From the IMG/VR virus record IMGVR_UViG_3300035019_000001, positions 1-46,344 of that record: DNA of 46,344 nucleotides. The stretch is one strand, 5' to 3'. A model generated the notes under the pieces. That model was not told where the DNA came from and searched no databases. It saw nothing but the letters and a program-made list of their open reading frames with translations. Origin of the DNA: a virus. The position numbers and the translations under genes are program-made. Below are positions 1 to 46,344 of this stretch, one piece after another; positions within the stretch are counted from its first letter, which is position 1, and each line of letters starts with the position of its first letter.

Positions 1-75
1 GAGAACCGCGAGCCGTCCAGCTTGCAGTAGCGGTGGTAGTTTCTCCATCCTCTTACTAGAGGAGCCAGTCGAGTT
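1..75 (+). ncRNA. 3' part of a probable type V-K CAST tracrRNA (runs off the window)
   Basis: This stretch resembles the 3' region of tracrRNAs that work with Cas12k. A purine-rich GCAGTAGCGGTGGTAG segment is followed by a tight hairpin (CCTCT, TACT loop, AGAGG at about 50-63). Directly after it, AGCCAGTC can partly pair with the GGTGGGCT near the 3' end of the CRISPR repeats found 300 bases downstream. The same order (hairpin, then short anti-repeat) is known from ShCAST-type tracrRNAs. The 5' part and cas12k would lie left of the window. The assignment rests on remembered family structure and on the neighbouring V-K-like array, not on an alignment. Confidence 0.55.
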
Positions 76-160
76 GCTTTAACGATTGCCCCATCGCTAG
101 AACAGTTGACGATACGTTTAATTTTTCGGCGTTGCATAATGGAGAGATGAATAAGGTGAT

Positions 161-337
161 TCTCTGCAGTGCCCGGAATGCCAGTCTACTCACATTCGGA
201 AGAATGGAAAACGCAAAGACAAGCAAAATCATATCTGCGTGGACTGTGGGCGACAGTTCATCGATAGCTATGACCCCCCTCAAGGCTACTCGGAGGACGT
301 CAAACGAGAATGCTTGCTGATGTACACGTACATTTAA
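161..337 (+). pseudogene. IS1-family transposase, N-terminal remnant
   Basis: The frame starting at 161 encodes a zinc-ribbon N-terminus of IS1-type transposases: CPEC near the start, a basic KNGKRK segment, then CVDCGRQF and a GYSEDVKRECL stretch. There is no start codon in frame (a TAA lies just upstream) and the catalytic C-terminal DDE part is missing. The reading frame ends in TAA at 335-337, just after it runs into a transposon-end sequence. It sits between the tracrRNA and the CRISPR array, where intact V-K CASTs have no transposase. It is therefore an insertion that was later cut down, probably by a deletion that also removed part of the array. Confidence 0.75.
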
Positions 338-351
338 TGTGCGAATGTACA
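321..351. mobile_element. Orphan CAST end fragment fused to a half repeat
   Basis: ACATTTAATGTGCGAA followed by TGTACA (346-351) repeats the terminal sequence found at the true transposon end (1158-1179). Here only one TnsB-type site remains, and the outer TGTACA abuts position 17 of a CRISPR repeat (352). A second TGTACA at 321-326 may belong to the IS1 coding sequence. The arrangement looks like the tip of another CAST copy that landed in the first repeat and later lost its interior. Confidence 0.55.
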
Positions 352-697
352 CAGACATGGGTGGGCTGAAAGGGCAATTCGTCCTGTTCGCCATCCCTCA
401 TCGATTGCGTTGCAATCGCCTTCCCAGACATGGGTGGGCTGAAAGATGCCTTCACGAAGACATTTCTCTTTTAGCTCAGTGTTGCAATCGCCTTCCCAGA
501 CATGGGTGGGCTGAAAGACTCCATAGCGAAAGTCGTTTTTGTCGTTGCTGAGTTGCAATCGCCTTCCCAGACATGGGTGGGCTGAAAGTTTACTGCGCGA
601 TCGCGTTTCAACTATAAAACCTACGTTGCAATCGCCTTCCCAGACATGGGTGGGCTGAAAGATTTCAAGGCTGCGTTCATAATATCTATTCAGGAAA
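352..697 (+). CRISPR. Short type V-K-like CRISPR array, first repeat truncated
   Basis: Four complete, identical 37-base repeats lie at 409-445, 481-517, 552-588 and 625-661. Each starts GTTGCAATCGCC and ends CATGGGTGGGCTGAAAG. A 21-base 3' half repeat lies at 352-372. Spacers are 373-408 (36), 446-480 (35), 518-551 (34) and 589-624 (36); a last spacer probably begins at 662. The GGGTGGGYTGAAAG 3' end is the form seen in Cas12k (V-K) repeats and sets the orientation to plus. Spacer 589-624 contains a HIP1-like core (GCGATCGC), so it probably came from cyanobacterial or cyanophage DNA. No spacer was seen to match the rest of this window. There are no adaptation genes here. Confidence 0.88.
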
Positions 698-744
698 TTT
701 CAGATTTATGTACCTGTAGCATCCTAAGCATCACAAGAAATTGC

Positions 745-800
745 GTTGCTCCAGCTACTGTAAATGGGGAGGACTGAAAGGCGCATCTTAATGGCATGAT
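745..800 (+). ncRNA. Delocalised CAST guide: atypical repeat plus tRNA-Ala-matching spacer
   Basis: A degenerate repeat (745-780) keeps GTTGC at its 5' end and GGACTGAAAG at its 3' end but differs in the middle from the array repeats. It is followed by the spacer GCGCATCTTAATGGCAT (781-797). The tRNA-Ala gene reads GCGCATCTCAATGGCAT, so 16 of 17 bases match, and the three bases 5' of the protospacer in the intact tRNA are GTA, which fits the GTN PAM of Cas12k. Separate guides of this type, with about 17 matching bases to a tRNA gene, are how V-K CASTs home to chromosomal sites. The protospacer is 45936-45952 (minus strand), with a second copy at 1217-1233. Confidence 0.82.
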
Positions 801-1010
801 GCAATGAAACTAGCGTTGCCATTGAAGTGCAAAAAAGATAGAGAAAGAGATTAGCCATACTCTTATTTGTTGATCAAGCTTCTACTCAAGCAACGTTTGT
901 TGAGCTGGAATAATGCACAATTAGCACGGAACTGATTTACGGTTCAGCAGACCACCTACACCGACACCAATCTGCAAGTTTTCAAACAACCTAGCAGAAA
1001 TTGTTCGAAG

Positions 1011-1179
1011 CGACATTAATGTGCGAACCGTGAGATTAACGACAAATGCGACATTAATGTGTGAATAGCAAGAATCTATTGATTAACGACATTAATGTGC
1101 GAAACTACAGCCGAAACGCCAAAAATCGTCGAAAACGACATTAATTTGCGAATCGCGACATTTAATGTGCGAATGTACA
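1011..1179. mobile_element. CAST transposon end with five TnsB-type binding repeats
   Basis: Five copies of CGACATTAATGTGCGAA or close variants lie in direct orientation at 1011-1027, 1049-1065, 1087-1103, 1136-1152 and 1156-1173. The last is followed by the terminal TGTACA (1174-1179). Read inward from the end, the motif is TTCGCANNTTAATGTCG, the type of repeated TnsB site seen at ends of V-K CASTs. As it lies on the CRISPR side, it corresponds to the right end. The DNA from 801 to 1010 between guide and end shows no gene. Target DNA (tRNA-Ala 3' fragment) begins directly at 1180. Confidence 0.85.
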
Positions 1180-1248
1180 TATGGAGCTAAGCGGATTCGA
1201 ACCGCTGACCCTCTCAATGCCATTGAGATGCGCCTCTCAATCATGCCT
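1180..1248 (-). repeat. attL: tRNA-Ala 3' fragment with an internal deletion
   Basis: Positions 1180-1233 are identical to 45899-45952, which hold the 3' three quarters of tRNA-Ala(GGC): anticodon arm, variable loop, T arm, acceptor 3' strand. Homology then resumes at 1234-1248 with the DNA that lies upstream of the tRNA 5' end at the right side (CAATCATGCC). This copy therefore lacks about 27 bases (acceptor 5' strand and D arm) and cannot form a tRNA. It lies between the CAST end and the phage integrase gene, and marks the left boundary of the phage. Confidence 0.8.
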
Positions 1249-1297
1249 CCTGAAGCCCAATTCTGTAAGCACTCTATTTATGAAGGGGGATTGACCC

Positions 1298-1314
1298 TTG
1301 CATAGAGTTGCATA
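1298..1314. promoter_or_regulatory. Putative integrase arm-type site, left
   Basis: TTGCATAGAGTTGCATA contains two TTGCATA units 10 bases apart. A 17-base copy with one mismatch lies near the other end of the element (45760-45776). Paired short repeats at both ends, just inside the attachment cores, are expected of arm sites bound by the integrase N-terminal domain. The left site overlaps the start region of the integrase gene, so it could also control that gene. Confidence 0.5.
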
Positions 1315-1319
1315 AAGAA

Positions 1320-2390
1320 ATGAAGCCTTTAATCGTCAGAAAGAATTCTAATAGTTGCATTATCAGGTGGAACTATGATAATGATTCTTATTCTCTTACA
1401 TGGGGTAAATACTCTGACCCTTCTGATAGAGCTAAGCTTGAATTAGCAGGTAAGTTAATCTACCAGGATTGCTTAACTAACAACTTTGATACTTCTCTCA
1501 ATAAATATAAATGCTGGCTATTAGGGATTGTTCCAGACGTTAATAGTTACTCTAAAGTTAAGTGCCCCTCACTAATCACACTTTTAGAAGAACGTCTAGA
1601 GAATCTATACAGTAGTGCTGATCAATCAGTTCTGAATTTATTAAAGCAGTATAAAATCTCTGTTGATAATCCCTGTAAAGCTAAAGACTTTCTAAAGTGG
1701 ATTCAGAATAGAGGAGTAGCTACATCCACTCAGAAACGCTATCTAGCCGTTCTACAAGTAGTTAGAAAAGATTTATTCGGTCATCTGAAGGTTAAATTAG
1801 AAGGTAAACCTAGACCTAGACCCCTTACTATTGAACAAGTACATAGATTTATAGCTGAATTAGAACGATCTCCTAACTACTGCCATTATGTAGACTTCTT
1901 TCTGTTTTTATTTAATTCTGGACTCAGGATTAATGAAGCTATAGGTCTTAGATGGCAAGACGTTGATTTAGATAATAGAGAGATTCAAGTTTATCAATCT
2001 CTAATAAGAAATAGAGGTAAAATCTCAACTCGAATTAGAAAAACCACTAAAACTTCAAAGCATAGAGTAGTTCCCATCAATAATAAAGTATGTGACATTC
2101 TTACTAATAGAAAGTCTAAGGATTCAAAAGGCTCAGACCTAATATTCTTATCTCATAAAGGTAAACCAATTGATGACCATACTCTAAGTCAAAGATGCTG
2201 GAGAATAACTTTAGAGAAGTCAGATATTCCACATCGACCTATGAGAGTAACTAGAAGTACTTTTGTTAGTCATTGTGCTGCTTCTGGAATGGAGCCTGCT
2301 AATATTGCTCAGATTACAGGTCACGATGTAAAGATTCTATATGAGAATTATTTAGGGGCAATCAATAAACCCATTCTACCTGAACTATAA
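1320..2390 (+). CDS. int: Tyrosine-type site-specific integrase
   Basis: Recombinase of the phage, expected to join attP to the tRNA-Ala gene. Numbered from the ATG at 1320 (356 residues), the C-terminal catalytic domain shows the first arginine in SGLRINEAIGLR (R203), a lysine-rich beta-hairpin before HRVVPI, RVTRSTF (R312, with Arg in the place of the usual His), GHDVK (H335) and the nucleophile in YENYL (Y344). The N-terminal part has an arm-binding-like region and a SAM-like core-binding domain. A TTG at 1308 would give four more residues but lies inside the putative arm site, so ATG is preferred. The gene is next to attL, the usual place for a phage integrase. Confidence 0.9.
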   Translation: MKPLIVRKNSNSCIIRWNYDNDSYSLTWGKYSDPSDRAKLELAGKLIYQDCLTNNFDTSLNKYKCWLLGIVPDVNSYSKVKCPSLITLLEERLENLYSSADQSVLNLLKQYKISVDNPCKAKDFLKWIQNRGVATSTQKRYLAVLQVVRKDLFGHLKVKLEGKPRPRPLTIEQVHRFIAELERSPNYCHYVDFFLFLFNSGLRINEAIGLRWQDVDLDNREIQVYQSLIRNRGKISTRIRKTTKTSKHRVVPINNKVCDILTNRKSKDSKGSDLIFLSHKGKPIDDHTLSQRCWRITLEKSDIPHRPMRVTRSTFVSHCAASGMEPANIAQITGHDVKILYENYLGAINKPILPEL

Positions 2391-2417
2391 TTAGGCGTAC
2401 AAAAGGAGATAAATAGT

Positions 2418-2663
2418 ATGAAAGTCGAAATCAATTTAGATTGTGACATGAATCTATGTTTAACTTACCTACTTTTTGCAGTAGCGGCTGTAGAGATTGA
2501 GCCTCCTAAGGAAGACAATACGCTTATCTGCTACGAAAGGGATGTTGAAGGTAAGCCTCAAATTATGAAAATCGAAATAACTCCCTCAGAAATTGATGAA
2601 TTAGATGAGCAGAGAATTAAATGGTATTTACAACGTAAGGATAGTTTAAAGAAGTCCCACTAA
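2418..2663 (+). CDS. Small acidic protein, paralogue of next gene
   Basis: 81 residues, preceded by a good ribosome binding site (AAGGAG about 9 bases upstream). It starts MKVEINLDCD and is rich in Glu and Asp with a Lys-rich tail. The N-terminus resembles that of the next small protein (MKIQIDIDSD), so the two are probably diverged copies of one early phage gene. No family is recognised. It lies 27 bases after the integrase and may be co-transcribed with it. Confidence 0.65.
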   Translation: MKVEINLDCDMNLCLTYLLFAVAAVEIEPPKEDNTLICYERDVEGKPQIMKIEITPSEIDELDEQRIKWYLQRKDSLKKSH

Positions 2664-2729
2664 TAAAATGATTGAATCTGTGGGTGTTGATTACGTTAAA
2701 CTTAGAGTTATTCGCCTCCTTAATTAACC

Positions 2730-2990
2730 ATGAAGATTCAAATAGATATCGACTCTGATAATACTCCTGTAGCTTGTGTACTCTTTGAGGTTAGTCTAAG
2801 AGGTATTTTGGGTGTAGATGAACTTGAAAATGATTTAAGTTTTAATTTGGAGGGTAAAGAAATACATATTTCTGAGAAATTAACAGTTGAAGAACGCCGT
2901 TATTTCAGGAAATGGTTTGAGAATTGGATTTACAGATATATTGCGAAGGAGATGCCCCTAATTGATCTTAAGAATCGCCCACATTCTTAA
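2730..2990 (+). CDS. Small protein, paralogue of preceding gene
   Basis: 86 residues. Starts MKIQIDIDSDN, similar in pattern to the previous gene, and shares an acidic middle followed by a short helical C-terminal part (RRYFRKWFENW). Function not recognised. No clear ribosome binding site is visible upstream. It is the last gene before the terminator at 3012-3039, so the integrase and the two small genes may form one transcript. Confidence 0.6.
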   Translation: MKIQIDIDSDNTPVACVLFEVSLRGILGVDELENDLSFNLEGKEIHISEKLTVEERRYFRKWFENWIYRYIAKEMPLIDLKNRPHS

Positions 2991-3011
2991 GCACCATTAA
3001 ATCTAAACTTT

Positions 3012-3039
3012 GAGAGTAAATAAACCTACTCTCTTTTTT
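3012..3039 (+). terminator. Rho-independent terminator touching the next start codon
   Basis: GAGAGTA and TACTCTC form a 7-bp stem with an 8-base loop, followed by six T. The next gene's ATG begins on the base after the last T. Confidence 0.75.
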
Positions 3040-3327
3040 ATGTATAACTTCCTGAACTTCTGTATCAGCTTCATCCAGTCAATTATTAATACTCTAAAAG
3101 TTAATCCATTAATCACCTTATCTATCATCTTCCTATTCGTCGATAAGACCCTATTCATAGCCTTCCTAACTGGAGCTATAGGATTTACATTAGGTGTAGT
3201 TAGTGGACGTTCTGACGGTATTCTAAGTACATATCAGACTGATGAAGAAACAGTACAGCAAATACTTTCAGAAGTTAATTCGCGTCGTTCAGAATTCTAT
3301 TTAGATGAGGATGAGACTGATATATAA
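3040..3327 (+). CDS. Small membrane protein
   Basis: 95 residues from the ATG at 3040; a TTG at 3010 would add ten, but the sequence between is a terminator hairpin. Two hydrophobic stretches (around FCISFIQSIINT and ITLSIIFLFV to FLTGAIGFTLGVVSG) suggest two membrane passes, followed by an acidic C-terminal tail (residues 70-95). There is no ribosome binding site, because the T-run of the terminator abuts the start. Function unknown. It could be expressed by terminator read-through only. Confidence 0.5.
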   Translation: MYNFLNFCISFIQSIINTLKVNPLITLSIIFLFVDKTLFIAFLTGAIGFTLGVVSGRSDGILSTYQTDEETVQQILSEVNSRRSEFYLDEDETDI

Positions 3328-3334
3328 AAATAGA

Positions 3335-3373
3335 GAGAGAGTTAAGCCTCTACCAAAAGTACTTAACTCTCTC
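3335..3373. terminator. Bidirectional terminator between convergent genes
   Basis: Perfect 12-bp stem (GAGAGAGTTAAG / CTTAACTCTCTC) with a 15-base loop. On the minus strand it is followed by a T-rich stretch. It separates the plus-strand membrane protein from the minus-strand gene ending at 3407. Confidence 0.7.
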
Positions 3374-3406
3374 CAGTTATCCCTTAGATTATGCATCAGT
3401 GAGGCT

Positions 3407-3811
3407 TCAATCATCCCACTGAGTTCTGTCAACTTGATACCAAATTACTACATCAGATATATTACACGCACCTTGACTGCACCTGAAAAATACTGTAACG
3501 GGATTGCCATGCTGATTAAAAGCAGGCAGGAAGTTAAATGACTCCCAGTAAACAGTTCTTATATTGGCTGGAAAAGAACCATCAAACATAATGGCTTCAT
3601 CAGTTATGTCATCGAGATAAACTCTAAAGGAAGTTGCCTCTGAAGTCGTAATCTTAAAGGCTAGGACTGGTTTTCTTGATCCCCCCGTCACGACAATATC
3701 ATCAGGAACTCCAAATTCTAACTCTTGATTACTATTTGAGCCTGTACCAGTAAGCGGAAAAGATGCATCAGAAAGGACTTGGTAGTCAGCAAGAGAAGTA
3801 CTATTAGCCAT
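3407..3811 (-). CDS. Unknown protein, possible virion or beta-rich protein
   Basis: 134 residues with a start MANSTSLADYQVL preceded by GGAG. Rich in Ser, Thr, Gly and beta-forming residues, with two cysteines near the C-terminus (RCSQGACN). There is no membrane segment. The composition resembles small structural or decoration proteins, but no family is recognised. It is the only minus-strand gene in the early region and stands alone, so it may be a moron expressed apart from the late operon. Confidence 0.55.
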   Translation of the reverse strand: MANSTSLADYQVLSDASFPLTGTGSNSNQELEFGVPDDIVVTGGSRKPVLAFKITTSEATSFRVYLDDITDEAIMFDGSFPANIRTVYWESFNFLPAFNQHGNPVTVFFRCSQGACNISDVVIWYQVDRTQWDD

Positions 3812-4168
3812 AGAATCTGCTCCAATCTGTTAACTGCTTCTAGGCTAGATTCTTAATGAATTAAGTACATTACCCACATGGGTACTATTCAATAGGTTGA
3901 GCTATAAGGAATGAATTTAACTTCCAGACACCCCTATATATTGAAGTAAAGGAATCTACTAAATCTACATGTAGTTAGTGTAGTTATCTTGTAATATTTT
4001 TAATTTTTGAAATGTAGATGTAATTAAACCTCAATTAGAGAGTTACTAATTGAGGTTCTTTTATTGGCAGTTATAACGCCCACTTTCTAAATATCAATCC
4101 TGATAAATTCATGAATATGGGAGTAAAAACATATCCTTAATCAATATTTATAAAACTGAATAATTCGG
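3812..4168. other. Divergent intergenic region
   Basis: 357 bases without a gene, between a minus-strand gene and the plus-strand gene at 4169. It is very AT-rich and must hold the promoters of both. The only clear structure is the hairpin at 4027-4064. Confidence 0.5.
4027..4064 (+). terminator. Terminator-like hairpin with no gene before it
   Basis: Perfect 12-bp stem (AACCTCAATTAG / CTAATTGAGGTT) followed by CTTTTATT. On the plus strand no gene precedes it within this region, so it would end a short untranslated transcript or act as a leader attenuator for the gene at 4169. Confidence 0.55.
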
Positions 4169-5311
4169 ATGAATACTACTTTAAATTTAAAAGATTCTAT
4201 TCTCGCTAAAAATCCTAATGCTGATATAACCATTATTTCTAAACTTACAGATTTAATTGAAAAGCATAATATCAGTTGGGTTCCTAGTTCAAGTAAAACT
4301 GGAAGCTACTTTATTATGAGTGAGCTTAGTATAGCTAAAGGACTTACTAAGGATGATTATCAAAAGCATTGGGCTTGTGAAAAGAAAGAATCGACGACAT
4401 CCGAAGAAGGGATGTCGTCAGAATGCAGCCCTAGCAACACTTCTGACAACCGCTATCAAAGAGCGGTCGTCAACCCTAACCTTAAGCCAAAACCTGTAAG
4501 ACCTTCTGAATCCACGAGTTCTGAAAAAGGGAACCCGTCACTACCTGGTAAAAGCTTCAAGTTAGAAGGTGCAAAACTTAAGACTTTTAAGAGACTCTAC
4601 CTTGAATGTACAGGTAAAGACTTAGGAAGAATTAATTCTATTTGGGTTGGCGACTTTGAACATGCCTACAGCTACTTAGTTCAAGGATCTACAGAAGCGG
4701 CTCAAGGTTTTCAATCCTTAGGTTCTGATGCGATCACTCAAGCAGCCCTAGAGCCTATTGAAGATGTGACTCGTAGAGAGCTTAATGGGATTGGCCTTTC
4801 TGAGGAACAGATTCAGGATCAACTTCTATTACTCTGCAATCACGGTTACTACAAACTGGAACCAGAACAGAGTGTAAAAGACTTTCCTCAAAGTAAATGT
4901 GTAGTTAGAAGGTTTGACCTAGTTCACAAACGTCCTGACAAACACAAACGTAAAGTAGTTACAATCTACGAACTGAAGAGAAACGTAATTGATCTCTGTG
5001 ACGTTATCACTACGATTGAAGCTAAGCGCTATGTAGAGCTAGGCAAGTTAGCTTACAACACTGAGCATGTGAAGCTAATTATGGTCGCTCCCTTTGGTGG
5101 TACTCAAGAAGCCTGTATGAAAGCGGCTGAGTATGGTATTGAAATTATGACCCTTCAAGTTTTAAGTAATGAACTAATGAAGTCAGCTTTAAGGAAGCAT
5201 CCATTAGATCCTTACTTTGTAACTGAAACATTAGCTAAGAAGTTTGAAAAGATTCTATCTAACCCTGCTTTACCTGCTGCTAAGCCTGCACCTATTCTAA
5301 AGTCTGCTTAA
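4169..5311 (+). CDS. PD-(D/E)XK nuclease-like protein
   Basis: 380 residues in three parts. Residues 1-75 are a small helical N-terminal region. About 75-125 are a low-complexity Ser/Pro/Glu linker encoded by palindromic DNA. From about 130 on is a globular domain with RRFDLVHKR, a gap, then VTIYELKRN: an Asp followed by a beta-strand ending in ELK, the pattern of PD-(D/E)XK nucleases, then VKLIMVAPFGGT. Such proteins in phages act in DNA processing or recombination. It lies upstream of the partition-like genes. Nuclease activity is inferred from the motif only. Confidence 0.6.
   Translation: MNTTLNLKDSILAKNPNADITIISKLTDLIEKHNISWVPSSSKTGSYFIMSELSIAKGLTKDDYQKHWACEKKESTTSEEGMSSECSPSNTSDNRYQRAVVNPNLKPKPVRPSESTSSEKGNPSLPGKSFKLEGAKLKTFKRLYLECTGKDLGRINSIWVGDFEHAYSYLVQGSTEAAQGFQSLGSDAITQAALEPIEDVTRRELNGIGLSEEQIQDQLLLLCNHGYYKLEPEQSVKDFPQSKCVVRRFDLVHKRPDKHKRKVVTIYELKRNVIDLCDVITTIEAKRYVELGKLAYNTEHVKLIMVAPFGGTQEACMKAAEYGIEIMTLQVLSNELMKSALRKHPLDPYFVTETLAKKFEKILSNPALPAAKPAPILKSA
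4393..4538. repeat. Three successive palindromes inside a coding sequence
   Basis: GACGACATCC/GGATGTCGTC (4393-4419, perfect), TGACAACCGCT/AGCGGTCGTCA (4444-4472, one wobble) and ACGAGTTC/GAACCCGT (4514-4538, one mismatch) follow each other in frame. They are richer in GC than the surrounding phage DNA and encode only the linker of the nuclease-like protein. Confidence 0.7.
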
Positions 5312-5334
5312 AATAAAACCTAAATTAAATTCTG

Positions 5335-5364
5335 AACCCTTCTATTAATTAGAGGGGTTTTTAT
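5335..5364 (+). terminator. Rho-independent terminator after the nuclease-like gene
   Basis: AACCCTTCT and AGAGGGGTT form a stem with two G-U/C-type imperfections and a 7-base loop, followed by TTTATTG. It lies 24 bases after the stop codon. Confidence 0.7.
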
Positions 5365-5388
5365 TGTATTTACCCTTATATCTATTTG

Positions 5389-5515
5389 TATCTAATCATA
5401 TTCAATTAGATATATTCTGATTCTTTTTAACCTTCACCTATTGCTTTTATGGATTCATTTATATACTATTAGATAAGAAAGGAGAAAAAAGTATTCATTT
5501 GTATTAAATTAGATA
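5389..5515. promoter_or_regulatory. TTAGATA repeat region upstream of the ParM-like gene
   Basis: TTAGATA occurs at 5406-5412, 5469-5475 and 5509-5515 and in inverse orientation at 5389-5395; the first two form an inverted repeat. Actin-type partition operons usually carry their centromere and operator repeats directly upstream of parM, where ParR binds. This makes the region a candidate parC/operator, though the repeats are short and AT-rich. Confidence 0.45.
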
Positions 5516-5550
5516 TGTCACTAATTGAAGGTAATTTAGAGGAATTAGAA

Positions 5551-6624
5551 ATGAGTTCAAATTTATTTGTTGGTTTTGATATTGGCAACTTACATTCTCG
5601 TGTTTCAGCTAATGAGTTCAAGAATATGAGTGAGAGCTATGTACTTGAATTAGAAGCAGGAACTTACCCTAAAGCATTCAAATGCATTAAAGATAGTAGT
5701 GACTCTAAATTTTGGGAGAATAAAGAATTTCTAGTTGGTAAGCCTGCATTAGATTTTAATCCTAAAAGAGGGGATAGAGTTCTAGATGATAATGACCATA
5801 AAGCTAAATTGGCTCTACCACTTCTTGTAGCTTTAGTGTGGGAGAAGATTGAGACTGAAGACACTTTAATTCAATTAGGTATATCAGTTCCTAATGCTTC
5901 AGCACTAGAAGATAAGGTTATAAGCCACTTAAAAGGAAGGTTTAGATTTGAGTTTAATGGGGTCAAGAAAACTTTTCAGATTAAAGTAGTTAAGGTTTAT
6001 TTTGAAGGTCAAGGTGTCATCAAGCAGCAAAAAGGAATTGATAGAAACATTCTAATGCTTGACTTAGGTTCAGACACCTTAATTGTTTCTCAGTTTGAAG
6101 GTTACGCCTGTAAGAATAGTATCCCTTTAGAAAGTGCTGGAGTCCGTTCATTAATCACTAATATCATCGGCTCTCCTGAAATTAACTCTCCTAAATATCT
6201 AGGTAAGACTCCCACTTTTCAGGAAGTTCTAGATATGTTTGAACGTAATACTCCTTATGTAATTGACGGTGTAGAAATTACAGAGCTTGTCAATAAGTTA
6301 GCCCTTACTTGGATCACTGAAGGACTTAAGGAGAGTAAGAGAGTGATGAAGAATGCTTTCCTTGATTCAAGCTCTTTAGTCGCTACAGGAGGAGGATGTG
6401 AGATTCCAGTAGTTAGTGACTTTCTAATTAGTAACGGCTTCAGAGTCGCTTCTAATCCCATCTGGGATAACGCTGATGGAATGGTGCGAGCAGTTGGTCA
6501 GAAGTTTGAAACTAGTATTACTTTAGGGAATTTCAATAAAGCCAGAACTAAAAAAGCTTCTAAAAAGATTAGTAATGTAGTTGATATCAAATCTAAAGCA
6601 GTTGAGGTACAGATTAATGGCTAA
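5551..6624 (+). CDS. Actin-like ParM-type segregation ATPase
   Basis: Actin-fold protein of about 357 residues. The first phosphate loop is FVGFDIGNLHSRV near the N-terminus, the second is LMLDLGSDTLIV in the middle, and the adenosine motif is VATGGGCEIPVV near residue 290. These are the diagnostic motifs of ParM/Alp-type actins that push plasmid copies apart. The ATG at 5551 has GAGG 9 bases upstream and starts just before the first motif; an in-frame ATG at 5515 adds twelve residues but lies inside the TTAGATA repeats. It overlaps the next gene by 8 bases. Its presence in a phage with an integrase suggests that the element can also be kept as a plasmid. Confidence 0.82.
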   Translation: MSSNLFVGFDIGNLHSRVSANEFKNMSESYVLELEAGTYPKAFKCIKDSSDSKFWENKEFLVGKPALDFNPKRGDRVLDDNDHKAKLALPLLVALVWEKIETEDTLIQLGISVPNASALEDKVISHLKGRFRFEFNGVKKTFQIKVVKVYFEGQGVIKQQKGIDRNILMLDLGSDTLIVSQFEGYACKNSIPLESAGVRSLITNIIGSPEINSPKYLGKTPTFQEVLDMFERNTPYVIDGVEITELVNKLALTWITEGLKESKRVMKNAFLDSSSLVATGGGCEIPVVSDFLISNGFRVASNPIWDNADGMVRAVGQKFETSITLGNFNKARTKKASKKISNVVDIKSKAVEVQING

Positions 6625-6853
6625 TCCAGTATCTCAAATGAAAGTTAATCAAGAGATGATCAATCGGGTAAAGCAGAAGTGTAATCCTAACTTTATTGGA
6701 AATGATAGGCAGTTTATTGAATGGCTTTTAACTAATATTGATGCAGGTATTCACCCCTTTTCTCAGACTATAACTGACAGTCATATTAAGGAAGCCCCTG
6801 AAGTCATAGAGGAGGAAGTAAAGCAGACTGGTTGGCAAGATGATGAAATGTAG
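6617..6853 (+). CDS. Small ParR-like partner of the actin-like protein
   Basis: 78 residues from the ATG at 6617, inside the end of the preceding gene, so translation is probably coupled. The basic N-terminal half (MKVNQEMINRVKQK) could form a ribbon-helix-helix or HTH DNA-binding domain. The C-terminal tail is acidic (EAPEVIEEEVKQTGWQDDEM). A small DNA-binding adaptor with an acidic tail directly after parM is the usual place of ParR. The identification rests on position and composition. Confidence 0.6.
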   Translation: MANPVSQMKVNQEMINRVKQKCNPNFIGNDRQFIEWLLTNIDAGIHPFSQTITDSHIKEAPEVIEEEVKQTGWQDDEM

Positions 6854-6922
6854 ATAACCTAAAAAGTATAATTCCGTCTCCACAATGATGTGGAACCCAG
6901 ACCATACGGTACTTTCAGACAC

Positions 6923-6965
6923 AAAAAAAGACCCTGTAAGAATTTAATTCTTACAGGGTCTTCTG
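6923..6965. terminator. Strong bidirectional terminator
   Basis: GACCCTGTAAGAATT pairs perfectly with its inverse at 6946-6960, an almost loop-free palindrome. The minus side has seven T and the plus side TTCTGATTT. On the plus strand it ends the ParM/ParR-like operon; on the minus strand it would end the candidate small RNA. Confidence 0.8.
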
Positions 6966-7085
6966 ATTTATGAAGGTTACGGCTACTACCTCCATCTGCC
7001 ATTGACACGAGGAGATGCAGTTGCTTAACTAGCAGAGCAGGTTTCCAGCTACCCATTATTCTCTGCGGCAAGGCAGTCTACAGCT
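6923..7085 (-). ncRNA. Candidate structured small RNA
   Basis: Read on the minus strand, this stretch holds a GCAGAG/CTCTGC stem-loop, then an ATCTCC/GGAGGT stem-loop, and then a perfect terminator hairpin followed by seven T. It is clearly richer in GC than its neighbours and has no convincing coding frame. No known RNA family was recognised. The 5' end is not defined; it would start close to the divergent gene at 7090. Confidence 0.4.
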
Positions 7086-7089
7086 ACTT

Positions 7090-8205
7090 ATGGATTTCAG
7101 TTCATTTGAAGAAAATATAAGGAAGACAGGATTCCCCCTTGAGTTCCGCATTGCTGAGATTCTGAGAAAAGCAGGATGGAGTGTCATCAACAACCGATAT
7201 TATGCGGATGACTTGACTGGCACTGTCAGAGAAGTTGATTTAATTGCTTATAAAGTTAGAAAAGTTAGAGACTTTCAACTCTTTACAAGTATTGTTATTA
7301 GCTGCAAGAAGAGCGAAGATTGTCTTTGGGCTCTACTTTCAAAAGATATTAATATCAACGATGTGAATACTGATTGGAAACCTATTCATGCTTGGACAAA
7401 CCTCAAGGCATTAGAGTTTGTAATGTCTCAAGAAGGCTGGAAAGATGAATACTATAGCTATGTTGCTGAAAAAGGAGTGACTCAGTCTATACGCATTCCT
7501 GAAGTAGATATTTTTGCTTTTCAGACGATGCTGAAAATAGATAAGGATAAAAATAATGAGAAAGGAAAAGCAAAAAACGATACTCCTATTTATGACTCTA
7601 TAGTTGGTTTAATGAAGGCTCAAGCTTATGAGATGTCTTCTCTTCCTAAAAATGATAGACCTAATCGAATCTACCAATTTAACTTAGTGTCTATTATTGA
7701 TTCTGATCTGATTAGGCTTCATTTTGAAGAAGATGAAATAAAGGGATCTGCGGTAGAGCAAGATCACCATGTTGGCAGGTATATTCTTAACGGAGAAGCC
7801 ACATTTGCTCATGTCCACTTTATTAAAGCTGATGCTTTTGAAGGCATCTTGAATGATTATGATTCACTTCATGAAGCTAATGCTTCCTTCTTCCAAAATG
7901 CCTATGATGACTTCTATAAAAATGTTTTGGATGATTATAAAAGAAGAAAAATATTTCATAAAGAATTTTCAGAAGCGATAAAACCTATCATTAATTACAG
8001 AGTAAAAGTAGAAGATGGTGAGGAATTATTTATTTACTTAAATAAGCCCGATGAATCAGGATGTTTGAAAATTGAATTAGATCTGAACGAAACTCAAGTG
8101 CAGGAGCTGAATGAATTTCCCTTCCTTATCAGTACAACAGAGGAACTACTTAAAAGCCTTTACCATTATGAAGGGAAATTTAAATTTGTGACACTATCAT
8201 TTTGA
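7090..8205 (+). CDS. Restriction-endonuclease-like protein
   Basis: 371 residues. The N-terminal 100 residues look like an Mrr/PD-(D/E)XK fold: FRIAEILRKAGW with a helix and Glu/Arg, then REVDLIAYK with the acidic residue, and a strand ending VISCKKS with the lysine; a Ser replaces the usual Glu of the ExK motif. The rest is mixed helical and strand without a recognised domain. It lies alone between two terminator-like structures and convergent to the late operon, as expected of an accessory (moron) gene. Defence or DNA-processing nuclease activity is an inference. Confidence 0.6.
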   Translation: MDFSSFEENIRKTGFPLEFRIAEILRKAGWSVINNRYYADDLTGTVREVDLIAYKVRKVRDFQLFTSIVISCKKSEDCLWALLSKDININDVNTDWKPIHAWTNLKALEFVMSQEGWKDEYYSYVAEKGVTQSIRIPEVDIFAFQTMLKIDKDKNNEKGKAKNDTPIYDSIVGLMKAQAYEMSSLPKNDRPNRIYQFNLVSIIDSDLIRLHFEEDEIKGSAVEQDHHVGRYILNGEATFAHVHFIKADAFEGILNDYDSLHEANASFFQNAYDDFYKNVLDDYKRRKIFHKEFSEAIKPIINYRVKVEDGEELFIYLNKPDESGCLKIELDLNETQVQELNEFPFLISTTEELLKSLYHYEGKFKFVTLSF

Positions 8206-8283
8206 AATAAGTGTTCTCTTCAAACAGAAAAGGTTTAGATTTTCAGCTCCACAATCTCCAGGAGTTCAAACCAGCTATAGGTT

Positions 8284-8361
8284 CTAGTCTTTATCTAAAC
8301 ATTTCTCAAGCAGCTCATTGATCAGAATGAATAGTAGTATCACTAACTGAATGAGTTTCAT
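8284..8361 (-). CDS. 25-residue single-span membrane peptide (candidate)
   Basis: Starts three bases after the stop of the C39-like peptidase gene on the same strand and encodes MKLIQLVILLFILINELLE followed by a charged end. One hydrophobic helix makes a small lysis or regulatory peptide possible. A perfect 8-bp inverted repeat (GTTTAGAT 8233-8240, ATCTAAAC 8293-8300) overlaps its 3' end and may fold at the end of the late transcript. Very short, so it may be chance. Confidence 0.35.
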   Translation of the reverse strand: MKLIQLVILLFILINELLEKCLDKD

Positions 8362-8364
8362 CTC

Positions 8365-8943
8365 TTAACTCAGTAAATGAACCCAGAAAATTCCATCAGT
8401 GAGCACCTTCTCTGTAAAAGACTTATGGCTGAGCCAATATTTTCCTAAGTCAGGATCTCCACCCCAATTCTTTTCATATCCTTGTGGGTAAAACTCCCCG
8501 TAGGAATCTGAAAAGTGCCAACTTACAGGAGCACCCTTACTATCTAGCCTCACCCCATCCACACAGACAATATGACCACTAAGGGTGAGGTAGGTATGGA
8601 TAATGGCAGGCTTATTCTCTTTTAGATGAGCTATCAGTTTATAGACTGCCTTCCCTACAGCACCCCAACCTTCTACAATAATCAGTTCATCCTTAGCGCC
8701 ATACACTTCAGTTAATTCTCTAATGACTCCAGGCTCACGGCGATTTAACCCACGATCAGCACATCTCTGCACTAGTTCATCTTCAAATTGTGCAAACCTA
8801 GAAGCATAAGTCTGATTCCTAGACTTCTTCAAATAGACTAAGCACATAGCTAGAGAAGTCATATTGCAGGAGCTATCAGGATGCAGTCTATTATCTAGTT
8901 GTGGAAATAGCGGAAAATTAGGAAGTAAAAATTCACAAGACAT
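8365..8943 (-). CDS. C39-like cysteine peptidase, possible lysis protein
   Basis: 192 residues. DSSCNMTSLAMCL near residues 24-36 has the Cys-x-x-(S/A)-type nucleophile helix of papain-like C39_2 peptidases. HIVCVDGV at about 124 supplies the His, and a following Asp/Asn region (WHFSDSYG) fits the rest. Late position next to a membrane protein suggests a role in host lysis or wall cleavage, but C39 folds also occur in other roles. No signal peptide. It has its own gap from the preceding gene, which contains a terminator. Confidence 0.65.
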   Translation of the reverse strand: MSCEFLLPNFPLFPQLDNRLHPDSSCNMTSLAMCLVYLKKSRNQTYASRFAQFEDELVQRCADRGLNRREPGVIRELTEVYGAKDELIIVEGWGAVGKAVYKLIAHLKENKPAIIHTYLTLSGHIVCVDGVRLDSKGAPVSWHFSDSYGEFYPQGYEKNWGGDPDLGKYWLSHKSFTEKVLTDGIFWVHLLS

Positions 8944-8970
8944 ATTATTTTCTCTTATAAATAAACAATA

Positions 8971-8999
8971 AAAAAGCCAGAGTAGTTATTACCCTGGCC
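8971..8999 (-). terminator. Terminator after the putative holin gene
   Basis: GCCAGGG/CTCTGGC-type stem (GGCCAGG side at 8994-9000, GCCAG at 8976-8980) followed on the minus strand by six T. It lies between the membrane protein gene and the peptidase gene. Confidence 0.75.
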
Positions 9000-9020
9000 T
9001 CTATGAAATTAGTGGACTGT

Positions 9021-9431
9021 CTATTTGTGTTTAATTTCCTGAACAGTGTCATTGATTCCATCAACCTTTTTGGTCAATCTATCAATGTCTTCTCTATTGT
9101 GATTAGAAGTTCTGACTAGATCCTCAACACCAGAAGCTAGTTTTTTCATTGAATCAGCATTCTCAGATTGAGATTTAATAAAGGATTTGAACACATCTTT
9201 GATTCCTAGCCAATTAGCCACAACTACTAAGCCTAAAGTGCATAGAATGACACCTAGGCCCACACCAGCAGTATTTTGAAGTACTGCATCAATTACTTTG
9301 GCTTGAGTGTCAGCTTGAACTGCAATGTATGTTGTGCCTGAACTTGCTCGTCGATCAAGATTGATTTCAGTAGGGCCACTTGATTTTTCAGTAACTAAAG
9401 TTGTATTGTCGGTAGAGGGTTTTGATTCCAT
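9021..9431 (-). CDS. Membrane protein with coiled coil, candidate holin
   Basis: 136 residues. A polar N-terminal region (1-55) is followed by one long hydrophobic segment (about 60-82, GLGVILCTLGLVVVANWLG) and a charged C-terminal coiled coil with DRLTKKVDGINDTVQEIKHK. A single membrane span with a charged tail, placed between tail-fibre genes and a peptidase gene, is typical for holin-like or spanin-like lysis genes. Sequence alone does not prove pore formation. Confidence 0.55.
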   Translation of the reverse strand: MESKPSTDNTTLVTEKSSGPTEINLDRRASSGTTYIAVQADTQAKVIDAVLQNTAGVGLGVILCTLGLVVVANWLGIKDVFKSFIKSQSENADSMKKLASGVEDLVRTSNHNREDIDRLTKKVDGINDTVQEIKHK

Positions 9432-9436
9432 TAAAT

Positions 9437-10567
9437 TTAAGTTTTGATTAAATAGTTGCAGCTAACAGAAGGCTGTAGGACACTAACAGGAGCATTTCCG
9501 CCATTAGCATTTACAGAAATATCAATAGTGTTGGCTTGAATATTTGCATTAGCATTTGCAGCATTTAAGGAGATACCTGTCCCATTTCCATAAATGCCAA
9601 TGTTAGAGCCTGAAGTTTCAGTGTCGTAGTGGTAATCGGGTGCTCCTGCTGGCCCACTACCATCAACTAATCGACCCCCATTTGAATCACTTCCAAATGC
9701 AGGAATTACTAAGTGATGTCTATGCCCTGGATCGAACACACCATGAGCATGTCCAGGATCATTTAGACCGTGACTGTGAGGTATTTGATTCAGAACGTGA
9801 CTATGAGAATTCTGAGTGGTTGAGTGATTGTGTAAGGGCATCTGAGACACACTTAGAGAAACAGTCTCAGCCCCAAACCTAGCTCCGATTGGTCTAGCTG
9901 TAGAGGAACCTACTAGTGTTTGACCTCGTAAATCAGGTACTCTGAAGTTTAAGTTTGAGTCTCCAACTTGATTAAACTGAGTTCCGATCGCTGCAAATAA
10001 ATCAGGGTATGCAGTTCTCAAGTAAGAAGCGCCATTACAGGCTAAAAAGCCATCTTCTACAGACGTTCTGAAAGTAGGTTTGATATCTCCACTTAAGTAG
10101 GGTGATGCTTGAGCAGGTAGACTTAATGTTTTAACCTGTTCTAAGACTTGATAGCGTAGGTCTGAGATTTGAGAAACGGTACTAGCTCCACTTGAAACTA
10201 GACCTAACGCTACACCTTCATTTGGCAGGCTAGAGGCTTGTTGAACTACACCGTTCTTACTGATGAAAACATAACTGGCACTACTGGGAGGTACGTTAAT
10301 GCTTCCAGGACTAAAGTTGACAATTCCAGTAGGAGTTAAGACCGAGCCTCCTGAATAATTGACACTCAAGCCTGTTCCGATACTCAACTTGATACGATTG
10401 TAAAAACCGTAGAAGAGAGCTTTAATTTGATCAGGAGCATCATTAAGCCAGTCATCAATAACTTTCTGACCGTGACCGAAAACTTCAGTATTACCATCTA
10501 GAATTGGAAAGCCACTAGCATTAGCTAAAGCCTCAGTCCAGATGTCATTATTCTTAATTGTTACCAT
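9437..10567 (-). CDS. Tail-collar domain protein, fibre tip
   Basis: 376 residues. The N-terminal half is a beta-rich fibre segment (IKLSIGTGLSVNYSG). The C-terminal half is a phage Tail Collar domain: DGFLACNGASY, NFRVPDLRGQTLVG and a histidine-rich strip with HxH pairs (HSH, HSH, HAH, HRHH), as in T4 gp12-like tips that bind metal ions, ending VLQPSVSCNYLIK. It probably contacts the host surface. It follows a terminator (10591-10620), so its expression can be set apart from the other late genes. Confidence 0.82.
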   Translation of the reverse strand: MVTIKNNDIWTEALANASGFPILDGNTEVFGHGQKVIDDWLNDAPDQIKALFYGFYNRIKLSIGTGLSVNYSGGSVLTPTGIVNFSPGSINVPPSSASYVFISKNGVVQQASSLPNEGVALGLVSSGASTVSQISDLRYQVLEQVKTLSLPAQASPYLSGDIKPTFRTSVEDGFLACNGASYLRTAYPDLFAAIGTQFNQVGDSNLNFRVPDLRGQTLVGSSTARPIGARFGAETVSLSVSQMPLHNHSTTQNSHSHVLNQIPHSHGLNDPGHAHGVFDPGHRHHLVIPAFGSDSNGGRLVDGSGPAGAPDYHYDTETSGSNIGIYGNGTGISLNAANANANIQANTIDISVNANGGNAPVSVLQPSVSCNYLIKT

Positions 10568-10590
10568 TTTAATCTATATATATTTAATTA

Positions 10591-10620
10591 AAAAAGACCC
10601 TAGAAATTAATCTAGAGTCT
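10591..10620 (-). terminator. Terminator inside the late region
   Basis: AGACTCTAGA and TCTAGGGTCT form a stem with one mismatch, followed on the minus strand by TTTTTTAATT. It lies after the gene at 10640-11368 and before the tip protein gene. Confidence 0.75.
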
Positions 10621-10639
10621 CTACTTTCAGCACCTTTAA

Positions 10640-11368
10640 TTAAGGTAATTCTTGATAGGTTAAAGTTACTGTGCCTGTAATATTTCCGGTTCCTGCAATA
10701 GCTTTTGTATACAGACCTAAGGCACTATCAGAGATTTCCTCATCGTAGTCATAATTAATAAAAGTACGTCCACCTACAGTAAAAGAAGTAAATGTAGGGG
10801 TATCTAAAGGGGTATCCAAACCATTATCCTGATAGATAATTCCAGATTCAAAATCCCAATCAATTCCACCACTCAGAATCAAAACATTTAATCTTTTGAT
10901 TTTGATTCTACCTGCAAAAGGTTTAGCGGTTCTTTGAAATTTAGATATAGTATTTCCAGAAAGTTCCATTTCTAAAGTGTAGACAGGAGCTACCTTTTGC
11001 CTAAAAGATTCAATAGAGGTTAAGATTTTAGCTACTCTAAGAGCCCCTGTAGTTAAAGTGTCGTTTACAATTCCAGTTGGAAATAGGGTACTTAATTCAA
11101 TAGGGCTAACGTCAGCAGGAATTAGAAAATCAAACTCTAAGTAAACTACCTCGTCACTTGTAAATTTGAGATGATAGCTGACCTCTTCAGAGACAGATAA
11201 TTCAATATTAACTACTCCAGAGGTAATATTAAAGATGTGACTCTTTACCGTCATCAGACTATTGGGAGTAGTGGAATCTAGAACCTTAGGGTTATTTAAT
11301 TTAATCTCTAGAGTGCCACTTAAAGGAGTTAGGGCTGAGTCTGTAATGGTTCCTAGTATTTGTGTCAT
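10640..11368 (-). CDS. Beta-rich tail-associated protein
   Basis: 242 residues, unrecognised family, no membrane segment. Rich in Thr, Ser, Leu and beta strands (GTITDSALTPLSGTLEI), ending in an Ig-like stretch (GTGNITGTVTLTYQELP). Its start overlaps the stop of the preceding gene by one base (TAATG), so it is translationally coupled in the fibre cluster. It is probably a fibre or adsorption accessory protein by position. Confidence 0.65.
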   Translation of the reverse strand: MTQILGTITDSALTPLSGTLEIKLNNPKVLDSTTPNSLMTVKSHIFNITSGVVNIELSVSEEVSYHLKFTSDEVVYLEFDFLIPADVSPIELSTLFPTGIVNDTLTTGALRVAKILTSIESFRQKVAPVYTLEMELSGNTISKFQRTAKPFAGRIKIKRLNVLILSGGIDWDFESGIIYQDNGLDTPLDTPTFTSFTVGGRTFINYDYDEEISDSALGLYTKAIAGTGNITGTVTLTYQELP

Positions 11369-11832
11369 TATGCTCCTGAACTAGCTCTCATAGCACTTGC
11401 AGCCTTTAACTGAAGCACAATATTATTAAATCCACACTCTTTTAGAATCTGATTTACTTCATCCATTTCTTCAGGAGTAATGTAATCTTTTAGTTCTTCT
11501 AATAGATCATCCATAAAGAAAGCTAGGGCATCTTCAATTCTAGTAATTAAAACTACCTGCTCTAATTTATTGAAGCTCTGAGCGATTGCTAGACTATCTT
11601 TACTCAAATAGAAGCTTTTCATATAAAGTTGACAACCTAAAAGTTTCTGAACTAATAGATTCCAATCTTTAATGATGACTTTGTTTAGTTCCACCTGTGC
11701 AGCTTCTAATTCAGCAAGAGTGGGAATAGGTCTTTCATCCATCCAAGTGAGTCCTGAAAGTTCATTTCCTCTCAAAGCAAATTCTGCCCCTGGTGCTAAA
11801 TACATGAGGCATTCTACTAAATTAATTTTCAT
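11368..11832 (-). CDS. Putative tail-fibre assembly or accessory protein
   Basis: 154 residues. LAPGAEFALRGNELSGLTW followed by PTLAELEAAQ matches the pattern of small proteins encoded beside fibre genes (start of a tail-fibre assembly/DUF4376-like protein). The C-terminal part is helical and acidic (LLEELKDYITPEEMDEVNQ). It lies eight bases after the fibre gene. Role inferred from pattern and place. Confidence 0.6.
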   Translation of the reverse strand: MKINLVECLMYLAPGAEFALRGNELSGLTWMDERPIPTLAELEAAQVELNKVIIKDWNLLVQKLLGCQLYMKSFYLSKDSLAIAQSFNKLEQVVLITRIEDALAFFMDDLLEELKDYITPEEMDEVNQILKECGFNNIVLQLKAASAMRASSGA

Positions 11833-11840
11833 ACTTTTTA

Positions 11841-14207
11841 TTAAGCGGCTATTTCCATTAGGGTGATTGTGGAGGTTGAAGCGCTGTTAACTTGTGCGGC
11901 TACAGATCCTACTCCGGTTGTATTTGCTATAAAAACTCTATATTCTAGTAGTCCAGTAAGATGATCAGAATCTAAATGATTTGAACTAGATGAGGTTATA
12001 GCCCCCGTGTTTGAAGTACTAATAAAAGCATTATCATTGGCGATTAGATTTAAGGTTGTGTAGGTTCCACCATTTTGTCTTCTTTGGAGTCGAAGACCTA
12101 CCCAAGTATTTCCAGATTGGTAGACTCCATTGATACTAACCAAAATCAGTATTTCACTAGAAGCAAATTGAGGGGTGATTGTAAGTCCAACTCCCGTATC
12201 AATAAAAGTACTGGAAGTTGTAACAACAGAAGTTGCTTGATTCATGTACTTCACTTGAAGGACTTTACCTCCAGCCCCAAATGCAGGCTCATATTGAGAA
12301 CTTGCACTACTGTATTGCAAGACCTGTTTATCAGCAGGGGCAGTACTACTTACATTTCTACCTTGAATCTTATTAGCATTATATTGAGCCGTAGCTGGAT
12401 CAACCCCTAATGCTGTTCTAGCGGCTGAAGCTGTAGTAGCTCCTGTACCTCCATTACCAACAGTGAGAGCAGTTCCTAGAGTCAATCCGCCATTAATTAC
12501 ACTGATGCTTCCATTACTTACAGATAAATTTGAATTACTGAGCGTCAAATTACTAGTGAAAGTTTTAGCTCCAGTAATGGTTTGAGTACCTGACAGTTGA
12601 ACGTTAGCTTCAGTAACCGCTCTCCAACTGGTAGTTGCTAAATCATATTTTAGATATTGACCATCAGTAGGAGCCGTACTACTTACAGAAGTTCCTTGTA
12701 ACTTATTTGCGTTAAATTGTGCCGTGTTTAAGTTGTAGGGTGCTGCCAAATCTACAGCCGTTCCACTAGTACCTAAAAACTTGAGAGTTCCATTATTTGC
12801 AAATAGAACTACGCCATTAGTAGGATTAGTTGTAGGGGCTGTAGTGGCATTTGTGATTCCAATGACTCCCCCACCACCACCAAACTGAGTAGAAGTACTC
12901 CCAAATTGAACCCCTGAACCAGCAAAGAAGGCAATGGAGTTTGAGATGAATTGACCATTGACATCAAATCTACTTCTGACTGCCCCATCACTACCTCTTT
13001 TAATTTCAAGAATGTTAGCAGTACTGGAACTTGAGTTAGGGGCAAGAATTAAAGCTGGAAGAGTATCGCTATCAGATTTAACATCCATTTTGGCGGTTGG
13101 AGTTGAGAAACCAATTCCAAAACCCCATCGACCGTTACCTGTCAGATGACATAATTGAGTGCCATTAGATCTGACTGTTAGATAATTTCCACTAGTTGTT
13201 CCATCTGAGGTATTAAGGAAAATACCTTGAGCAGCAGTTTGACCATTACTTTTACTCTTCAGGTCGATACTTAAAGCTGATGAGCCTGCATCATTATTGT
13301 CTGCTCCTACTGGCTTCTCATGGGCGATCTTTAAAGTACCGTGAGAATATTCCTGTCCAGTAAATTGAACAGCACTGAAGTCAGGGTTGCCCGAAACAGC
13401 ATTAAAGGCACTTACATTATCTCCAGAACCAGTTGTACAGATTGCCGCTAGAGTGTGATCACCACTAGTATTTCCTGAGTAGACAATATTAGTCTTCCTC
13501 GCTGTAAGAAGATTTCCGGTTGCAATAGTTAAATTCGAGTTAAAGGTTTTAGCTCCTGTAATAGTTTGAGTGGAACTCAAATCTACATTATTCTCGGTAG
13601 TAGGTTTCCAGCTAGAGGTAGCTGAATCGTACTTCATGTACTGTTTATCAGTAGGAGTTGTTGAACTTAAATTGACACTTTGTAGTTTAGTCGCATTATA
13701 TTGTGCGGTATCAGGATTCAATCCCAGGTTAATCTGAGCTTGACCTTGAGTATTAGCCCCTGTACCCCCACTAGTAATACTAAGGGCATTAGTTAAGGAT
13801 AAAGTGCCACTCAGATTTAAGTTATTAAATGCTTTAGTGCCAGTAATCGTTTGAGTAGAAGTTAAATCTACATTATTTTCACTAGTTGGTTTCCAGGTAT
13901 TAGAAACAAAATCATACTTGAGATACTGTTTATCTTCAGGTAGGGCATTACTAACAGCTTGACCTTGAAGCTTATCAGCATTCCATTGAGCCGTAGTATT
14001 ACCAACTTGAGCAGCCGTTACAGAGTGGGGATTACTAGTATCAGAAGTGTGAGCCGTATGAGTGGAAGTTCTAACCAAGTCACCTTTAACTTGATTTACT
14101 GTAGCTTTACGTGAAGTTCCTTCTTGTTCTACAAAAAGAACATCACTATCATTAATACTAGGAGCAGGGTCTAATGCTTCTAGTTTCTTTAAAATAATTT
14201 CAGCCAT
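11841..14207 (-). CDS. Long tail fibre with four repeated modules
   Basis: 788 residues. The start (ILKKLEALDPAPSINDSDVL) is typical of fibre attachment ends. Four copies of an AQ(W/Y/F)NA(D/T/N)K(L/I)Q module begin near residues 73, 168, 496 and 607; the first three continue to QYLKYD and a TQTITG(A/T)K end. Between them are collagen-poor, Ser/Thr/Gly-rich beta regions. Modular repeats let fibres change length or host specificity by recombination. It is the largest gene of the late operon. Confidence 0.8.
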   Translation of the reverse strand: MAEIILKKLEALDPAPSINDSDVLFVEQEGTSRKATVNQVKGDLVRTSTHTAHTSDTSNPHSVTAAQVGNTTAQWNADKLQGQAVSNALPEDKQYLKYDFVSNTWKPTSENNVDLTSTQTITGTKAFNNLNLSGTLSLTNALSITSGGTGANTQGQAQINLGLNPDTAQYNATKLQSVNLSSTTPTDKQYMKYDSATSSWKPTTENNVDLSSTQTITGAKTFNSNLTIATGNLLTARKTNIVYSGNTSGDHTLAAICTTGSGDNVSAFNAVSGNPDFSAVQFTGQEYSHGTLKIAHEKPVGADNNDAGSSALSIDLKSKSNGQTAAQGIFLNTSDGTTSGNYLTVRSNGTQLCHLTGNGRWGFGIGFSTPTAKMDVKSDSDTLPALILAPNSSSSTANILEIKRGSDGAVRSRFDVNGQFISNSIAFFAGSGVQFGSTSTQFGGGGGVIGITNATTAPTTNPTNGVVLFANNGTLKFLGTSGTAVDLAAPYNLNTAQFNANKLQGTSVSSTAPTDGQYLKYDLATTSWRAVTEANVQLSGTQTITGAKTFTSNLTLSNSNLSVSNGSISVINGGLTLGTALTVGNGGTGATTASAARTALGVDPATAQYNANKIQGRNVSSTAPADKQVLQYSSASSQYEPAFGAGGKVLQVKYMNQATSVVTTSSTFIDTGVGLTITPQFASSEILILVSINGVYQSGNTWVGLRLQRRQNGGTYTTLNLIANDNAFISTSNTGAITSSSSNHLDSDHLTGLLEYRVFIANTTGVGSVAAQVNSASTSTITLMEIAA

Positions 14208-14212
14208 ATTTT

Positions 14213-14845
14213 TTATTTAATTTCTAAAGCTTTATCTTCATCAGTTGCTAATACGAAGTCATCGTTGAAGGAGAGAACATAGTAATAAGCTGATGAGAAT
14301 CTTGTGTCATCAAAAATAATTGAAGATCGACACCAAACAGGAGCAAATAAATCCTTAATTCTAGCGGCTAATTTAGCTGAGTCACTATCTTTACTTCTAG
14401 TCCTCATGATGATGTCAAAATCCCAAGCTACAGTACCGATCGGATCTCCAACTCGTGAATAGCCAACTAAGAAGGACGTTCCAATTTGAATAAAGTGCTC
14501 TACACCTAAAGTATCTAAAATGAAAGATAGAACTCTAGCTGAACCTTTATTTATCCAAATGCCAATATTTCTATAGGAGTTATCTAATAAGGTTCTCTTA
14601 GCTTGTTCACTCCAAGTAACATCCCAAACGTCAATCCAACCAAGCATCAGGGATAGATAGTCTAAGTACTTAGCATCACAAGTTAGGGGATCTAATTGAA
14701 GTCCAAAGTTATCAACTTTAGATTTAGTTTCTACTAATAATTCATCCCAGTAGAAAGTTAAAGCATCACTAACACCATCTTCTAGATAGGTATCAGGTAG
14801 TCTTGAATAAACAGGTCTTCCACTATTCCAGGCTTTATAGGTCAT
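14213..14845 (-). CDS. Phage tail protein I (baseplate)
   Basis: 210 residues. SRLPDTYLEDG at the start and the LGWIDVWDVTWSEQAKRTLL block are typical of the P2 gpI-like family that joins baseplate J to the fibres. It overlaps the baseplate J gene by four bases (ATGA), which indicates coupled translation, and it keeps the order J-I-fibre seen in P2-like and related contractile tails. Confidence 0.82.
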   Translation of the reverse strand: MTYKAWNSGRPVYSRLPDTYLEDGVSDALTFYWDELLVETKSKVDNFGLQLDPLTCDAKYLDYLSLMLGWIDVWDVTWSEQAKRTLLDNSYRNIGIWINKGSARVLSFILDTLGVEHFIQIGTSFLVGYSRVGDPIGTVAWDFDIIMRTRSKDSDSAKLAARIKDLFAPVWCRSSIIFDDTRFSSAYYYVLSFNDDFVLATDEDKALEIK

Positions 14846-16020
14846 GAAGGTTCACCCACTCCTTTTAATGTGGTGAAGATATTATTGTCCTCATCTACAA
14901 ACGTCATGTATAGATTAAAAGCTTGAGGTAGGGAATAAGCGTTAGGCATTGGAATATTCAAACTTGCATCATTCAGCTTAAGTTCCTCAATATACTTAAT
15001 TCCTTTAGCAAATCGAAGCTCATACTGCACTTCTTGAATTAGGACTGAAGCACCAACTTCGAATTTAGTAGGAGATAAATATGATTTATAAATTTCCCAT
15101 AATTCGTCAGCTAACGGTAGAATTTCAACCCCATTAAGAACTTTAATAATCAATTCTCCTGAGATCTCAACTAAGTTCATAGGAGAGACATTCAGTTGAG
15201 TCCCTAACATCAACTTAAGGTTAATAGACTGACTGACCTCTTGAATTTGAGCGGGATTAGCTGGACTTCCACTAGCATCTAGACAGAATAGATGAACTTC
15301 ACCAGGAGCATAAGTAATTTTATCTGAACCTAATAGTCCGATCGCTTTACATCGAGAACCATTACCTAGAATAGTTTGAGCTAGTTCCTCAAAGTCATTA
15401 GCACTAACAGGATTTCGAGTATTAAGGGCTCTTAAAGCTCTGTTAATAGTTTCTTCAATAGTTTCACTATTAGCTCCACCTTGAGCCTTAATGTCGTTAT
15501 TAACAGATGATAAGAAGGCTAATGGTTGTAGATATTGATTGAGGGTATATGACTCAACATTGTATTGATCCCCTACTTCTCCAGCCGTAGCACTCACAGA
15601 ACCTATAATACTTCCAGCAGGAATTACTAGTAGTTCATTAGTGAAGAAGTTAAGGTTTCCATTAGAACTTACTACCTCAAAGTTAGCTGGAATTTGAAAT
15701 GCTTGAGTTAAAGGGGCAGTTAATGTAAACGTTAGAGTCGTAACGGCTTTACTTCCTAGATTTCTCTGAACTCCAGTTGTTTGTAGAAACTTAAGGAGTA
15801 GGACTAGAGGTAATTTATTTACACTATATAAAAGTTCAGCACCAGAGTAAGCTTGTCCTTGAATAAGACAAGTTAGAGGGTTATGGTCTGAAAAGTCATT
15901 CAGCAGTCCATTACTTTTATTAAAAGCTGTTCTTTGAGCTTCAGTAACTAGCTGCTCCTCATTCCGCTCATCTATAAGGGGGATATAGGAAGTTAATTCT
16001 TCAAAATTAGTTTCTGACAT
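14842..16020 (-). CDS. Baseplate J-like protein
   Basis: 392 residues. Contains the central block with SKAVTTLTFTLTAPLTQAFQ and IPANFEV, then AGEVGDQYNV and GGANSETIEETINRALRAL, all hallmarks of the baseplate J (P2 gpJ/T4 gp6 type) wedge protein. The length agrees with the family. It sits between the gp25-like gene and tail protein I, as in P2-like tails. Confidence 0.88.
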   Translation of the reverse strand: MSETNFEELTSYIPLIDERNEEQLVTEAQRTAFNKSNGLLNDFSDHNPLTCLIQGQAYSGAELLYSVNKLPLVLLLKFLQTTGVQRNLGSKAVTTLTFTLTAPLTQAFQIPANFEVVSSNGNLNFFTNELLVIPAGSIIGSVSATAGEVGDQYNVESYTLNQYLQPLAFLSSVNNDIKAQGGANSETIEETINRALRALNTRNPVSANDFEELAQTILGNGSRCKAIGLLGSDKITYAPGEVHLFCLDASGSPANPAQIQEVSQSINLKLMLGTQLNVSPMNLVEISGELIIKVLNGVEILPLADELWEIYKSYLSPTKFEVGASVLIQEVQYELRFAKGIKYIEELKLNDASLNIPMPNAYSLPQAFNLYMTFVDEDNNIFTTLKGVGEPS

Positions 16021-16025
16021 TTTAT

Positions 16026-16400
16026 TTAATTGATTAAAACCGGAATGGCTTCTTGTTTAATTCCTTGATACTGCCACTCAACTTCAATTAGCCCCTCCCC
16101 TTCATCGGTTAAAGAACCTGAAACATTAAATGTGGCTTGAGGAACATTAGCTGTTAAACTTCTCTCAATTTCAGCCGCTATCACATCCCAACTTGAATAA
16201 GTTTGAAACAGATAATCATCAGTTCCATAACCAGGTCGCATTATGTGACTCTTTTTAGTGTCGGTTAGGTAGCTGATAATGTGATCTCTGATTAAATCTA
16301 CATTTGTGGAGAGCTTTAGATTCTTAGTGAGTGGATCTATCTGCAAAGGGTAAGTTAAGCCTGTAATATTCATTTTTGTAAGGTAGAAACGTAAGGGCAA
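16026..16400 (-). CDS. GPW/gp25-like baseplate wedge protein
   Basis: 124 residues. VDLIRDHIISYLTD, then KSHIMRPGYGTDDYLF and a WDVIAAEIERSL helix fit the gp25/P2 gpW fold. An in-frame ATG at about 16373 (MNITGLTYPLQID) would remove nine residues and may be the true start, because family members begin near there. It lies between spike and J. Confidence 0.82.
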   Translation of the reverse strand: MPLRFYLTKMNITGLTYPLQIDPLTKNLKLSTNVDLIRDHIISYLTDTKKSHIMRPGYGTDDYLFQTYSSWDVIAAEIERSLTANVPQATFNVSGSLTDEGEGLIEVEWQYQGIKQEAIPVLIN

Positions 16401-16452
16401 TTATTTTCAGGGGGCTTCTAGCCTGTTTTAGAGGCTAAGTATATTTACTCAA

Positions 16453-17232
16453 TTAGTAGCCTTTAGTTACTAAAGTATCGCCTCTAGTGTCTGTAGCCCC
16501 AATAGTTGCGATCGCCTTGCCGTTGATGGTCACATTAGCAGCATTCTTGAACTCAACAGAATTGCCGTTCAAGTTGAAGTGGAAACTGCCTGTTGTGAGA
16601 TGCATCTGGATGTCAGTAGGTTGAGTTCCACCATTAGTAGCAGCCCCTAGGATCACAGAATTTCCCAGGTTGTCAGATAAAATTGCAACTCCTATCTCAC
16701 TAAGGACTAAAGAAGCTCCAGCTAGGTTAGAGATTGTAACTCTCTGTCCTGCTGTAATGTTGATGTTGCCGTCTGCATCTATCAAGATGTTAGAAATAAC
16801 TTTAATAATGAAGTTTTTAGAAACGTTCAGAACATAGTCCTTAATGACCTCTAACCATCTCTTTCCAGGAGTTGATTCATAATGGTCATTCACTGGATCA
16901 TCCTTTTTTAGGGGTGGATTAGTGTCATTTACAACTACTGTGTATTGAGCCTCTAAAGTGCCGTCTAGGTGAGTAATTTGAACTGTTTGACCTACTTTAG
17001 GTAAAGGGGGATCAATACCAGGACAGGTTTCTGAGCGTTGAATCCAATCAGATTCAAGAGCAGGAGATTCAGGTAATGAAACCTTAATTCTTCTCTTATT
17101 TTCTGGATCATTATTGTTAGAAACAATTGCTAATTTAGGGGTTAATTCTCTATTATTTAAGTCGAGAGCTATTTTGTTAGCTTTCTTGGATTGATGCCAG
17201 ATTTCAAATATATTATTTAATTCGTTTGTCAT
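16453..17232 (-). CDS. Baseplate spike protein (gpV/VgrG-like)
   Basis: 259 residues. Residues 30-100 form an OB-fold with LAIVSNNNDPENKRRIKVSL and PLPKVGQTVQITHLDG. Residues 115-259 form a triple-stranded beta-helix-like region (IDADGNINITAG, NLAGASLVLSE, AANVTINGKAIATIG), as in phage spikes that sit on the hub and pierce the outer membrane. It overlaps the hub gene by four bases. The tip lacks an obvious HxH metal site. Confidence 0.78.
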   Translation of the reverse strand: MTNELNNIFEIWHQSKKANKIALDLNNRELTPKLAIVSNNNDPENKRRIKVSLPESPALESDWIQRSETCPGIDPPLPKVGQTVQITHLDGTLEAQYTVVVNDTNPPLKKDDPVNDHYESTPGKRWLEVIKDYVLNVSKNFIIKVISNILIDADGNINITAGQRVTISNLAGASLVLSEIGVAILSDNLGNSVILGAATNGGTQPTDIQMHLTTGSFHFNLNGNSVEFKNAANVTINGKAIATIGATDTRGDTLVTKGY

Positions 17233-19367
17233 TTCACTCTGTAAATTCTGGCTTTGACACCATAAAAGGATTCATAAGTTGAATTACTATCCTCCCAAAC
17301 AAACCTAGCTTTACTAGATGAATTTGATAGAACTTTTGTAGCTCCAGCTTGAGTTACTATACCTATATGTCCTCTTTGAGTTGCGGCATTATCCCAAATC
17401 ACAATGTCTCCTGGTTGAGCTTGAGCTTGAGAAACTAAAGTGGCTTGAGATTGTAGAGCACTTTCAGCAGTCGGTACATATTCTGAATTACCCCAAGGAG
17501 GATTTATGCCTGCTTTCTGGAAAACTCTGTTGATCGCATACACACAAGCCTCATTACCGTTACCTGGGCCAGCAGATGTATCGGAACCCTTATATTTCAA
17601 AGCTGCTTGATACAGGGCATCATTTTTACCCCCTATTGGGCTAGAGGAAGTACTTGTAGAAGTATTATTTCCAGAAGAGGTACTGGACTTTCGAATTCCT
17701 CTTTTAATAGGACTATATAAAATCCCATTTGAACTGAATCCAGATGAAACATCATACGAGTGACTGATTGATTTGAGAATCCAGTACCGATCTAGGAAGT
17801 CACTGAAGCCTTTACTTGCAAATGCAGAGTTGGGATCTAAGGTTAGTAGTTCAGGAGTAGTAGGGCATTCAAAATCAGCATCTACTTGACTTAAGATTGA
17901 CTGTCCTTCTCTACGAGCATCATCTTCAACATCAGTAGCCCCATCAGTTTTAGGTTTGACTTCTGGTTTTTTAGTTCCGGTTGTTGCCGTATCTGGAGAG
18001 ACACCTGCTCCAACTGGATTCTCAAGATTGATAATCTTTTGAACTCCACTAGAGGGGTCAACTACTGTTTTTCTCTGACCTGAAGCAAACTTTTTATCAG
18101 AACCTTCATCACTCCGAGCTTGATGACTGACGTTAAGAACGAATCCACAATTATCTGCATAGGTAAGGATGAATGCTTCAGCCCCTTTTTTCCTTAAGCC
18201 TGAATATATGTAGAGAATATTTCCTCTACAGTAAATTCGATACCCGATTCGCTTACACTCAATCAAAAGCGATTCATAGTCTGATACTCCTCGTTGAGGG
18301 AAATATTCATACTTCGGCCCCTCTTCTTTCATATCTAGCTTCAAACCGTAAGCGGTACAGATTTTGGTAGCCATCTGTCTGAGACTGAGATTTTTATAGG
18401 CTGTATTTTTAATACGTTGAGTTAATACCCAAGCTGCACTCTGACCTTCAAAAGTTAGAGTAGGTGAATCAAATCGGCTGCACTTTATGGATGTGTGGAT
18501 GAAGCTAGAAGCGGCTAGTAGCTGTCCACTAAAACCTAGCTCAACTGTGATCTGAGAGCCTGTATATGCTGCTGTGGTTGTAATAGGGACTTTAGGAATG
18601 TCCCCTGCTGCTTGGGTTGAATCAACGGCTGTCCTAGCTTGTTGAACTCCTGGAGAATACTTAGCTTGCATCTGTTTGAAGTAAGCTCTGAACTGCTCTC
18701 TAGTGATGTGAGCTTGAGGACTTGGCGGGAAGCAGGCCCATGTTGGATAGAGAATGTCCATAGCTCCATCTAAGTTTCCAGACTCTACAGCAGATGTAGC
18801 TCCTCGCTCTTTAATGAGCGCTACTGCTGCTTTATCCTGATTAACTGAATTGAAATCCTTTAGTCCTAACTGAGATTTAAGACCGTCCCAAGTAGTTGAG
18901 ATGAATTGATATCTACCTGCTGCATCACTGTTTACACTAGCCAAATAGACTCTAGGGTGATCCTTGTAGCTGACAAAAGTACCTCCACCAACTTTAGTGT
19001 TGTAGTTTGCTCCCTCTCCATAAGCGATCGTGTCAAGGAAAGCCTTCATGTTTGCACTCTGATTATTATCAGTTGCAGAATTAGAAGCATTACCAGGATT
19101 TGAGGGAGGGGTAGTCTCTTCTTTAACTTGAACGGGAGTCAGTCCCTTTACAGCTTTAATAATCTGAAAGTATTTATCAGCTATTTTTGAGCCTGGATCA
19201 CTAACAGTAAAGGAGCAGCTTGAACCCGCTTCCATTTCATCTAAGGTGATAGAAGCGGCTTTCAAGTAACCGTCTCCAGTTTGGAAAATGTCTTTATCCC
19301 CTATAGTTACTCTGATGAAAGGAGTTAATAGTGAACGTCCTTGATTAGGATTTATAAGAATAGTCAT
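17229..19367 (-). CDS. Baseplate hub with GH104 lysozyme-like and CHAP-like domains
   Basis: 712 residues. The hub (gpD/late control D-type) begins at 1-85 and continues from about 275 to 560 (FIHTSIKCSRFDSPTLTFEG, YESLLIECKRIGYRIYCRG). Inserted at about 108-245 is a domain like lambda endolysin R (GH104): FLDTIAYGEG with the catalytic Glu, DHPRVY, AAGRYQF and LIKERGA. At about 590-712 is an NlpC/P60- or CHAP-like domain: EACVYAINR with Cys, PGDIVIWD, RGHIGIV with His. Two different wall-degrading activities would open the peptidoglycan during DNA entry. The combination in one hub is unusual. Confidence 0.85.
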   Translation of the reverse strand: MTILINPNQGRSLLTPFIRVTIGDKDIFQTGDGYLKAASITLDEMEAGSSCSFTVSDPGSKIADKYFQIIKAVKGLTPVQVKEETTPPSNPGNASNSATDNNQSANMKAFLDTIAYGEGANYNTKVGGGTFVSYKDHPRVYLASVNSDAAGRYQFISTTWDGLKSQLGLKDFNSVNQDKAAVALIKERGATSAVESGNLDGAMDILYPTWACFPPSPQAHITREQFRAYFKQMQAKYSPGVQQARTAVDSTQAAGDIPKVPITTTAAYTGSQITVELGFSGQLLAASSFIHTSIKCSRFDSPTLTFEGQSAAWVLTQRIKNTAYKNLSLRQMATKICTAYGLKLDMKEEGPKYEYFPQRGVSDYESLLIECKRIGYRIYCRGNILYIYSGLRKKGAEAFILTYADNCGFVLNVSHQARSDEGSDKKFASGQRKTVVDPSSGVQKIINLENPVGAGVSPDTATTGTKKPEVKPKTDGATDVEDDARREGQSILSQVDADFECPTTPELLTLDPNSAFASKGFSDFLDRYWILKSISHSYDVSSGFSSNGILYSPIKRGIRKSSTSSGNNTSTSTSSSPIGGKNDALYQAALKYKGSDTSAGPGNGNEACVYAINRVFQKAGINPPWGNSEYVPTAESALQSQATLVSQAQAQPGDIVIWDNAATQRGHIGIVTQAGATKVLSNSSSKARFVWEDSNSTYESFYGVKARIYRVK

Positions 19368-19369
19368 AT

Positions 19370-19684
19370 CTATAGGTCAAGCCATGAGATTAGCTGATGG
19401 TCAAATAATCCAAAGGGGTTAGCCGCTTTAAGACTGCTTAAATCTAAATCCTTGAGTAGGGGATCAACAGCTTTTCTAACTTCAGTTTTGGCTAGATTAA
19501 TGGCTAATGTTTTTAGTTCTTCTTTACTTGGAATAGATAAAGATTGACCGATCGGAAGCTGTTGAAATATATCCAACTCATTCCAATCGGCTATTTCTCT
19601 AAAGTTAGAAGAACTACCTAATGTTTCATAGGCAATATCAGCTAAGGTAGAACCCGAACTGACTTCATACTGGAGTTCTTCCAT
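19370..19684 (-). CDS. LysM-domain tail protein
   Basis: 104 residues with one LysM domain: SGSTLADIAYETLG, ADWNELDIFQQLPIGQSLSIPS. The C-terminal helix is free of known motifs. In contractile tails such proteins sit between tube and hub. It lies next to the tube-adaptor gene; in Afp7/Pvc7-type proteins both parts are fused, so the two genes may be a split form. Confidence 0.8.
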   Translation of the reverse strand: MEELQYEVSSGSTLADIAYETLGSSSNFREIADWNELDIFQQLPIGQSLSIPSKEELKTLAINLAKTEVRKAVDPLLKDLDLSSLKAANPFGLFDHQLISWLDL

Positions 19685-20452
19685 TTATTTAATAGTGGTT
19701 TTAGAAGTGTCTAATTTACTGGTGAGAGCATTATAGGTTCCGATAATTCCTAGTTCTTCACCTTTAGAATTCAGAACCTTAATAGAGCCACTATCAGAAG
19801 TAGATAATTTATAGCTGTTAGTTTGAATTGCTTTTTTAATGTTGGGTGAGAATTTAGCTACATTAGATACTAGAAATTCCTTAGCCTTTTTAGAGCCATC
19901 TACCTTTTGTCTCTGTGATAACTTAGGGCTTGTCAGATTCTTAGGGATTGATGTTTGCTTAGGGACTGAATCAGGATCAGGTACTCGAAGCAGGCTCACA
20001 TTGAGGATAACTTTAGCAGGCTCACCAGCTAACCAAGCTGTTTCAGTCCAGTCAATATCTGTTACTACACAAGGCCCGAACTTCTCTGTACCCCATACAA
20101 AGTAGACAGGGGTAGGAGAGAAACTTTTCTCATTAATAACTAATAGAGCTTCTAAATCATTGAGAATGGGTCTGAGACTCTTCTTTAAGCAGAAGCTATC
20201 TAATAGAAGGTTTGAGAGTCTGAGTGTTTTACCTTCTGTAAATAAATAGTTCTGACTGGGTGTTGAAGTAGCTGCTGTAGGAGCAGCACCATAATTTGCT
20301 TTACGGCTAAACTCCTTTGACTCTGGGTTGTATTGGAATTCAAATACTCTCTGATTCTTAGCGTCTACTAATCGAGCATAGTGACCTGTACTTTGATTAG
20401 CACTAGAGAGCTTAGCAGTTGATTGAGGATTAATTAAAGGGGATAATTTCAT
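19685..20452 (-). CDS. CIS tube-like adaptor (Afp7/Pvc7 N-terminal type)
   Basis: 255 residues. FEFQYNPESKEFSRKANYG, TLRLSNLLLDSF, PTPVYFVWGTEKFGP and WLAGEPAKVILNVSLLRV follow the order of the family of contractile-tail adaptor proteins that join tube and hub. The C-terminal 90 residues are Ser/Lys-rich without domain. It is directly followed by the LysM gene. Confidence 0.7.
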   Translation of the reverse strand: MKLSPLINPQSTAKLSSANQSTGHYARLVDAKNQRVFEFQYNPESKEFSRKANYGAAPTAATSTPSQNYLFTEGKTLRLSNLLLDSFCLKKSLRPILNDLEALLVINEKSFSPTPVYFVWGTEKFGPCVVTDIDWTETAWLAGEPAKVILNVSLLRVPDPDSVPKQTSIPKNLTSPKLSQRQKVDGSKKAKEFLVSNVAKFSPNIKKAIQTNSYKLSTSDSGSIKVLNSKGEELGIIGTYNALTSKLDTSKTTIK

Positions 20453-20453
20453 A

Positions 20454-22463
20454 TTAAGCTAGTCTTGCATTACTGTAGGCAGCAAACTTAGAAGTAATTA
20501 GGCTAACAACTGTGTCTGCTATCTCTTCAGCATTTTTAGCTTCGGTTTTTATAGTTAAAGAACCAATTGTTACTGAACCTGCATTTTGAGAATTAGCAGA
20601 TTTAATTAGAGAAGCTTGCTGAGCGTTAGTTAAAATGGATTCTGAGGAGTTAGCAACTACTAATGAAGTATTAGCAGGTTTAGCTGAATTCTCTCTATTA
20701 ACAGCTTCAAATAAGCCTTTAGTATTGAATCCAGAAGCGGCATTTCCAGCTTCTACATTGCCTGAAATAACCTGATTACTGGCTTGATTAGGTTGCCCTA
20801 CAAAAGGAATCTTACTCAGTAAATCTGTGAACCAATTCCTAACTGAATCAAAGAAGTTAGTAGCTGTAGAAGTAACTTCACTCCATTTCTTAGAGATAAA
20901 TTGACCTAGCTCTGAGAATTTATTACTTAAGGAGCCGATGAACTCTCCAACCTTAGATGAAATAAAGTTTAATACTCCATTCCACATTGCAGTAGATTCT
21001 CTAACGTAGAGATCAGAAACGATCTTTAATGTCCCTCCAATTAAATAGGCAAGTCCAATAATGGAACCAGATACTACTGTTAATAGATTCTCTACAACAG
21101 CTAGATAGTTGATGCTCTTGATATAACTAATTAATCCTTCAAAGACGCCTCTAATAACTGCCAGAAGTAAATTACCTAGAGATAGCCAATCAATAGTTTC
21201 AAAAAGAGCTAAACCACCTTTTAGTAAATTACTGAATAGAGTTGCAGTTCCAGAACCTAAACCTTTAAAAGTAGAAGTCCAATCAACCTTACCTAATGAA
21301 TTGATCCCTTGATTAATGAGATTACCTATATTTGAACCTATTTCAGTTGCATTTATTTGGCTTAAGTAATTAGTGATTGAATCTTGAATATAAGTAAAAA
21401 TACCTTGTCTGATTCTACTTAGATCTACTTTTTCTTTCTCGGCTTTAGGGGCTAGAAAAATTTGATTGATAGACCTTACAAAGTCTCTAAGGGATTTAAT
21501 CGTTTCATTGAACTTCAAGATTCCACTTCTCAACGATCGCATAGGGTCAAATGTTAGCCCTAAGGATTCAAACGTCTTGGTTAACTCTGTCAGTAAACCG
21601 TCTCCACCAATCAGTAGGGAGAGAGAATCATTGATAGCCAGCAGAACAGTTTCTTTTTCTTTAGTGGAAGTATCAATGTCTCTCATCAGACCAAAGATAC
21701 CTGTATCCTGGTCGAATAGCTGAGCTTGCAATCCACTGATTAGACCTGAAACACCTTCAGAACTGGCTTTAATCAGTTCAGGGGTGACTAACTTCTGTCC
21801 GACTGCTTTTACTAGCTCCTTTCTCTCAGCTACGGTAGCAGCCTTTAAGTCTATGTTTCTTTTCTCGGCTTCTGCTTTATAGAGATTTAGAAATGCTGGA
21901 TTATTTTCAGCAAATAAAAGATTGTTTAATTCAGCTTCAGAAGCTCCACCCAATAATTTAGCTGTGAATTTACTAACATCTTTAGTTGCAGTCTTAGAGG
22001 AAACCCCTAGAACTGTCATACTCTTAGTAATATCAATTAAATCTTTTTGGAAAGCAGAAGTGTCTACATTACCGTTTAAATCCTTAAAAGCAGGTATTAA
22101 ATTATCCTGAATTCCTAAAGCTAATGATTTGTAATCGGCATTAGTGCCAGGTAATTTAGAGGCTACTTCAGATAACTTACCATTTAACTCATCTACAAAT
22201 TTAGTGCCTTCTCCAAAAGATTTACCTGTTAAGGCTGCAAAAGTAGCAGATGCAGAAGCAGCAGTTAATTGAAGTTCTGCGGCATCTTTAAAGGAATTGG
22301 CTAATCCATCTACGGCAGATTTAGCTAGATTTACAGCAGAAGTAATACCTCTACCCATTAAATCTGCGGCTAGGGCATTACCTCTAATTAACCCACCTAG
22401 ATTTTTGAAAGTAGCTGATAATTCATCCTTAGCTACTAACCTTGTTTCGATAACATTTTTCAT
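20454..22463 (-). CDS. Tail tape measure protein
   Basis: 669 residues, the longest helical protein of the late operon and directly after the tail chaperone genes. The N-terminus has the usual repeated Ala/Gly-rich helix pattern (AADLMGRGITSAVNLAK, TAASASATFAAL). Hydrophobic segments lie at about 430-490 (LAVVENLLTVVSGSIIGLAYLIGG). At the usual 1.5 Angstrom per residue, 669 residues imply a tail of roughly 100 nm. Confidence 0.85.
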   Translation of the reverse strand: MKNVIETRLVAKDELSATFKNLGGLIRGNALAADLMGRGITSAVNLAKSAVDGLANSFKDAAELQLTAASASATFAALTGKSFGEGTKFVDELNGKLSEVASKLPGTNADYKSLALGIQDNLIPAFKDLNGNVDTSAFQKDLIDITKSMTVLGVSSKTATKDVSKFTAKLLGGASEAELNNLLFAENNPAFLNLYKAEAEKRNIDLKAATVAERKELVKAVGQKLVTPELIKASSEGVSGLISGLQAQLFDQDTGIFGLMRDIDTSTKEKETVLLAINDSLSLLIGGDGLLTELTKTFESLGLTFDPMRSLRSGILKFNETIKSLRDFVRSINQIFLAPKAEKEKVDLSRIRQGIFTYIQDSITNYLSQINATEIGSNIGNLINQGINSLGKVDWTSTFKGLGSGTATLFSNLLKGGLALFETIDWLSLGNLLLAVIRGVFEGLISYIKSINYLAVVENLLTVVSGSIIGLAYLIGGTLKIVSDLYVRESTAMWNGVLNFISSKVGEFIGSLSNKFSELGQFISKKWSEVTSTATNFFDSVRNWFTDLLSKIPFVGQPNQASNQVISGNVEAGNAASGFNTKGLFEAVNRENSAKPANTSLVVANSSESILTNAQQASLIKSANSQNAGSVTIGSLTIKTEAKNAEEIADTVVSLITSKFAAYSNARLA

Positions 22464-22465
22464 GA

Positions 22466-22762
22466 TTAATAAACTAAAGGTTCAGAATCAAACTCAACCC
22501 CTTCAAAACCCTCAATATCATTATTTTTAGTAGGTGGATTTATCCTTTTCTGAACGTTGATATAAAGGTCTACAAAATAAAGAGCTTCTGAAATTTCAGT
22601 ATCTAAAAGCTTAAAATAACCTTCAGAAACCTTACCTCCAGAAGCTAACATTAATGTTTCAAGTAATTCTTGAACTGTGAAAACTCTATCCTGAACTCCA
22701 AATAAAAGGTTAGGGCTTCTTGAGTTTGTCGAACACATTACGAAAGCAAGTAAGAGCAGCAC
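22466..22762 (-). CDS. Tail assembly chaperone, frameshift extension
   Basis: This reading frame overlaps the end of the preceding gene and lacks a convincing start of its own (only GTG and an internal ATG inside the overlap). After the CCC-TAA at 22715-22710 it continues in the +1 frame as NLLFGVQDRVFTVQELLETL, an acidic helical C-terminal part. The pair is arranged like lambda G and G-T: a long product made by programmed shifting helps to coat the tape measure. Confidence 0.7.
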   Translation of the reverse strand: MLLLLAFVMCSTNSRSPNLLFGVQDRVFTVQELLETLMLASGGKVSEGYFKLLDTEISEALYFVDLYINVQKRINPPTKNNDIEGFEGVEFDSEPLVY

Positions 22763-23111
22763 CTACCCGCTCAATATCTTCAATTTCTAGTGATTCAAGG
22801 AATTCATCGAAGGATTGATTTGAATTGATTAGACAGGTGTGAGCTAGTTTCATGGCAGCAAAACTATCAGATTGATACTCTTCACTAGCATTTTCATACC
22901 AGGACTGCATCTTTAATAATGCTTTAGCTTTTGGAGATTTGAGAGTGATTTGAGTACCGCTTGAAAGGACAACTGAAGCAGTATCTAGGGTAGAATCATA
23001 GTCAACTTCATAACCTTTCTCTTCTACTTCCTTAGCTTCTTCCTGCTGCTCTACGGCTTCAGATTGTTCTTGTAGGGAATCTTTCATTCCTTTTTTAATA
23101 ATAGGTTTCAT
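22710..23111 (-). CDS. Tail assembly chaperone (short form)
   Basis: 133 residues between the tube gene and the tape measure, a fixed place for the chaperone of tape-measure assembly. Acidic N-terminus (EQSEAVEQQEEAKEVEEKG), helical rest, ending KLKKP just before the stop. The codons before the stop are AAG AAG CCC TAA, a known type of +1 shift context because Pro-tRNA can slip from CCC to CCT. Confidence 0.8.
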   Translation of the reverse strand: MKPIIKKGMKDSLQEQSEAVEQQEEAKEVEEKGYEVDYDSTLDTASVVLSSGTQITLKSPKAKALLKMQSWYENASEEYQSDSFAAMKLAHTCLINSNQSFDEFLESLEIEDIERVGAALTCFRNVFDKLKKP

Positions 23112-23112
23112 A

Positions 23113-23601
23113 TTAGATACCTAGTCCTGAATTACTCGTAGTGTTAGCGCCAGATAAAACAGCACTAGAGTAGCTGAAGGTAATAGAGATTTCGGAAACT
23201 TTACTACCGTCTTCCGTATCCATAGAATCCATAATGGATACTTCTGCAAGTCTACATTCAGAGAGATTCCAAACTTTATTACCTCGGAACTCCAAACCAT
23301 TACATCTTTTTACAGGTCTGAGAGACATATTAAAGACTTCACCACACTCATGCTGAGCAATCCATTGAAGGAGTTCATCATCTTTCTCAGGGTCATGAGC
23401 CTTAGCGATCGTTACATTCTCAAATTCAATAGAACCAGAAGCAGCAGGTCTTTTAGTATTACTTAAACCATCAGAATACATAGCTCTTGAAAACTTCTTT
23501 TTGATTCCTGAGAACTTACTAAAATACCCAGGTACTCCTTCAATAGTGATTAGTACATCTGCTGAAGTGATCGGGGAGCGGTCAATTAATTTAACAGCCA
23601 T
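23113..23601 (-). CDS. Tail tube protein
   Basis: 162 residues, the usual size of myovirus tube proteins. VLITIEGVPGYFSKFSGIKKKF, then FENVTIAKAHDPEKDDELL and WNLSECRLAEVSIMDSM follow the T4 gp19/P2 gpFII beta-barrel pattern. It lies after the sheath gene as expected, but behind a terminator that may lower or adjust its expression. Confidence 0.85.
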   Translation of the reverse strand: MAVKLIDRSPITSADVLITIEGVPGYFSKFSGIKKKFSRAMYSDGLSNTKRPAASGSIEFENVTIAKAHDPEKDDELLQWIAQHECGEVFNMSLRPVKRCNGLEFRGNKVWNLSECRLAEVSIMDSMDTEDGSKVSEISITFSYSSAVLSGANTTSNSGLGI

Positions 23602-23636
23602 TATTTTTTAATTTATTATTTTTAGATTTAGACAAT

Positions 23637-23664
23637 AAAAAAGGAACCTAAATTGATTCCTTTT
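23637..23664 (-). terminator. Terminator between sheath and tube genes
   Basis: AAGGAA/TTCCTT stem followed on the minus strand by TTTTTTATTG. It lies in the 75-base gap between the sheath stop and the tube start, where no boundary of the operon is expected. Confidence 0.7.
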
Positions 23665-23675
23665 CTATTTGATGA

Positions 23676-25130
23676 TTAATTGAGTTGTGAGGCTACTTGC
23701 TGAACTTGACCGATTGGAACTTTAACTGAGGCAATTAAAATACGTTCTACAGAGGGGCTAGTAGCCGCATAAACTTCAAGTAAAACATTACCCACTTCAA
23801 GTTCTGAATTAGGATTGTTCTCAAAGGAACATCTGACTTCAAATGCTTCAGGTTCACTATTACCAAATAATGCTCCACCAATCCAAAGTTTACGAAGTAC
23901 AGCACGAGCGGTTTCTTCAATTCGGTGAAGTAAAACACCCTGACCATCAATACTATTAAATAGTTGATTGTCAAAGCCTTTTCTCAGAGTGCCATTAATC
24001 ACGTTCATAATGATCCGTGAAACGCTCTGTTTATACAAGGGTTCAGTAGCTCTAGTACGTGCTGACCATGCCACAATACCTTTATTTCTTAGGTTTCTGA
24101 TGACGTTTATTCCAGCAGGATTCAGAATCTCTTGATCACTGTTGCTGTACTTAGTAACTACATCAAGAACACCTAAAATTGGGTATTTAGTACCAGCAGC
24201 AGGTTGAACGAAGCTCTCTTCTCTGTAACGCCTAGTAGAAATTGCAGCAATAGCGGCACTGGGAGGTACAATCTGTGATTCCAAATCGATTAGATAGGTG
24301 CTGTAGTAGCTAGAGTGTCCTTGAGGACTGATATAGTTTTGAGATTCCGTCTGTAAATCTGAAACGCTTACAGTAGTGGGGGCACAATCAATTAGAGTTG
24401 ACCAGTCGAAGTTCTTATCAGATGCTAAGGCTTCCATAGAAGCAGCTACAGCCGTTCTTTGAGCTTGAGTATTAGTAGCAGCCTGGAAGAATTCAGGGCA
24501 GATCAAAAATCCTTGCTCATACTCATCATCAATGTCAAATGTATGTTCAAAACTATAAACATAATCAGATGCAGTAGGAGTAGTACTAGATAGGGTTGTA
24601 ACCGTCATTGAACCTGAAGCTGTTAAAGTAAAGGTACTTAGGTTATCAGATACAATCGAGAGTTCATCTGTAGCTGTGTTTGAGTAAGCTGTCACTAAAC
24701 TAGAAACACCAGCAGCAGTGTTAACGGCATTAACTAGGAGAGAGACTACTTCAGGTTTAGTATTTTCACTAGTAACGCTAACTGTAACCGCAGTTCCAGC
24801 AATTGTTAAGGTGTAGGAACCAGCACTGATAGAATCAACTTTTACTGTTTTCTTAGGGGCGATTGGAACTCTAATAAAGTAGAGAATTCCATACTTATTA
24901 TTTCTGAAGAATAGCTTTACTGAATTCTCAGATTGTGAGCTTGGAAATTGATTAGTAAAATCCACTAAGGATTCCACTTTAGTAGGAGTAAGTGAGGGGC
25001 CAGATGTTGAGTAGCCAAACATGTATACGGTTTGGAAACTCGTAAGTTCTAAAATAGAAGAACCAGAAGTTGATTCTACAATTCTGGTTCCTGGGGCTTT
25101 GAAATTGGCAAATGATAAACTACTAACCAT
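23676..25130 (-). CDS. Tail sheath protein
   Basis: 484 residues. The N-terminus SFANFKAPGTRIVE and the C-terminal domain with SVSRIIMNVINGTLR, IDGQGVLLHRIEETARAVLRK and EAFEVRCSFENNPNSELE are diagnostic for contractile sheaths (T4 gp18/P2 gpFI family). The middle is a variable beta-rich insertion rich in Thr and Ser. This gene shows that the virion is a myovirus-type particle. Confidence 0.92.
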   Translation of the reverse strand: MVSSLSFANFKAPGTRIVESTSGSSILELTSFQTVYMFGYSTSGPSLTPTKVESLVDFTNQFPSSQSENSVKLFFRNNKYGILYFIRVPIAPKKTVKVDSISAGSYTLTIAGTAVTVSVTSENTKPEVVSLLVNAVNTAAGVSSLVTAYSNTATDELSIVSDNLSTFTLTASGSMTVTTLSSTTPTASDYVYSFEHTFDIDDEYEQGFLICPEFFQAATNTQAQRTAVAASMEALASDKNFDWSTLIDCAPTTVSVSDLQTESQNYISPQGHSSYYSTYLIDLESQIVPPSAAIAAISTRRYREESFVQPAAGTKYPILGVLDVVTKYSNSDQEILNPAGINVIRNLRNKGIVAWSARTRATEPLYKQSVSRIIMNVINGTLRKGFDNQLFNSIDGQGVLLHRIEETARAVLRKLWIGGALFGNSEPEAFEVRCSFENNPNSELEVGNVLLEVYAATSPSVERILIASVKVPIGQVQQVASQLN

Positions 25131-25755
25131 AATTATTTATATTAGTGAAATTTAATTCGGTATCTAAAGTTGAATTTGAAGGGTCAACTGGTGAAGGGGA
25201 TTTATAAACCTTAATTCCTAAATTGATAGGGCTATCAACAGGGGTAGTGTCAGGATCATTAGGTTCATATTCAGGGGCCAGTTCAAGTAGAGTAACTTTG
25301 AACTGAACTGTAAGTAAAAAGGTGCAGTTGACTAGCCAATCATCTTGATCAGTTCCATCTCTCTTAACCCCAACTGAATTCTTAGTAGATTCTGGCTCAA
25401 CTGAACTAATAGAATCTGAACAAATTCCTTCAACTAAAGCTGAACCCTGAATGTATTCAACTAAAGATTCTAATTTTGATATTGGTAATTGATGGTAGGA
25501 AAATTCTCTAGGATATCTAAAAATAATAGAGAAGGGAAAAGTTCCAGTTCCTTCAAGAGAATTAAACTGTGTTCTCGAATAACTTAGGTTCTCTACTGGA
25601 AAAACTGTACCTGTATTGGCAGGTTTACTTAAATTTTCAGTAGAAGCATTTGAATAAAGTTCTTCAGGGACATCTAAATCAAAACTGTCAATTCTAACCT
25701 TAGTTTGAATCCAGGATTTAAGTAATTCTTTAACTGATTGAATATTGGAACTCAT
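25123..25755 (-). CDS. Putative tail terminator or completion protein
   Basis: 210 residues between head-tail connector genes and sheath. No recognised signature; beta-rich middle (TFLLTVQFKVTLLELAPEY) and a Pro-rich tail. Its position just before the sheath is where tail terminator/completion proteins are encoded. It overlaps the sheath gene by eight bases and the upstream gene by four. Confidence 0.6.
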   Translation of the reverse strand: MSSNIQSVKELLKSWIQTKVRIDSFDLDVPEELYSNASTENLSKPANTGTVFPVENLSYSRTQFNSLEGTGTFPFSIIFRYPREFSYHQLPISKLESLVEYIQGSALVEGICSDSISSVEPESTKNSVGVKRDGTDQDDWLVNCTFLLTVQFKVTLLELAPEYEPNDPDTTPVDSPINLGIKVYKSPSPVDPSNSTLDTELNFTNINNYG

Positions 25756-26213
25756 TTGTCTTTTTCACGTCTTAATATTAATTTTAGGATGGTAGGATCA
25801 TCATCTATAACGTGAATCAAACTACACTTAATTCCCGTACTTAAAGTTTTAGTTGTGAGGTTAATGTATTGGATCTCTGAATCCACAACAGGGGGATCAA
25901 TATATAAAATAATTCTACTTTTATCTTCTTTAATATACGAATCAATGAGTTGGGATCTAGAAACTTCAACCTGAAAGTCAGCTTGAGAAACAGTAATACT
26001 ACCTATTGGTAAACCTATTAATTTAACTGGAACAGAAGCAATGTAGGGGCGAGGTAAAATTAGGGAGTCATCATAAACTCTGACATTACTAGAATTTAAA
26101 TAGGACTTTCTAACTAATAGATGTCTACGTTGCGGCAGACCTAAATTTGTTTCTAGAAGTGCCATTTTATTTTCTATTAAGGTGAGTCTGTCATATAAGT
26201 TAGCTATTATCAT
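25752..26213 (-). CDS. Structural protein of the head-tail region
   Basis: 153 residues, family not recognised. A helical start (LYDRLTLIENKMALLETN) is followed by beta-rich sequence. It overlaps both neighbours by one to four bases and so belongs to the packed head-tail joining block. Possibly a connector or neck protein. Confidence 0.6.
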   Translation of the reverse strand: MIIANLYDRLTLIENKMALLETNLGLPQRRHLLVRKSYLNSSNVRVYDDSLILPRPYIASVPVKLIGLPIGSITVSQADFQVEVSRSQLIDSYIKEDKSRIILYIDPPVVDSEIQYINLTTKTLSTGIKCSLIHVIDDDPTILKLILRREKDK

Positions 26214-26539
26214 TAATTGAAAGTCCTATCGATTGCATCTTCTAAAGCGAGAGATTGAAACTCATCTATTTGTGATTGTGCCCGTTTAACCATTTCAATT
26301 TTCTTATCAACAAAAATGGTGTAATCTACGGCATTATTAATTAAATAGGATGAATAATCTTCTCTCTCAACATCCCAACCAGCCTTTAAATTTCCAGTTC
26401 TGACAGGGCTTATATCTCTTAGAATCCCTTTACCAAAATCAGAAGTTAAGTCTAAAGCTTCTTCTACAGATTCTCTTAGATTTTTAGTTGGATTATCGAA
26501 TAAGGGGCCACTTGCTGTAACTGTAATTTTGACTGACAT
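26213..26539 (-). CDS. HK97 gp10-like head-tail joining protein
   Basis: 108 residues. LRDISPVRTGNLKAGWDVE followed by YLINNAVDYTIFVDKK is the signature of the HK97 gp10 family (neck/tail completion): P-V-R-T-G-N-L-x-x-(G/S)-W and a conserved Asn-Asn-x-x-(D)Y. It lies two bases after the preceding gene. Confidence 0.82.
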   Translation of the reverse strand: MSVKITVTASGPLFDNPTKNLRESVEEALDLTSDFGKGILRDISPVRTGNLKAGWDVEREDYSSYLINNAVDYTIFVDKKIEMVKRAQSQIDEFQSLALEDAIDRTFN

Positions 26540-26540
26540 T

Positions 26541-26885
26541 TTAGTAGTTGGAGATATAAGAGGTTCTGGATTCAGTTAGGTATTTATTCCTTCTAGCCTG
26601 AACCTCTAGAGCATTAGCTAGTTCAAAAAGGTAAGCTGACCCCTGAGCTTTCAGATGTCTAACATGTGAGAAATAGTCTAATTTCTGACTTCTATTTCCA
26701 ACTACAAATGAAAACTCAGTGGCTTCTAATATCTTTAAATCTATAGCCGTTAGATTTACTACTAGAGTCTCAATATAGTCAGTAAACTCTTCAGTAAAAT
26801 CAGGTTGTGCTAACTTATCCCTTAGACTATCCGAATCTCCTAAAATTACTGCAATGTGATTAGCTAGAGTAGGAGTGATAAACAT
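26541..26885 (-). CDS. Head-tail connector-like protein
   Basis: 114 residues, mostly helical, with two cysteine-free halves. No clear signature. Its position directly after the capsid gene and its size match HK97 gp6-like connectors (LANHIAVILGDSDSLRDKL). Confidence 0.6.
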   Translation of the reverse strand: MFITPTLANHIAVILGDSDSLRDKLAQPDFTEEFTDYIETLVVNLTAIDLKILEATEFSFVVGNRSQKLDYFSHVRHLKAQGSAYLFELANALEVQARRNKYLTESRTSYISNY

Positions 26886-26901
26886 TAGTTTAAGGGGCTA
26901 A

Positions 26902-27888
26902 TTAGGCCGTTACACCTGTGATTACAGCTACAGAGCGTCTTTCCATTAGTGCCAATTGGTACATACCATAGAGTACAAAACTAACTTCTTGAGGGTTAGC
27001 ACTACCCATCTCTTTTACATACATTAGAATGCCTTGCTCTGAGGAATCAACACTTCCACCAGCATTAGTTTGACGGAAGGAGTAGAGTCTTAGGTCATTC
27101 TCATTTACAAAGTAGATCGTTCCATCGGGGCAATTAGGATCTTCCACAATAGGTCGCCCCTCAAAGCTCATTCCACGTACACCTAGGTCAGCTACGTTTG
27201 TGTAGTCAGCATTAACTACAACCGATGAGTCAAATGCAGAGCTATAAAGTAGAGCCGTAGTGGGACTCATTACTAAAGCCGTAAAAGTTCCAGCAACTCC
27301 AGTCGTTTTACCTTGACGATAATCAGCAGAGAAAGCTTGAAGCTTAGCCTTAGTGATAGCTCCAAAAGTACCCTTTACATAGGTTGTCCATAGAGGATCA
27401 ACAGCAGGGTCAAGACCAGCATAAGCATTAGTAGCTTTACTAGCGGTAATAGCCGTATGTAAACGACTTAGACCAAGAACATCACTATGACTAGTACCAT
27501 TACCTACGAAGATACCAGCACCTAATCCTTGGAGGATTTCACGTTTAGCAGATTCAGCAGAGAGACTGATCAAGTTACTGAGGGCTGGAATTCCTTGGGA
27601 TTTGGCCTCAGCGATCTGAACCTCATGAATAGAGAATTTAGAACGGAGTCTATAATCTGCAATAGGGAGTTTTGCAGGCTTGATCACATCTCCAGAATTA
27701 CCATCAGCGTCAGCCGATACTAATTCAGAAACAGCAGTAGCACCTCCAACATTCACATTATATTTAACTTGAGTTTGAGAAGTACTATAGCGGTTCAAAC
27801 GTCCAAGCATAGGTACGTTCAGTTGCTCTAGTTCGGCCAATTGAGGCTCGATAGAGAGATTAATTACACCGTTTGTATACGTAGTCAT
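26902..27888 (-). CDS. Major capsid protein
   Basis: 328 residues, right size for an HK97-fold capsid protein, and downstream of the scaffold-like gene. An Ala/Thr-rich beta pattern with VGGATAVSELVSADAD, LPIADYRLRSKFSIHEVQIAEAK, LMSPTTALLYSSAF and a C-terminal region with GMYQLALMERRSVAVITG is typical of capsid proteins. No cleavage site for a protease was searched for. Confidence 0.82.
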   Translation of the reverse strand: MTTYTNGVINLSIEPQLAELEQLNVPMLGRLNRYSTSQTQVKYNVNVGGATAVSELVSADADGNSGDVIKPAKLPIADYRLRSKFSIHEVQIAEAKSQGIPALSNLISLSAESAKREILQGLGAGIFVGNGTSHSDVLGLSRLHTAITASKATNAYAGLDPAVDPLWTTYVKGTFGAITKAKLQAFSADYRQGKTTGVAGTFTALVMSPTTALLYSSAFDSSVVVNADYTNVADLGVRGMSFEGRPIVEDPNCPDGTIYFVNENDLRLYSFRQTNAGGSVDSSEQGILMYVKEMGSANPQEVSFVLYGMYQLALMERRSVAVITGVTA

Positions 27889-27902
27889 TGTTTAATTTAT
27901 TA

Positions 27903-28484
27903 TTAGATAAAAGATTGAGCGATCGCTTCACCCATAGAACTAGGTTTAGCTTTAGTGTCAGTAGCAGTAATTGTCTTAGATTCTTTAGTTCCTGAACCTT
28001 GAGTAGGTGAAGCAGGTACAAAGCTTTTACCCTCATCTGATTGAAGGTAGGAGTTGAAAAGGTCTTTGATTGGAGTGACTGTATCACCCTTCTCAAGGAA
28101 CCATTGGTTATCTTCTTTCTTGAGAGAAGCACCGAATTCAACAGTGAATAGTTTCTGAAGGGCACTTTTATTTACCGTTTCAGAACCAGCAATAAGTTGA
28201 GAAATAGTGGCAGATTTCTCAGATTCAAAAGCAGCTTTATCCTTTTCAGATAGTTGCGTAGTTAAATCTTGAATCTGTTTTTCTAAAGCTTTAAGAGATA
28301 GACTGGCAGGTTTCTCTTCAGTCGGTTCTTCAGCTTTAGGTTGAATGTTTTCTAGGGATTTCTTAAGGGTAGACTCGATTGATTTAGCTAAGCCTGAATT
28401 TGCTTTATTAACATCAGTCATAATTGATGTCTTAAACGTATCTAGAGCTTGATTAATAAGAGCCTGTACTTGTTGTTCATCCAT
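27903..28484 (-). CDS. Putative scaffold protein
   Basis: 193 residues, highly charged and helical, with a coiled coil at about 60-100 (ALEKQIQDLTTQLSEKDKAAF) and a flexible Ser/Thr-rich tail. Such proteins lie between portal and capsid genes and organise prohead assembly. No protease signature is seen. The 92-base gap to the portal gene contains the palindrome CTGCATCATGCAG. Confidence 0.75.
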   Translation of the reverse strand: MDEQQVQALINQALDTFKTSIMTDVNKANSGLAKSIESTLKKSLENIQPKAEEPTEEKPASLSLKALEKQIQDLTTQLSEKDKAAFESEKSATISQLIAGSETVNKSALQKLFTVEFGASLKKEDNQWFLEKGDTVTPIKDLFNSYLQSDEGKSFVPASPTQGSGTKESKTITATDTKAKPSSMGEAIAQSFI

Positions 28485-28576
28485 TTGAATTGAAATTTCC
28501 TTTTAATAATTAAGGTGTCTGCATGATGCAGTAGGTTTATCTGGGGTTAAGGCTTTTATCCAGTAGCCGCGTAGAA

Positions 28577-30085
28577 TTAAACGGTTGGATTAGTTGATAG
28601 TTCAGGTAATTCAAAAGTTAAAGCTTCAATCTCGCTATTAACTAATTCCTTTTCTTCAGATGAAGCATTAGGGGCAAGTTGAGATGAAAGTGATTTAGCA
28701 AATAGTCTTTTACTAGTCTGTGGAATATAAGGGTCTACTTTAATTAATTCATTAGCTGTAGCTAAAAGGGAGTCAAGCGAATCTAATTCAAAGGACTCAT
28801 AACCAGTAACACTGATTGAATTAATAGTTTCTGATGGAAGTCCAATAGCCGAAGCTACTAATTGAATTAAATCTTGTAGAAATTCTAGAAGTAGTTTTCC
28901 ATACGATCGCATCACCATTTCTTCCGAATGGAGATCAAACTTTTTAGAGATGCCTGACTGTTGAACGGCCCCTTTATCAGATGAAATACAACCTAAATTG
29001 AGTATGTCTTTAATTTGATTCTCTAAGTCTGCTAGAAGAGTTGAAAGGATAGTAAGTACTGATCCCTGCATTTCCTTAAACTCAAATTCCTCAACCTTCA
29101 TAATGTGGGCGTTACTTGAGATTGGTGTTTCTTCTTCTTTAACAGCTATCTCTAAGTTCGGAAGAGTTTCTTGAATTGGCTTAAATATTCTTTGAATGTA
29201 AGCCATTCCAGCAGCATCAAATCTATTATTCTCTATAGTTAAATATTCTTTAGCTTTTAGATAGGCATGATTCATTGCATAGAGTTCACTAGGTAGTTCA
29301 AACTTTAGAACAGGGAATGAACTGAAGCCATGATAGATAGGTTCCTGATCTAAAGAGATATAAGTATCTTTAGGAGTAACTGGAACTATTTTTCCATCTT
29401 TGATTAGTGTGACAATCTGATTGTTCTTAAGCTCAACTAAAGCCGAATATCTAAGGATCAGTTCAGGGGTGATTATCGTCCAAATTACTTGAGGGACAGG
29501 TTTAGTGAAGGGGTCTGGACGGTACTCTACAAGCTGTCTGATCTTAATGAATGTCAGTGAGCCTGTATCATCCTCAGTCCAATCATATACATCTCTACAG
29601 TTGTGTAGGATGGTGTAAGGGTTTAGATTGAGTGCCTCTTCTTCTGCTCTGTTTCTAGGGATGAAAGGAGCTAGGGGTTTGTCAACCTGAACGAATACTT
29701 TCTTATAAATTAAAGCTTCTCTGAAAATTCTCTGTAGAAGTTTAAGTTCAGATTGCCCTTTCTTTTTGGAAGTATTCTCTCTAAAGTTCTTCCAGAAATC
29801 ATTATCAGGTAAATTTGAAATTGAATAGCTACCTGCTGCAAGTTTAGAAGTTAATTCTAGAAGTGCCGAAGATAGAAGGTTAGTGTAAGTGAACTTTTTT
29901 AATCTAGCAGTGTAGGCTTCAGGAACCTCTCCCGCTCGAATAGGTAAGAATTGACCTTTTACTTTTTCTAGAACTGTTGATCCCTCAATTAGAGGATATA
30001 ATTGGGTGTTTAATTCTTCACTATTTATATAATCAGAATGTTTGGATTCTAAAAAGTCCAAACTTAATTCATAAGGGATATCCAT
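28577..30085 (-). CDS. Portal protein
   Basis: 502 residues, directly behind the large terminase as usual. The N-terminal YTNLLSSALLELTSKLAAG, the central RDVYDWTEDD and LKFELPSELYAMNHAYLKAKEYLTIEN, and the long helical part with LSTLLADLENQIKDIL are typical of DUF4055-like portals. It would form the ring through which DNA is packaged. Confidence 0.85.
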   Translation of the reverse strand: MDIPYELSLDFLESKHSDYINSEELNTQLYPLIEGSTVLEKVKGQFLPIRAGEVPEAYTARLKKFTYTNLLSSALLELTSKLAAGSYSISNLPDNDFWKNFRENTSKKKGQSELKLLQRIFREALIYKKVFVQVDKPLAPFIPRNRAEEEALNLNPYTILHNCRDVYDWTEDDTGSLTFIKIRQLVEYRPDPFTKPVPQVIWTIITPELILRYSALVELKNNQIVTLIKDGKIVPVTPKDTYISLDQEPIYHGFSSFPVLKFELPSELYAMNHAYLKAKEYLTIENNRFDAAGMAYIQRIFKPIQETLPNLEIAVKEEETPISSNAHIMKVEEFEFKEMQGSVLTILSTLLADLENQIKDILNLGCISSDKGAVQQSGISKKFDLHSEEMVMRSYGKLLLEFLQDLIQLVASAIGLPSETINSISVTGYESFELDSLDSLLATANELIKVDPYIPQTSKRLFAKSLSSQLAPNASSEEKELVNSEIEALTFELPELSTNPTV

Positions 30086-30092
30086 ATTGTTA

Positions 30093-31388
30093 TTAAGCCG
30101 CAGATAGGCTTGAAGATAAATTATATTTAGTTTCTATTTGCGGGATCACATAGCGGAAACTATCTAATATGTGATCAGATTGACCTTCAGCTACCTTCTC
30201 TAAAATGTTTCCTTCTCGATCTTCAGCTTTGTGATAGCTGTTAATGTCATCAATTAAGCTTTGAAGTCTATTAGAGACTAAAATTCTATTTTGATAAAAG
30301 AGAGAGTTAATAATTCCAATACTTTCCATTACACCAGGTTTTGATCTGGGAACAGTAATAGCATTCTTTAGGGCTTGAATATTCTCGGTAGCCCCTTTTC
30401 TTCTCAGTGCAATAGTGAAGCTAGGTCTATCATCGGGGCTCATTACTTGATGAACCTTATATTTTCTACAGAAAGTTATAATCTGCTTAATTACTTCATC
30501 TTGAGTAACAGGGATTGAAGGGTTGGGATTACTCCAGCAGTCAATTATGTAGTAGAGATTATCTTTAATTCCTATAACTGAAACTGCTGGATTAGTCTCA
30601 CCGTGATCAACTCCAATTAAAATAGTGCCGAAACTATCAGGGAGAATATCAACGGTGTGGCTTTCATTAAATTGATCGTATAACTTACCTGAGAAGTCCT
30701 CCCAACTGGCTTCATACTCTTGTCTAAAAACACTAGGAGGTAAGGTTAGTCGGGCCTGCTCTCTAATTTCTGAAGGGTTAAAGGGATTATCAGCAGATGT
30801 GTAATGAAAATATTTCCAATTTGGATTCTCTAAAGCTTTTTGATGGAACTTATAGAAGTGTGAGTTTCTGCCTTTAGGAGTGCCGATCACCATACTTTCA
30901 TAGAATCCACTAGGGTCACGAAAGCAAGGAGTTATGATTTCATCCCAGGTCTTAGGAGGAAACATCTGATATTCTTCAAGTCCAGCAAAAATAAGGTTCT
31001 TACCTCGAATCCGCTCTCCACCATCATCGGTTCCAGCTAAGGAGAGAAGGGGGAGATTATTGTGAAAGTAGATAATGTGCTTAGACCTATCTATTTTCCT
31101 AGTGAGGGGCAAGCTTTCAAATAGGTTTATTAACGGTTCCCAATGAAGGGCGATCGCCATCTTCAAGGTTGGAGCCGCTATCAGAACTTCACAAGGACTT
31201 TCAGTGTCAAACTTACCAGAGTAGGTTAGTAGAGCTTTAATTGCTGCTGCTCTTAGGAGTCTGGTCTTGCCCCACCCCCGACCTGAACAAACAACTTTTA
31301 CTTTAGCTGGAGAGGTAAGGACTGAATGCTGAGTAGGGTGTAATTTAATGTCAAGCTTAGCCATCATCTTCAGGAGTGGTGATTCCAA
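30093..31388 (-). CDS. terL: Terminase large subunit
   Basis: 431 residues. Walker A SGRGWGKT at 35-42, Walker B with catalytic Glu in LIFAGLEEYQ, and the C-terminal RNase H-like nuclease with ILIGVDHGETNPA and a later SPDDRPS and DHILDSFRY. It packages DNA into the prohead. The frame starts at 31388, but the Met codons at 31367/31364 (residues 8-9) would reduce the overlap with the small subunit gene from 32 to about 10 bases and are more likely. Confidence 0.92.
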   Translation of the reverse strand: MESPLLKMMAKLDIKLHPTQHSVLTSPAKVKVVCSGRGWGKTRLLRAAAIKALLTYSGKFDTESPCEVLIAAPTLKMAIALHWEPLINLFESLPLTRKIDRSKHIIYFHNNLPLLSLAGTDDGGERIRGKNLIFAGLEEYQMFPPKTWDEIITPCFRDPSGFYESMVIGTPKGRNSHFYKFHQKALENPNWKYFHYTSADNPFNPSEIREQARLTLPPSVFRQEYEASWEDFSGKLYDQFNESHTVDILPDSFGTILIGVDHGETNPAVSVIGIKDNLYYIIDCWSNPNPSIPVTQDEVIKQIITFCRKYKVHQVMSPDDRPSFTIALRRKGATENIQALKNAITVPRSKPGVMESIGIINSLFYQNRILVSNRLQSLIDDINSYHKAEDREGNILEKVAEGQSDHILDSFRYVIPQIETKYNLSSSLSAA

Positions 31389-31788
31389 AAGAGACTTCCA
31401 CTTTCATATCAGCTTGAGTCTGACCTAGAACACGCTCTAGCATTTGAGGAGTAGGTATAATTTCTTCTTCTTTTACTAAAGTGACAATTTGACCTTGAGA
31501 ATTGAATGCTTCCTGTCTAGTGATTTTGAATTTCTCACCTTTAAGAACCTTAGTGATAAAGTCCTCAGCTAACACTATTCGGTCTATAGCCTGTTCTTGT
31601 CCTTGTCTGAGTCTTGTAGCTTTAATGTCAGCAACACGTTCAGCAAAGTCTGGATACTTTGTAAGCCAGTCATAGAATGATGCTCTAGATACCTTAGCGG
31701 CTTCACAGGCTGCACTATCGGAACCTGTTAACTCTAGAACCTTGTAAATAACGTCGAGCGTTTCAGGTTGATATTTTGAACGAGCCAT
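31357..31788 (-). CDS. terS: Terminase small subunit
   Basis: 143 residues. The N-terminal HTH (AACEAAKVSRASFYDWLTKYPDF) and a C-terminal helix-rich part fit small terminases that recognise the packaging site. It overlaps the large subunit gene. It is the first gene of the late operon, and the repeats at 31813-31909 lie directly in front of it. Confidence 0.85.
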   Translation of the reverse strand: MARSKYQPETLDVIYKVLELTGSDSAACEAAKVSRASFYDWLTKYPDFAERVADIKATRLRQGQEQAIDRIVLAEDFITKVLKGEKFKITRQEAFNSQGQIVTLVKEEEIIPTPQMLERVLGQTQADMKVEVSFGITTPEDDG

Positions 31789-31812
31789 ATGATTTTTGTT
31801 GAAAGTTAAATA

Positions 31813-31909
31813 GAATCAATAATAATATTCGTAGATTTTAATTCGTGGCGACTATTATTGATTCAATAAAAAACCTCCAGTAATTTAGGAGGTTAAAAAT
31901 TATTGATTC
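31813..31909. promoter_or_regulatory. Operator-like repeats in front of the late operon
   Basis: GAATCAATAATA (31813-31824) has a perfect inverse at 31853-31864, and a third ATTATTGATTC follows at 31899-31909, on the other side of the terminator. They lie between the minus-strand HTH gene and terS, so they may bind a late regulator or repressor. Confidence 0.5.
31865..31894 (-). terminator. Terminator after the HTH protein gene
   Basis: AACCTCC/GGAGGTT 7-bp stem with a 9-base loop, followed on the minus strand by TTTTTTATTG. It separates the 267-residue HTH protein gene from the late operon. Confidence 0.8.
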
Positions 31910-31933
31910 CTCTACCATTACGAGTGAGCGGAT

Positions 31934-32737
31934 TTATAAATGGGTTAGTAAATAATCAGAGATAACGTCAAAAGCTTCGAGACATAGACGGTCAATATAA
32001 TCTTCAAACGTCTCTGAAGTATTTAACCCTGTAAATATATAACCAATCCGATAGTGTACTGAAGGGTCATTTGTGATCTTAAAATTCAGAACTAAACATT
32101 GAGGAAAGTTTAGTTGACCGATCGCATCTGACATTAAGCTTTCATCTATCTGGCTCCATAAGGATGAGCCAGGATTCAACTGTGAGAGCGGCTTGTAGAT
32201 GTTAGGAATGAACTTATCACATTCATTCAAAGTGCCGTTGTAGTAGTCCTCCAGCACCCTTAAAAGTTGAACTGGATCAATGTATGAGGTCTTGATTCTA
32301 GATTCATCGTAGGAGGGTAATTCCTGAATGACTTCTTCAGTTGGCCTTCTCTGCTGCTCCAGCTTCTCATTCATAAAGGTGGAATATTCAAAGATGGTTC
32401 GATAGTCATTCTTTGAGTGAGAGCACTCATTTCTAGTCAATCGGTTCAGTTGGGAGTTGGATAAAATGGAATCATCCTTTATTAATGCTGATTTATTTTC
32501 TTCTAGCCATTTCAAAAGGTCAGGCTTATTTTTATATTCGGCTTTTAAAATCTTATAGAGACTTCCATCAGCCCCTTTAGCCTTTACTCGGTAATCATTA
32601 CCGTACTGCTTGATTAAATTATCTTTTAATGTACTAAAGGGGATATTAAGCTTCTTCGAGATGCTCCTTACTGAGGAGTTGGTATCAGTTGATAGGATGT
32701 TAAAGGCTTGATTGATTATTTCTTTAGGGAGTTTCAT
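31934..32737 (-). CDS. HTH protein, possible late regulator
   Basis: 267 residues. Residues 1-45 form a HTH domain (SVRSISKKLNIPFSTLKDNL) of the type seen in resolvase- or sigma-like repressors. The rest is unrecognised, with an acidic C-terminal half (FEDYIDRLCLEAFDVISDYL). It lies alone upstream of the late operon and divergent from the plus-strand replication genes. A role in the early/late switch is an inference. Confidence 0.6.
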   Translation of the reverse strand: MKLPKEIINQAFNILSTDTNSSVRSISKKLNIPFSTLKDNLIKQYGNDYRVKAKGADGSLYKILKAEYKNKPDLLKWLEENKSALIKDDSILSNSQLNRLTRNECSHSKNDYRTIFEYSTFMNEKLEQQRRPTEEVIQELPSYDESRIKTSYIDPVQLLRVLEDYYNGTLNECDKFIPNIYKPLSQLNPGSSLWSQIDESLMSDAIGQLNFPQCLVLNFKITNDPSVHYRIGYIFTGLNTSETFEDYIDRLCLEAFDVISDYLLTHL

Positions 32738-33026
32738 TAGAGGAATAAATTATAAAGGATTTATTCTTCTAATATTTCATACTGTATATGTGTAATAGTG
32801 GGCGTTGTATAGGTAGCAGTTCAAGCGAGGGCTGAATTATTAATATAGGTTTATTTCAACTTCTAGTTTATTCCGAGAACTTTATTCTCAACCGTACTTA
32901 TATAAATTCGGTAATTACTACTTATTTAATTCAGGAATTTAAGTAATAAAACTTGTAGTATTAATTAAGGAGTTAGAGAACTCTTTTTATTTAAATTGAT
33001 AAGCATATAGACCAAAAGGATAAAAA
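32738..33026. other. Divergent control region with a terminator-like hairpin
   Basis: About 290 AT-rich bases between a minus-strand and a plus-strand gene. It contains inverted repeats around ATTACT (about 32912-32948) and, at 32968-32989, a 5-bp GAGTT/AACTC hairpin followed by TTTTTA on the plus strand. No gene precedes the hairpin on that strand, so a short leader or small RNA is possible. Confidence 0.45.
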
Positions 33027-33218
33027 ATGATTCCAGATGATTTGATTTCAACTCAAGAAGCGGCAGAAATAGCAGGTTATATTACTTCTGAAACTATCCG
33101 TTATTACATCAGAACAAAGCGTCTAACAGCTTATAGAAACCCTAGAGGTTGGAAATTTGTTTCTAAAGCTGAAGTAGAGGAGAAATTAGTTAGACCAGAC
33201 TTTATAGTTCTTGATTAA
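33027..33218 (+). CDS. Excisionase/MerR-type HTH protein
   Basis: 63 residues. STQEAAEIAGYITSETIRYY is a winged helix-turn-helix of the excisionase/MerR type, followed by the wing AYRNPRGWKFVSKAEVEE. A good ribosome binding site (AAGGA) lies 8 bases upstream. It may serve as excisionase or as a regulator; it is far from the integrase, so a regulator of replication genes is equally possible. Confidence 0.75.
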   Translation: MIPDDLISTQEAAEIAGYITSETIRYYIRTKRLTAYRNPRGWKFVSKAEVEEKLVRPDFIVLD

Positions 33219-33259
33219 TCGCCTACTTATTACATCACGTATATATCAAACTAAAAATA

Positions 33260-33289
33260 AGCAGAGAAGAATATAAACTCTCCTCTGCT
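33260..33289 (+). terminator. Hairpin between HTH gene and polymerase gene
   Basis: AGCAGAG/CTCTGCT 7-bp stem with an A-rich loop; the T-run behind it is weak (CTCTTAAAAA). It may weaken transcription from the HTH gene into the polymerase gene. Confidence 0.45.
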
Positions 33290-33322
33290 CTCTTAAAAAA
33301 CTATTTAATCTTTCTATTATAT

Positions 33323-36133
33323 ATGACAACTGAATATCAAAACTACCTTTCCAAATTTCTTAAAGAGAGTTCATCAAAGCTTTGGAAGTCTCCCACATAT
33401 GTAGTCACAACTGGAGATGATACTGAATATGTGAGCAGGACTAATCAGAAGAATAAAATGATTATTTCTCAAACAGCTTTTTCAGAAGACCCTAATGAAT
33501 GTGTAGTTCTAGAACATCCAACTTTAGGGTTAGGAGTTCTACCTACTTGGGACACTAAATGTATATTGTCCAGTATTTTAGAGTTTGAAGAAGTAAGTCC
33601 AGTTAAAGTTCCAGACGGCTATCTAATTTGGGAAAAGATAATCTTTTTCGCGCCAGCAGATGTTCTAGCAGGTTCTTTTAACGATCCAGCTATCACAAGC
33701 TTTATTCAAAAGAATTGTATTCAGGATACTAGATTTAGAATTGAGACAAAGGATAAGAATCACCCAGACCTATTACAGCTACCCATATACTTAGACACCC
33801 CTAAAGGAATTCTAAAGTTAGTCCTGAAGGTTATTGACCTATCTAAGCTAGGTGGGAGGGGGCTAGAAGACACGGTAAAAATGTTTGGTGGCAAGATGAG
33901 TGATAAAGGGTTAATGGATCAATACAAGACCAATATGTTATACCCTTACACAGAACCTAACCTTCAGAAAGATTTCGTTAAGTACTCTAAATCAGATGCT
34001 TGCATCTTACATTGGTTAAGGAAAAAGAATGAATTTAGAAAGAATAAACTTTTTCAGATTCAAAACCTAACACCACCTCAAAATGAGATATTAACCGTGG
34101 GTTCTCTAGTAGCTATACTGTTGGAAAAATACTTAGAAAATTATATTGGGGAATTTAAGGCTTACGAATTCTTTACTTCCACTCAGTTTGGTAAAACCCG
34201 TAAGTTTACATTAAGAGATTTACTAGAGAAGTCAACGGTAGCTTACTTTGCTCAACAAAAAGAGTCTAATAAGTCCGTAGCAAGCTTGGTGCAAGGTGGT
34301 CGGGCCAAGAATGAAAGACCGACAGACTTTTATTTTGAAGGGGCTATAGCCGATGCAGATATGTGTGGAGCTTATGTTGAGGTTCAGAAAAAGTTAGAAT
34401 ACGCTGTTGGTTTACCCGTAAGTTGGGGTAAGCATGAATCTGATAAGAGAGTAGTTACTTTAGGTCAATTCTTAAAGAAAGAATCACAAGACTTTGAGAA
34501 CAGACAATGGGCTATTACCGTATCAGGTGATTTAAGCTTCAATCAAACGTTGATCCCTTCAAAAGTAACAGACAGTATTAAGATTAATGAGAATTATTCA
34601 GAAGATAATCCTAAGATTAATGCTGACTTTAGGCTTTATACCCGTCAGATTATCAACGGCATTGTAACCTCAGATGTTTTAGAAGCTCTTAACAACGTTT
34701 GCTCAAGCAAGGAACTATCTGAAATCCTATCTTTAGAAGTGGTAAGTGCAGTTTGGCATCCTAAATCTAAAAAGTGTACAACTCCTGAAGAATGGTTTGA
34801 AAAAACAAAAGCTCATACTGATAAAACAGGCAATAGATTAGAAGTAAAGATCGTAAAAGGTAGACAAGTAACCATAGACAACCGTTCAACTTATTGGTTA
34901 GCTGTACCGCTAAATAGCTTTATCAAACCGTATTCAGATATTAGAGGACATCTAAAAAGAAAAATGAGGAGCTTTGAGAAAGGTTCTGATAAATTTCTAC
35001 TCTTTGACTCTAAGCAGAATCAAATGAAGCTGATCCCCAATACAGCTTACGGAGTTATTGCAAGCCCTTATTTCCCTGTAGGTAGTGCCGTCTTAGCAAA
35101 TGTCATCACAGCAGCAGTTAGAACGGCTCTATGGTGTACTCAAGCAGCAGTAGGGGGTTTCCTATCTATTACAGACGGAACCCCTTATGACTTAAATTCA
35201 GTTAGAGATTGGAAAGACCACAAACCTTCTATGAACACCATCAGCTTATGGAGAAATCAAAGTAGATTAAACAGAACGGCAACCCGCTACTTAAATACTA
35301 AATCTTTAGGTACAGATGCTAAATGGCTAGTAACTGAAGGTAGAAGCAATGGGGATGATAGATACACAATATTAACTGACGGCAATGTGACTATAGAGTG
35401 TAAAGAAGGTGAGTGGACTTACCTAGATGAAAAACTAAAGGAGCATGTTCAACACTTTTTTAGAAATGGTGAGCCGATTAGCATTTTAGACAGCTTGACT
35501 TTTGAACATAAGGACGTTTATGTAAAGGCAATCACTCATTCTCAAACTAATTATCAATTCCATCACGTTTCTGGAGATAAAAAAACAAAAGTTAGAGGGC
35601 AGAAGTTAAAAAACACACCATATAACAACGATACTGAAGCTTCTAACATGTTTCCTTTATTCAATGATCTAGAAAATAACCCTTCTGAAATCATAGCACA
35701 GCCACCCCAAACCATTAGCCAACTTTTAAAGTGCAATTTAGCTAATGAAATGCTAAATAACCTTTCAGATAATGTAGTTAAAACAAATAATCTAGAAGCA
35801 GGGGACAGTTTAGAGAAGAAAAGTCAGATTACCATCATCAGTTTATCCATGTTTCATTGGCAAAGTGATAAACAGTTTCAATCGTGGAGTAAAACTAATG
35901 ATAAATTGAAAAAAGAATCTAATTGGGGTATTGAACAGTACTTTCAGAATGAAGATGGAACAATTAATTATCAATTAGCAGTATCAACTATTCAGGAAAA
36001 GATTGATGACGGTGAATCATGGATCTGTAAGTACTCTAATAAGAACCCTAAAGAAAAGGTTTTATCTTTACATCCGTTTCATTCAGATTACAAAAAGTTG
36101 GATAATTTAGTTGAAGAGGAAGTAGAAAACTAA
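33323..36133 (+). CDS. Divergent family-B DNA polymerase
   Basis: 936 residues. The 3'-5' exonuclease part has the Exo III motif YSKSD (221-225). The polymerase part has VQGGRAKNE before motif A, motif A DADMCGAY (344-351), motif B K569 with NTAYG (573-577) and motif C as SITDGTPYD (615-623). In usual PolB motif C reads YGDTDS; here the first Asp is Ile and only TDG remains. The large C-terminal part (630-936) is unknown. It is probably the replicative polymerase of the phage. No primase or terminal protein was seen. Confidence 0.68.
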   Translation: MTTEYQNYLSKFLKESSSKLWKSPTYVVTTGDDTEYVSRTNQKNKMIISQTAFSEDPNECVVLEHPTLGLGVLPTWDTKCILSSILEFEEVSPVKVPDGYLIWEKIIFFAPADVLAGSFNDPAITSFIQKNCIQDTRFRIETKDKNHPDLLQLPIYLDTPKGILKLVLKVIDLSKLGGRGLEDTVKMFGGKMSDKGLMDQYKTNMLYPYTEPNLQKDFVKYSKSDACILHWLRKKNEFRKNKLFQIQNLTPPQNEILTVGSLVAILLEKYLENYIGEFKAYEFFTSTQFGKTRKFTLRDLLEKSTVAYFAQQKESNKSVASLVQGGRAKNERPTDFYFEGAIADADMCGAYVEVQKKLEYAVGLPVSWGKHESDKRVVTLGQFLKKESQDFENRQWAITVSGDLSFNQTLIPSKVTDSIKINENYSEDNPKINADFRLYTRQIINGIVTSDVLEALNNVCSSKELSEILSLEVVSAVWHPKSKKCTTPEEWFEKTKAHTDKTGNRLEVKIVKGRQVTIDNRSTYWLAVPLNSFIKPYSDIRGHLKRKMRSFEKGSDKFLLFDSKQNQMKLIPNTAYGVIASPYFPVGSAVLANVITAAVRTALWCTQAAVGGFLSITDGTPYDLNSVRDWKDHKPSMNTISLWRNQSRLNRTATRYLNTKSLGTDAKWLVTEGRSNGDDRYTILTDGNVTIECKEGEWTYLDEKLKEHVQHFFRNGEPISILDSLTFEHKDVYVKAITHSQTNYQFHHVSGDKKTKVRGQKLKNTPYNNDTEASNMFPLFNDLENNPSEIIAQPPQTISQLLKCNLANEMLNNLSDNVVKTNNLEAGDSLEKKSQITIISLSMFHWQSDKQFQSWSKTNDKLKKESNWGIEQYFQNEDGTINYQLAVSTIQEKIDDGESWICKYSNKNPKEKVLSLHPFHSDYKKLDNLVEEEVEN

Positions 36134-36153
36134 AGTATTTTTAACCATATTAC

Positions 36154-36177
36154 AGAGTCGGAAACGGCTCTTTTTTA
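36154..36177 (+). terminator. Terminator after the polymerase gene
   Basis: AGAGTCG/CGGCTCT stem with a GAAA loop and six T. Confidence 0.85.
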
Positions 36178-36670
36178 TTGTCAAAATAGTGGTTATGGGG
36201 GGGGGCTTTTTTAAAAAAGTAGGGGGGCATAACCACAAAAAATCCTTTAATAATCAGGGTTTCAGGAGTTCATTTTACTAACTGGGGGAGTGCCCCCGAC
36301 ATGGCGACTTAGCCATGTCATAATCTTGGTTTGGGCCGAACGTGAGTGAGGTGCAAACATTAAAGAATTAATGAAAGAGGCTCCTTAAAAAAGAATAAAC
36401 TTGAAGGTGGAGGCTATTAAATTTATTAAGAAGAGGCGCTATGATTTTGAATAGAGTGCTTAATGTTTTCTAATTTGTCTCTATTAGCTCCTTCAAGCTT
36501 GACTGAACTAAGATTGAACTAATCCCCTATCATTTAAACATTAGTTTCCTTCTAAACTGATTCTCAGAGGGCTAAACTTTTGAATATTAGAAGTTCTGCT
36601 TTAATGTTCGGGGGAGCAGGACATACTATTTCATCTAACATGAAAATTTTTACAGTTATTAAACTAAACC
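36178..36670. other. Palindrome-rich noncoding stretch, candidate origin
   Basis: About 490 bases without a gene. At 36189-36236 GTGGTTATG and CATAACCAC frame a 9-G run, CTTTTTTAAAAAAG and a 6-G run. At 36284-36297 GGGGG/CCCCC form a hairpin, and at 36298-36319 GACATGGC/GCCATGTC form another. The rest, 36320-36670, shows nothing further. Such clusters are typical of replication origins or of a mobile inverted repeat; which one is not decided. Confidence 0.5.
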
Positions 36671-38428
36671 TTAAACAGTAAGGCTATCATCAACAAATGA
36701 ATGGATTAGTGAATTAGATGAGCTTGGAAAACTTTTAATTACTGATAATGCTTTTGACTCCAGATCTTTTGCTTCATCAAATCGTTTAATTAGCTCATTA
36801 ATAATGCGGGGATCTGTAGTGAAGAGTCCTGCTTCACGCTCTTTGGAACTGTCACCTGATGTTAGAAAATTATGGCTCCCAACAACGGCAAACTTGCGAT
36901 CACAGACTATATATTTTTCATGAGTTCCGATAATTTTAAGTTTAAGGTAGTCACCCTCTAAATCTCTCAGATAATCAATAGCATCGTATAAGTTAGAATG
37001 TTTTTTGAGCCTTTGCCATAGCTCTCCTACTCCATACCGAACTGAGTTCTTGCTAATATCGTTTAAATGGCCCCACCCAATATTGATATTAATTTCTTTC
37101 TTCAATTTAGCTTCAATCTTCTCTTCTATAGTGCTGTCAATAGAGTATGTTGCAAGCCAAGGACAAACCATAATCAACCGCTCCCCAACTTCATCAAGAG
37201 CTTTCTCCAAATATTTCCGACTTTCAGAGCGATCGCACACCAATTTATACTCGTAATTAGGTTGAATATTTTTGAGCATCTGGTTTACAGCACTCAGATG
37301 AGTTTCCAGACTTTCATCCACCTGCCCTTGAAATCGTTCAGAAAACTCTTTCAAAAGGCTTTCAAAATCAGTTGAATTATCTTTACTTGAAGCTAAAATT
37401 TCTAGCTGATTCTGCATTTGTTCAAGCGGTCGAGTCTCATCATGAAGATCCTGATAGCTATGATCTAGGTCTGTCAAATGCTCCTCTAACTGCTTAACGT
37501 GCCCCCTCAGAGTATCTAACTGTTTTTGAACATTCAATTTTGGGCGGTTTTCAACTTTGTTAGCCAAAGCAACGACCTGCTCTTTCACAGCAGACAACTC
37601 ATCTAGGGAGATTGCTGACTGTTGCCACAATAAAAACTCATCTTTAGTAAGGGAAGTTTGAAGTTTGTTCTTTAAGGAAATTACTACCCTGTCAATCTCC
37701 TCAATCTTCCTCTGAATGGTTACTACTTCTGAAGCTACAACCTTCTTCTGCCATGAAGCAAAATCTTTTATAGTCAAATAATCCTGAAGTTGATGCTCCA
37801 GACTAGCAATATTCTCAACCTGCTCACTTGTAACACTCTCCTTTTGAGATTCCACAAGTTGTTGTAGAGATTGCACTTGAGTTCTCAATGTATCAATGTC
37901 TTGCTGAACTGGCACTGGATTAAAAGGAGTTGGAGTAGGGAGAGGCTGCTGAACTTGAGTAACCTTTTCAAAGAGACTAGCTAGGTCGAGAGAATGCATA
38001 ACGCCAAGACCCTCTGAAAGGCGTTCGATTTTTCTCTCAACTTCAGTTAAATCTGATGGAGTAGGAGGAAGTTTATTAATGTGATCGCTGACGTGAGAGA
38101 GCTTGTGCTGTAGCTGCCCTATTTGCTCCTGAATACTTGCTGCATCTGAGAGCTTCAGATACACGTCAGGGATAAGGGTGCTTTGTTCAATAGCTGTAAT
38201 CCTTTGAGTAACCTGCTCTTGAACTTGACGAGTACTAACTGCAATGTGGCGAGCAGTTGCTTCTTCCATACGATGACGGTTCTTCTGACTCAACCATATA
38301 AATACTGCTAGGAGAGGTACACAAAGCACCTGTTGGTATAGTAATCCTGCAAATGCTCCTGCTAATGAACCATACTCTGCAACTTCAAACCAACGTAGAT
38401 ATTTTCGATTTGAGTTAGAGAGGGTCAT
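36671..38428 (-). CDS. Membrane-anchored coiled-coil protein with PLD-type nuclease domain
   Basis: 585 residues. Residues 18-45 have a hydrophobic segment (GSLAGAFAGLLYQQVLCVPLL). About 50-385 are long coiled coils. From about 395 a PLD-like domain follows: a first strand-helix with CPWLATYS, and HEKYIVCD at 503-510, an HxKxxxxD motif, then VGSHNFLTSGD. Only one HKD motif is present, so a dimer would be needed for a full site. Such anchored coiled-coil PLD proteins may act in defence or membrane remodelling; the nuclease role is an inference. Confidence 0.75.
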   Translation of the reverse strand: MTLSNSNRKYLRWFEVAEYGSLAGAFAGLLYQQVLCVPLLAVFIWLSQKNRHRMEEATARHIAVSTRQVQEQVTQRITAIEQSTLIPDVYLKLSDAASIQEQIGQLQHKLSHVSDHINKLPPTPSDLTEVERKIERLSEGLGVMHSLDLASLFEKVTQVQQPLPTPTPFNPVPVQQDIDTLRTQVQSLQQLVESQKESVTSEQVENIASLEHQLQDYLTIKDFASWQKKVVASEVVTIQRKIEEIDRVVISLKNKLQTSLTKDEFLLWQQSAISLDELSAVKEQVVALANKVENRPKLNVQKQLDTLRGHVKQLEEHLTDLDHSYQDLHDETRPLEQMQNQLEILASSKDNSTDFESLLKEFSERFQGQVDESLETHLSAVNQMLKNIQPNYEYKLVCDRSESRKYLEKALDEVGERLIMVCPWLATYSIDSTIEEKIEAKLKKEININIGWGHLNDISKNSVRYGVGELWQRLKKHSNLYDAIDYLRDLEGDYLKLKIIGTHEKYIVCDRKFAVVGSHNFLTSGDSSKEREAGLFTTDPRIINELIKRFDEAKDLESKALSVIKSFPSSSNSLIHSFVDDSLTV

Positions 38429-38623
38429 AGGTGTTACTTCCGTTAGTATCAGTTGAAGCTTCTCTATTAGATTGAAGCATCCTAAGTTCTAACGTTGCCT
38501 TGCCTTTATTATCAAGTCGGAAATTTACTAAAAAAATAGTTTATTCAAGAAACGCATACAGAAAATTCACTTAAGATTAGTACAAAATTATTAATTCCTC
38601 ACTTATCAATACATATGAACTAA

Positions 38624-38666
38624 AACAATAAAGTCCTCTAGCATCAATCTAGAGGACTTTATTGTT
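38624..38666. terminator. 18-bp perfect terminator hairpin
   Basis: AACAATAAAGTCCTCTAG and its inverse with a 7-base loop; T-rich ends on both sides. It lies after the secreted protein gene (minus) and also upstream of the PLD gene. Confidence 0.85.
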
Positions 38667-38696
38667 TTCTGAATGGAGTCGAGTTAGAAGAAAGGT

Positions 38697-39317
38697 TCAA
38701 TTTCTACTACTTGCAATAAGTGCTTTAGTGGTCTGGACAGCTTTAACCGCTTCAACAGAACTAGGGCGGATTGCTAGAGCTTTTTTGAACCAATTAAGGG
38801 CAGTTTGATACTGGTACTGACTCAAGGCTTCATTCCCCCAGTCCATATACATGAGATATAGATCAACATTTCCTTCTGGAGTATATGCAAGTCCCATCCC
38901 CTCATCATCAGGACTAGCATATGCTTGCTTGTCTTTTGGATGTACTTTTTTAATTGGATTAATATTGTCTGGATAGGGATAGGAGTTGAGATCTGGAGTA
39001 TTCAAAGGTGAAGTTAAGTTTGAACTACCTGACGTAGAGCGCAACCTTCCGGTAGAGAATGAGCCGCTATTAGAACCAAATTGAAACCTGCCATTAGGAT
39101 TAGAGCGTGTATGGGAACGAACATAAGTTCCATCTTTTCTGGTATAACCTCTAACACTTACGCGACCTCCTCCACTTTGCCCACTATAACTACTAGAACC
39201 TCCTCGTCCTCCACCCGCTCCCCCTCTTGCCCAAGCATCACTAGAAGCAAATGAGAGTGACCCTACTGTAATTGCAGTAGTAAAGAGAATTGAAACTATC
39301 TTTTTCAGGCTAAACAT
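38697..39317 (-). CDS. Exported Gly-rich protein with TPR end
   Basis: 206 residues. Signal peptide MFSLKKIVSILFTTAITVG with ASSDAWA cleavage region, then a Gly/Ser-rich part with GYTRKDGTYVRSHTRSNP, a motif common in secreted bacterial proteins, and a C-terminal TPR-like helix pair (ALSQYQYQTALNWFKKALAI). It resembles host rather than phage proteins. Role unknown. Confidence 0.7.
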   Translation of the reverse strand: MFSLKKIVSILFTTAITVGSLSFASSDAWARGGAGGGRGGSSSYSGQSGGGRVSVRGYTRKDGTYVRSHTRSNPNGRFQFGSNSGSFSTGRLRSTSGSSNLTSPLNTPDLNSYPYPDNINPIKKVHPKDKQAYASPDDEGMGLAYTPEGNVDLYLMYMDWGNEALSQYQYQTALNWFKKALAIRPSSVEAVKAVQTTKALIASSRN

Positions 39318-39602
39318 TTTAGGCTAGACAAGTACTTCAAAATGAGTTCAAGTCTTTTCTATCCTTTAATCTCTATGACTGTCCTCGGTGTAAATACAAA
39401 ATAGCTAAAAGGGTTAACCAAATTATCTAATGAAGCATTTCTTTAGATAATTTTCAGAGATAACTCTAATCTTCAATAAGTTCATACTTAGCTCTTTGAT
39501 GTTTAAAGATATTGTGAATATCTCTGTTTCTGAGTTAATAATCAAACAAAAAATGTGAATTAACCGATAATCACAACTAAACGCAAATGTAAAGTTAAAT
39601 TG

Positions 39603-40391
39603 CTAATTGCGTTCTAGTTTAGGCAGACCAGCCATTGTAATTAGCTTTAGAGAATGAGCCTCCTCAGGATCATAGTCATATTCGGCTTTTCTGCGAATTA
39701 GAATTTTAACTGCTTCACGCATCCAATTCTCTTCAGCTTCAGATAAAGCTACAAAATCATTATTGTGCTTACGGGCATCAAACTGTGATCCCTTAGTAGT
39801 AGTAAAGTCGCCCAACTTATCTAGGACTTCCCAATCAATTCTGTATTCATCTGCTGCCCTTTTTCTTTTACCCTTAGAGACTAGTGATTCTATTACAGTC
39901 AGACAGAAGTAAGCCATTGATTGAAGGGGCTCCTTACCCTCAAGATGCTGCTGATACCTAAACCACATGACCTCTACATCTGGTGAAAGTTTAAATCTGG
40001 TTGGTGGCTCAGGGTATTGTCCACGAGTGACATGTAATGTTGCTGACATTGCAGAAGTAGCAGAAATAGCTGTAGATACTGCTATTACCTGAGGTGTGCC
40101 TGGAGGAGGAGGATCTCGATCAATGACTGATGCTTCTTCAAAAATAAATTGAAGTTCTCCAATTTCGAACCTCAGTGCATTATCCAACTCCCAGGCTCTC
40201 AAGACTTCCTCTACTTTAGATCTAGCCTTACTTTCTGATGAAAAATGCTGCTGCATGGTTGCCATCAGCACTCCATTAGCTAGGTGCAGAGAGAACAGAT
40301 CATACTCACGCTCTAGAGCAGGGGCGTTGTACGAAACACTTGCATCAGTTTCAAGATGATACTTCAGCCAAACTACATGAGGATCACGCAT
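39603..40391 (-). CDS. Unknown protein of the accessory block
   Basis: 262 residues, not recognised with confidence. A helical N-terminal half is followed by an Ala/Ser-rich stretch (about 102-120, AVSTAISATSAMSATLHV). The C-terminal helices (MAYFCLTVIESLVSKGKRKR, NWMREAVKILIRRKAEYDY) recall HEPN-like helical bundles, but no RxxxxH motif is seen. A hairpin AGATATT/AATATCT lies downstream at 39509-39525 and may terminate it. Confidence 0.5.
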   Translation of the reverse strand: MRDPHVVWLKYHLETDASVSYNAPALEREYDLFSLHLANGVLMATMQQHFSSESKARSKVEEVLRAWELDNALRFEIGELQFIFEEASVIDRDPPPPGTPQVIAVSTAISATSAMSATLHVTRGQYPEPPTRFKLSPDVEVMWFRYQQHLEGKEPLQSMAYFCLTVIESLVSKGKRKRAADEYRIDWEVLDKLGDFTTTKGSQFDARKHNNDFVALSEAEENWMREAVKILIRRKAEYDYDPEEAHSLKLITMAGLPKLERN

Positions 40392-41092
40392 TCTATTTAA
40401 GGTAAAGAGGCTATCGATCCTATCCCACTACCCATTAGCTGTCTCGAATCAACTTAAAGTCATAAATTATCTATACAGATAAAATTAAGGTGAAGGGTAT
40501 TGATGCTGTCTTAAGCCTATTGCAGTCCTTTAAATTCCCTTCTTTTGTATGCTTCAGCCTGCTTTGAGCTTATTGATAAGAGATCTGTATAGATCTACAT
40601 CAGTAATGGAGTACTACCACGTTGCGTTTAAGTATAACTACTCACCTTAAATTTGGGCTAGAAGGTGCTTGAAATCGATTATAGGTGTAAAATGACCTTC
40701 TATAGATTTAGACGCGATCCTCATCTATAAGAAAGATCGATAGGATGCCTTAGAGTTGTCATCGCCTTGCAGGGTGCGAGTTTAGGAAGCTTTTTTAGAT
40801 GAGCATAGGCGCTTAAACTGCCTTCTGTATTAGCTTTGAGCCTTTCTGTAAGATATGACGTATATGGTGTTTAAAGTTGCTTATATATATGACGTAACAC
40901 CATTTGTAGCGGTATCCTGAAAAATTTCCTTTGCCATATATCGAAACAGCGTGTACATTTCTCTTAGGTTGGTGAGCTTGAGCTTCACAAACCTAACCTG
41001 CTTCAAATCAGGTCTGGGTTTTATTCCAGAAATGGAAAATCTCCCAACTTCATTTGAGGTAGGGAGACTGAAAAAATTCGTAGGTCAATGAT
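40392..41092. other. 700-base noncoding region with structured DNA
   Basis: No gene seen. It contains TAGAAGGT/ACCTTCTA (about 40659-40701), ATGGTGTT/AACACCAT around two ATATGACGTA copies (about 40853-40915), and the hairpin series at 40966-41068. It separates the minus-strand genes from the plus-strand defence-like genes, so promoters of both directions must be here. Confidence 0.5.
40966..41068 (+). ncRNA. Candidate structured leader of four hairpins
   Basis: Consecutive stems: TAGGTT-GTGA-GCT with its inverse (40966-40996), ACCTG/CAGGT (about 40998-41014), CTGG/CCAG (about 41016-41030) and TCTCCC/GGGAGA (about 41040-41067). The 41093 gene starts 25 bases later. No known riboswitch was recognised. 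Confidence 0.4.
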
Positions 41093-41317
41093 ATGACACC
41101 TAAGCAGTTCTTGCAAACTTTCTCAAAAGAGAAAGCTAAGTCTCATAACAAGCTCAAAGCAAACTCTACTGGTTGGGCCATCTTAGCCTGTGGAGTTGTT
41201 GTTGTAGCTTGTGTCTCTTTTGCCGTTCACGAGAAGTATGAATCTGTGAGGGTCACTGTTGATTCTCCAATTGCAACTTTTGAAATTGAGCTTGATAAAG
41301 AAGGGGGTGAGTTCTAA
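41093..41317 (+). CDS. Small single-span membrane protein
   Basis: 74 residues. Basic N-terminus, one hydrophobic helix (about 27-45, GWAILACGVVVVACVSFAV), then an acidic periplasmic-type tail ending in ELDKEGGEF. It starts 25 bases after a series of hairpins. Function unknown. Confidence 0.55.
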   Translation: MTPKQFLQTFSKEKAKSHNKLKANSTGWAILACGVVVVACVSFAVHEKYESVRVTVDSPIATFEIELDKEGGEF

Positions 41318-41326
41318 CGGTTGAGT

Positions 41327-41365
41327 AATGAGAAACGCTTCTTATAATGGAAGGCGTTTCTCATT
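41327..41365. terminator. Strong hairpin after the small membrane protein
   Basis: AATGAGAAACGC/GCGTTTCTCATT 12-bp perfect stem, extended by CTTC/GAAG with a one-base bulge. The following T-run is short, so it may instead stabilise RNA. Confidence 0.55.
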
Positions 41366-41444
41366 GCTTTAGTACAAGAGTATTATTTTATAACTAGATA
41401 CTCAAGAGAACTTCAACCGATACTTGAGCGTTACATAGATCAAA

Positions 41445-42644
41445 ATGATTAGCAGACCATTTGACTCAATCGGTAAAGATGACATTGAGAGCTTGATTTC
41501 TAATAATATTCCTGAGAGTAGGACATTAGAGTACAAGGAAGCTTTGCCCGGAAATGCTGATGATGACAAGCGTGAGTTTTTAGCTGATGTTTCATCGTTT
41601 GCTAATGCTTCAGGAGGCACTCTGATTTATGGAGTTCGTGAGCAGAGAGATGGGAGCGGTAAAACAACTGGGTTTCCTGAATCGATTGTTGGTTTGGGTA
41701 ATATCAACATTGATGCTGAGAAGCTGCGATTAGAGAGCATCCTTCAAGCTGGTATTTCTCGTCGCATTATTGGGCTACAAATCAAAGCAATTGATGGTTT
41801 CTCCTCTGGAGAGGTGCTACTTATCCAGGTTCCGCCAAGTTGGAACTCACCTCATATGGTGACATTCAAGAATTGGTCACGGTTCTTCTCTCGAAACAGT
41901 GCAGGAAAGTATCAGTTAGATGTAGATGAATTACGTAATGCCTTTATTGCATCAGAGTCACTAGGAGAGCAGATTCGGCAATTCCGAGTTGATCGTGTTG
42001 CAAAGCTTATTGAAGGTGAAGGCCCAACTAAACTCTTGCCAGGTGCAAAATTTATGTTGCACCTTATTCCAGTTGCAACGTTTGGTTCATCAGAGCAAGT
42101 TGATGTTCGCGCTGTCTTTAGGGCAAATAATCTTTACTCTCCTGGAGAAGTTACGAGAAGGGATAGGCGATTTAATTTGGATGGTGTCCTAAGTTTTGTT
42201 GATAACTACACACGGGATAATGAGTCATATTCTTACGCTCAGCTCTTTCGCAATGGAGCGATTGAAGCTGCTTGCTCTCTTATGAAGGGGGATGATACGC
42301 ACGTAATTGAAAAAGATTATGAACTTAAGGTTCTTAAAAGTTTAGATAAGTACCTTCACTTACTGCAAGAGCTGTCAATTAATTCCCCGATCATCATTTC
42401 TCTTACCATGATTGGAGTAAAGGGCTACAAAGTAGGCCGCTCAATATTTGATGCTTCTCCTTACACAGCAAGGATAATTGATCGAGACGTACTAATCATT
42501 CCTGAAATCAGTTTAGAAGAGTATGGCGTTGTTCTAGAAAATGCTATGCGACCATCTTTTGATGCAGTTTGGCAAGCATCAGGGGGTGAAGGCAGTCCAA
42601 ATTATGACCAAGCAGGAAAGTGGATAGGTTCGCTAGATACTTAG
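41445..42644 (+). CDS. AlbA_2/Schlafen-like domain protein
   Basis: 399 residues. The N-terminal 170 residues show the AlbA_2 pattern: SRTLEYKEALPG, REFLADVSSFANASGGTLI, YGVRE, then SGEVLLIQVPPSWNSPH and RFFSRNSAGKYQLD. The C-terminal half is unrecognised. AlbA_2 proteins act as nucleic-acid-binding or putative RNase/ATP-binding modules and are common in defence islands. Defence is suggested by domain and company. Confidence 0.75.
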   Translation: MISRPFDSIGKDDIESLISNNIPESRTLEYKEALPGNADDDKREFLADVSSFANASGGTLIYGVREQRDGSGKTTGFPESIVGLGNINIDAEKLRLESILQAGISRRIIGLQIKAIDGFSSGEVLLIQVPPSWNSPHMVTFKNWSRFFSRNSAGKYQLDVDELRNAFIASESLGEQIRQFRVDRVAKLIEGEGPTKLLPGAKFMLHLIPVATFGSSEQVDVRAVFRANNLYSPGEVTRRDRRFNLDGVLSFVDNYTRDNESYSYAQLFRNGAIEAACSLMKGDDTHVIEKDYELKVLKSLDKYLHLLQELSINSPIIISLTMIGVKGYKVGRSIFDASPYTARIIDRDVLIIPEISLEEYGVVLENAMRPSFDAVWQASGGEGSPNYDQAGKWIGSLDT

Positions 42645-42724
42645 GGAGCCGTATTGTATTTGAAGATATTGTGAATGCTCTTTTTTTGATCCGCTACTTA
42701 AACTTTGAATTCAGAGGTTAAACC

Positions 42725-43120
42725 TTGACTAAATTTAACTCAAATGGAGAAACTCTCATTTTTAAGGAAATTCCCAACACACATGAGATAGAAGGGGTAA
42801 TGTTTGGGATCTTCAGGGAAGACGGGACTAAATTAGGTGAAACCTTTTGTAGGAATGACAAATTTAATGGGCTTGCTTGGTATCTGGATGATATATTCAT
42901 TGAGCCTGAATATCAGGGTAATAACTACGGTAGCCAGCTATTGGAAAAGACCTGTGAAGCTCTTTGGCAAAAGAAGAAGAAGCTGGATATTATCTTAGAA
43001 CGACCATCAAATGCGATCGCTCCTAATGGATTTGATAGGAAAGCTTGGTACGAAAGACATGGATTTACTCCTCATTCAAATCCAGAGATAACTTATATGT
43101 GGCGCGAACCACCAAGCTAG
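42725..43120 (+). CDS. GNAT-family N-acetyltransferase
   Basis: 131 residues. DDIFIEPEYQGNNYGSQLLE is motif A (Q-G-x-x-x-G-S) that binds acetyl-CoA, followed by a helix and AWYERHGFT, the motif B ending. The start is TTG at 42725; an ATG at 42800 would cut into the domain. Substrate unknown. Confidence 0.78.
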   Translation: MTKFNSNGETLIFKEIPNTHEIEGVMFGIFREDGTKLGETFCRNDKFNGLAWYLDDIFIEPEYQGNNYGSQLLEKTCEALWQKKKKLDIILERPSNAIAPNGFDRKAWYERHGFTPHSNPEITYMWREPPS

Positions 43121-43164
43121 AACTAAGTTTCTCAGTGAGTATAAATCCTCTTTTAGGCTGTCTA

Positions 43165-44514
43165 ATGGTATTCAAATTCAAAAATACAAAATCAAAACGA
43201 ACGGCTAAATATATTTGGAAGAACGTTCTGCTGAAGACTAAAAATTACTTCAGTGATAGCCAAGCAATGCTAGAACTTCCATTCAGAGAGTTTGATACGT
43301 ATTGCTTAGAGATAAAGCCTGGAATTCATCTCTGCTCGAAGGATGCAGCAAAAGAAGGAATTAGAAGCTTAACCAATATCATTCATGAAATTCCTGAAAT
43401 TAAGGATAGCTGTAGTTTTGGAATAGTGTATAAGAGTGTGAAGCAGGAGCTTCAGTCAGATCTGCTTTTGCTTGTGGAGGCAAGTCCTTTAAGAGATTTT
43501 GAAGATGTTCTAGAGTCCTTGTTTTATAGAATTCACTCAAATGTGAAGAACTATAATTTCTACTTCTCCTTGGAAGGGATTGAATTAGTTGACGTTGCAT
43601 CAATAGACTTGCATTCCATCTTAATATCAAAATTTGATGAGCAGATGATGGGTGATGTCCTGTCAAAGAATGATGCAACAACACCATTTGGTGAAAGGTG
43701 TGTTGAATTTGTAGAGAAGAATTTTCTTGATAAAGTTTGTATCAGATATTCCTGCTTTGGAGATTATGAATTCTGCAAAGAGCTTTCAAAAATCAAAGTA
43801 AGAGAAACACTAAACTTTTTCAGATACATGATTTGTCTTATCTACTATCAACGAATACATGAAAATTTGCTAAAAATAAATGTCGTATCTGAAACATACA
43901 TTGATGAAAATCAAGTTTTAGTTGAGGAAAGAGATACTAAACACATTACTCTTCATCAAGGTTCGACAAGAAAGCCCTTTGACAAGTTCCGTATTGACCA
44001 AGAAATGGTAAACGAGATGAAAGAGAAGCTTTTTCTTGAGGTAATTGTCAGAATACTAAATAATAGCAATCACACAGATCTGGAGGGTTGCCTTATAGCA
44101 GCAATATATTGGTCAGGTGAAGCTCAGAATGAATTTGATTGGGATATCTCATTCTTAAAGTATTGGACTGCGCTTGAGTGCATATTCTCGCGCCACAAAG
44201 ATAACATTACTCACTCCCTAGCAAAGGGAATTTCTACTTTAGCTGCTTATGGTCACTATCAATTCATAAAACCGAGTGAGATTGATCAGGTATACACCTT
44301 CTTGTCTAAACTCTACGATAAGCGATCAGGAATAGTTCATAGAGGTTTAAGAGGGGGAGTAAATGAGTCTGAGCTTATAGAAATATGCAAATATACGTCA
44401 TGGACAGTTCTGAGTTTATTGAGTCTTATCGAAGCTGGATACACAGATATGGCTCTACTTGAGGAACATACTGAAAGATTGTATAGAAGACGCCCTTCAG
44501 CTCAGAGCATGTAA
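43165..44514 (+). CDS. Apea-like HEPN domain protein
   Basis: 449 residues from the ATG at 43165; a TTG at 43045 would overlap the GNAT gene. The C-terminal 130 residues match the Apea-like HEPN pattern: WDISFLKYWTALECIFS, ITHSLAKGISTLA, then KRSGIVHRG with the RxxxxH motif (Arg-Ser-Gly-Ile-Val-His) of HEPN RNases. The N-terminal part is not recognised. HEPN proteins are often toxins or RNases of phage defence; here that role is inferred. Confidence 0.75.
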   Translation: MVFKFKNTKSKRTAKYIWKNVLLKTKNYFSDSQAMLELPFREFDTYCLEIKPGIHLCSKDAAKEGIRSLTNIIHEIPEIKDSCSFGIVYKSVKQELQSDLLLLVEASPLRDFEDVLESLFYRIHSNVKNYNFYFSLEGIELVDVASIDLHSILISKFDEQMMGDVLSKNDATTPFGERCVEFVEKNFLDKVCIRYSCFGDYEFCKELSKIKVRETLNFFRYMICLIYYQRIHENLLKINVVSETYIDENQVLVEERDTKHITLHQGSTRKPFDKFRIDQEMVNEMKEKLFLEVIVRILNNSNHTDLEGCLIAAIYWSGEAQNEFDWDISFLKYWTALECIFSRHKDNITHSLAKGISTLAAYGHYQFIKPSEIDQVYTFLSKLYDKRSGIVHRGLRGGVNESELIEICKYTSWTVLSLLSLIEAGYTDMALLEEHTERLYRRRPSAQSM

Positions 44515-44551
44515 GTGTCATCCTACGATCGCGTCACTGGAGACTAATCAC

Positions 44552-44665
44552 ATGAATGCCCCTTCCAAGTTCCCAGTAGTTGAATCTCCCACTGATGAAG
44601 CTTGGAATAAAGCTATCGAAGAGACTAAGCAATTATACTCAGAGGCTTTAAAGGGACTGGCTTAG
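44552..44665 (+). CDS. Very small protein (candidate)
   Basis: 37 residues from the ATG at 44552 (MNAPSKFPVVESPTDEAW...). Composition is soluble and helical. The same frame is open further upstream, into the end of the HEPN gene, which weakens the case. No ribosome binding site seen. Confidence 0.35.
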   Translation: MNAPSKFPVVESPTDEAWNKAIEETKQLYSEALKGLA

Positions 44666-44875
44666 CTCCTTAAATAATTTAAGTCCTCAGATATATTGAT
44701 CCCTTAGTGAGCCTAATAGATGTCTCTCAGATCAATTTTATTAAATGACCAATCATACTCCCATTCAATTTCAATGGGTTTAAAGCTCATTCTAGAGGGA
44801 GTATTTTAATGATTAAGTTCAATCAGCTTTAAGAAATGTTATATTGAGGAGCGTTTCTTCTTTTAGGTCAATTCC

Positions 44876-45478
44876 ATGCCTCGCTCAATTAACGAACTTC
44901 ATCCAGATGAAAAAACTACAATCGCTCTAGCGACCATTCATTTAGAATTAGCTGGAGATAGTGATGCTTCTAAAACTGTAGCTAAAGATTTTGATGTGAG
45001 TCCACGAGGAGTTACAGTGCTCAGAAATAGTGCCCTAGAAGCTATAAAAACATATTTCAGTGGTGAATCCTCTACACCTGCAACAAGTGGTATTGCATCG
45101 CAGGAGTTAAAGGCCAGGTTAAGACTGCTCATAGGTTCAGGCAAAGCTAATCCTTCAAATGAATCAAATTCTGAAACTGAATCACCCAGTCCTGAAGAAA
45201 AAGAAGAACCTACCAAATTAGAGCCACTTGATTTAGATGAAGTATTTAATGCAATTGTAGAATATAACCGATCAGAGGAAGGTCAATTTAAGATTTACCC
45301 TAGCTCTGCAATTCTTTCTCATGTAAGCAATCAAGATAAAAAGTTTGCTGATGCCTGGGCAAAGGAAAATAAAGATAAAACCAAAGCTCTTATTGAAGAA
45401 TTTAACCTCAATGTCAGAACAAATGTCAGCATTCCTAAAGATATTGACTTGAGGGAGGAGTTAGGTCTAGAAGATTGA
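44876..45478 (+). CDS. HTH protein with acidic linker
   Basis: 200 residues. Residues 10-55 (KTTIALATIHLELAG, then AKDFDVSPRGVTVLRNSALE) look like a HTH of sigma-region 4 or terminase-small type. A Ser/Glu/Pro-rich linker (about 95-125) leads to a C-terminal helical part (FADAWAKENKDKTKALIEE). Probably a regulator; no family recognised. It is followed by a terminator. Confidence 0.6.
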   Translation: MPRSINELHPDEKTTIALATIHLELAGDSDASKTVAKDFDVSPRGVTVLRNSALEAIKTYFSGESSTPATSGIASQELKARLRLLIGSGKANPSNESNSETESPSPEEKEEPTKLEPLDLDEVFNAIVEYNRSEEGQFKIYPSSAILSHVSNQDKKFADAWAKENKDKTKALIEEFNLNVRTNVSIPKDIDLREELGLED

Positions 45479-45507
45479 CCACATTCTACACCCTTACTTT
45501 TTGTATT

Positions 45508-45541
45508 ATTCCTGTAGTAGATAAATTACAGGAATATTTTT
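45508..45541 (+). terminator. Terminator touching the next start codon
   Basis: ATTCCTGTA/TACAGGAAT 9-bp perfect stem followed by ATTTTT and directly by the ATG at 45542. Confidence 0.75.
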
Positions 45542-45691
45542 ATGTCTAAGCTAACTTTTGAACAGAAACGTACGTTACTCAGAATGATGATCATTGCTCC
45601 AGAAATTGTAGATACCACTTTTATTGTTGGTATTTATTTATGGATTGCCATCAGTTTAATTCCTTCATTACTTTTGCTTATGCTTTTGTAA
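45542..45691 (+). CDS. 49-residue membrane protein
   Basis: MSKLTFEQKRTLLRMM then two hydrophobic stretches (about 17-32 and 33-49, ending PSLLLLMLL). AGGA 8-12 bases upstream lies in the 3' arm of the terminator, so hairpin formation would hide the ribosome site. Short and near the element's right end. Function unknown. Confidence 0.5.
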   Translation: MSKLTFEQKRTLLRMMIIAPEIVDTTFIVGIYLWIAISLIPSLLLLMLL

Positions 45692-45726
45692 TTATTAATT
45701 TAATTTACCTAATAACTCTCTAATTG

Positions 45727-45761
45727 AAAAACCTCCTTAAATTCTATAGGGAGGTTTTTTT
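45727..45761 (+). terminator. Terminator at the right end of the element
   Basis: AACCTCC/GGGAGGTT-type stem with a 12-base loop and seven T. It shields the tRNA region from transcription out of the phage. Confidence 0.85.
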
Positions 45762-45776
45762 GCATATAGTTGCATA
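45760..45776. promoter_or_regulatory. Putative integrase arm-type site, right
   Basis: TTGCATATAGTTGCATA, one mismatch from the left copy at 1298-1314, same orientation. Confidence 0.5.
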
Positions 45777-45898
45777 TAATATAGAGACTTTCCTAAATAG
45801 AGTATTCCTTTTTTTAGCGCTAAATGCGGCATGACTGAGAGGTGTAAGGGGCTATAGCGCAGTTGTTAGAGCCCCCTGATATAGCAATGTTTTCAACC

Positions 45899-45952
45899 TA
45901 TGGAGCTAAGCGGATTCGAACCGCTGACCCTCTCAATGCCATTGAGATGCGC
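45899..45952. repeat. attR core (direct repeat with 1180-1233)
   Basis: 54 identical bases shared with attL; they cover the tRNA-Ala 3' end through the anticodon arm. Together with 1180-1233 they bound the phage of about 44.7 kb. Confidence 0.85.
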
Positions 45953-45973
45953 TACCAACTGCGCTATAGCCCC
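45901..45973 (-). tRNA. tRNA-Ala (anticodon GGC)
   Basis: 73 bases. Acceptor stem GGGGCTA/TAGCTCC has the G3-U70 wobble that identifies alanine tRNAs. D arm GCGC/GCGC, anticodon arm TCTCA/TGAGA with loop ATGGCAT (GGC), T arm AGCGG/CCGCT with TTCGAAT. The discriminator is A and CCA is not encoded. It is the host gene restored by phage integration and the target of the CAST guide. Confidence 0.95.
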
Positions 45974-46149
45974 TTACACCTTTCAATCATGCCGCATTTA
46001 GCGCTAAAGCGCAACTCAAGAACTGTGCCGATTTAAGAAAAACCCCACAAACCCATAAATGAGATCTGAGCTTATGTCAATTTATGCGAGAGCGCGGCTT
46101 TGTTGCATGATTGAGAATTGAGACAAATCCATCCTAAACTCGGTTGAGA

Positions 46150-46245
46150 TTAAGCTTCAACTACATAACTATGGGGCTTAGCTACTTGGATCATGCGGTT
46201 GAGCGCAGCCCACTTGATGAATAATACCAAATCTCCAAAGATAGG
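46150..46245 (-). pseudogene. C-terminal remnant of a transposase
   Basis: Reads PIFGDLVLFIKWAALNRMI and on to VVEA before a stop; an in-frame stop lies directly upstream, so only about 31 codons remain. A GGCTTTGTTGCAT sequence at about 46097-46109 may be the element's terminal repeat. It looks like the end of an IS4/IS5-like transposase; family uncertain. Confidence 0.4.
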
Positions 46246-46287
46246 CTACAGATGGTATAACTCAAGTGACGAGTTCAGAAAGCAGAA

Positions 46288-46344
46288 ATGGCAGGCGTTT
46301 ACAAACTGGAGATTCAGGAAAGTGCTGAAGAACTGAAACACCTG
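46288..46344 (+). CDS. IS630-like transposase, N-terminal part (runs off the window)
   Basis: 19 codons, MAGVYKLEIQESAEELKHL. This start is that of IS630-type helix-turn-helix orfA proteins in cyanobacteria. The remaining frame lies right of the window. Confidence 0.5.
   Translation, partial: MAGVYKLEIQESAEELKHL

Follow-up and report, generated by a model that had tools for sequence, protein, structure and literature searches.

Positions 768-797 of the window, the 46,344-nt stretch analysed here and the whole of contig G000:C23 in a 5.97 Mb draft genome, are predicted to form a delocalised ("anchor") guide belonging to a type V-K CRISPR-associated transposon (CAST), a reading supported by their sequence. 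The account as a whole, in which this segment is a V-K homing crRNA, the CAST arrived at a tRNA-Ala gene first and a myovirus-type prophage entered the same gene later, is very probably correct, and it is built on observed sequence elements, their geometry, the uniqueness of the spacer match and the duplication at attL and attR. Delocalised, or anchor, crRNAs of type V-K CASTs were reportedly described by Saito in 2021. Cyanobacterial relatives are known both for the prophage of the window and for the CASTs of the genome. The features on which the argument draws are as follows.

1-127, no strand: contig-edge sequence, nature unassigned, 83% identity to C66:686-812
128-327, plus strand: putative IS1-like element, truncated, first 200 bp (start of insA)
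328-351, minus strand: stray CAST terminus TGTACATTCGCACATTAAATGTAC, 24 bp, abutting a broken CRISPR repeat
352-661, plus strand: CRISPR array, one truncated repeat (352-372) and four full repeats
409-445, 481-517, 552-588 and 625-661, plus strand: the full array repeats, 37 nt each
768-780, plus strand: R*, the truncated repeat GGAGGACTGAAAG, conserved part of 13 nt
781-797, plus strand: anchor (homing) spacer GCGCATCTTAATGGCAT, 17 nt, directly after R*
1013-1179, minus strand: CAST left end, terminus TGTACA at 1174-1179
1013-1027, 1051-1065, 1089-1103, 1138-1152 and 1156-1173, minus strand: TnsB-type repeats of the left end
1182-1233, minus strand: attL, displaced 3' part of tRNA-Ala, with protospacer 1217-1233 and PAM slot GAG
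about 1234-45900, no strand: contractile-tailed, myovirus-type prophage with structural genes
1308-2390, plus strand: tyrosine integrase of the prophage (phrog_1 integrase, E=1.4e-39)
45901-45973, minus strand: attR, intact tRNA-Ala(GGC), with protospacer 45936-45952 and PAM GTA at 45953-45955
G000:C19:2129-23011, on another contig: second V-K CAST

The guide and its match to tRNA-Ala

The CRISPR array starts just 350 nt from the left edge of the contig, and R* stands apart from it, 107 nt beyond the last full repeat. The same 13-mer occurs in the second CAST of the genome, on C19, whereas the array has GGTGGGCTGAAAG instead. The initial annotation had placed a guide at 745-800; this holds for R* and spacer at 768-797, while the upstream portion, 745-767, is weakly repeat-like. 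When recomputed at both copies of the protospacer, in the intact tRNA-Ala(GGC) and in the displaced 3' piece, the spacer agrees with GCGCATCTCAATGGCAT at 16 of 17 positions with the mismatch at position 9, exactly as the annotation had it, and the GTA PAM that it ascribed to the intact tRNA is read at 45953-45955; beside the displaced copy the slot holds GAG. In a scan of the window allowing up to four mismatches, the two tRNA copies were the sole matches to the spacer, and across the genome they were the only sites within one mismatch, the next-best sites having at least two differences from the degenerate pattern. Equally good matches at many tRNA genes, a possibility raised at the outset, are thus absent, tRNA-Ala(GGC) being the sole match.

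In known V-K anchor crRNAs (PMC9938897, PMC11406308) a 13-nt truncated repeat and a 17-nt spacer lie between the array and the left end, target a tRNA with a GTN PAM and keep a spacing of 46-82 nt. The window fits this description of a delocalised guide in its array, R*, spacer, PAM, left-end repeats, distance and orientation; from the PAM slot (1234) to the CAST left end (1179) is 54 nt, against a published PAM-to-left-end range of 46-82 nt for such guides (PMC9938897). What sets it apart is its target, tRNA-Ala(GGC), now split from the PAM by a prophage. The left end itself has 77% identity to that of the C19 CAST.

Comparison with guides of other V-K CASTs, which had been proposed as a check, drew on 60 cyanobacterial V-K loci of the same class, each represented by the sequence downstream of its cas12k; in 50 of them a tRNA faces the element. 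With an anchor defined as a 17-mer directly after GAAAG with at most two mismatches to the tRNA, GTN not being demanded, 46 of the 50 proved to have one in the identical layout, and GTN preceded the protospacer in 46 of 46; a reversed-tRNA control on the same 50 loci gave one match. Mismatches numbered none in 31 anchors, one in 14 and two in 1. The window's guide is therefore typical, since 46 of 50 loci are alike and about a third of anchors have one mismatch. Among those 46 anchors tRNA-Ala(GGC) is absent as a target, their tRNA-Ala guides matching other tRNA-Ala sequences. The guide did not recur in an exact-pattern search of 84,980 species, nor in 42 genomes of the order when three mismatches were allowed. 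As to the array, the 5' half of its repeat has no second occurrence in the genome, and its spacers have no target in the prophage of the window, the best having 6 or more mismatches in 24.

CAST genes elsewhere and the present state of the guide

Genes for cas12k and tnsB-tnsC-tniQ lie on C11, C19 and C85, unlinked to the array of the window, which stops near the contig edge; no intact Cas12k copy linked to the guide was found. Joining of the array to C11, C19 or C85 was rejected, as no common junction was found. In the cas12k frame on C19, codon 19 of the match is a TAG; C11 holds an N-terminal piece at the contig end next to tnsB, tnsC and tniQ, and C85 holds a C-terminal piece. The C11 region (G000:C11:1-31200) combines its CAST core with a large defence-like cargo (DruE-like helicase, MkoB-like, UvrD-like helicase and PD-T4-1-like). 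On C19 the anchor spacer GAGCGCCTGCCTTACAA exactly matches a tRNA-Val-type sequence on C48 preceded by GTA, and despite this spacer no tRNA lies beside the C19 CAST. The right end of the window's CAST was not found in the genome. Another contig has a CAST right end (G000:C51:24568) placed 8 bp off the 3' terminus of a tRNA-Thr(CGT) gene, where a left end is expected; it was rejected as the partner of the window's left end, since the flanks differ.

Debris of mobile elements lies at the left edge of the window. The fragment at 128-327 has 98-100% identity to many contig ends and 81% to a copy on C111, and its assignment as IS1-like, which rests on our reading of its reading frame, is a probable one. 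The stray terminus at 328-351 separates it from a CRISPR repeat that is broken at CAGAC, as if the end of a second CAST had landed within the array of the first.

Because this contig carries neither a tracrRNA nor a cas12k of the CAST, C19 has a TAG in its cas12k frame and only part of the gene is present on each of C11 and C85, the guide may be a relic of a dead CAST that lost both genes through an IS-linked rearrangement, with nothing acting now. This reading, which falls only a little short of an even chance, differs from the preferred account solely in present activity. The abutment of the IS1-like fragment and stray CAST end on the broken first repeat speaks for it, as do the damaged or partial look of the genome's Cas12k genes and the absence of a tracrRNA from the 350 nt upstream of the array, its place in the C19 element. 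Yet the contig ends there, and the body of the CAST may lie beyond the insertion. R* and spacer are moreover intact, and R* pairs perfectly with the C19 tracrRNA, so that use of the guide in trans would be possible.

A prophage in the same tRNA gene and the order of insertion

The tRNA-Ala targeted by the guide is also the gene used by the phage, as had been proposed, attL and attR both lying within it. They share a 54-bp identity that ends exactly at 1233, the first base of the protospacer, and 44.7 kb separate the 3' piece on the CAST side from the intact tRNA and its GTA PAM. Integrase, structural genes and tRNA duplication together identify a tRNA-integrated prophage, and its gene content includes terminase, portal, major head protein, tail sheath, tape measure, baseplate, tail fibre and lysis functions. 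With tRNA-integrating prophages that use a tyrosine integrase it has in common the integrase at attL, the 54-bp 3' tRNA duplication and the rebuilt tRNA at attR; unlike these prophages generally, it sits at an attachment site that a CAST also occupies, and the CAST is left outside the prophage. Prophage DNA from 2000 to 26000 had no near match among phage records and the integrase no relative among viral contigs, while the portal has distant matches only, the best being Leptolyngbya phage Lbo402-yong5 and Microcystis phage Mic1. Two further genes carry a Schlafen/AlbA_2 domain (41445-42644) and a PLD-like domain (36671-38428), and on the prophage side of attR, at 45813-45872, there is an inverted copy (93%) of the 5' half of tRNA-Ala with its upstream flank.

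In related genomes several integrated elements also cut tRNA-Ala in this region. The genomes G017, G019, G020 and G021 have displaced 3' pieces, starting with CTCAATGGCATTGAG or a close variant, at distances of 9-40 kb from the intact gene. The intact tRNA-Ala of G020 is followed by a CAST-like end, and in G021 this is so for the intact copy as well as the displaced one. Based on these displaced pieces and CAST-like ends, tRNA-Ala is a shared hot spot. Additionally, an element of about 210 bp (L099; G021:C141, about 8.3-8.6 kb), bounded by TGTACAGTG and CACTGTACA, lies after a displaced tRNA-Ala 3' piece and looks like a miniature CAST-end element.

If transcribed and active, the guide would act with tracrRNA and Cas12k, its spacer pairing with tRNA-Ala(GGC) next to the GTA PAM and directing the Tn7-like transposase to insert the CAST about 54 nt downstream, just beyond the 3' end of the tRNA. 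The prophage would later have entered the same tRNA by means of its tyrosine integrase, putting 44.7 kb between the 5' half and the 3' piece with its adjoining CAST and removing the PAM from beside the CAST, while the intact tRNA rebuilt at its far end would again be an open homing target. CAST first and phage second is the simplest and, we infer, the most likely order. It is suggested by the GAG in the PAM slot beside the CAST, whereas all natural anchors found use GTN, by the spacing of 2 nt between the CAST end and the 3' terminus of the displaced piece, which is what insertion next to a then-intact tRNA would give, and by the fact that, with the phage present, the sole site with protospacer and GTN is on the far side of the prophage and lacks a CAST end. 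The reverse order, in which the phage came first and the CAST homed later onto the displaced piece, is improbable: the protospacer is indeed intact in that piece (1217-1233), but its GAG contrasts with GTN in 46 of 46 natural anchors, and a guided CAST would choose the intact tRNA with GTA, near which no CAST end was found at 45480-45900. That there is no guide at all, the similarity being due to chance or to a tRNA copy captured by some other process, is extremely improbable in spite of the one mismatch and a spacer of just 17 nt, given that about 0.04 matches with at most one mismatch are expected genome-wide by our estimate, before position, PAM and strand are considered, that the genome scan rejects it, that the match follows directly after R* on the right strand near a CAST end abutting the same tRNA, and that the layout recurs in 46 of 50 loci.

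Pairing of R* with tracrRNA regions

The R* 8-mer GGAGGACT is complementary at 8 of 8 positions to AGTCCTCC in the C19 tracrRNA region, and the 15-mer context of AGTCCTCC occurs exactly once in the genome. With the tracrRNA defined by position, as the interval from cas12k to the array, and not by RNA mapping, 26 of 47 V-K elements (L135-L194 and C19) have an R* whose 8 nt ahead of GAAAG pair perfectly with a site in the tracrRNA region, against none of 39 for the array repeats, which differ from R* usually at position 3. When R* was permuted between elements, perfect pairings averaged 3.0 and reached a maximum of 11 in 5000 permutations, compared with the 26 observed, although this figure is no clean probability because V-K elements are related. 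There are eleven distinct forms of R*, each matching its own tracrRNA region. No statement of this pairing was found in the open papers searched, the Hsieh and Peters 2021 preprint, the likeliest place for one, being outside the search.

It is tentatively proposed, at a likelihood somewhat below even, that in V-K systems R* rather than the array repeat is the true, covarying partner of the tracrRNA, that homing would be favoured because R* pairs perfectly whereas the repeats of the array are always mismatched at one position or more, and that an integrating prophage may reopen the homing site and allow stacking of CAST and phage. The guide itself is a further example of a known strategy; the phage that splits its target from the PAM is an instructive extra, two ordered insertions at one tRNA illustrating how a prophage can part a CAST from its PAM and restore the site of attachment. 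This phage-split target is worth keeping in view together with the pairing of R* and tracrRNA, from which comes the testable idea that V-K elements may rank homing above the guides of their arrays.

Follow-up and report, generated by a model that had tools for sequence, protein, structure and literature searches.

A ParMRC-like cassette and a candidate plasmid-type replicase in an integrated cyanobacterial myovirus prophage

Introduction

Lysogeny in filamentous cyanobacteria is poorly known. The DNA analyzed here, a stretch of 46,344 nucleotides from an IMG/VR virus record (the window), carries an integrase, virion genes, and a gene for an actin-like ATPase that is coupled to a small downstream gene and preceded by repeats. 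A first-pass annotation read the latter arrangement as a plasmid stability system and proposed a phage able to live either integrated or as a plasmid. What, then, would a plasmid-type partition cassette do in a phage that inserts itself into a chromosome?

Results

The window holds an integrated myovirus prophage

The whole window is a single contig (G000:C23) of a 5.97-Mb genome assembled in 128 contigs, and it contains a myovirus prophage of ~44.7 kb inserted in tRNA-Ala(GGC). Its framework is formed by the following features:

1180 to 1233, no strand: attL core, the duplicated 3' end of tRNA-Ala; a 54-bp exact repeat of 45899-45952
1308 to 2390, plus strand: tyrosine integrase of 360 aa (PF00589, E 7e-25); 51% identity to the integrase of the G153 prophage
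4169 to 5311, plus strand: early protein of 380 aa with no assigned function (phrog_37791), adjoining the cassette; homologs in two of nine related prophage regions (G153 and G183)
9437 to 31788, minus strand: virion operon with small and large terminase, portal, scaffold, major head, sheath, tube, tape measure, baseplate, lysozyme-like protein, and tail fibre (PHROGs)
45899 to 45952, no strand: attR core within tRNA-Ala(GGC), whose gene spans 45901-45973 on the minus strand

The integrase gene adjoins att repeats that restore the 3' end of the tRNA, as in integrated tRNA prophages, and GC content is 0.37 between the repeats versus 0.43-0.45 outside. The region is a classical integrated prophage. 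By PHROGs assignments its virion gene set is complete, as a phage-plasmid also requires, and the prophage is apparently a complete temperate cyanomyovirus. The assembly holds the prophage solely in its integrated form, flanked by attL and attR, and a search of its own genome for a third copy of the att core returned none. That the contig itself might be a circular plasmid was ruled out, its ends having no overlap and the sequence outside the att cores differing in GC content.

Several further features lie at the borders and in the cargo of the prophage. Just inside attR, 45813-45872 repeats, in inverted orientation and at 93%, the 5' part of tRNA-Ala and its upstream DNA, with the original at 45949-46008; this copy is possibly the trace of an earlier recombination. 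The left flank contains a 73-bp tandem repeat in 3.6 copies (409-664) and, adjoining attL, GACATTAAT-type repeats of ~20 bp (1050-1179). A 585-aa coiled-coil and PLD-like protein (36671-38428) matches MkoB/DrmC-type defence models, and a Schlafen/AlbA_2-domain protein at the right end (41445-42644) is possible defence or regulatory cargo. Directly behind the cassette, 7090-8205 encodes a 371-aa protein that is nuclease-like by eye and has no family match. Elsewhere in the genome, more than 20 tRNA genes are packed into 4 kb (G000:C98:2158-6148).

The cassette resembles a type II partition locus

The cassette and its borders consist of the following features, both hairpins coming from a consensus scan:

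5334 to 5360, plus strand: terminator-like hairpin separating the cassette from the preceding gene
5377 to 5516, no strand: centromere-like (parC-type) candidate region with three 26-bp repeats, four TTAGATA/TATCTAA motifs, and a 10-bp phase
5551 to 6624, plus strand: actin-like ATPase (ParM/Alp type; ALP), 357 aa from the preferred start; the ORF opens at 5515
6617 to 6853, plus strand: ParR/adaptor candidate of 78 aa (ATG at 6617, stop at 6853), overlapping the ATPase stop by 8 bp; homologous partners stand behind related ALP genes
6926 to 6964, no strand: terminator-like hairpin ending the operon

The identification of an actin-like ATPase is borne out by two matches of the ORF at 5515-6624, one to PF17989 (ALP_N), scoring 27.4 bits where the cut-off is 26.3, and one to the 'partition protein' family phrog_691 (E 1.5e-13). 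PF06406 (StbA_N) gave no match anywhere, controls included, and is an unsuitable model. A profile built from nine relatives matches the solved structures of a ParM hybrid, Alp12, Dh-cParM1, and AlfA, and Hsp70s too. Positions invariant across these nine include G20, D22, G24, E164, G165, D183, G185, T188, G292, and G293 (numbered from 5515), which we assign to the loops that bind the nucleotide in actin-like ATPases. A start at 5551 is more likely than one at 5515, because AGAGG lies just upstream of the former and the ATG at 5515 sits at the end of the last repeat. Since terminator-like hairpins flank the pair on both sides, the ATPase and its partner probably form an operon of their own; behind it, a search for structured RNA gave only sub-threshold Rfam matches.

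The coupled small partner was also read correctly. Judged by its homologs, which stand behind related ALP genes in two further genomes, the 78-aa protein is real: it shares 30% identity over 69 columns with the G033 partner (pairwise E 6e-10) and 34% over 38 with the G021 partner (pairwise E 2e-9), and all three have a FIEW core. A small co-directional ORF is found at the end of the ALP gene in 55 of 60 ALP loci, a redundant set from which ALP ORFs shorter than 230 aa were dropped. Structure prediction was proposed in the first-pass annotation as a check on this protein. AlphaFold models an extended start and then helices at residues 12-22 and 30-42, the arrangement that a ribbon-helix-helix (RHH) protein would need, at low confidence (mean pLDDT 58 from the single sequence, 66 with 13 sequences), and the wider partner set displays a strand/helix/helix pattern by eye. 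The models have no match by Foldseek or VIA; the partner proteins have none in Pfam; no RHH family or profile is matched, and profile routes to solved RHH proteins (PDB profiles) came back empty. Window-type partners align only weakly with the wide partner family (hhalign prob 0.4 and 8.6). An RHH fold is therefore a hypothesis that the predicted helices only suggest.

Upstream of the ATPase gene, 26-bp repeats occupy 5387-5412, 5450-5475, and 5490-5515, and none of 200 dinucleotide shuffles of the 203-bp region upstream attains its best-triple score (0/60 in a second test), which confirms the repeats as non-random. The motif TTAGATA, named in the first-pass annotation for a binding test, fares less well: TTAGATA/TATCTAA occurs three times in the cut 203-bp region, a count that two of 2000 shuffles attain (shuffle mean 0.24), and four times within 5389-5515, but it is not specific, with 14 plus-strand and 16 minus-strand copies across the window. 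In the autocorrelation of this region, a lag of 10 is the sole period between 6 and 69 above 2.5 sd (z 3.2, 0/1000 shuffles), a moderate result given the 64 lags tested. This phase of about one helical turn presumably resembles that of parC of plasmid R1.

In the G033 relative, the repeat before the ALP gene is phased at 11 bp (z 5.0). Across ALP loci, with regions below 240 bp and duplicates left out, 11 of 43 upstream regions pass the shuffle test versus 1 of 12 window controls; the upstream region of the closest relative, G021, fails it. Parts expected of a type II (ParMRC) locus are found together here: an actin-like ATPase, a small adaptor candidate directly downstream of the motor and, at the sequence level, upstream repeats forming a putative centromere.

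Relatives of the ATPase lie outside the phage records searched

The ATPase has matches at 1e-5 in 34 of 388 genomes of the class. The nearest, in G021 (40% identity), lies on a chromosome-like contig that shares a single short ORF with the window and otherwise no phage genes. PLSDB contributes 36 matching records, none above about 27% identity; those listed are cyanobacterial. None of 50,697 phage records contains a relative (tblastn, E 1e-3), and two further ALPs of this family likewise matched no phage record. A search of viral contigs found no ALP relatives and one of genome contigs no close ones; a wider ALP query returned 19 cyanobacterial loci. The named loci with related ALP genes belong to filamentous cyanobacteria of the Leptolyngbya/Phormidesmis type. 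In a tree from which ORFs below 300 aa and duplicates were left out, the window joins the G021 row (100/96) and then the G033, G194, and G289 rows (100/99), on long branches and with a program warning.

The G033 relative (G033:C1:4844-4855 kb, L150) adjoins an integrase and a protein of ~1100 aa, a homolog of which, on contig C58 of the window's own genome, carries a Prim-Pol domain. Plasmid-like elements combining an ALP gene, a partner, and the ~1100-aa protein were seen in G033 (L150) and in the window's own genome, which has three (G000:C58, C62, and C124; L027, L025, and L026); some ALP elements have a recombinase nearby and membrane-protein-like ORFs. Beside the ALP genes of L074 (G194:C37:90-94 kb) and L152 (G358:C84) there are CRISPR-like arrays, seen as repeated ORF peptides.

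These relationships bear on whether the cassette serves inheritance at all. In the Corynebacterium prophage CGP3, the adaptor AlpA binds repeats upstream of its operon, loss of AlpC or AlpA about halves the excised phage DNA, and AlpAC supports replication of the excised form, as far as the available text of that report goes (PMC4446434). The filaments of the window might likewise move replicating phage DNA only during lytic induction, with no role in inheritance. CGP3 is integrated and is the closest published prophage case, but the gene order differs: alpA precedes alpC, an order its authors contrast with ParMR in the same text (PMC4446434), whereas the motor comes first in the window, as in par loci. 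The ATPase, moreover, has its nearest relatives either within a plasmid-like element or standing by themselves on a chromosome, and no phage record contains one. Taken together, we regard purely lytic transport as a real but minority prospect.

The cassette is accessory among related prophages

Relatives of the large terminase (TerL, 1e-20) occur in 14 of 388 genomes. Nine related prophage regions were compared, from eight of the 13 other terminase-positive genomes plus one IMG/VR contig; they are partial in places, the IMG/VR contig covering 21 of 42 kb and the G155 region being a 39.6-kb contig. As fetched, eight of the nine lack an ALP gene, and the profile matches only G194. There an MmeI-type restriction-methylation gene stands between the ALP gene and the terminase, which are ~14 kb apart, and the prophage border is not fixed; we rejected this ALP as proof of a module that recurs in this phage type. 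A raw enrichment, with ALP matches in 7 of 14 terminase-positive genomes versus 27 of 374 others, was likewise set aside, as the two genes are near each other only in G000 and G194.

Two of the related prophages are informative on integration. The G153 prophage, whose integrase is the 51% relative listed above, is likewise inserted in tRNA-Ala(GGC), where its core measures 44 bp, and the G033 prophage, whose replicase homolog (see below) is 46% identical, lies in tRNA-Ser between 81-bp repeats. Both are integrated and carry no ALP gene. This phage type therefore integrates, with the cassette as an accessory; the absence of ALP from eight of nine regions as fetched means that the phage type does not need it.

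The cassette might then be a passenger, plasmid genes gained by recombination and serving no current phage function. Its sporadic occurrence, the terminator-like hairpins on both sides, and the defence-like look of other prophage cargo would all suit a passenger. Both reading frames are open, however, the conserved ATPase positions are kept, and so are the gene overlap and the upstream repeats, and we consider a functionless insertion improbable.

A replicase candidate related to proteins of small plasmids

The polymerase-like gene named in the first-pass annotation, like the integrase and the full virion operon, is present:

33323 to 36133, plus strand: family-B-polymerase-like replicase candidate of 936 aa, with relatives among the proteins of small cyanobacterial plasmids

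Pfam supports family B only weakly (E 0.0014, below cut-off). By tblastn, the protein matches nine plasmid records, all cyanobacterial and 4.6-27 kb in size, and has no relative among the 50,697 phage records (E 1e-3), a collection that lists A-1 and N-1 for the terminase. On circles of Calothrix (5.5 kb), Stanieria (5.9 kb), and Geminocystis (5.1 kb), its homolog is the only protein of ~1000 aa; a 4.6-kb Geminocystis record has one small gene annotated, yet the replicase match spans 1690-3813. Six aligned replicase proteins have NTxYG and ITDG in common, which we take to fit polymerase-B motifs B and C. With relatives on plasmids, several of them 5-6 kb circles on which the relative is the sole large gene, the 936-aa protein looks like a plasmid replicase. 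No convincing origin iterons were found around its gene. The ~1000-aa proteins of the Calothrix, Stanieria, and Geminocystis plasmids (L154, L155, and L157; 5-6 kb) are polymerase-like and annotated as hypothetical; they are likely a little-studied family of replication proteins. A novel POLBc clade with a DG motif has been described from red-algal and cyanobacterial plasmids, in the part of the report available (PMC4814812).

The gene occurs in 6 of 388 genomes: the window's own, the G033 prophage, G350 (on a 4,576-bp contig), G021:C41 and G125 (both loci near an integrase), and G266:C82. Outside prophages, the nearest relatives lie on small plasmids and small integrating elements. On the 53-kb contig G266:C82, which is not closed, one stretch of 8 kb contains a homolog of the replicase together with an ALP ORF and a 107-aa ORF, the pair following the replicase by ~3.4 kb, and no homologs of the window's virion proteins are present; its ALP is only distantly related to that of the window (22%). 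A replicase and a partition-like pair thus recur together on a plasmid-like contig. A 41% homolog of the 585-aa PLD-like protein also lies near this replicase.

These genes bear on the proposal of a true phage-plasmid, which would alternate integration at tRNA-Ala with a stable, self-replicating, actively partitioned plasmid prophage. An integrase with att sites, a replicase from a plasmid family, a ParM-type cassette, and a complete virion operon stand together in one element, and the same kind of replicase is paired with an ALP pair on G266:C82. That several 5-6 kb plasmids have a member of the replicase family as their one large gene makes the proposal stronger than the first-pass annotation could have known. 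Against it, the assembly contains the integrated form only and no third att core, the prophages G033 (same replicase) and G153 (related integrase) are integrated and lack an ALP, as do most related regions, and actin-like modules also occur on integrated elements. The proposal is partly supported, and we hold a full phage-plasmid life cycle to be possible but doubtful.

Discussion

The reading that we favor, with some confidence, is that the cassette is a ParMRC-like (type II) module with a general role in segregating or positioning the excised phage circle. Both more specific readings, a plasmid phase and transport confined to lytic growth, overlap with this general role, and each is considerably less probable than it. 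A plasmid phase that is stable across generations is possible. Because the prophage carries a plasmid-type sorting pair as well as a plasmid-type copying gene, it would probably be able, once excised as a circle, to replicate and to distribute its copies.

In the mechanism that we propose, the integrase would excise the prophage as a circle, which the PolB-like replicase would copy. The 78-aa protein would dimerize, bind the upstream repeats, and repress the operon, and ATPase filaments growing from the protein/repeat complex would separate or position the copies. The filaments may thereby keep the excised form from being lost, or move it during replication. More tentatively, a small-plasmid backbone, made up of the PolB-like replicase and the ParMRC-type cassette, may have been joined to an integrating myovirus that persists either in tRNA-Ala(GGC) or as a partitioned plasmid.

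Even on a conservative view, this is an unusual prophage, with an ATPase and a replicase that both lack relatives among the 50,697 phage records searched (tblastn, E 1e-3). If its excised form does copy and partition itself, it would link integrating phages to small plasmids through a shared replicase and suggest how the two kinds of element exchange backbones. The prophage also supplies a cassette open to testing and, for cyanobacterial vectors, a replicase candidate.

Comparison with known systems

A limited search of the open literature returned no description of a cyanobacterial phage-plasmid with ParM. The cyanobacterial plasmid proteins of ParM/StbA type (the 36 PLSDB records) belong to the same broad ALP family as the window's ATPase but are non-viral and at most about 27% identical to it. 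For the replicase, the comparison is one of description: unusual PolB-like proteins are shared by cyanobacterial plasmids, as in the POLBc clade (PMC4814812), and are also found in the Nostoc phages A-1 and N-1 (PMC4916379), to judge from the portions available of both reports.

Among phages that are plasmids, Bacillus prophages with ParM and an RHH protein, such as vB_BtS_B83, are likewise temperate and tailed, with a ParM-like protein, a small adaptor, and a putative centromere (PMC8026635). In the accessible part of that report, they are siphovirus prophages described as plasmids, whereas the prophage of the window is a myovirus integrated at the att site of a tRNA gene; the same source cautions that possession of partition genes is by itself no guarantee that a phage replicates as a plasmid (PMC8026635).

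Actin-like modules are also documented on integrated elements that have no stable plasmid life, namely AlpAC (PMC4446434) and srpMRC (PMC4489591), in the available text of both. AlpAC shares with the window an actin-like protein, an adaptor, upstream repeats, and an integrated prophage as its carrier, and differs in placing the adaptor before the motor. CGP3 is moreover a 187-kb prophage, and the available text of its description makes no mention of a plasmid-type replicase (PMC4446434).

The srpMRC module, which stabilizes the excised form of SXT/R391 integrative and conjugative elements, is similar in having the actin-like motor first, a small adaptor without a recognized domain second, the centromere upstream, and a normally integrated element as its host, in the part of the report at hand (PMC4489591). 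The likeness drawn here is one of features; SXT/R391 elements are conjugative rather than viral, and srpMRC lies within the int operon (PMC4489591). Should a small-plasmid backbone indeed have been joined to an integrating myovirus here, the window would be the phage counterpart of the SXT/R391 case, on the 'line between ICE and plasmid'.
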